Below are positions 1 to 22,426 of a stretch of DNA of 22,426 bases, one piece after another. Origin of the DNA: Syncephalis plumigaleata (lineage: Eukaryota; Zoopagomycota; Zoopagomycetes; Zoopagales; Piptocephalidaceae); the NCBI GenBank assembly GCA_025201365.1, contig JAIXMF010000223.1:1-22426 (forward strand), in the 5' to 3' direction. Under the pieces are notes generated by a model. It saw only the letters and a list, made by a program, of their open reading frames with translations, was not told the DNA's origin and made no database searches. Made by a program: the position numbers and the translations under genes. Each line of letters opens with the position of its first letter. Position 1 is the first letter of the stretch.

Positions 1-166
1 TTACTTATTGCTTACTGTTGATACATTTCTTGTTGTACTAACTAACCAATTTACTTCCTTACTTGCCTATTTATTCTTTGATTATTCAATTCTTTATCGT
101 TACAACAGTATCACCATTAACCTAGCCTAGTCTAGTTTCAATTCAATTCAATTCTGTGGATCATCC
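1..166 (+). promoter_or_regulatory. 5' flank and leader of hexosaminidase gene
   Basis: This is a T/C-rich, AT-rich stretch before the hexosaminidase ATG. It holds a CCAAT pentamer at 46-50 and a short tandem ATTCA run at about 141-155, ending 11 bases before the start codon. I see no clear TATA element. The window starts inside this region, so the full promoter is not visible. The regulatory reading is inference from position and composition. Confidence 0.35.
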
Positions 167-1939
167 ATGTTGCTACGCGATCGTTTTGTATTAGTAGCCA
201 GTATTGCATTGGCTATTGCCTCTGCGTCGTTTGTGTTAGGGGCAGATACACCGGCACCTGCCAATGCTTCAAGCAATAATGCTTCTGCCAATGATAAAGC
301 CTCTGCCGATGGCATCAGCCATCGAGTAGTTGGCAATGTTTGGCCCATGCCGTACAAGTACACGACGGGCAGGAAGACATTCACATTGGGCGCTGATTTC
401 CGTTTCGATTGTCGCGCGCCCTATGGAGAAAGTGCTCAACTGCTGGGCTCGGCCTGTGAACGCTACCAAAAGTATATCGCCGAGCCGGATGGTCTACTAC
501 CTGAGCCGAGAACACGCGAGGCACCGGCCGGTGAAATTAATGTAGCCACGGTGACGGTGCTCAAGCCAGACACGCAGCTCGATGACAAAACGGACGAATC
601 CTATTCGATCTCGGTGAGTGATACGGGTGTCACCACTATTAAGGCAAATAGCGTATACGGTGCCATGCATGGTCTCGAGACATTCGCACAATTAGTGCGC
701 CGACTGGATAAACGAGGCAATAACGAGCGCTATCTACCTGGTGTGCCACTTACCATCGACGATCAACCCGAGTATGCTCATCGTGGTATATTGCTTGACA
801 CCGCACGTACCTACTTCCCCGTGAGCGATATTATACGTCAACTGGACGCCATGGCTATGTCGAAGCTGAACGTCTTCCATTGGCATATCGTCGATTCGCA
901 GAGTTTCCCGGTCAAGAGTGAGGTGCTGCCACGTCTAGCCGAGCGCGGTGCCTATAGTCCCGAAATGGTCTACACCAAGAAGAACGTTCAAGATATCGTG
1001 CGATATGCGCGTGAACGCGGTATTCGCGTCATTCCCGAGTACGACACGCCTGGACACACGTATGCCTGGGGCCTCGCTTACCCGAAGCTGGTCGTATGTC
1101 CGAATCAACAGCCAAAATGGATGGATGTGGCGGCCGAACCACCAAGTGGCCAGTTGGACCCGACTAACCCGGCTTCATTGAAGCTTGTAAGCGCGTTGTT
1201 CAAGGAGCAGGCCACCTGGTTCAACGATCCCTACTTCCACGTGGGTGGCGATGAAGTTAACCAAAAGTGCTACGAGAACGAGCCGCACATCGCCGATTAC
1301 ATGCGACAGAATAGCATGAGCACCGCGCAACTTATCGGTAAATTCGCACAGGGACTACACGCTGCCGTACGAGCAAACAAGAAGATCCCGGTCACTTGGG
1401 AGGAGGCACTTCTCGAGTATAAAGTCGACATGGGCAAGGACACGATCGTGCAGGTGTGGACGAAACCCGAGAACGTCAAAGAGGTGGTGGATCAAGGATT
1501 CCGCGTTATCGTGTCGCCAGCCGATCCATGGTACCTTGACTGCGGACAAGGTGGCTGGATTAACACGGCGAAGGGCGGCAACTCATGGTGCGATCCCTAC
1601 AAGACATGGCAACACGTCTACGCGTATAACCCATTGAACGGACTGGAGGGCACGGGCAACAAGGATCGCGATCACCCGTTGATTATCGGTGGCGAGGTGG
1701 CAATGTGGACCGAGAAGGTGGACCCGTTGATCCTCGATATGCGTCTCTGGCCACGCGCTAGTGCGGCCGGCGAGAAGCTATGGAGTGGACATCGCGATGC
1801 TAACGGACAGGAGCGTACCACTAAGGCTGCATTGTCGCGTATCTACAAGTTACGCCGTCGTTTGGTGCAACGCGGCTACCGAGCGGAACCCATTAATATG
1901 CTCTGGTGTGAATTGCACGAAGGTGGCTGTGAAATGTAG
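167..1939 (+). CDS. Secreted beta-N-acetylhexosaminidase (GH20)
   Basis: This is an intronless 590-residue enzyme that would remove terminal GlcNAc/GalNAc from chitin oligomers or glycans outside the cell or in the vacuole. Residues 1-25 form a signal peptide (basic start, hydrophobic core, small residues before ADTPAP), followed by a short Asn/Ala/Ser linker with potential N-glycosylation sites. About 55-200 is the GH20 N-terminal alpha/beta domain. The TIM barrel starts near residue 205 at HRGILLDTAR and includes KLNVFHWHIVDSQSFP and PEYDTPGH. The catalytic pair is Asp362-Glu363 in HVGGDEVN, the signature of substrate-assisted GH20 catalysis. Downstream are the aromatic YLDCGQGGW segment and GGEVAMWTE, both typical of the active-site pocket. 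Length fits fungal and animal lysosomal-type enzymes. The ATG at 167 is chosen because the signal peptide follows directly. All catalytic elements are intact. A chitin-remodelling role is inferred; other hexosamine substrates are possible. Confidence 0.96.
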   Translation: MLLRDRFVLVASIALAIASASFVLGADTPAPANASSNNASANDKASADGISHRVVGNVWPMPYKYTTGRKTFTLGADFRFDCRAPYGESAQLLGSACERYQKYIAEPDGLLPEPRTREAPAGEINVATVTVLKPDTQLDDKTDESYSISVSDTGVTTIKANSVYGAMHGLETFAQLVRRLDKRGNNERYLPGVPLTIDDQPEYAHRGILLDTARTYFPVSDIIRQLDAMAMSKLNVFHWHIVDSQSFPVKSEVLPRLAERGAYSPEMVYTKKNVQDIVRYARERGIRVIPEYDTPGHTYAWGLAYPKLVVCPNQQPKWMDVAAEPPSGQLDPTNPASLKLVSALFKEQATWFNDPYFHVGGDEVNQKCYENEPHIADYMRQNSMSTAQLIGKFAQGLHAAVRANKKIPVTWEEALLEYKVDMGKDTIVQVWTKPENVKEVVDQGFRVIVSPADPWYLDCGQGGWINTAKGGNSWCDPYKTWQHVYAYNPLNGLEGTGNKDRDHPLIIGGEVAMWTEKVDPLILDMRLWPRASAAGEKLWSGHRDANGQERTTKAALSRIYKLRRRLVQRGYRAEPINMLWCELHEGGCEM

Positions 1940-2002
1940 ACGATGCCACTACATATACAGCACTTTTCCATTCAATTTGCGCAGTTAGCCTTTTGTTTTA
2001 TG

Positions 2003-2008
2003 AATAAA
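2003..2008 (+). terminator. Poly(A) signal of hexosaminidase gene
   Basis: A canonical AATAAA lies 64 bases after the hexosaminidase stop codon, in AT-rich sequence, and would be a normal cleavage/polyadenylation signal. It is motif-based only. Confidence 0.5.
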
Positions 2009-2802
2009 TAATTGATACGTGCCATTTAATGCCATTATAGCAAGATTATAATATATAGATATTTAGTTTATTCATTTATTACTAGCAATCAGTAAGTACT
2101 AATAATCATTGACATGTTTGCTACTAGTGTCTAATAGCATACGTGTTCATACACCCTTCCTTGCTCATTCCTTGCTCGTTCGTGGCAAGTCAGTCATTCT
2201 GCTAATTCTGTTTGTTTATTATTATATTTGTCATTATCGTGTTGTGTCAAGTGGCATTTCTATGGTGATAATGGTGTTAACAATAACAATAATAACAGAT
2301 ATTCCATTTATGTCCTATATTATTAATGGTGTAGAACAACGATATGAACCATCTGTTTCGCCATTAGTTGCACAAATAAATCGACTGATGTGTCATGACA
2401 TATTACTACTATTATTATAACAACATTGGCGATGATGGTTCCATTTGAAACGGGTGCATGCACCTGTACTATATGTACACATCGTATACGTGTATATGCA
2501 TGAATATATGGGCCTTGTTTGTCAAAAAAGTGAAGGGAACGAGAAAGGGATAGTGTTACTATTGCGCATAGTCGATACCAACACTACTACTACTATTCCA
2601 ATGTGAGAAAAATGAATATATAATTACGCAATGTTTACTTCATTGATATTCTATCAGGTATACTTTTCCTCCAATGCTAGATATTCGTGCTACTCCATGT
2701 TGATCGCCAATCTTGACATTTATAGTAATGCTCAGTCTAGATTGATCATGTAGCTTATACCACCAGGTCCCATTGAATTAGTCGAGGAAAGGAAGAAATG
2801 GG

Positions 2803-2822
2803 AGAGAGAGAGAGAGAGAGAA
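2803..2822. repeat. (GA)n microsatellite
   Basis: About ten GA units sit in an otherwise unremarkable part of the long spacer. It is a simple dinucleotide repeat with no sign of a gene around it. Confidence 0.9.
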
Positions 2823-3137
2823 GGGAATGAGGGCCTATCCACATTCGTATCTAGCAAGGCATTCTTCCCAATTAGAGGCCTCGCGTGGCTCTCGTTCAAC
2901 TCTCCGCTCATCAAATGATACTGGATTGCCGAATTCGATCCTGCCAACGAGCTACTCTATTGGCCATCTCGTAGTCTCTTATTGCTCCTTCCAAAAAAGG
3001 GAAGATATGCCATTTGTTTTGTACTTCATTGTTCCGGTTTAGACATGAAAACGCTCCTTCTATAAGCTTATTCTTTTCTTTCGTCAATTCTCTTGTATGG
3101 GAAATATGAACCCTTCTATCTCAGAGAAGCACACTAG

Positions 3138-3186
3138 TAATAATAATAATAATAGCAACAACAACGACGACGACGAGGAGGAGGAG
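3138..3186. repeat. Stepped trinucleotide repeat TAA-CAA-CGA-GGA
   Basis: A run of TAA triplets passes into CAA, then CGA, then GGA triplets, each block several units long and each differing from the previous by one base. The pattern suggests serial point mutation plus slippage from one ancestral triplet tract. It is not in a plausible reading frame. Confidence 0.85.
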
Positions 3187-3309
3187 ATATGGATACATTA
3201 ATGAATGGGATTGTTCTCTAAACGAAATAATAAAAGTACCGATTGTCTTTTTGTATTTCCCAACATTGTACGTCGCTTGTCTGTGTATCCTCCTCTACAT
3301 TCAGTATCT

Positions 3310-3329
3310 ACACACACGCGCACACACGC
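3310..3329. repeat. (CA)n/(CG) mixed microsatellite
   Basis: Alternating CA/CG dinucleotides form a purine-pyrimidine alternating tract in the spacer. No gene is associated. Confidence 0.8.
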
Positions 3330-3480
3330 CTAATCTATATCTCTACCTATATCTCTATCGATCTTTCTCTTCCCCGTGTTTTTATTATTACATTAATCTT
3401 TGGTTGTCTGCAACATACACTGACCTGTTTCTATTACTACTACTCGCTCTTGTCCTCCTTTCTCTTTCTCTTTCTATTGT

Positions 3481-3498
3481 TCTCTCTCTCTCTCTCTC
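3481..3498. repeat. (TC)n microsatellite
   Basis: A pure TC run sits inside a wider pyrimidine-rich block (about 3450-3530). It produces the low-complexity Ser/Leu open frames on the plus strand that should not be taken as genes. Confidence 0.9.
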
Positions 3499-3789
3499 GT
3501 TGCCTCTTTATTCTTGTTCTTTTTTGCGAAGCAGAGCTACGCACCCGTATCTCTACTTTCGTTGAACAATTACTACATCTTTATTCAAGGGTATTAATAA
3601 TAATAATTTATCGTCGACTTTCTTGTTTTACTTTCTCGTCATTATAACTACTACCATCATTTATTTTTATTGTTGTCACGAGTCGTTGACTGCTATCAAT
3701 TCGTGTTGATTTACATTTTATAGTAACTATCCTTATAGTTGTTATCGTTTTCTACACTGACTCTTAACGGTAAGTACAATTTGTGTTAG

Positions 3790-3831
3790 TATATACGTGT
3801 ATACGTATGTATATGTGTATATGTGTATATG
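3790..3831. repeat. TATATG/TATACG repeat tract
   Basis: Alternating purine-pyrimidine hexamer-like units (variants of TATACG and TATATG) form an imperfect tract with DNA-unwinding or hairpin potential. It lies just after a donor-like GTAAGT at 3771. No coding meaning is seen. Confidence 0.7.
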
Positions 3832-5514
3832 GATAGAATGATATTGCTTTTTTCTTTCTCCTCGTTTCAAGGATATATATGCACACCATGATATGCACAT
3901 TATGCTCTATGCGTTTTATTGTTTACGATGATGAGGAGCAAAGTGATAGAATGACATTTCTACATCGTTTTACCAGTTGAATTGGCATCCACACCCATTT
4001 GTACAAATCTCAGCTTTAATAAGCTTAATAATAACAATAATAGTTGCTGTTGTTGTACCTCGTTGCTATCCTCTCCTTCCTTTCATCCAGCGTATTTGCC
4101 TCGTACGCAACTAGTCTATTTTTACACTTGCCCTGACGGTAGAGTTAGACGGCATTATCTTTGTTTTAGATAAAGCATATGGCATTATTCCGTGAAGGCA
4201 CTCATTTTCTGTGTAGACTGCCTTTTTCTCGGCACTACACTAGAACATTGGCGAATGAGGAAATGGGAGAACGTGGCCAAACAATTTGTGTTCTTTCCAT
4301 GCCACTCTCGGTCATATTGAACGGGAAATCGCCATGCTTTAAGATAGAGCGGTATATGGATAGGACTCTACACTTGTGAAGGGTAATCAAAAATCAACCA
4401 GTCAACCAGTCAATCACAACCAGTCAATCAGTTCTATTACCATTGATTGTCTTCCCCTCACTCACTCACTCACTCTCATTCTCACTCCTGCTTGTTCTCT
4501 CTTTCCTTCTTCTCCTATATGCTCACTTACACTAGTACTATCGCTTCTGTCAAGCTTACCCCTCACCTCGTCCGGTATTAGTACATGACACTTTTCGAAT
4601 AGGTCAAGGAATGAATCGTATCTCTTCGACCCTTCGTCTATTGACAGCACTTTTTCCTTGTCATTGACGTTCTAACGAATACTAGCATCTTATTTTGGTA
4701 TGTGATGTTGCTGCGGTGGCGGAGTAAAGTGAAAATACACGAGTATATGAATTGCTTTTTTCTGCATGATTAATTATGCCATTTCTTTTTGATCATATAG
4801 CAATTATGAGTGTGATGATGCTAGCTGGCTAGATAGACTATAGCATACTTGTCATGTCAACGCTTGATTATAATGGTCATATAATATTGATTACAGAGTA
4901 TAGACGTGTGCATGTGCGTGTACGTGTGTGTAGGTGTCATTGCTATTATTTAATAGGCATACAATAGAAGCTTCCAGCCATTTGGTCAAAGTGACTGGTA
5001 ATACCATTTAATAACATCGCATGCTTTCTAATTATATCCTACAAGTGGAATGTGCATTTTTTTGACGTTCTGCATTTTAATTATTTGTAAAAATCCTCAA
5101 TGATACACGCTAACTTTTTCTTTTTCTATTATTTTGCATGTTCCATTTATCCATACAGAATCACACGTATCATTTATTATACTGCTCTACAGTCTGTCTG
5201 TAGAGATACAGACAGGAACGAACTTTTTACTCCCGCTTAACTGGTAAGTGATCAACGTACGGATTGTAAAGGATGTAAAGGATAGACGCGATACAAATGT
5301 ATCAGATGTCACTTTAAAGAGGGGAAAAGAAGAAGAGGAAGGGGAGGTACATACGGACATGTACTGAGACAATACCAGTTATTGGCACATTGCATCAGTC
5401 TATGATTTGCACGTATACCTATAGCAGTATATGTATATACATCTAGTATGTGTAAATGATACACTGCTTAGAATGTAGCGTTACAATGCTACAACTGCTG
5501 GGTTGAACATACCA

Positions 5515-5541
5515 TGCATATCATATCATATCATATCATTG
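5515..5541. repeat. (CATAT)n pentanucleotide repeat
   Basis: About five CATAT units end in a GATATC palindrome. It is a short tandem repeat in the long spacer. Confidence 0.8.
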
Positions 5542-5759
5542 ATATCATAATGACGGCAATGCCAATAGGAGATCAGCTGTTATCATACATTTGTATATGC
5601 GTGTGTACGTGCTATTGATTGATTATATGGAAACACGCTTGCTTTGTGTATTGCATGTTGTCACAAGGTTTATTGCCATTGTATTCACATGAGTGCTTAT
5701 CATTTGCAAGTGCATCGCGTATAATCGATGTGTCAATATGCACACATCTACATCTTTAC

Positions 5760-6370
5760 ACTCCCAACACTATGATCCTTGCGCTATTATCCGTGTGTTC
5801 ACTCGCATTGTCATCTTCTATGTACCAGCATCTCTATTGCTTGAATGCATTGATCGCTTGTTCTCTCGCTCTCGTTCTTGCGCTCTCTTTCTCGTATATC
5901 CACTGAATGTTTATTGAATTTCAATCTCCATTTGTCCATTACCTTTTATGGTAATTGCTATCTTTTTCACAAAGCGTCTACCACTCCCAGTCCACAGTGT
6001 TGACAGAAGAGAGACGCCCCGTGTTTTAAGCACGCTCGCCTTTTTTGCTTGCTTCAACACTCTTCCCCTTGTCCAGTTTTTCCTTCTATTGCACGCAAGC
6101 GTCCAGTTTACGGCCTCAAACTACGAAACACGCCAGTCCCTCTACTTGCGCACCTCTTTCCCCTCTTTATACTCCGTTTGATACAGACTAGTCTACCGAA
6201 GGAAGAACGACGAGTGGCAGGGCATTTCTTTTTGTCCTTCCGCTCCTTTGCTAATTCTTCATCTTATCTATTACTACTCTTTCGTCATTATACCGCTAGT
6301 CGGTAAAACTCTGACTTTTCTTCGTTGACCACTTGAGCGGTTTGCCTCTCTTTATCTCTCTATCTTTCTC
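5760..6370 (+). promoter_or_regulatory. Pyrimidine-rich belt upstream of surface-protein gene
   Basis: The plus strand is markedly T/C-rich, with repeated CTCTTTC-like patches. CT-rich tracts are known close to transcription starts of many fungal genes; here the belt ends about 0.8 kb before the ATG at 7202, leaving room for a long leader. The regulatory role is inference; the open frames across it (for example 5948-6306) look compositional. Confidence 0.3.
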
Positions 6371-6680
6371 TTCCTCGCTATATTGCTATCCATTTATAAT
6401 TTCGCATTGGCGTATTCTCTCGTAGCCTTAATCAACTGTAGTTACAGACAGCCACTCTTGCTGCATTGCTACTGTCATTCGTGAACTTCGCTGGCGGTTC
6501 GCTTTCTATATTATTCGTCTATTATTGTCGCTATTCGTTAGTCGAGCATATTGCATTGTAACAACGTCATTCTATAATAATATCCGTCCCTATCCTTATT
6601 TGTAGTTGTCAGATATATATATAGATATATCTAGTTCAACTGTCCAGTTATATTTGACATACTACTGTATTTTGTGCTTC

Positions 6681-6705
6681 GTTATTATTATTATTATTAT
6701 TATTG
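6681..6705. repeat. (TTA)n microsatellite
   Basis: About eight TTA triplets lie roughly 500 bases before the surface-protein start codon, in its presumed promoter or leader. An imperfect AT palindrome (8 bp arms, 6 nt centre) lies just upstream at 6611-6632. Confidence 0.85.
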
Positions 6706-7201
6706 TCAGTATTACTATTGGTATATGCAATATCTGACTAGCGAATAACGCAATTTTATTCGCTTCTTTGATACTCATACAAAAAGTGCACACATATACA
6801 CTCTCATATATACGTGCTCACTCTATTCCTCCTCCTCAGCTTCTTCTTCTTCTTCTTCCTAACTTGGGTCGACACGTTTATCGGGCCTGCCAACACTAAC
6901 GTAACACACTCGTCTTTGCGAATCTTTTATAGATTTCACCCAAGGCGTGTGTCGGCACTTATTAGTGCACACCGCTGTGCGGCCATTCCACAAGTCTACA
7001 TTTCATAATTCGCGCGTAGAATCCACCACACAAAGCGTTTATACCATTAACAACTAGCCTCTTCCTTCAACACAACAGTGATTGTGACGCTCCCTCATTA
7101 ATCACATCTCTTATCGCATCGTGTCCACCAGTAATTAGTATTATCATTAGTATTATTATTATCGAGGTTTCTATAGCACCTCTCTAGTCGTTGCAATAAT
7201 C

Positions 7202-10200
7202 ATGGTCGCCATTAAATATGAACTTACAATACTCCGTGTATGGGCAGTAATGACAATATTGGTGGCAGCATCGGGACTCATCGATACAGCCGCCATCAAC
7301 CCGGGACATGGTGTTCAGCTTCAACGACGACTCCTTAACAACCTGGTATCAAATGTTAATGACGATGTCAAGCTAGTCACCAATAAGCTGCCATTGAACA
7401 ATGTTGCCGGTAGTCCCAACACCGCTTCTGATGCATCTTTCGTTCCAGCCACCGAGACAACGACATTTGCGCCCGATAGCACCGGCCCTCCTCCTAGCCC
7501 TGCTCCGGCTAATAGTCCCGCGACTGTCGTAACAGCTCCAGCCGGTCCACCTCCAGCATCAAAGCCAAAAACAGATATTCCAATTGTAAGCAATCTATTG
7601 CAAACTGGTAATTCAAATGATGCATCTACAGCAGCAAATGTGCAAGACGCAACTGCTGCAACGAAGGTGGAACCAGCAACATTGCCAGTCTCGTCAAAAG
7701 CCGCATCACCAGTATCATCACCGGCAACATCGGAGACGCCTCGATCAACACAGCAGACTAATACTAATAGGCCAGCTAATAACAACTTGAGTAATCAAGG
7801 ACCAGTAGGTGGCCTTACCAACCTAGTGGGTCAAACTGTCGGCAAGGTTGAGAATGTAGTTGCACCACCACCACCATCGGTATCAAAGACGTCTGAACCT
7901 CCAGCAACATTCGTGCCAGCAACTGCTAACACTAGCAACAACAACAACAACGGTCCTACCATAGTGAATAACTTATTGGCACCTGTTAATGAGGTAGTAG
8001 GTCAAAACTCGGTCTCGCCTAGTACAGCACCAGCTACTAAGGAAATCGTATCCAATCAAGATGAAGAGGAGGACAAGGATACGACATCGACATCGACTGT
8101 TCCACCGGTAACTTTGTCAAAACCACCTCAAAAGAAGCCGATCTTATTGGGAGATACGCTCAATCATGTTGTTCAGCCAGTGACCGAGAACGTTGTCAAA
8201 CCAGTTACTGAAAAGGTTATCCAGCCAGTGACCGAGAACGTTATCAAGCCTGTAACTGAGAATGTTGTGAAGCCAGTAACCAAGAATGTTATCGAACCTG
8301 TAGCCGATGATATTTTCGAGCCTGTAACTGAGAACGTTGTCAAGCCAGTGACCGAGAAAGTCGTTAAACCAGTTACCGAAAAGGTTGTCGAGCCTGTAGC
8401 TGATGAGATTATTAATCCAGTGACCGAAAATGTTGTAAAGCCCGTGACCGAGAAAGTCGTTAAACCAGTAACTGGGAATGTTGTTACACCAGCAACTGAT
8501 GTAATCGCACCTGTATTTGGTTCAGCAACCGATGACATTATCAAGTCAATTAACAGTCCATCATTGCCTAGTCCAACGGCAACAGCGACCACAACATCCA
8601 CTGGCAATCCATTCTTGGTCAACAAACCAGCTGGTGGTGTTATTGGCGCGCTCAATAATGTAGTCGAACCTGTAGCCGCATCTCTTGTTTCTCCATTGTT
8701 GCCAACACCTACACCAACTGCTGGTAGCAAGCCTCTACTGCCATCGCTTATTCAAATACCAATTGGTTTACCAGGTCAAAAGGACGATACAACATCGAAG
8801 GAGACCAAGACATCTACCAATCCCCCGGCTAATGATGGTATCATTTCCCTTCCCATAGGATCAATTCTTCCGGATACACTGCCTAGTGTTCTACCATTGC
8901 CAGGTGGTACACCAACCGAATTCTTGCCACCTATTAATGGTGGAGTAATTGGTTCACCTCCACCCGATGCTGCTAACTCGCCAGCACTTCCTATACCTCA
9001 TCTACCTCTACCTTCTCTTCCACTACCTTCTCTTCCTTTACCTTCTCTACCATTGCCTTCTCTTCCGTTGCCTACAATTCCTGCGCCGCTACCTCCTGTG
9101 TCTCTTCCACCGGTGGTTCCATCGCTGCCTTTGCCTACAGGAGCACCGCAGCTTCCTCCAGTGTCTCTCCCACCGGTGGTTCCATCGTTGCCTCTGCCTT
9201 CTCTTCCATTGCCTACGGGAGCACCGCAGCTTCCTCCTATTTCATTACCACCATTAACACCATTACCTTTACCTTCTGTGCCCGTCATTCCATCGCAACC
9301 AATTGTTACTCTACCACCTGTCTCTGTACCAACGGCTATTCCTACAGCACCCGTTATTCCACCGGTAGTTGTACAGCCACCATCGGATAAGCCAGCTACT
9401 GTTAAACCATCTGTTCCACCACCAACGGTAACTCAGCCACCTCCACCTCCGCCAGGTCCATCTACGATCACAGTGGTGCCAACTGGTACTGGTACAATCA
9501 TCACGCAGCCTTCTCCTACCAATGAGGCTCCAGCTCCTCCTCCGGTGGTTCCAATTACACCTCCTACGATCACGGTTATTCCTACCGCGTCTAGCTCATC
9601 AATTCCACAGCCAACACCCACGGCATCTGTCTATCCTAAACCTGGATCGTCTGAAGCATCATCGTCGAATACGTGGTTGCCACCAACTGCTACCCTATCA
9701 TTGATTACCTCCTCGTATAGTTCTGCTGAGGCCGCTCAGCCTACGGGTAAATCACCGGTAATTGTAGCAAGCGACAATGTTGCTGTGTCGCAATCGGCTG
9801 CTTTGGTTGAATTGAGACTAGGTCAAATTGATTTCGCCGCCACCGCCAAGGATGGTATTCAATCGGCGCAGATCTTTGACAAGTTGGCCATCGACGTGGC
9901 TAACTCTCTTAATCTGCCACACGATCGAATTAAGGTGACCAAACTACGCGACGACAAGGGCAGTGTAGTGGCTCAACTGGCCATTCTTCCCGATGAAAGT
10001 AACCGAGTGCCGACGGAGACGGTGAACGTCCTACAAAGTTTGGTACAAGATCCGAACTCGTCATTGTATCGTAATGGTCAGATTGCCAAGTATATTGATC
10101 CATCCTATAAGATCACCACTCAGGCTCAGAATGCTTCAGGTCAACCGGATTCGGCGCAATCGAGCGATCGCCGCATTATAGTCATTTGTATTGCGGTTGT

Positions 10201-10327
10201 CTTGTCAGTGCTGTTGTACGCTGGTCTTACGGCAGCGTTCATCCACACTTATCGCCGTAACAAGCGTCGTCGCGAGCGTAACATGGCTGCCACAGGCTAC
10301 TTTGCCACGCCACAGCCACAGGCTTAA
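7202..10327 (+). CDS. Mucin-like type I membrane surface protein
   Basis: This is an intronless 1041-residue protein, probably anchored in the plasma membrane with its long ectodomain in the wall. An N-terminal hydrophobic segment (about 11-31) acts as signal peptide. Residues 75-320 are Thr/Ser/Pro/Asn-rich, suitable for dense O-mannosylation. Residues 323-434 are 14 tandem octapeptides of the pattern VVKPVTEN/K. About 595-700 is a PLPSL and proline repeat zone, then Pro/Thr/Ser linker to about 865. Residues 867-971 form a compact, non-repetitive domain with strand-helix-strand character (LVELRLGQIDF, then LPHDRIKV, then VVAQLAILPD), resembling SEA-like juxtamembrane modules of other surface proteins. 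One membrane helix covers about 992-1014, followed by a stop-transfer tail rich in Arg/Lys (1018-1026) and a 15-residue end. This layout resembles fungal wall-stress or osmosensing mucins in general form, but I see no specific homology, so a sensor role is inference. Confidence 0.85.
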   Translation: MVAIKYELTILRVWAVMTILVAASGLIDTAAINPGHGVQLQRRLLNNLVSNVNDDVKLVTNKLPLNNVAGSPNTASDASFVPATETTTFAPDSTGPPPSPAPANSPATVVTAPAGPPPASKPKTDIPIVSNLLQTGNSNDASTAANVQDATAATKVEPATLPVSSKAASPVSSPATSETPRSTQQTNTNRPANNNLSNQGPVGGLTNLVGQTVGKVENVVAPPPPSVSKTSEPPATFVPATANTSNNNNNGPTIVNNLLAPVNEVVGQNSVSPSTAPATKEIVSNQDEEEDKDTTSTSTVPPVTLSKPPQKKPILLGDTLNHVVQPVTENVVKPVTEKVIQPVTENVIKPVTENVVKPVTKNVIEPVADDIFEPVTENVVKPVTEKVVKPVTEKVVEPVADEIINPVTENVVKPVTEKVVKPVTGNVVTPATDVIAPVFGSATDDIIKSINSPSLPSPTATATTTSTGNPFLVNKPAGGVIGALNNVVEPVAASLVSPLLPTPTPTAGSKPLLPSLIQIPIGLPGQKDDTTSKETKTSTNPPANDGIISLPIGSILPDTLPSVLPLPGGTPTEFLPPINGGVIGSPPPDAANSPALPIPHLPLPSLPLPSLPLPSLPLPSLPLPTIPAPLPPVSLPPVVPSLPLPTGAPQLPPVSLPPVVPSLPLPSLPLPTGAPQLPPISLPPLTPLPLPSVPVIPSQPIVTLPPVSVPTAIPTAPVIPPVVVQPPSDKPATVKPSVPPPTVTQPPPPPPGPSTITVVPTGTGTIITQPSPTNEAPAPPPVVPITPPTITVIPTASSSSIPQPTPTASVYPKPGSSEASSSNTWLPPTATLSLITSSYSSAEAAQPTGKSPVIVASDNVAVSQSAALVELRLGQIDFAATAKDGIQSAQIFDKLAIDVANSLNLPHDRIKVTKLRDDKGSVVAQLAILPDESNRVPTETVNVLQSLVQDPNSSLYRNGQIAKYIDPSYKITTQAQNASGQPDSAQSSDRRIIVICIAVVLSVLLYAGLTAAFIHTYRRNKRRRERNMAATGYFATPQPQA
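8168..8503 (+). repeat. 14-copy, 24-bp octapeptide repeat array
   Basis: Fourteen in-register 24-bp units encode the octapeptide consensus V-[VI]-[KQE]-P-V-T-E-[NK]. Variant units carry VADD/VADE (three-step acidic change) about every four units. Codons for the same residues differ between units (for example Val and Thr third positions), so the array is old enough to have drifted silently while the peptide was kept. Related single units occur outside the array, at about 7970 (LLAPVNEVV) and about 8660 (VVEPVAASLV). Confidence 0.95.
9005..9079 (+). repeat. Five-copy PLPSL pentapeptide repeat
   Basis: Five 15-bp units encode PLPSL (the last drifts to PLPTI). Leu and Pro codons vary between units, which again points to selection on the peptide. 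Such proline-rich stretches form extended, stiff polyproline-type stalks that could hold a sensing domain away from the membrane. Confidence 0.92.
9092..9229 (+). repeat. Duplicated 60-75 bp segment in proline-rich stalk
   Basis: Copy 1 is about 9092-9151 and copy 2 about 9155-9229. Both encode PPVSLPPVVPSLPLPTGAPQ, but copy 2 carries one extra PLPSL unit. The near-identical bases indicate a recent in-frame duplication, younger than the octapeptide array. Confidence 0.88.
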
Positions 10328-10556
10328 TTTGCAACTGCAACCTAGATAAATGGTTAATCTGATGATATGATTTATATAATATAAACACATTAGTATATCA
10401 CGATAAATTTGCGTATTATTATTATTATTATTTAGATAGCAATGTTAGTGTATGACAGAAGTGTAAATAATATGTATTGCATATATAGATTGATGATGCA
10501 AATATCAAGTAAAAAGCAAACTAAATGATATGACAGACTTTACTGATTAAATTCCA

Positions 10557-10562
10557 TTTATT
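10557..10562 (-). terminator. Candidate poly(A) signal of chitin synthase gene
   Basis: AATAAA on the minus strand lies about 410 bases past the chitin synthase stop. It is the only perfect hexamer I noticed on that strand in the spacer; the distance makes it uncertain. Confidence 0.3.
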
Positions 10563-10767
10563 ACTTCTTATGCTTATTGACTATATCATAGTATGTATAT
10601 ATATATAGTCATCACAACATAAAGAGAAGGACAGAAAGAGAGGGAGAAAGAGAAATGTGACGATGATGATGATATTAGTAGTAGTAGTAGCAGTAGTAAT
10701 ATTATATGAATATCATATAAAAAGACATACTACGTGATAGGGTAGAGTTCAAATGAATGAATGAATG

Positions 10768-10773
10768 AATAAA
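10768..10773 (+). terminator. Candidate poly(A) signal of surface-protein gene
   Basis: AATAAA on the plus strand lies about 440 bases after the surface-protein stop, inside a GAAT/AAT microsatellite, so it may be fortuitous. A weaker AT-rich ATATAAA at about 10378 is closer to the stop. Confidence 0.25.
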
Positions 10774-10974
10774 ATAATAATAATAATAATAATAGTGGAC
10801 AATGATCCCATGCACGAATATGAAAGCAAGACAGTAGAAAGAGAGAAAGAACAGCAAGGAGGAATACTGTAAAAAACCAATGAATTATATTCATATTTAT
10901 ATTTGTGTATATTGTTGTCAATGAACTTTCACATATATATATAATATGTGCGTGTGCGTGTGCGTGTACACATA

Positions 10975-13500
10975 TTATCCAAATACTAAACGAAGAATCA
11001 AGTATGCAACACTACCAACAAATCGGAAGGCAGATAGACCGGCTACCGACCAGAAGATAAAGGCCAAATAAGGATTGAACGTGCTTTCAGCGCCGACTTT
11101 CTGGTTGAACCATGGAATGAACGCCGGACTCGTGAAGATGACTACGAGCAATGCATTACTGAACATCCAGGCCAATACAAGATTTGTACGGAACAATTTG
11201 TAGTAATCTTCACGCTTTGTCGAGGCATCACGCTTCTCCTTGACTTCCTTGGGACGTACGGACAATTCCTGTAGTAGTTTGTCGTAGGCCGAGTTGATAT
11301 CTGCTTTCTCGGTGGGCAGTGAGACTTCCGCCACTTCCTTGCCACCCTCCTTACTAGCCTTAGCGTGACCGAGATCGTTGCTGGCCGAGTTGTCGCCCTT
11401 GGTACCCCATGACACATCGTGCGTATTACAGAACGCGTACACCATGAGAATGTTAACGAATGCCGGTAGCAATAGTAGATACTGGATGAACGAGGTAATC
11501 ATGTGCCATGGCTCAAAGTGCAACAACGAGCTAATGAGGTAGAGACCATAGGTGGAGGCCAAGGAGATGACGAGATTACGGAATGTCGGACTAGTAGTGA
11601 TCTTGTGGCCTACTTCCCTCCAGTCGTGCGTGTTACGCGGTGCTTGCAAGTAGACCGAGAAGCCAGCGACGTAGAGCATGAGGATCATAATGAGCGAGAA
11701 AGCGGCGATGGCAAACAGGTAAAGAGCGCGAGAACCTTGTGGACGATTACCGAGGGAAGCGACGAAGATCAATACAATAAGCAGAATGTAAAGCTGACGC
11801 ATAATCGTGAACACAATGTTACCGCGACCGAAGAATGGATCACTATCAGCTTGATAATGAGGATTGGAATCAGTATAGGCGACGGTAAGGAAGTAGAAGG
11901 CGAGGTAGAAGTTGGCCAATGAGAACCAACTGAACAACATGTTGATGGTGTTGTAGAAGAATTCAACGGTAAGCAGAAGCTTACGTAGAATGTTGTGACC
12001 GGATCGATAGATTTGGAAAAAGTTGAAAATGGCGTAGAAAGCCGCGAAGAACGAACCGTTCAACCAGCGACGACGCTGGGAAATGAACTCGCCAATACTG
12101 TCGGGCACGTCGGTCCACGCCTTGGCCGATTTGACGTATTTAAGTAGCCAGGAGGCACCTGGTTTGGCGACCAATTCAAAGCAGAGAATACGATCTTCCG
12201 CTAGGTACATGTTCGCTTCGAAGATACCGCCGGTGGCATTGGCACCGTGCATGGTCTCACCCTTGAAGTAGGAGTTGAGCGGACCACGGTCAGGAGCGAC
12301 GTTCTGCAAGGCGGCGAAGCGATAGGCCGAGAAAGCACCGGGCAACACGGAGATGTAGCCGAACACGGATTCCAATGGTTTGTCGAGAATGTTGGACATC
12401 TTGTACTCGAAGTTTTGCGTGGCAACGAGTGGATTCAACAGTAGGACACCGCCCTTACCGAGATCGGCACAGATCTCACCGCAGGCACCGCCCACGGATG
12501 GACTACGATCGAACGCTTTCCACAAATGGTAGATCGAGGTGCCGGATGGTTTGGTACCGACATCCAACAGAATACATACGTTTGGCTTGAGCACCTGACC
12601 GAATGCGTTGAAGAACCAACGATGCGAGTTGATCTTTTTGGCGTTACGTTCCTTGAGACAGAAGAGAATTTGTACTGGGACGACACCATCGTTGGCGGTG
12701 CGTACTTTCATCTCGGAATCCATGGAGATTTGAGTTGTATACTCGAATAAATGGGCGGTCACCTCCTTGCCGTTAAACGAGTTCTTCGCGATACCATCCT
12801 GGTAAGCGCCGATAGCACCGATCACCTTCAAGGTGCGCGGATGAATCTTGTTACGACCGTCGGAGACGATACAGACGACCACCTTCTTCCAGCCTTCTTG
12901 ACCCCACATACGCGAGCGGTTGCGAGAGCAAAGATGAGCCACGTTCTTCATGACCGAGTTGAACGTGCGGCAGAAGAGAATGTCATCCTCGTTGTACATG
13001 GTCATCACCACGAAGATTTCCGTTTCACGACCGTAGAGCACCGGGCGAAGGGTGTAGCGCTGGCTGACGAACTCGTTTGGATCGCTAGTACAGGCCGTGT
13101 AGCGCATATGCGTGAATTCCTCACCATCTCGATAGACGGCATTGGCGAGGACACGATCGGAAACCGGACAGTCAACCACCAAGTTACCGCTTGTCAACTC
13201 GATACGACGAATCGATCGTCGACGACCATCTTGATAGTTTTGATAGAGACGAGCATTAGGCGGTGGAGCATGGGCATTGTCGTACAATTGTTCCGGATTG
13301 TGCGAGCCAGATGCACCCTCGTAGTATTGTTGCTGTTGATGATGTTGCTGCTGCTGCTGCTGCGAAGGATAATACTCTTGATGTGATGTGGTGGTGGTGG
13401 TATGAGAACTTTGGAAGGTTTGCTGCGAATGTTGCGGTGGCAAATGCTGCGAACTACTCGATTGCGCCGGATAAGGCTGTTTATTGTAGTAGGGATCCAT
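10975..13500 (-). CDS. CHS: Chitin synthase, class I-III type (GT2)
   Basis: This intronless 841-residue integral membrane enzyme polymerises UDP-GlcNAc into chitin and extrudes it through the plasma membrane. Residues 1-92 are a disordered Gln/Ser/His/Tyr-rich tail with a poly-Gln run. About 96-165 matches the chitin synthase N-terminal domain ([16 protein letters not shown]). The catalytic GT2 domain follows: [31 protein letters not shown] (Asp313), [20 protein letters not shown], the EDR triad at 435-437 and QRRRW at 475-479. At least six C-terminal membrane segments follow, plus the [11 protein letters not shown] motif near 692-702. There is no myosin motor or cytochrome b5 domain, which excludes classes IV-VII. 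Motifs and length are those of a complete, active enzyme; assignment among classes I, II and III needs a tree. The gene is convergent with the surface-protein gene and divergent from the gene at 15804. Confidence 0.97.
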
Positions 13501-13608
13501 AATGCTTTGATAATGTGCTATTCACTATAAATAAATAGATGCGCAGTGCGTAAGTATAAGATAGCCAGCGGGAGATAATAGAGAAGAGAAAAGTATATAT
13601 GCTGCTCA

Positions 13609-13624
13609 AGAGAGAGAGAGAGAG
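13609..13624. repeat. (AG)8 microsatellite in chitin synthase leader
   Basis: Pure AG dinucleotide run about 110 bases upstream of the chitin synthase ATG; on the transcribed strand it reads as a CT tract in the expected promoter or leader position. Confidence 0.85.
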
Positions 13625-14306
13625 GGAGTGGGAGAGAATGAGCGAGCAAAGGAGCGAATATAAGTGGCAGTAGTCAAGAAAAAAAAGGGTAAAGAAGAGA
13701 GCAAACAGGTACGCCAGCCGTCTAGCGATACATATCAATTAATGCAATTGATATATAAATATATATTTATATAATAAATAGGGAAATATAGTTGTGCATA
13801 AACTCACAATACGATGTGACCGCGAGCACAATAAGATGAACACTATCGTGCGTCTGTGTGTGTGCGTGCGTGTAAGCTGAAAAGATATAACACCGATAAG
13901 AAAGGGGCAGGATGTTAAAGCAGCAAGGAAAGAGGAAAAAGACACAATCCTATACGCTAGTAGAACGTCGCTTTTAAGGACTCTGCTGCTATTGTCGAAT
14001 AACGCAGTACTTATGTATATATGCGTGTGTTTGTATAGAATGAGACACAGGCTGTAACAAAAGCGTAATCTGGCTCATCTGCATACAACTACTATCTTCC
14101 TCGAATACTGAGGGAAGAGTGGTACTATACACGTTTGCTATCCTCTCTCTCTCTCTTTCTCTGTCGACTAATAATTAACAATGAAAAAGATAGCATCGAC
14201 ACGGTCGACACACACGTGGAGGCAAAACTGCATAAAAAACGAGTTATAATGCCTTACCTGGAAATACGAAGACAAAGTAAGCACTTGTAATGGAATAAAT
14301 GCGCAG

Positions 14307-14325
14307 TATAGATAGATAGATAGAT
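14307..14325. repeat. (GATA)n tetranucleotide repeat
   Basis: About four GATA units lie in the divergent spacer. They could bind GATA-type factors or be a neutral microsatellite; nothing else in the sequence decides between these. Confidence 0.75.
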
Positions 14326-15803
14326 ATCAGAGCAGCCAGTACGGCTGTCAAAAATGCAATGCAAGTGAGAGATGAGCGAATGAAGGTGGTAAAACGACGA
14401 ACGACAACAACAACAAGAAGGGAGAGCGAGGGAGAGGCTGCGACACTGAAATAGGCTGCCTATGTATTGCAGGCGGTGTTCTGGAAATAAAAAGGCGGAG
14501 TACCAATATGGTAAGTGAAATGGGAAAGCGGGGACTCGCTAGTGAATGAAAGGAAGAGAGAGGAAGAGGAAGAGAGAGAAGAGGAACTGAAGCTTCAATT
14601 TCTCAGTGTTACCATCTTAGCCGCCAAGTGAATAACGAGGACGTGAGGCCAGCAACTATAGTCAAATTGGGAAAGTGAAGACGTGCCAAGAGCTGTCCAT
14701 TTCAGTTAGGTGGAAATATTGATCGATAGCATACGATAGTGCAAACAATCTGTAACGATATTGTAGATAAAGTCATCGCAAGTTAGCAACTATAGTAGTG
14801 GTAGTAGTAGTATAACTAACCAAGTGGTTGCGATATCTTTTGACAACAAACAACTAAATGGATACATGACGACAACAACCACAACAACAATAGGTTTAAT
14901 GATGACATGGTGGCGGTAGGACGAATGGGCAATGTGTAGCCGACCATTCATGGTTGTAACTGTTCATTTATTCCCAATGGTAGTGCCACTTTACGCTCTA
15001 TATATAGACTACAACAAAGGGCGTTCTATCAGTTAAATAAGGGGATGATGTAGTAGTAATTGTTTTGCGTTAATATCAATTCATACAAGTGTTCTAGTAT
15101 TCATTTAGAAGTGAGCATTTTATTATTCATTATCACATAGATGATTAGTCGATGTTAACAATTAATATATATATGTAGATAATACTTGCATGTTATAACA
15201 ATCATCATAGCTTGATATCTCCTTTGCGAATCTCTTTTTTGATTGATGCCTTTGTATTAGACTGAAGCCAGTGCAGTCCCAGTGATACGACAAAGTGCTA
15301 CTGGTAATACTCACAAAGTTTTATGGCTTACTTTCCCGTTTGAATCCGTTGCAGTATTGATGAACTAGCTCAATTAGCGTACCCCTATAGTCTGCAATGA
15401 TGAACACTTTTGTTAATATGTGTGCATGTAAGATAGAGATAGAGATAGTTTAACGTAGGAATAACAACTCGTCTATTGATATCATTCAGTTGTTACGTTA
15501 GAATTAAGCATAATGAATACTTTAGTTATATCCCTTGAAATCAGGCAACGTAACACAACCATGCCATTGGCCTGTAGGAAGTTCAATCGTATAGCATGAT
15601 GCACGGATGTGCTGTTGCGTGTGGATTGACGGTCTGCAACGTCCTTCTCTACTATTATTGACTGGAATCTTCATTCTCGTTACTGTCAGATTACTATTAG
15701 TAACAACCTGACTTTGTTCGTTCGTTCGTTATCTCTGCTAGCAGGAAGTCTATTCAATAAATAGCTAGCTTCATTATTATTATTACTATTATCTTTTGTC
15801 ACT

Positions 15804-18666
15804 ATGAGTGATCCTATCAGTGGAACTGTTCAAGCTTTAGAGTTAGCAGGTCGTGCTGGCTATTTTATCTGGCAGGCAACACGTACCACACTTGATGTTC
15901 ACATCGACAATCGACATCCACATATAAAATTGCAAAATTTCGCGCGTTACTGCCATACCGGACGATGTACGGAGCCACAAGCGTTTAGAGTGTTGCCGCA
16001 GGAGAGCAGATCGTTTCAATTTATCGCCGACACGTTAGGACTACGTATTGATGGTTGTTGCGTCTACGGTATCACGCCGTATAATCGTCCGGCCACCACT
16101 ATTAATCGGATCTACTTGCTATTGGCATGGAGTATTCAATTAAACGGTGAATGTAAAACAACGCTCAATCTAGTCGAGACCTATAAGGGTCAGGATCTCA
16201 CGGGTAGCTTGCTGCAGCATCATTACATTAGCAAGATAGTGCCGAGTTTCGAGTCATCGGAAAACATGCTAACGCGTAGCTGGGATCTAATCGATCCGGA
16301 CACACGTTTCACGGTGAATCTCAGCCTTAACAATGCTGCCAGCGGTGTGATGAAAGTTGAAATTATACACGATGGCGAGAAGAGCTCCATTGATCGTCCG
16401 CATTTCGTTGGACTTGACTAGTAAGCTGATGCGCGAAATGAAAAGCATATCTATCATGTATATTCTAACGACTATTATTGTAGTTTCAAAGATGTGATAT
16501 TTAAGGATACAGGTAAGTATACATACTTTCATCGATTACTGATGATATTATACGCTAACGTAAATGATATACATGTGTGCATGTGTTGTCTTCCAATAGA
16601 TGAATTAGAAGGATTAGATGCATCCAAGGATCGATTTGGATTGACTAGCAGTATCTCCGTGCATATTGACAATAATTGCGAATCATTGGCCTTGATCCAC
16701 TGCGAGACTTACTCGATTAGCGGCAAGTTGAAAGAGAATGAAAACAGAGCGATTTACTATGGGGCTCAGTCGAGACATCGATTCAAGAACGGGACACCAT
16801 TGGGGCGTACTAGCGGTGTGCTCGTCTACGAGTTGATCCACGACGCGGAGAATGCCCCGGCAATATTGTGGGGATATCGCGTGTTTCTAGCGGTTGATTT
16901 CCTAGTGACATCGCATAATGCCGTAGCACGCACGGTATCCATTACACTTTTAGCCGTAAGGGATGTAAGATTCCCGAATTCTGATCGGGATCCATTATTA
17001 CGCGCTCATGAAAAGGTTCTAAGTCATCATATGGTCACATTCGGTAAATCTTCAGTCTGGGATCTGCACGATTTGAACCTGAAGATATGGGCCGACTTTA
17101 AACGCTCACCGCATGCAAAGTTGTACCTTCGTTTGGAGAAAGCGAGATTCAGGAATCATCATGCCATACCATTGTTCTTGCCCACTAACGAGAACAGGCA
17201 AGTATAAATGAAAGTTTAATGGAAAAGAAACATTGTTTGCTAACATTGACATCGTAACAGTCAAGTATCCAGCGGTGCACGTAATGCCATTAAGCAGTAC
17301 ATCACATCGAATACCGAAGCAGATGGTATAAACGTGGTTGAAATAGCAGATGATCTAAAGGTTAAGCTGCAATACATTACACCAAGTCATGCTGGTCGTG
17401 GCACCTTAGTAAAATGCCAATGTAATAATCAAACACTTTCCTCTGGCAGTTGGTGTATTACTCGAAAGAATGTCCCCGAGAAGAACTGGTCCATGGAGCA
17501 TTACTACCTGATTACACCTACATTCTCAGCTACTCGATCGCCATATCAATGCGTACTGTACGTAAGACGTGACCATGTCTCATTCACCGTGGCACCGGTA
17601 TTCATACTTCGTGACGATTCTATTGGCGAGGAATTGAAAGATGATGTCGACAACTTCCTTAATCAGTCCTATTTAGTGGGCGAACACATGGCAAGTGCTG
17701 GCAATTCCTATGATCACGGGCGGATCATGGAGCGTCGAGTTCAACTACCGGGCAATGTTAACTTTCAATTGCTAGCCTACATGAACTCGCAACCGTGTAG
17801 ACTATTTAAACTATTACTAAAACGAGAGTTTATTCCAGAGGTAACCAATGAATAATAACGATAATAATCTGTTAACTAATAGTAATATGGTTCATAGGAA
17901 TTCCATAGGGAAGCAAGAATCAATTCAGGTAAGTCGACAAGAGAAAGGAAATGAATAGAGCAATGCATCATGTTTATAACACCATCGTAGAACAACCATT
18001 CATGGCCACGCCTTATACTTATGTTGTTATCCTGGACAACAAGCATACCGATATGAAACTAAAGCTTGCTAGCTATTTCTCCACCGGTATTCCGAATAAC
18101 ATTCAGCGAGATGAGGCATTGCCACCGGGAGAAACGAAAACCATAACGTTTACTCTATTCGCCAATGATTTACGCCATGGTATTGCATTAACTTATCGCA
18201 CTGGTGGCAATAACCCCATCACGGTGGAGATTCAAGCGAATATGAGCGTGGAGAATACATCTCTACTGCATAGCACGGCGATATCCTACAAAACGGCAAA
18301 TGATAAGAAAATCAAGATTGGCGGCAAGAATAGATTTCGTGTAGAAACATTGCAGGAACGATTTAACGAGGATGAAGAACTGCAAAACACATTTGCCGTC
18401 GAGAGTAAACGTGTAGAGGCAGATGGTATGCAGCACTACGTGGCTATCGGACATACTGGAATGCATAGCATGCCAAGAACCTCATATGTTGCGATACAAT
18501 TCAACAACAATAACATCAACAATGATGAAGATGATGAAGAAGATGAATTAGCGGTAAGTTTTACTCGTTTATTATCAGTCTATATATTACCCTTACTAAT
18601 ATTACCAATAATCAGACGAAGCAAGCATGTACCGACCTATTAAATTCTGTCATGGCGACGGAATAA
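15804..18666 (+). CDS. Four-domain actinoporin-like protein (822 aa)
   Basis: I place seven exons: 15804-16420, 16484-16512, 16600-17197, 17261-17840, 17898-17928, 17991-18553, 18616-18666. All phases agree and give 822 residues. Four repeats of about 160-190 residues occur, near 30-187, 234-402, 440-605 and 628-789. Repeats 1, 2 and 4 begin with a strand ending in IDN, IDN or LDN, then a conserved Tyr with Ser/Thr-Gly (for example YCHTG, YFSTG). Repeats 1 and 2 then have a GCCVYGI or GVLVYEL strand and a hydrophobic strand such as LLLAWSI. Each repeat closes with a strand pair like VMKVEII or KLYLRLEK. This order resembles the actinoporin/cytolysin-lectin fold (known in sea anemone pore formers and related fungal lectins). 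Residues 1-27 could be an amphipathic helix; there is no signal peptide. Residues 790-805 are an Asn/acid linker. Repeat 3 is the most diverged. Fold assignment is from pattern similarity only; membrane or lipid binding is inferred and pore formation is not shown. Confidence 0.6.
17198..17260 (+). other. GC-AG intron (intron 3 of tandem-domain gene)
   Basis: This 63-base intron starts with GCAAGT after an exon ending in ACAG, has a GCTAAC branch-like motif, and ends in AACAG. It is the only placement that links exon 3 to exon 4 in phase. All other introns placed in this window start with GT. GC-AG introns are a minor but normal class. Confidence 0.75.
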
Positions 18667-18731
18667 GTCATTAGTAAAGCATAGTATTATCAATTTATTT
18701 ATTCTAGTCATTGCTGTTTATCTTGTTAACA

Positions 18732-18737
18732 AATAAA
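18732..18737 (+). terminator. Poly(A) signal of tandem-domain gene
   Basis: AATAAA lies 66 bases after the stop codon at 18664-18666 and about 90 bases before the next gene's start, fitting compact head-to-tail spacing. Confidence 0.55.
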
Positions 18738-18826
18738 ACATCGTCATCATCGTCATCTAGCATTTTATTCCTGTTATTTTTTTGTAACTTTACTTTGTTT
18801 GCATTCGTCACAGCTTATTTCACACC

Positions 18827-20053
18827 ATGTTGTCTAGAATTCGTAGTCCCACACTGGTGCATTGCTTGAGAGTGGCGTGCACTCGTCGTTACTCGTCGTT
18901 GCAATGTCCCGAGTATGATTCTGAAGCGTTAGAAACAACTATTGACAATTGGAAAAGGGATATAATGAATAAATACACGGTGGAGCTTGATACGATAACC
19001 GCCTCACCATACACCTCGATGTGTATGACATTGAATCGGCCCTTGTCTACGCGGACATGTCCACTATTGTCGCCATTAAGCTCGGTGCCTAACGAGGTAT
19101 CATCGACATCGACTGTAAACGATGATGTTGAGCTACTGGAGCCAGCATCTGGCACGCCATTACCACTCAACTGGCATCTAGCCTATTTTCCCGCTCGACT
19201 ACGTGAAAGTCAACTGGCCTCTGATGGCTATGAACCGCAATGGCAACCGCCACCACCGTTCGAGCGTCGAGTATGGGCTAGCGGCAAGCTAAAATGGTGG
19301 CCCGACAATCCGCTCTGTATTGGTGATCGAGCACAACAAGAAACGCGCTGTCTATCCGTTGACGTGAAGCAAGGCAATTTGGGCACAACGATATTCGTAA
19401 CTACGGAGCAGACCACCAAGAATGTTCATGGTCCCACCGTCACTGATGAACGCTGTCTGGCTTACATGTCCACGGAAGTGGATCCAATACCGAAACCGAA
19501 ACTAGTAGCATGTAAGTAGCATGTAAGTAGCAATACGATCAATAATCGATAATAACTTTGCATGTGTAAATACAGCTAATAGAATACCCGAGTTCTCTCA
19601 TACGTTCATACCGACACCTATCACTTTATTCCGTTACTCTGCCCTCACTTTCAATAGTCATCGAATTCATTTTGATCATCAATATGCAACGGTAGAGGAG
19701 GGCTACCCGGGTAGGCTGCCACACCATTCTAACGGTATAACGCGAAACTAATAGAATGTAATTGATTATTTATAGCGCCATTAGTGCATGGTCCATTCAC
19801 GTGTACACTATTACTCGGTCTTTTGGAGGAGCAACTAGTGCAGCATGCAAAGAAACTACGTATTGACTCGTTTTCCTATCGTGCCATCAGTCCATTGTAT
19901 TGCGGACAACCACTCACGCTAAATGGTCGATGGATTACTAGTTCGGAATCGGATACCGATCCATCTAGGCTAAAATGCCATCTATGGGCCAACAACGAGC
20001 AAGGCGGTCTAGCAATGTCAGGTACAGCTACTGTCGATGTATTGAATGAGTAA
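18827..20053 (+). CDS. HTD2: Mitochondrial 3-hydroxyacyl-thioester dehydratase (HTD2-like)
   Basis: Three exons, 18827-19511, 19576-19710 and 19776-20053, give 365 residues with consistent phase. The first ~24 residues (Arg-rich, no acids, MLSRIRSP... CTRRYSS) look like a mitochondrial presequence. The N-terminal half carries the conserved segment LPLNWHLAYFPARLRESQL and FERRVWASGKLKWW, typical of the FAS1-like/MaoC N-terminal hotdog. The C-terminal hotdog has RYSALTFNSHRIHFD (residues 248-262) and EEGYPAPLVHGPF, which hold the hydratase active-site Asn/His/Asp region. HTD2 enzymes dehydrate 3-hydroxyacyl-ACP in mitochondrial type II fatty acid synthesis, which supplies the lipoate precursor; related proteins act as mesaconyl- or itaconyl-CoA hydratases, which I cannot exclude. 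Intron 1 has a duplicated donor site. The gene is 160 bases downstream of its neighbour and convergent with MED6. Confidence 0.9.
19505..19532 (+). repeat. 11-bp tandem repeat duplicating a 5' splice site
   Basis: The unit GTAGCATGTAA is present twice plus a partial third copy. Each full unit, with the next base pair, makes a GTAAGT donor, at 19512 and 19523. Only the first gives an open spliced frame; use of the second would retain an in-frame TAG. Confidence 0.9.
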
Positions 20054-20298
20054 AATACTTTATTACACTGAATAACAACTATAAACTAACTAAGTTGCAT
20101 GTAAATCAAATCTATCAGAACATGCATTGAATTCATTATATATATATATCTAATGGAATTATCATATGAATACTATTTACTAACATATAAGGCATTTAAA
20201 TCATGTAATCGATTGAATTGACCAGTTCTCTTGTATTGTTCTACACAGGCTGAGCTGCTTGCGAGCCTATATTTATATTATTGTTATTTCTAATGATA
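20054..20298. terminator. Convergent 3' spacer of HTD2-like gene and MED6
   Basis: The 245-base AT-rich spacer separates two tail-to-tail genes. Minus-strand AATAAA at 20059-20064 could end MED6 almost at the HTD2-like stop; a plus-strand ATTAAA lies at 20298-20303, inside the last MED6 codon region. Overlapping 3' UTRs are likely. A TA dinucleotide run lies near 20140. Confidence 0.4.
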
Positions 20299-21581
20299 TT
20301 AAACAGTTGCACCATTCAACTTACGCTTCTTTTTCTTCTTTCCCGTTACACTTGTATCGTCGCCCTTCTTTTTACGACGTGTTGTATCAAGTGTGGCTGT
20401 TGGCAGTTTAATATGTTATTAGCTATTTTAGTATATCCCGTAACACCAATTATTTGTCATTTACCTGATTGACTAGGGGATGCTCGACTCATCGCCGCTT
20501 GTACTGATGCCAGTGTAAGTCGACCGGTTGACGTAGTACCCGGTGTACCGGCATGTCCCATGGCTGTTCCCGTGGCGAATGTAGCAGCATTACTCGCGGG
20601 GAATCCACCTGTACCAGTGGCCAATGCCGCCATAAGACGATCGATATTCACTTGGAATTGCTGCGATTCCTGACGTCTCGCCATACTTAATGCGGCAGTT
20701 TCTATCCAGCATGTAGAATAGTGATTAATTCCACTATATACATATACATATACACAACCGATGGATATGCTCATGTGTAATGGCATCCTCTTACCACGAT
20801 TGTCCAGCTTCTCTTTCTCCATCTTTATCGTTTCCTCAGTACGCCATTGATAGCCACGAGATGGTTGGAAATTCACCAATTGTCGTGCTCGATCCATGGC
20901 TTTCTCTAAATGATACAGACTAGTTGACTAATACGCAATTAGTCATTATCATTATCTACACTATTGATTATCACTTACAATACGTGTATTAAGTAGGGTG
21001 AGCATATCCGGTGATTGGTATACATGACCATGAACCACATGATACACTGTCAATGGTACAACTAAATCCATGATAGATGTATATAATGTATGTGTAAGCA
21101 TTGATATACAGTAGTAATAACAATAAGCAGTATACCTTCATTAGGTCCACGTCGTAGTTGTTTCCTGATAATAAATAGTGCAGGCCAACGCTCGTGTACT
21201 ACTGAGAATTCCACACCAGTCATTCGACTATGAGTATAACGAGTCAGTAGATCGGAGAATAGTCGTGGTTCGTGAGTGATACAAACCGTAAATGTTCTTG
21301 CAGTGCTTCTAACGCGTTGAATTGCGTCTGCATCTTTAGTACGGCATTATTACACGTTGGATCCCAGAAGGGTGAATGCTCAAAGTAGTCCAGCACTGTA
21401 ATAGGGTTAAGCGGACCGAATTGCTAAACGCGTAGCTATCTCAATTACTAACACGTACACGCACGTATATATCAATAATAGTAGCTACTTACACCAAGCC
21501 ATTCGGGAAGTGCCATACAAGCTTGGTTAAATCGGTCTCAGCGGCTACCTGTCCCGCAGTTGCTGTATTGGTTGCAGCCAT
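20299..21581 (-). CDS. MED6: Mediator subunit 6
   Basis: MED6 is a head-module subunit of Mediator, linking activators to RNA polymerase II. Exons in transcription order: 21581-21493, 21423-21287, 21227-21136, 21061-20979, 20927-20795, 20701-20465, 20396-20299. Family landmarks are PEWLG then QFGPLNPITVLDYFEHSPFW, CNNAVLKMQ, EHLRRMTGVEFSVVHER, ALFIIRKQLRRGP, VPLTVYHVVHGHVYQSPDM and NFQPSRGYQW. The tail is Ala/Gly/Ser-rich and ends in a basic KKKKKRK cluster, perhaps a nuclear signal. The ATG at 21581 opens a frame with the expected TDLTKLVW, but the following PEWLG lies in another frame. One base appears to be missing near 21505-21507: the exon sum is 869, one short of a multiple of three. 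An internal ATG (21516-21514) gives an unbroken 267-residue version lacking the N-terminal strand. Exons 2-7 are in phase. Confidence 0.88.
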
Positions 21582-21725
21582 ATTACGCAGCAACAATAAA
21601 AGATAAACGGAAAAAGAAAGGGAGGATACGGTCAATGTGAAGTTATTTACACAAGGAAATTGATGAATTTATCGCATCTTCATTTATTTTATATAGCACA
21701 TACACGCGTACATATCTTCATTTAA
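21582..21725 (-). promoter_or_regulatory. Compact spacer: MED6 promoter and Nudix 3' end
   Basis: Only 144 bases lie between the Nudix stop and the MED6 start, both on the minus strand. Minus-strand AATAAA at 21683-21688 fits the Nudix poly(A) signal, so the MED6 promoter must be short or overlap the upstream gene's 3' UTR. Confidence 0.45.
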
Positions 21726-22426
21726 TCATGCACGATAAACTAGTTGCTGACCATCTGGATCGTTTTGTTCCTGTAAATAGCAAGGAATGAAGGTGTCCCA
21801 CCAAATAACGGTCGAAATTGTGAATTAGATGCTCGTATTTCCGCGAGTAGTCCACTGCCAACCGGCATTCTTTTCAGGTTCCATATTCTATGAGTAGGAT
21901 ACAATCTTAGTATATAAGTAATCAGTATTATATTCTAATAGATACACTCACCTGAGGTTCAGCTGTGAGTCTTGACAAACGCCACGTACGAACACGGCAA
22001 CACAATGCTTATTGGATTCTTGGAAGATCACGTTAAAGCAGGAGATGACACGAACATCATCGATTTCTAGTCCTGTCTCTTCACGACATTCCCCTAGTTG
22101 TTGATACGTCATACACCTTAGATGTCGCTCTTTATCATTATCCAGTTATGTAGACTAGATGACTTACGTTTACGGCATTCCTCGAATGATTCACCAAACT
22201 CTAATGCACCTATATATACATATATACATATACATATACATATTAAAGCGAATGAATAGTGTCTATCATATGCTAGTCGCCATCATTACTTACCACCAGG
22301 GAACTGCCAGTAGCCTATGTATTTCATGTTGATTAATCGATAGTTATTATACTATACAGTTGAGCGACATACCTTCTCCATGCTTGCCCTTACGTAGACC
22401 AACGAGTACTTGATCGCTACCGATAG
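21726..22426 (-). CDS. NUDT15-like Nudix hydrolase, 3' part
   Basis: The gene runs off the right edge, so its start is missing. Visible exons in transcription order: 22426-22373, 22314-22294 (21-nt microexon), 22209-22168, 22093-21952, 21887-21726. The Nudix box (G-x5-E-x7-REUxEExGU) is assembled across three exons: GG ends the microexon, ALEFGESFEECRK is in the third, and ECREETGLEI in the fourth. It would bind the metal ions that hydrolyse nucleoside diphosphate-X substrates. VLVGLRKGKHGEG and YWQFPGG match NUDT15/MTH2 relatives, which clean nucleotide pools (oxidised or modified dNTPs). NMEPEKNAGWQW in the last exon is also family-typical but lies out of phase with the exon-4 splice; the end of that exon again reads best in the other frame. 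The stop is 21728-21726 in one frame and 21742-21740 in another. Family call is firm; the C-terminus is unresolved. Confidence 0.82.

Follow-up and report, generated by a model that had tools for sequence, protein, structure and literature searches.

A Syncephalis plumigaleata protein of four tandem segments with a predicted actinoporin fold in the first: a possible intracellular membrane-binding scaffold

The window analysed in this work is the whole stretch of 22,426 nucleotides of a Syncephalis plumigaleata contig (JAIXMF010000223.1, here C139). Besides the gene under study, the window contains a family 20 beta-hexosaminidase (167-1939), a chitin synthase (10975-13500), and a gene whose product has a FAS1-like dehydratase region (18827-19519). 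A proline-rich open reading frame of 1041 aa with KPVTENV-type repeats and a hydrophobic stretch near its C-terminus is located at 7202-10327, and no Pfam match at E 0.01 was found for it. The gene under study occupies 15804..18666 of the plus strand. It is complete from the ATG at 15804 to the stop at 18666, which are exactly the limits given in a first-pass annotation of the window. The spliced product of 822 aa differs by a single residue from P0001 ('hypothetical protein BDF22DRAFT_690085 [Syncephalis plumigaleata]'). The gene is present again on contig C2 of the same genome. Of the two stretches compared between C139 and C2, one (about 8.7 kb) is 98.1% identical and the other (about 10.0 kb) 99.1%, so the window contig looks like the other haplotype of C2.

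The gene has six introns, which were placed by the splicing-based translation at 16421..16483, 16513..16599, 17198..17260, 17841..17897, 17929..17990, and 18554..18615 (63, 87, 63, 57, 62, and 62 bases in order), the third being a GC-AG intron. The product was divided, at borders that are our own cuts, into repeat 1 (residues 27-202, 15882..16409), repeat 2 (residues 230-410, 16641..17183), segment 3 (residues 434-607, 17316..17837), and segment 4 (residues 625-780, 18008..18475). All four are encoded by one exon each. A micro-exon of 29 nt (16484..16512) lies between repeats 1 and 2, and another of 31 nt (17898..17928) lies between segments 3 and 4. A helix is predicted at residues 4-25 (15813..15878). 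The stretch S..A.N.I..Y..S, which precedes segment 3 (17265-17315), is conserved among P0001 to P0003 and is predicted at low confidence to contain a short helix.

The first-pass annotation had described four tandem repeats that carry shared motifs. The segments and the motifs are readable in the translation. The (I/L)DN start is HIDN in repeat 1, HIDN in repeat 2, and ILDN in segment 4, and the Tyr...Ser/Thr-Gly turn is RYCHTG, TYSISG, and SYFSTG, respectively. The strand that had been given as G-V-x-Y for both repeats 1 and 2 exhibits that exact form only in repeat 2 (GVLVY), repeat 1 having GCCVY. A family HMM was built from 13 repeats of other genes (the minus-strand and plus-strand arrays of contig C1, contig C373, and P0005), with this gene, P0002 to P0004, and contig C79 excluded. 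The HMM gave 22.8 bits for repeat 2 of P0001 and 75.7 bits for repeat 1; the latter score arises partly by selection because the C1 and C373 loci were retrieved with repeat 1 as the query, and the score of repeat 2 is unaffected. The best score among 1000 shuffles of the whole of P0001 was 2.8 bits. Profile comparison (hhalign) with the family gave 99.7% (E 2.4e-25) for repeat 1 and 96.0% (E 4.7e-9) for repeat 2 (four rows), where the E-values apply to a single comparison. The direct comparison of repeat 1 with repeat 2 (profiles of 4 and 3 rows) gave only 27.6% (E 6.5e-4), therefore their link runs mainly via other repeats. These comparisons establish repeats 1 and 2, at the level of sequence, as homologous repeats.

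Relatives of the repeats were identified at seven loci in the genome: C139/C2 (this gene), C79, C1 minus, C1 plus, C373, C46/C266, and C223/C360. The repeat numbers of these loci are counts of open frames and not confirmed gene models, and the HMM used here was partly built from the same repeats, whose scores are thus given by construction. Contig C1 (L021:340-9728) has two paralogous arrays head to head; the minus-strand array holds about five repeats, and the plus-strand array at least five. The minus array consists of five frames, the third of which falls into two pieces and scores weakly (10.9 and 13.2 bits). The plus array consists of five frames, the third with 17.8 bits, and two further frames downstream (101.6 and 46.9 bits). 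The C46 array (L041:2345-9215), which has a copy on C266, consists of seven repeat-type open frames in a row; six of them score, and the third obtained only 3.5 bits. The C223 array (L043:2568-6771, L044:1842-6038) consists of four divergent frames (12.4 to 47.5 bits). It is matched on C360, and an almost identical array occurs on the reverse strand of C250, apparently the same locus once more. C79 and C373 have four segments each by open frames, and only the first two score, as in this gene; their segments 3 and 4 obtained 3.5 bits or less, or gave no row. Repeat 1 of the C79 paralogue (L020:2748-3282) is not readable in one open frame, which may be due to an intron, a frame break, or an assembly error.

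The order of the repeats is shared between three of the arrays. The best partner in another gene was located at the same position for 15 of the 17 repeats of C1 minus, C1 plus, and C46, and permutation gave a mean of 2.8, with none of 10,000 permutations reaching 15. The two misses are repeats 6 and 7 of C46, for which the compared frames offered no same-position partner. The repeat order in these three arrays thus predates their duplication, and each position has diverged separately. P0005 of S. pseudoplumigaleata (1516 residues, six repeats) shares 76% identity with the model of C1 plus; five of its repeats scored at least 41 bits, four of which had been used in building the HMM, and the third scored 8.2 bits. 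Repeat 2 of P0003 matches the C79 paralogue at 51% compared with 35% for this gene. P0002 of S. fuscata (624 aa) ends right after segment 3, which is either a real truncation or a fault of the gene model. The relatives identified by protein searches are Syncephalis proteins and P0004 only; those searches required shared five-residue words and scored about 8000 candidates each, so distant relatives are invisible to them and a genus-specific distribution may only mirror their reach.

The claim of four tandem repeats stands for the first two segments, which score above chance, and falters at the last two. Segment 3 obtained 0.4 bits with the family HMM and 2.8% in profile comparison, and, taken together with the helix that precedes it, it did not connect to the third repeats of the other arrays either. 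Segment 4 obtained no positive score with the family HMM and 3.3% alone in profile comparison. Its first 70 or so residues are weakly family-like, reaching 38.6% over 70 columns (E 3.2e-4) once segment 4 of C373 was added and 25.6% with a larger profile. The whole-protein model is unreliable past residue 200, where the 10-residue pLDDT means are 22-53. The low values of segment 3 and of segment 4 taken alone, the restriction of scores to the first two segments in C79 and C373, and the end of P0002 after segment 3 speak for a reading, separate from the question of function, where the fold is limited to repeats 1 and 2. The beta-rich segments 3 and 4 would then be unrelated to them, and the two repeats would be followed by a tail of another kind. 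We consider this reading somewhat unlikely. The segments have similar lengths and one exon each, segment 4 opens like the family (ILDN...SYFSTG), and segment 3 exhibits strands followed by a helix at 535-550 in the low-confidence model, with few closing strands. The third repeats of C1 minus, C1 plus, and C46, which are linked weakly one by one (21-22%), also join the family at 94% when pooled. Judging from length, exon layout, the segment 4 motif, and the elements of the low-confidence model, segments 3 and 4 possibly share the fold of repeat 1.

The structure model of repeat 1 is confident, and its best PDB matches are actinoporins. The model consists of a beta-sandwich and two helices, one N-terminal and before the first strand, the other ahead of the last three strands. 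It matches solved actinoporins structurally, with an identity of 8-14% over the structurally aligned residues. The longest VIA alignments (model residues 1-193, 168-172 residues aligned, rmsd 5.4-5.7) are with pore-state or lipid-bound structures, octameric and nonameric pores included. Repeat 1 is predicted to have the actinoporin fold, and repeat 2 is assigned this fold by its homology to repeat 1. An actinoporin-like fold had been proposed earlier for all four segments; it is upheld for the first by the model and for the second by homology, but the unreliable model and the absent or weak links do not carry it to segments 3 and 4. The same proposal was to fall if the predicted structure was another fold or if another family matched. 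The repeat 1 model is a cytolysin/lectin-type sandwich, and Pfam and NCBIfam searches gave no family over its cut-off. No PF06369 match was found in the whole protein, the four segments, or 19 repeats; a PF06369 search of the genome was empty, yet 14 of 14 controls were equally empty. No PF07367 match was found in the gene product, its segments, or the repeats, nor in a search of its own genome, where 1 of 14 controls was detected and none over the cut-off.

The helix at residues 4-25 (22 residues, DSSP on the model, pLDDT 54-71) is a conserved block in three species in the alignment that includes P0002 and P0003. Its amphipathicity is moderate: residues 1-25 give a moment of at most 0.41, a value that 239 of 5000 shuffles reached. 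The moments of 0.45-0.50 obtained for P0001 to P0004 belong to windows extending beyond the helix, and P0005 gives 0.25. Hydropathy of the protein revealed nothing that resembles a signal or transmembrane segment. Actinoporins have an aromatic head-group binding patch and a P-[WYF]-D loop. The turn between strands 5 and 6 of the repeat 1 model (113-116), where actinoporins have an aromatic loop, has four residues without aromatics and the second helix has a single Tyr, therefore an aromatic lipid-binding patch is not evident in this predicted model. Lipid binding may have been lost.

We tentatively propose that the 822-residue protein is an intracellular multivalent membrane-binding scaffold and not a secreted pore-forming toxin, the first segment having a predicted actinoporin fold, the second being its homologue, and the last two possibly sharing the fold. 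This proposal falls a little short of an even chance. A scaffold or pre-linked membrane-binding assembly is the most economical reading, for which we infer a cytosolic location, lipid binding, and a scaffold role. It is favoured by the features that point to membranes (the predicted fold, the helix, and Nakanori) and by those that point away from a toxin (no signal, one long helix, and a turn without aromatics). In repeat 1, the conserved helix at the N-terminus would lie in or on the bilayer as in actinoporins, and the first sandwich would dock onto lipid head groups. The later diverged segments would contribute further lipid, glycan, or protein contacts, and one chain would thereby tie several ligands together.

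We rank the scaffold ahead of a recognition array, and consider a pore and an effector less likely. The repeats of a recognition array would be cytosolic lectin-like or protein-binding modules, each with a different ligand, for self/non-self or host recognition. In het-B of Podospora, recognition specificity is attributed to an FB-lectin-like domain (PMC10890737). We regard such an array as unlikely here. Pfam searches with the gene product and with P0002, P0003, P0004, and P0005 gave no HET domain among their hits.

Each subunit of a classical actinoporin pore supplies one helix. Such a pore is not the expected product because only one long helix is predicted per chain, and the whole-protein model places it in repeat 1 only. 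The longest structural alignments, with pore-state or lipid-bound structures, would still allow pore formation. A pore of linked actinoporin-fold units could be built by a number of chains or by a single chain together with partners, which would agree with the octameric and nonameric pores among those alignments, the actinoporin-like arrangement of helix and sandwich, and the short low-confidence helices ahead of segment 3 (420-427) and segment 4 (607-613). The single long helix and the N-terminus that is not signal-like make this quite improbable, and the fold can be non-lytic, as reported for Nakanori in PMC8067419. Oomycete actinoporin-like proteins are said to be virulence factors (PMC9526159), which would fit a parasitism effector that exits the cell with no signal peptide to act on host-fungus membranes. 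Such an effector is also very doubtful, since a signal-like segment is absent and bryoporin bound none of the fungal sphingolipids tested (PMC9526159).

The larger result of this work is the family of arrays, beyond the single gene. Most descriptions of actinoporin-fold proteins are of single domains which come together on membranes. Arrays with an order kept through duplication, in a mycoparasitic fungus of an early-diverging lineage, would show how a pore-forming fold can be reused as a multivalent module. Natural pre-linked assemblies would open the number and order of membrane-binding units to testing, and proteins annotated only as hypothetical gain a likely fold. Syncephalis, which is introduced as a genus of mycoparasites in PMC10386755, may even have acquired a genus-specific family of actinoporin-fold concatemers, encoded at seven loci and with as many as seven position-specialised domains in one chain. 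These would act inside the cell as pre-assembled membrane coats or sensors, with a linear scaffold made out of the pore-forming fold, which we put forward as a speculative and rather unlikely extension. One open-access collection yielded no literature joining Syncephalis and actinoporin, and we noticed no paper there that deals with actinoporin-fold proteins of tandem or multidomain type.

Actinoporins are single-domain proteins of about 20 kDa. The actinoporins and actinoporin-like proteins (FraC, equinatoxin II, sticholysin, Fav, and bryoporin) resemble repeat 1 in the predicted fold and in the placing of both helices. However, the present protein joins two or more homologous domains within its 822 aa and has no PF06369 match, an N-terminus that is not signal-like, and the low identity given above. 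The aegerolysins (OlyA and PlyA) are shorter and obtained a lower score against the repeat 1 model, and PlyA is described in PMC8067419 as missing the N-terminal region of actinoporins. The HET proteins of the het-B type, with a C-terminal FB-lectin-like domain, are alike in being fungal proteins that join such a domain to others, but they are described as having one lectin-like domain after HET and HAD (PMC10890737), whereas the domain itself is repeated here and a HET hit is absent. The predicted fold of repeat 1 agrees with the lectin sandwich of the fungal fruit-body lectins (BEL, XCL, ABL, and SRL). These are single domains of about 142 residues, the PF07367 match being absent here, and their alignments begin at model residue 26-27, leaving out the N-terminal helix. 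Nakanori of Grifola frondosa (5h0q) obtained a score below the first 16 actinoporin rows against the repeat 1 model. PMC8067419 describes it as a 23-kDa fungal protein of actinoporin-type topology that binds sphingomyelin/cholesterol as a non-lytic lipid binder.
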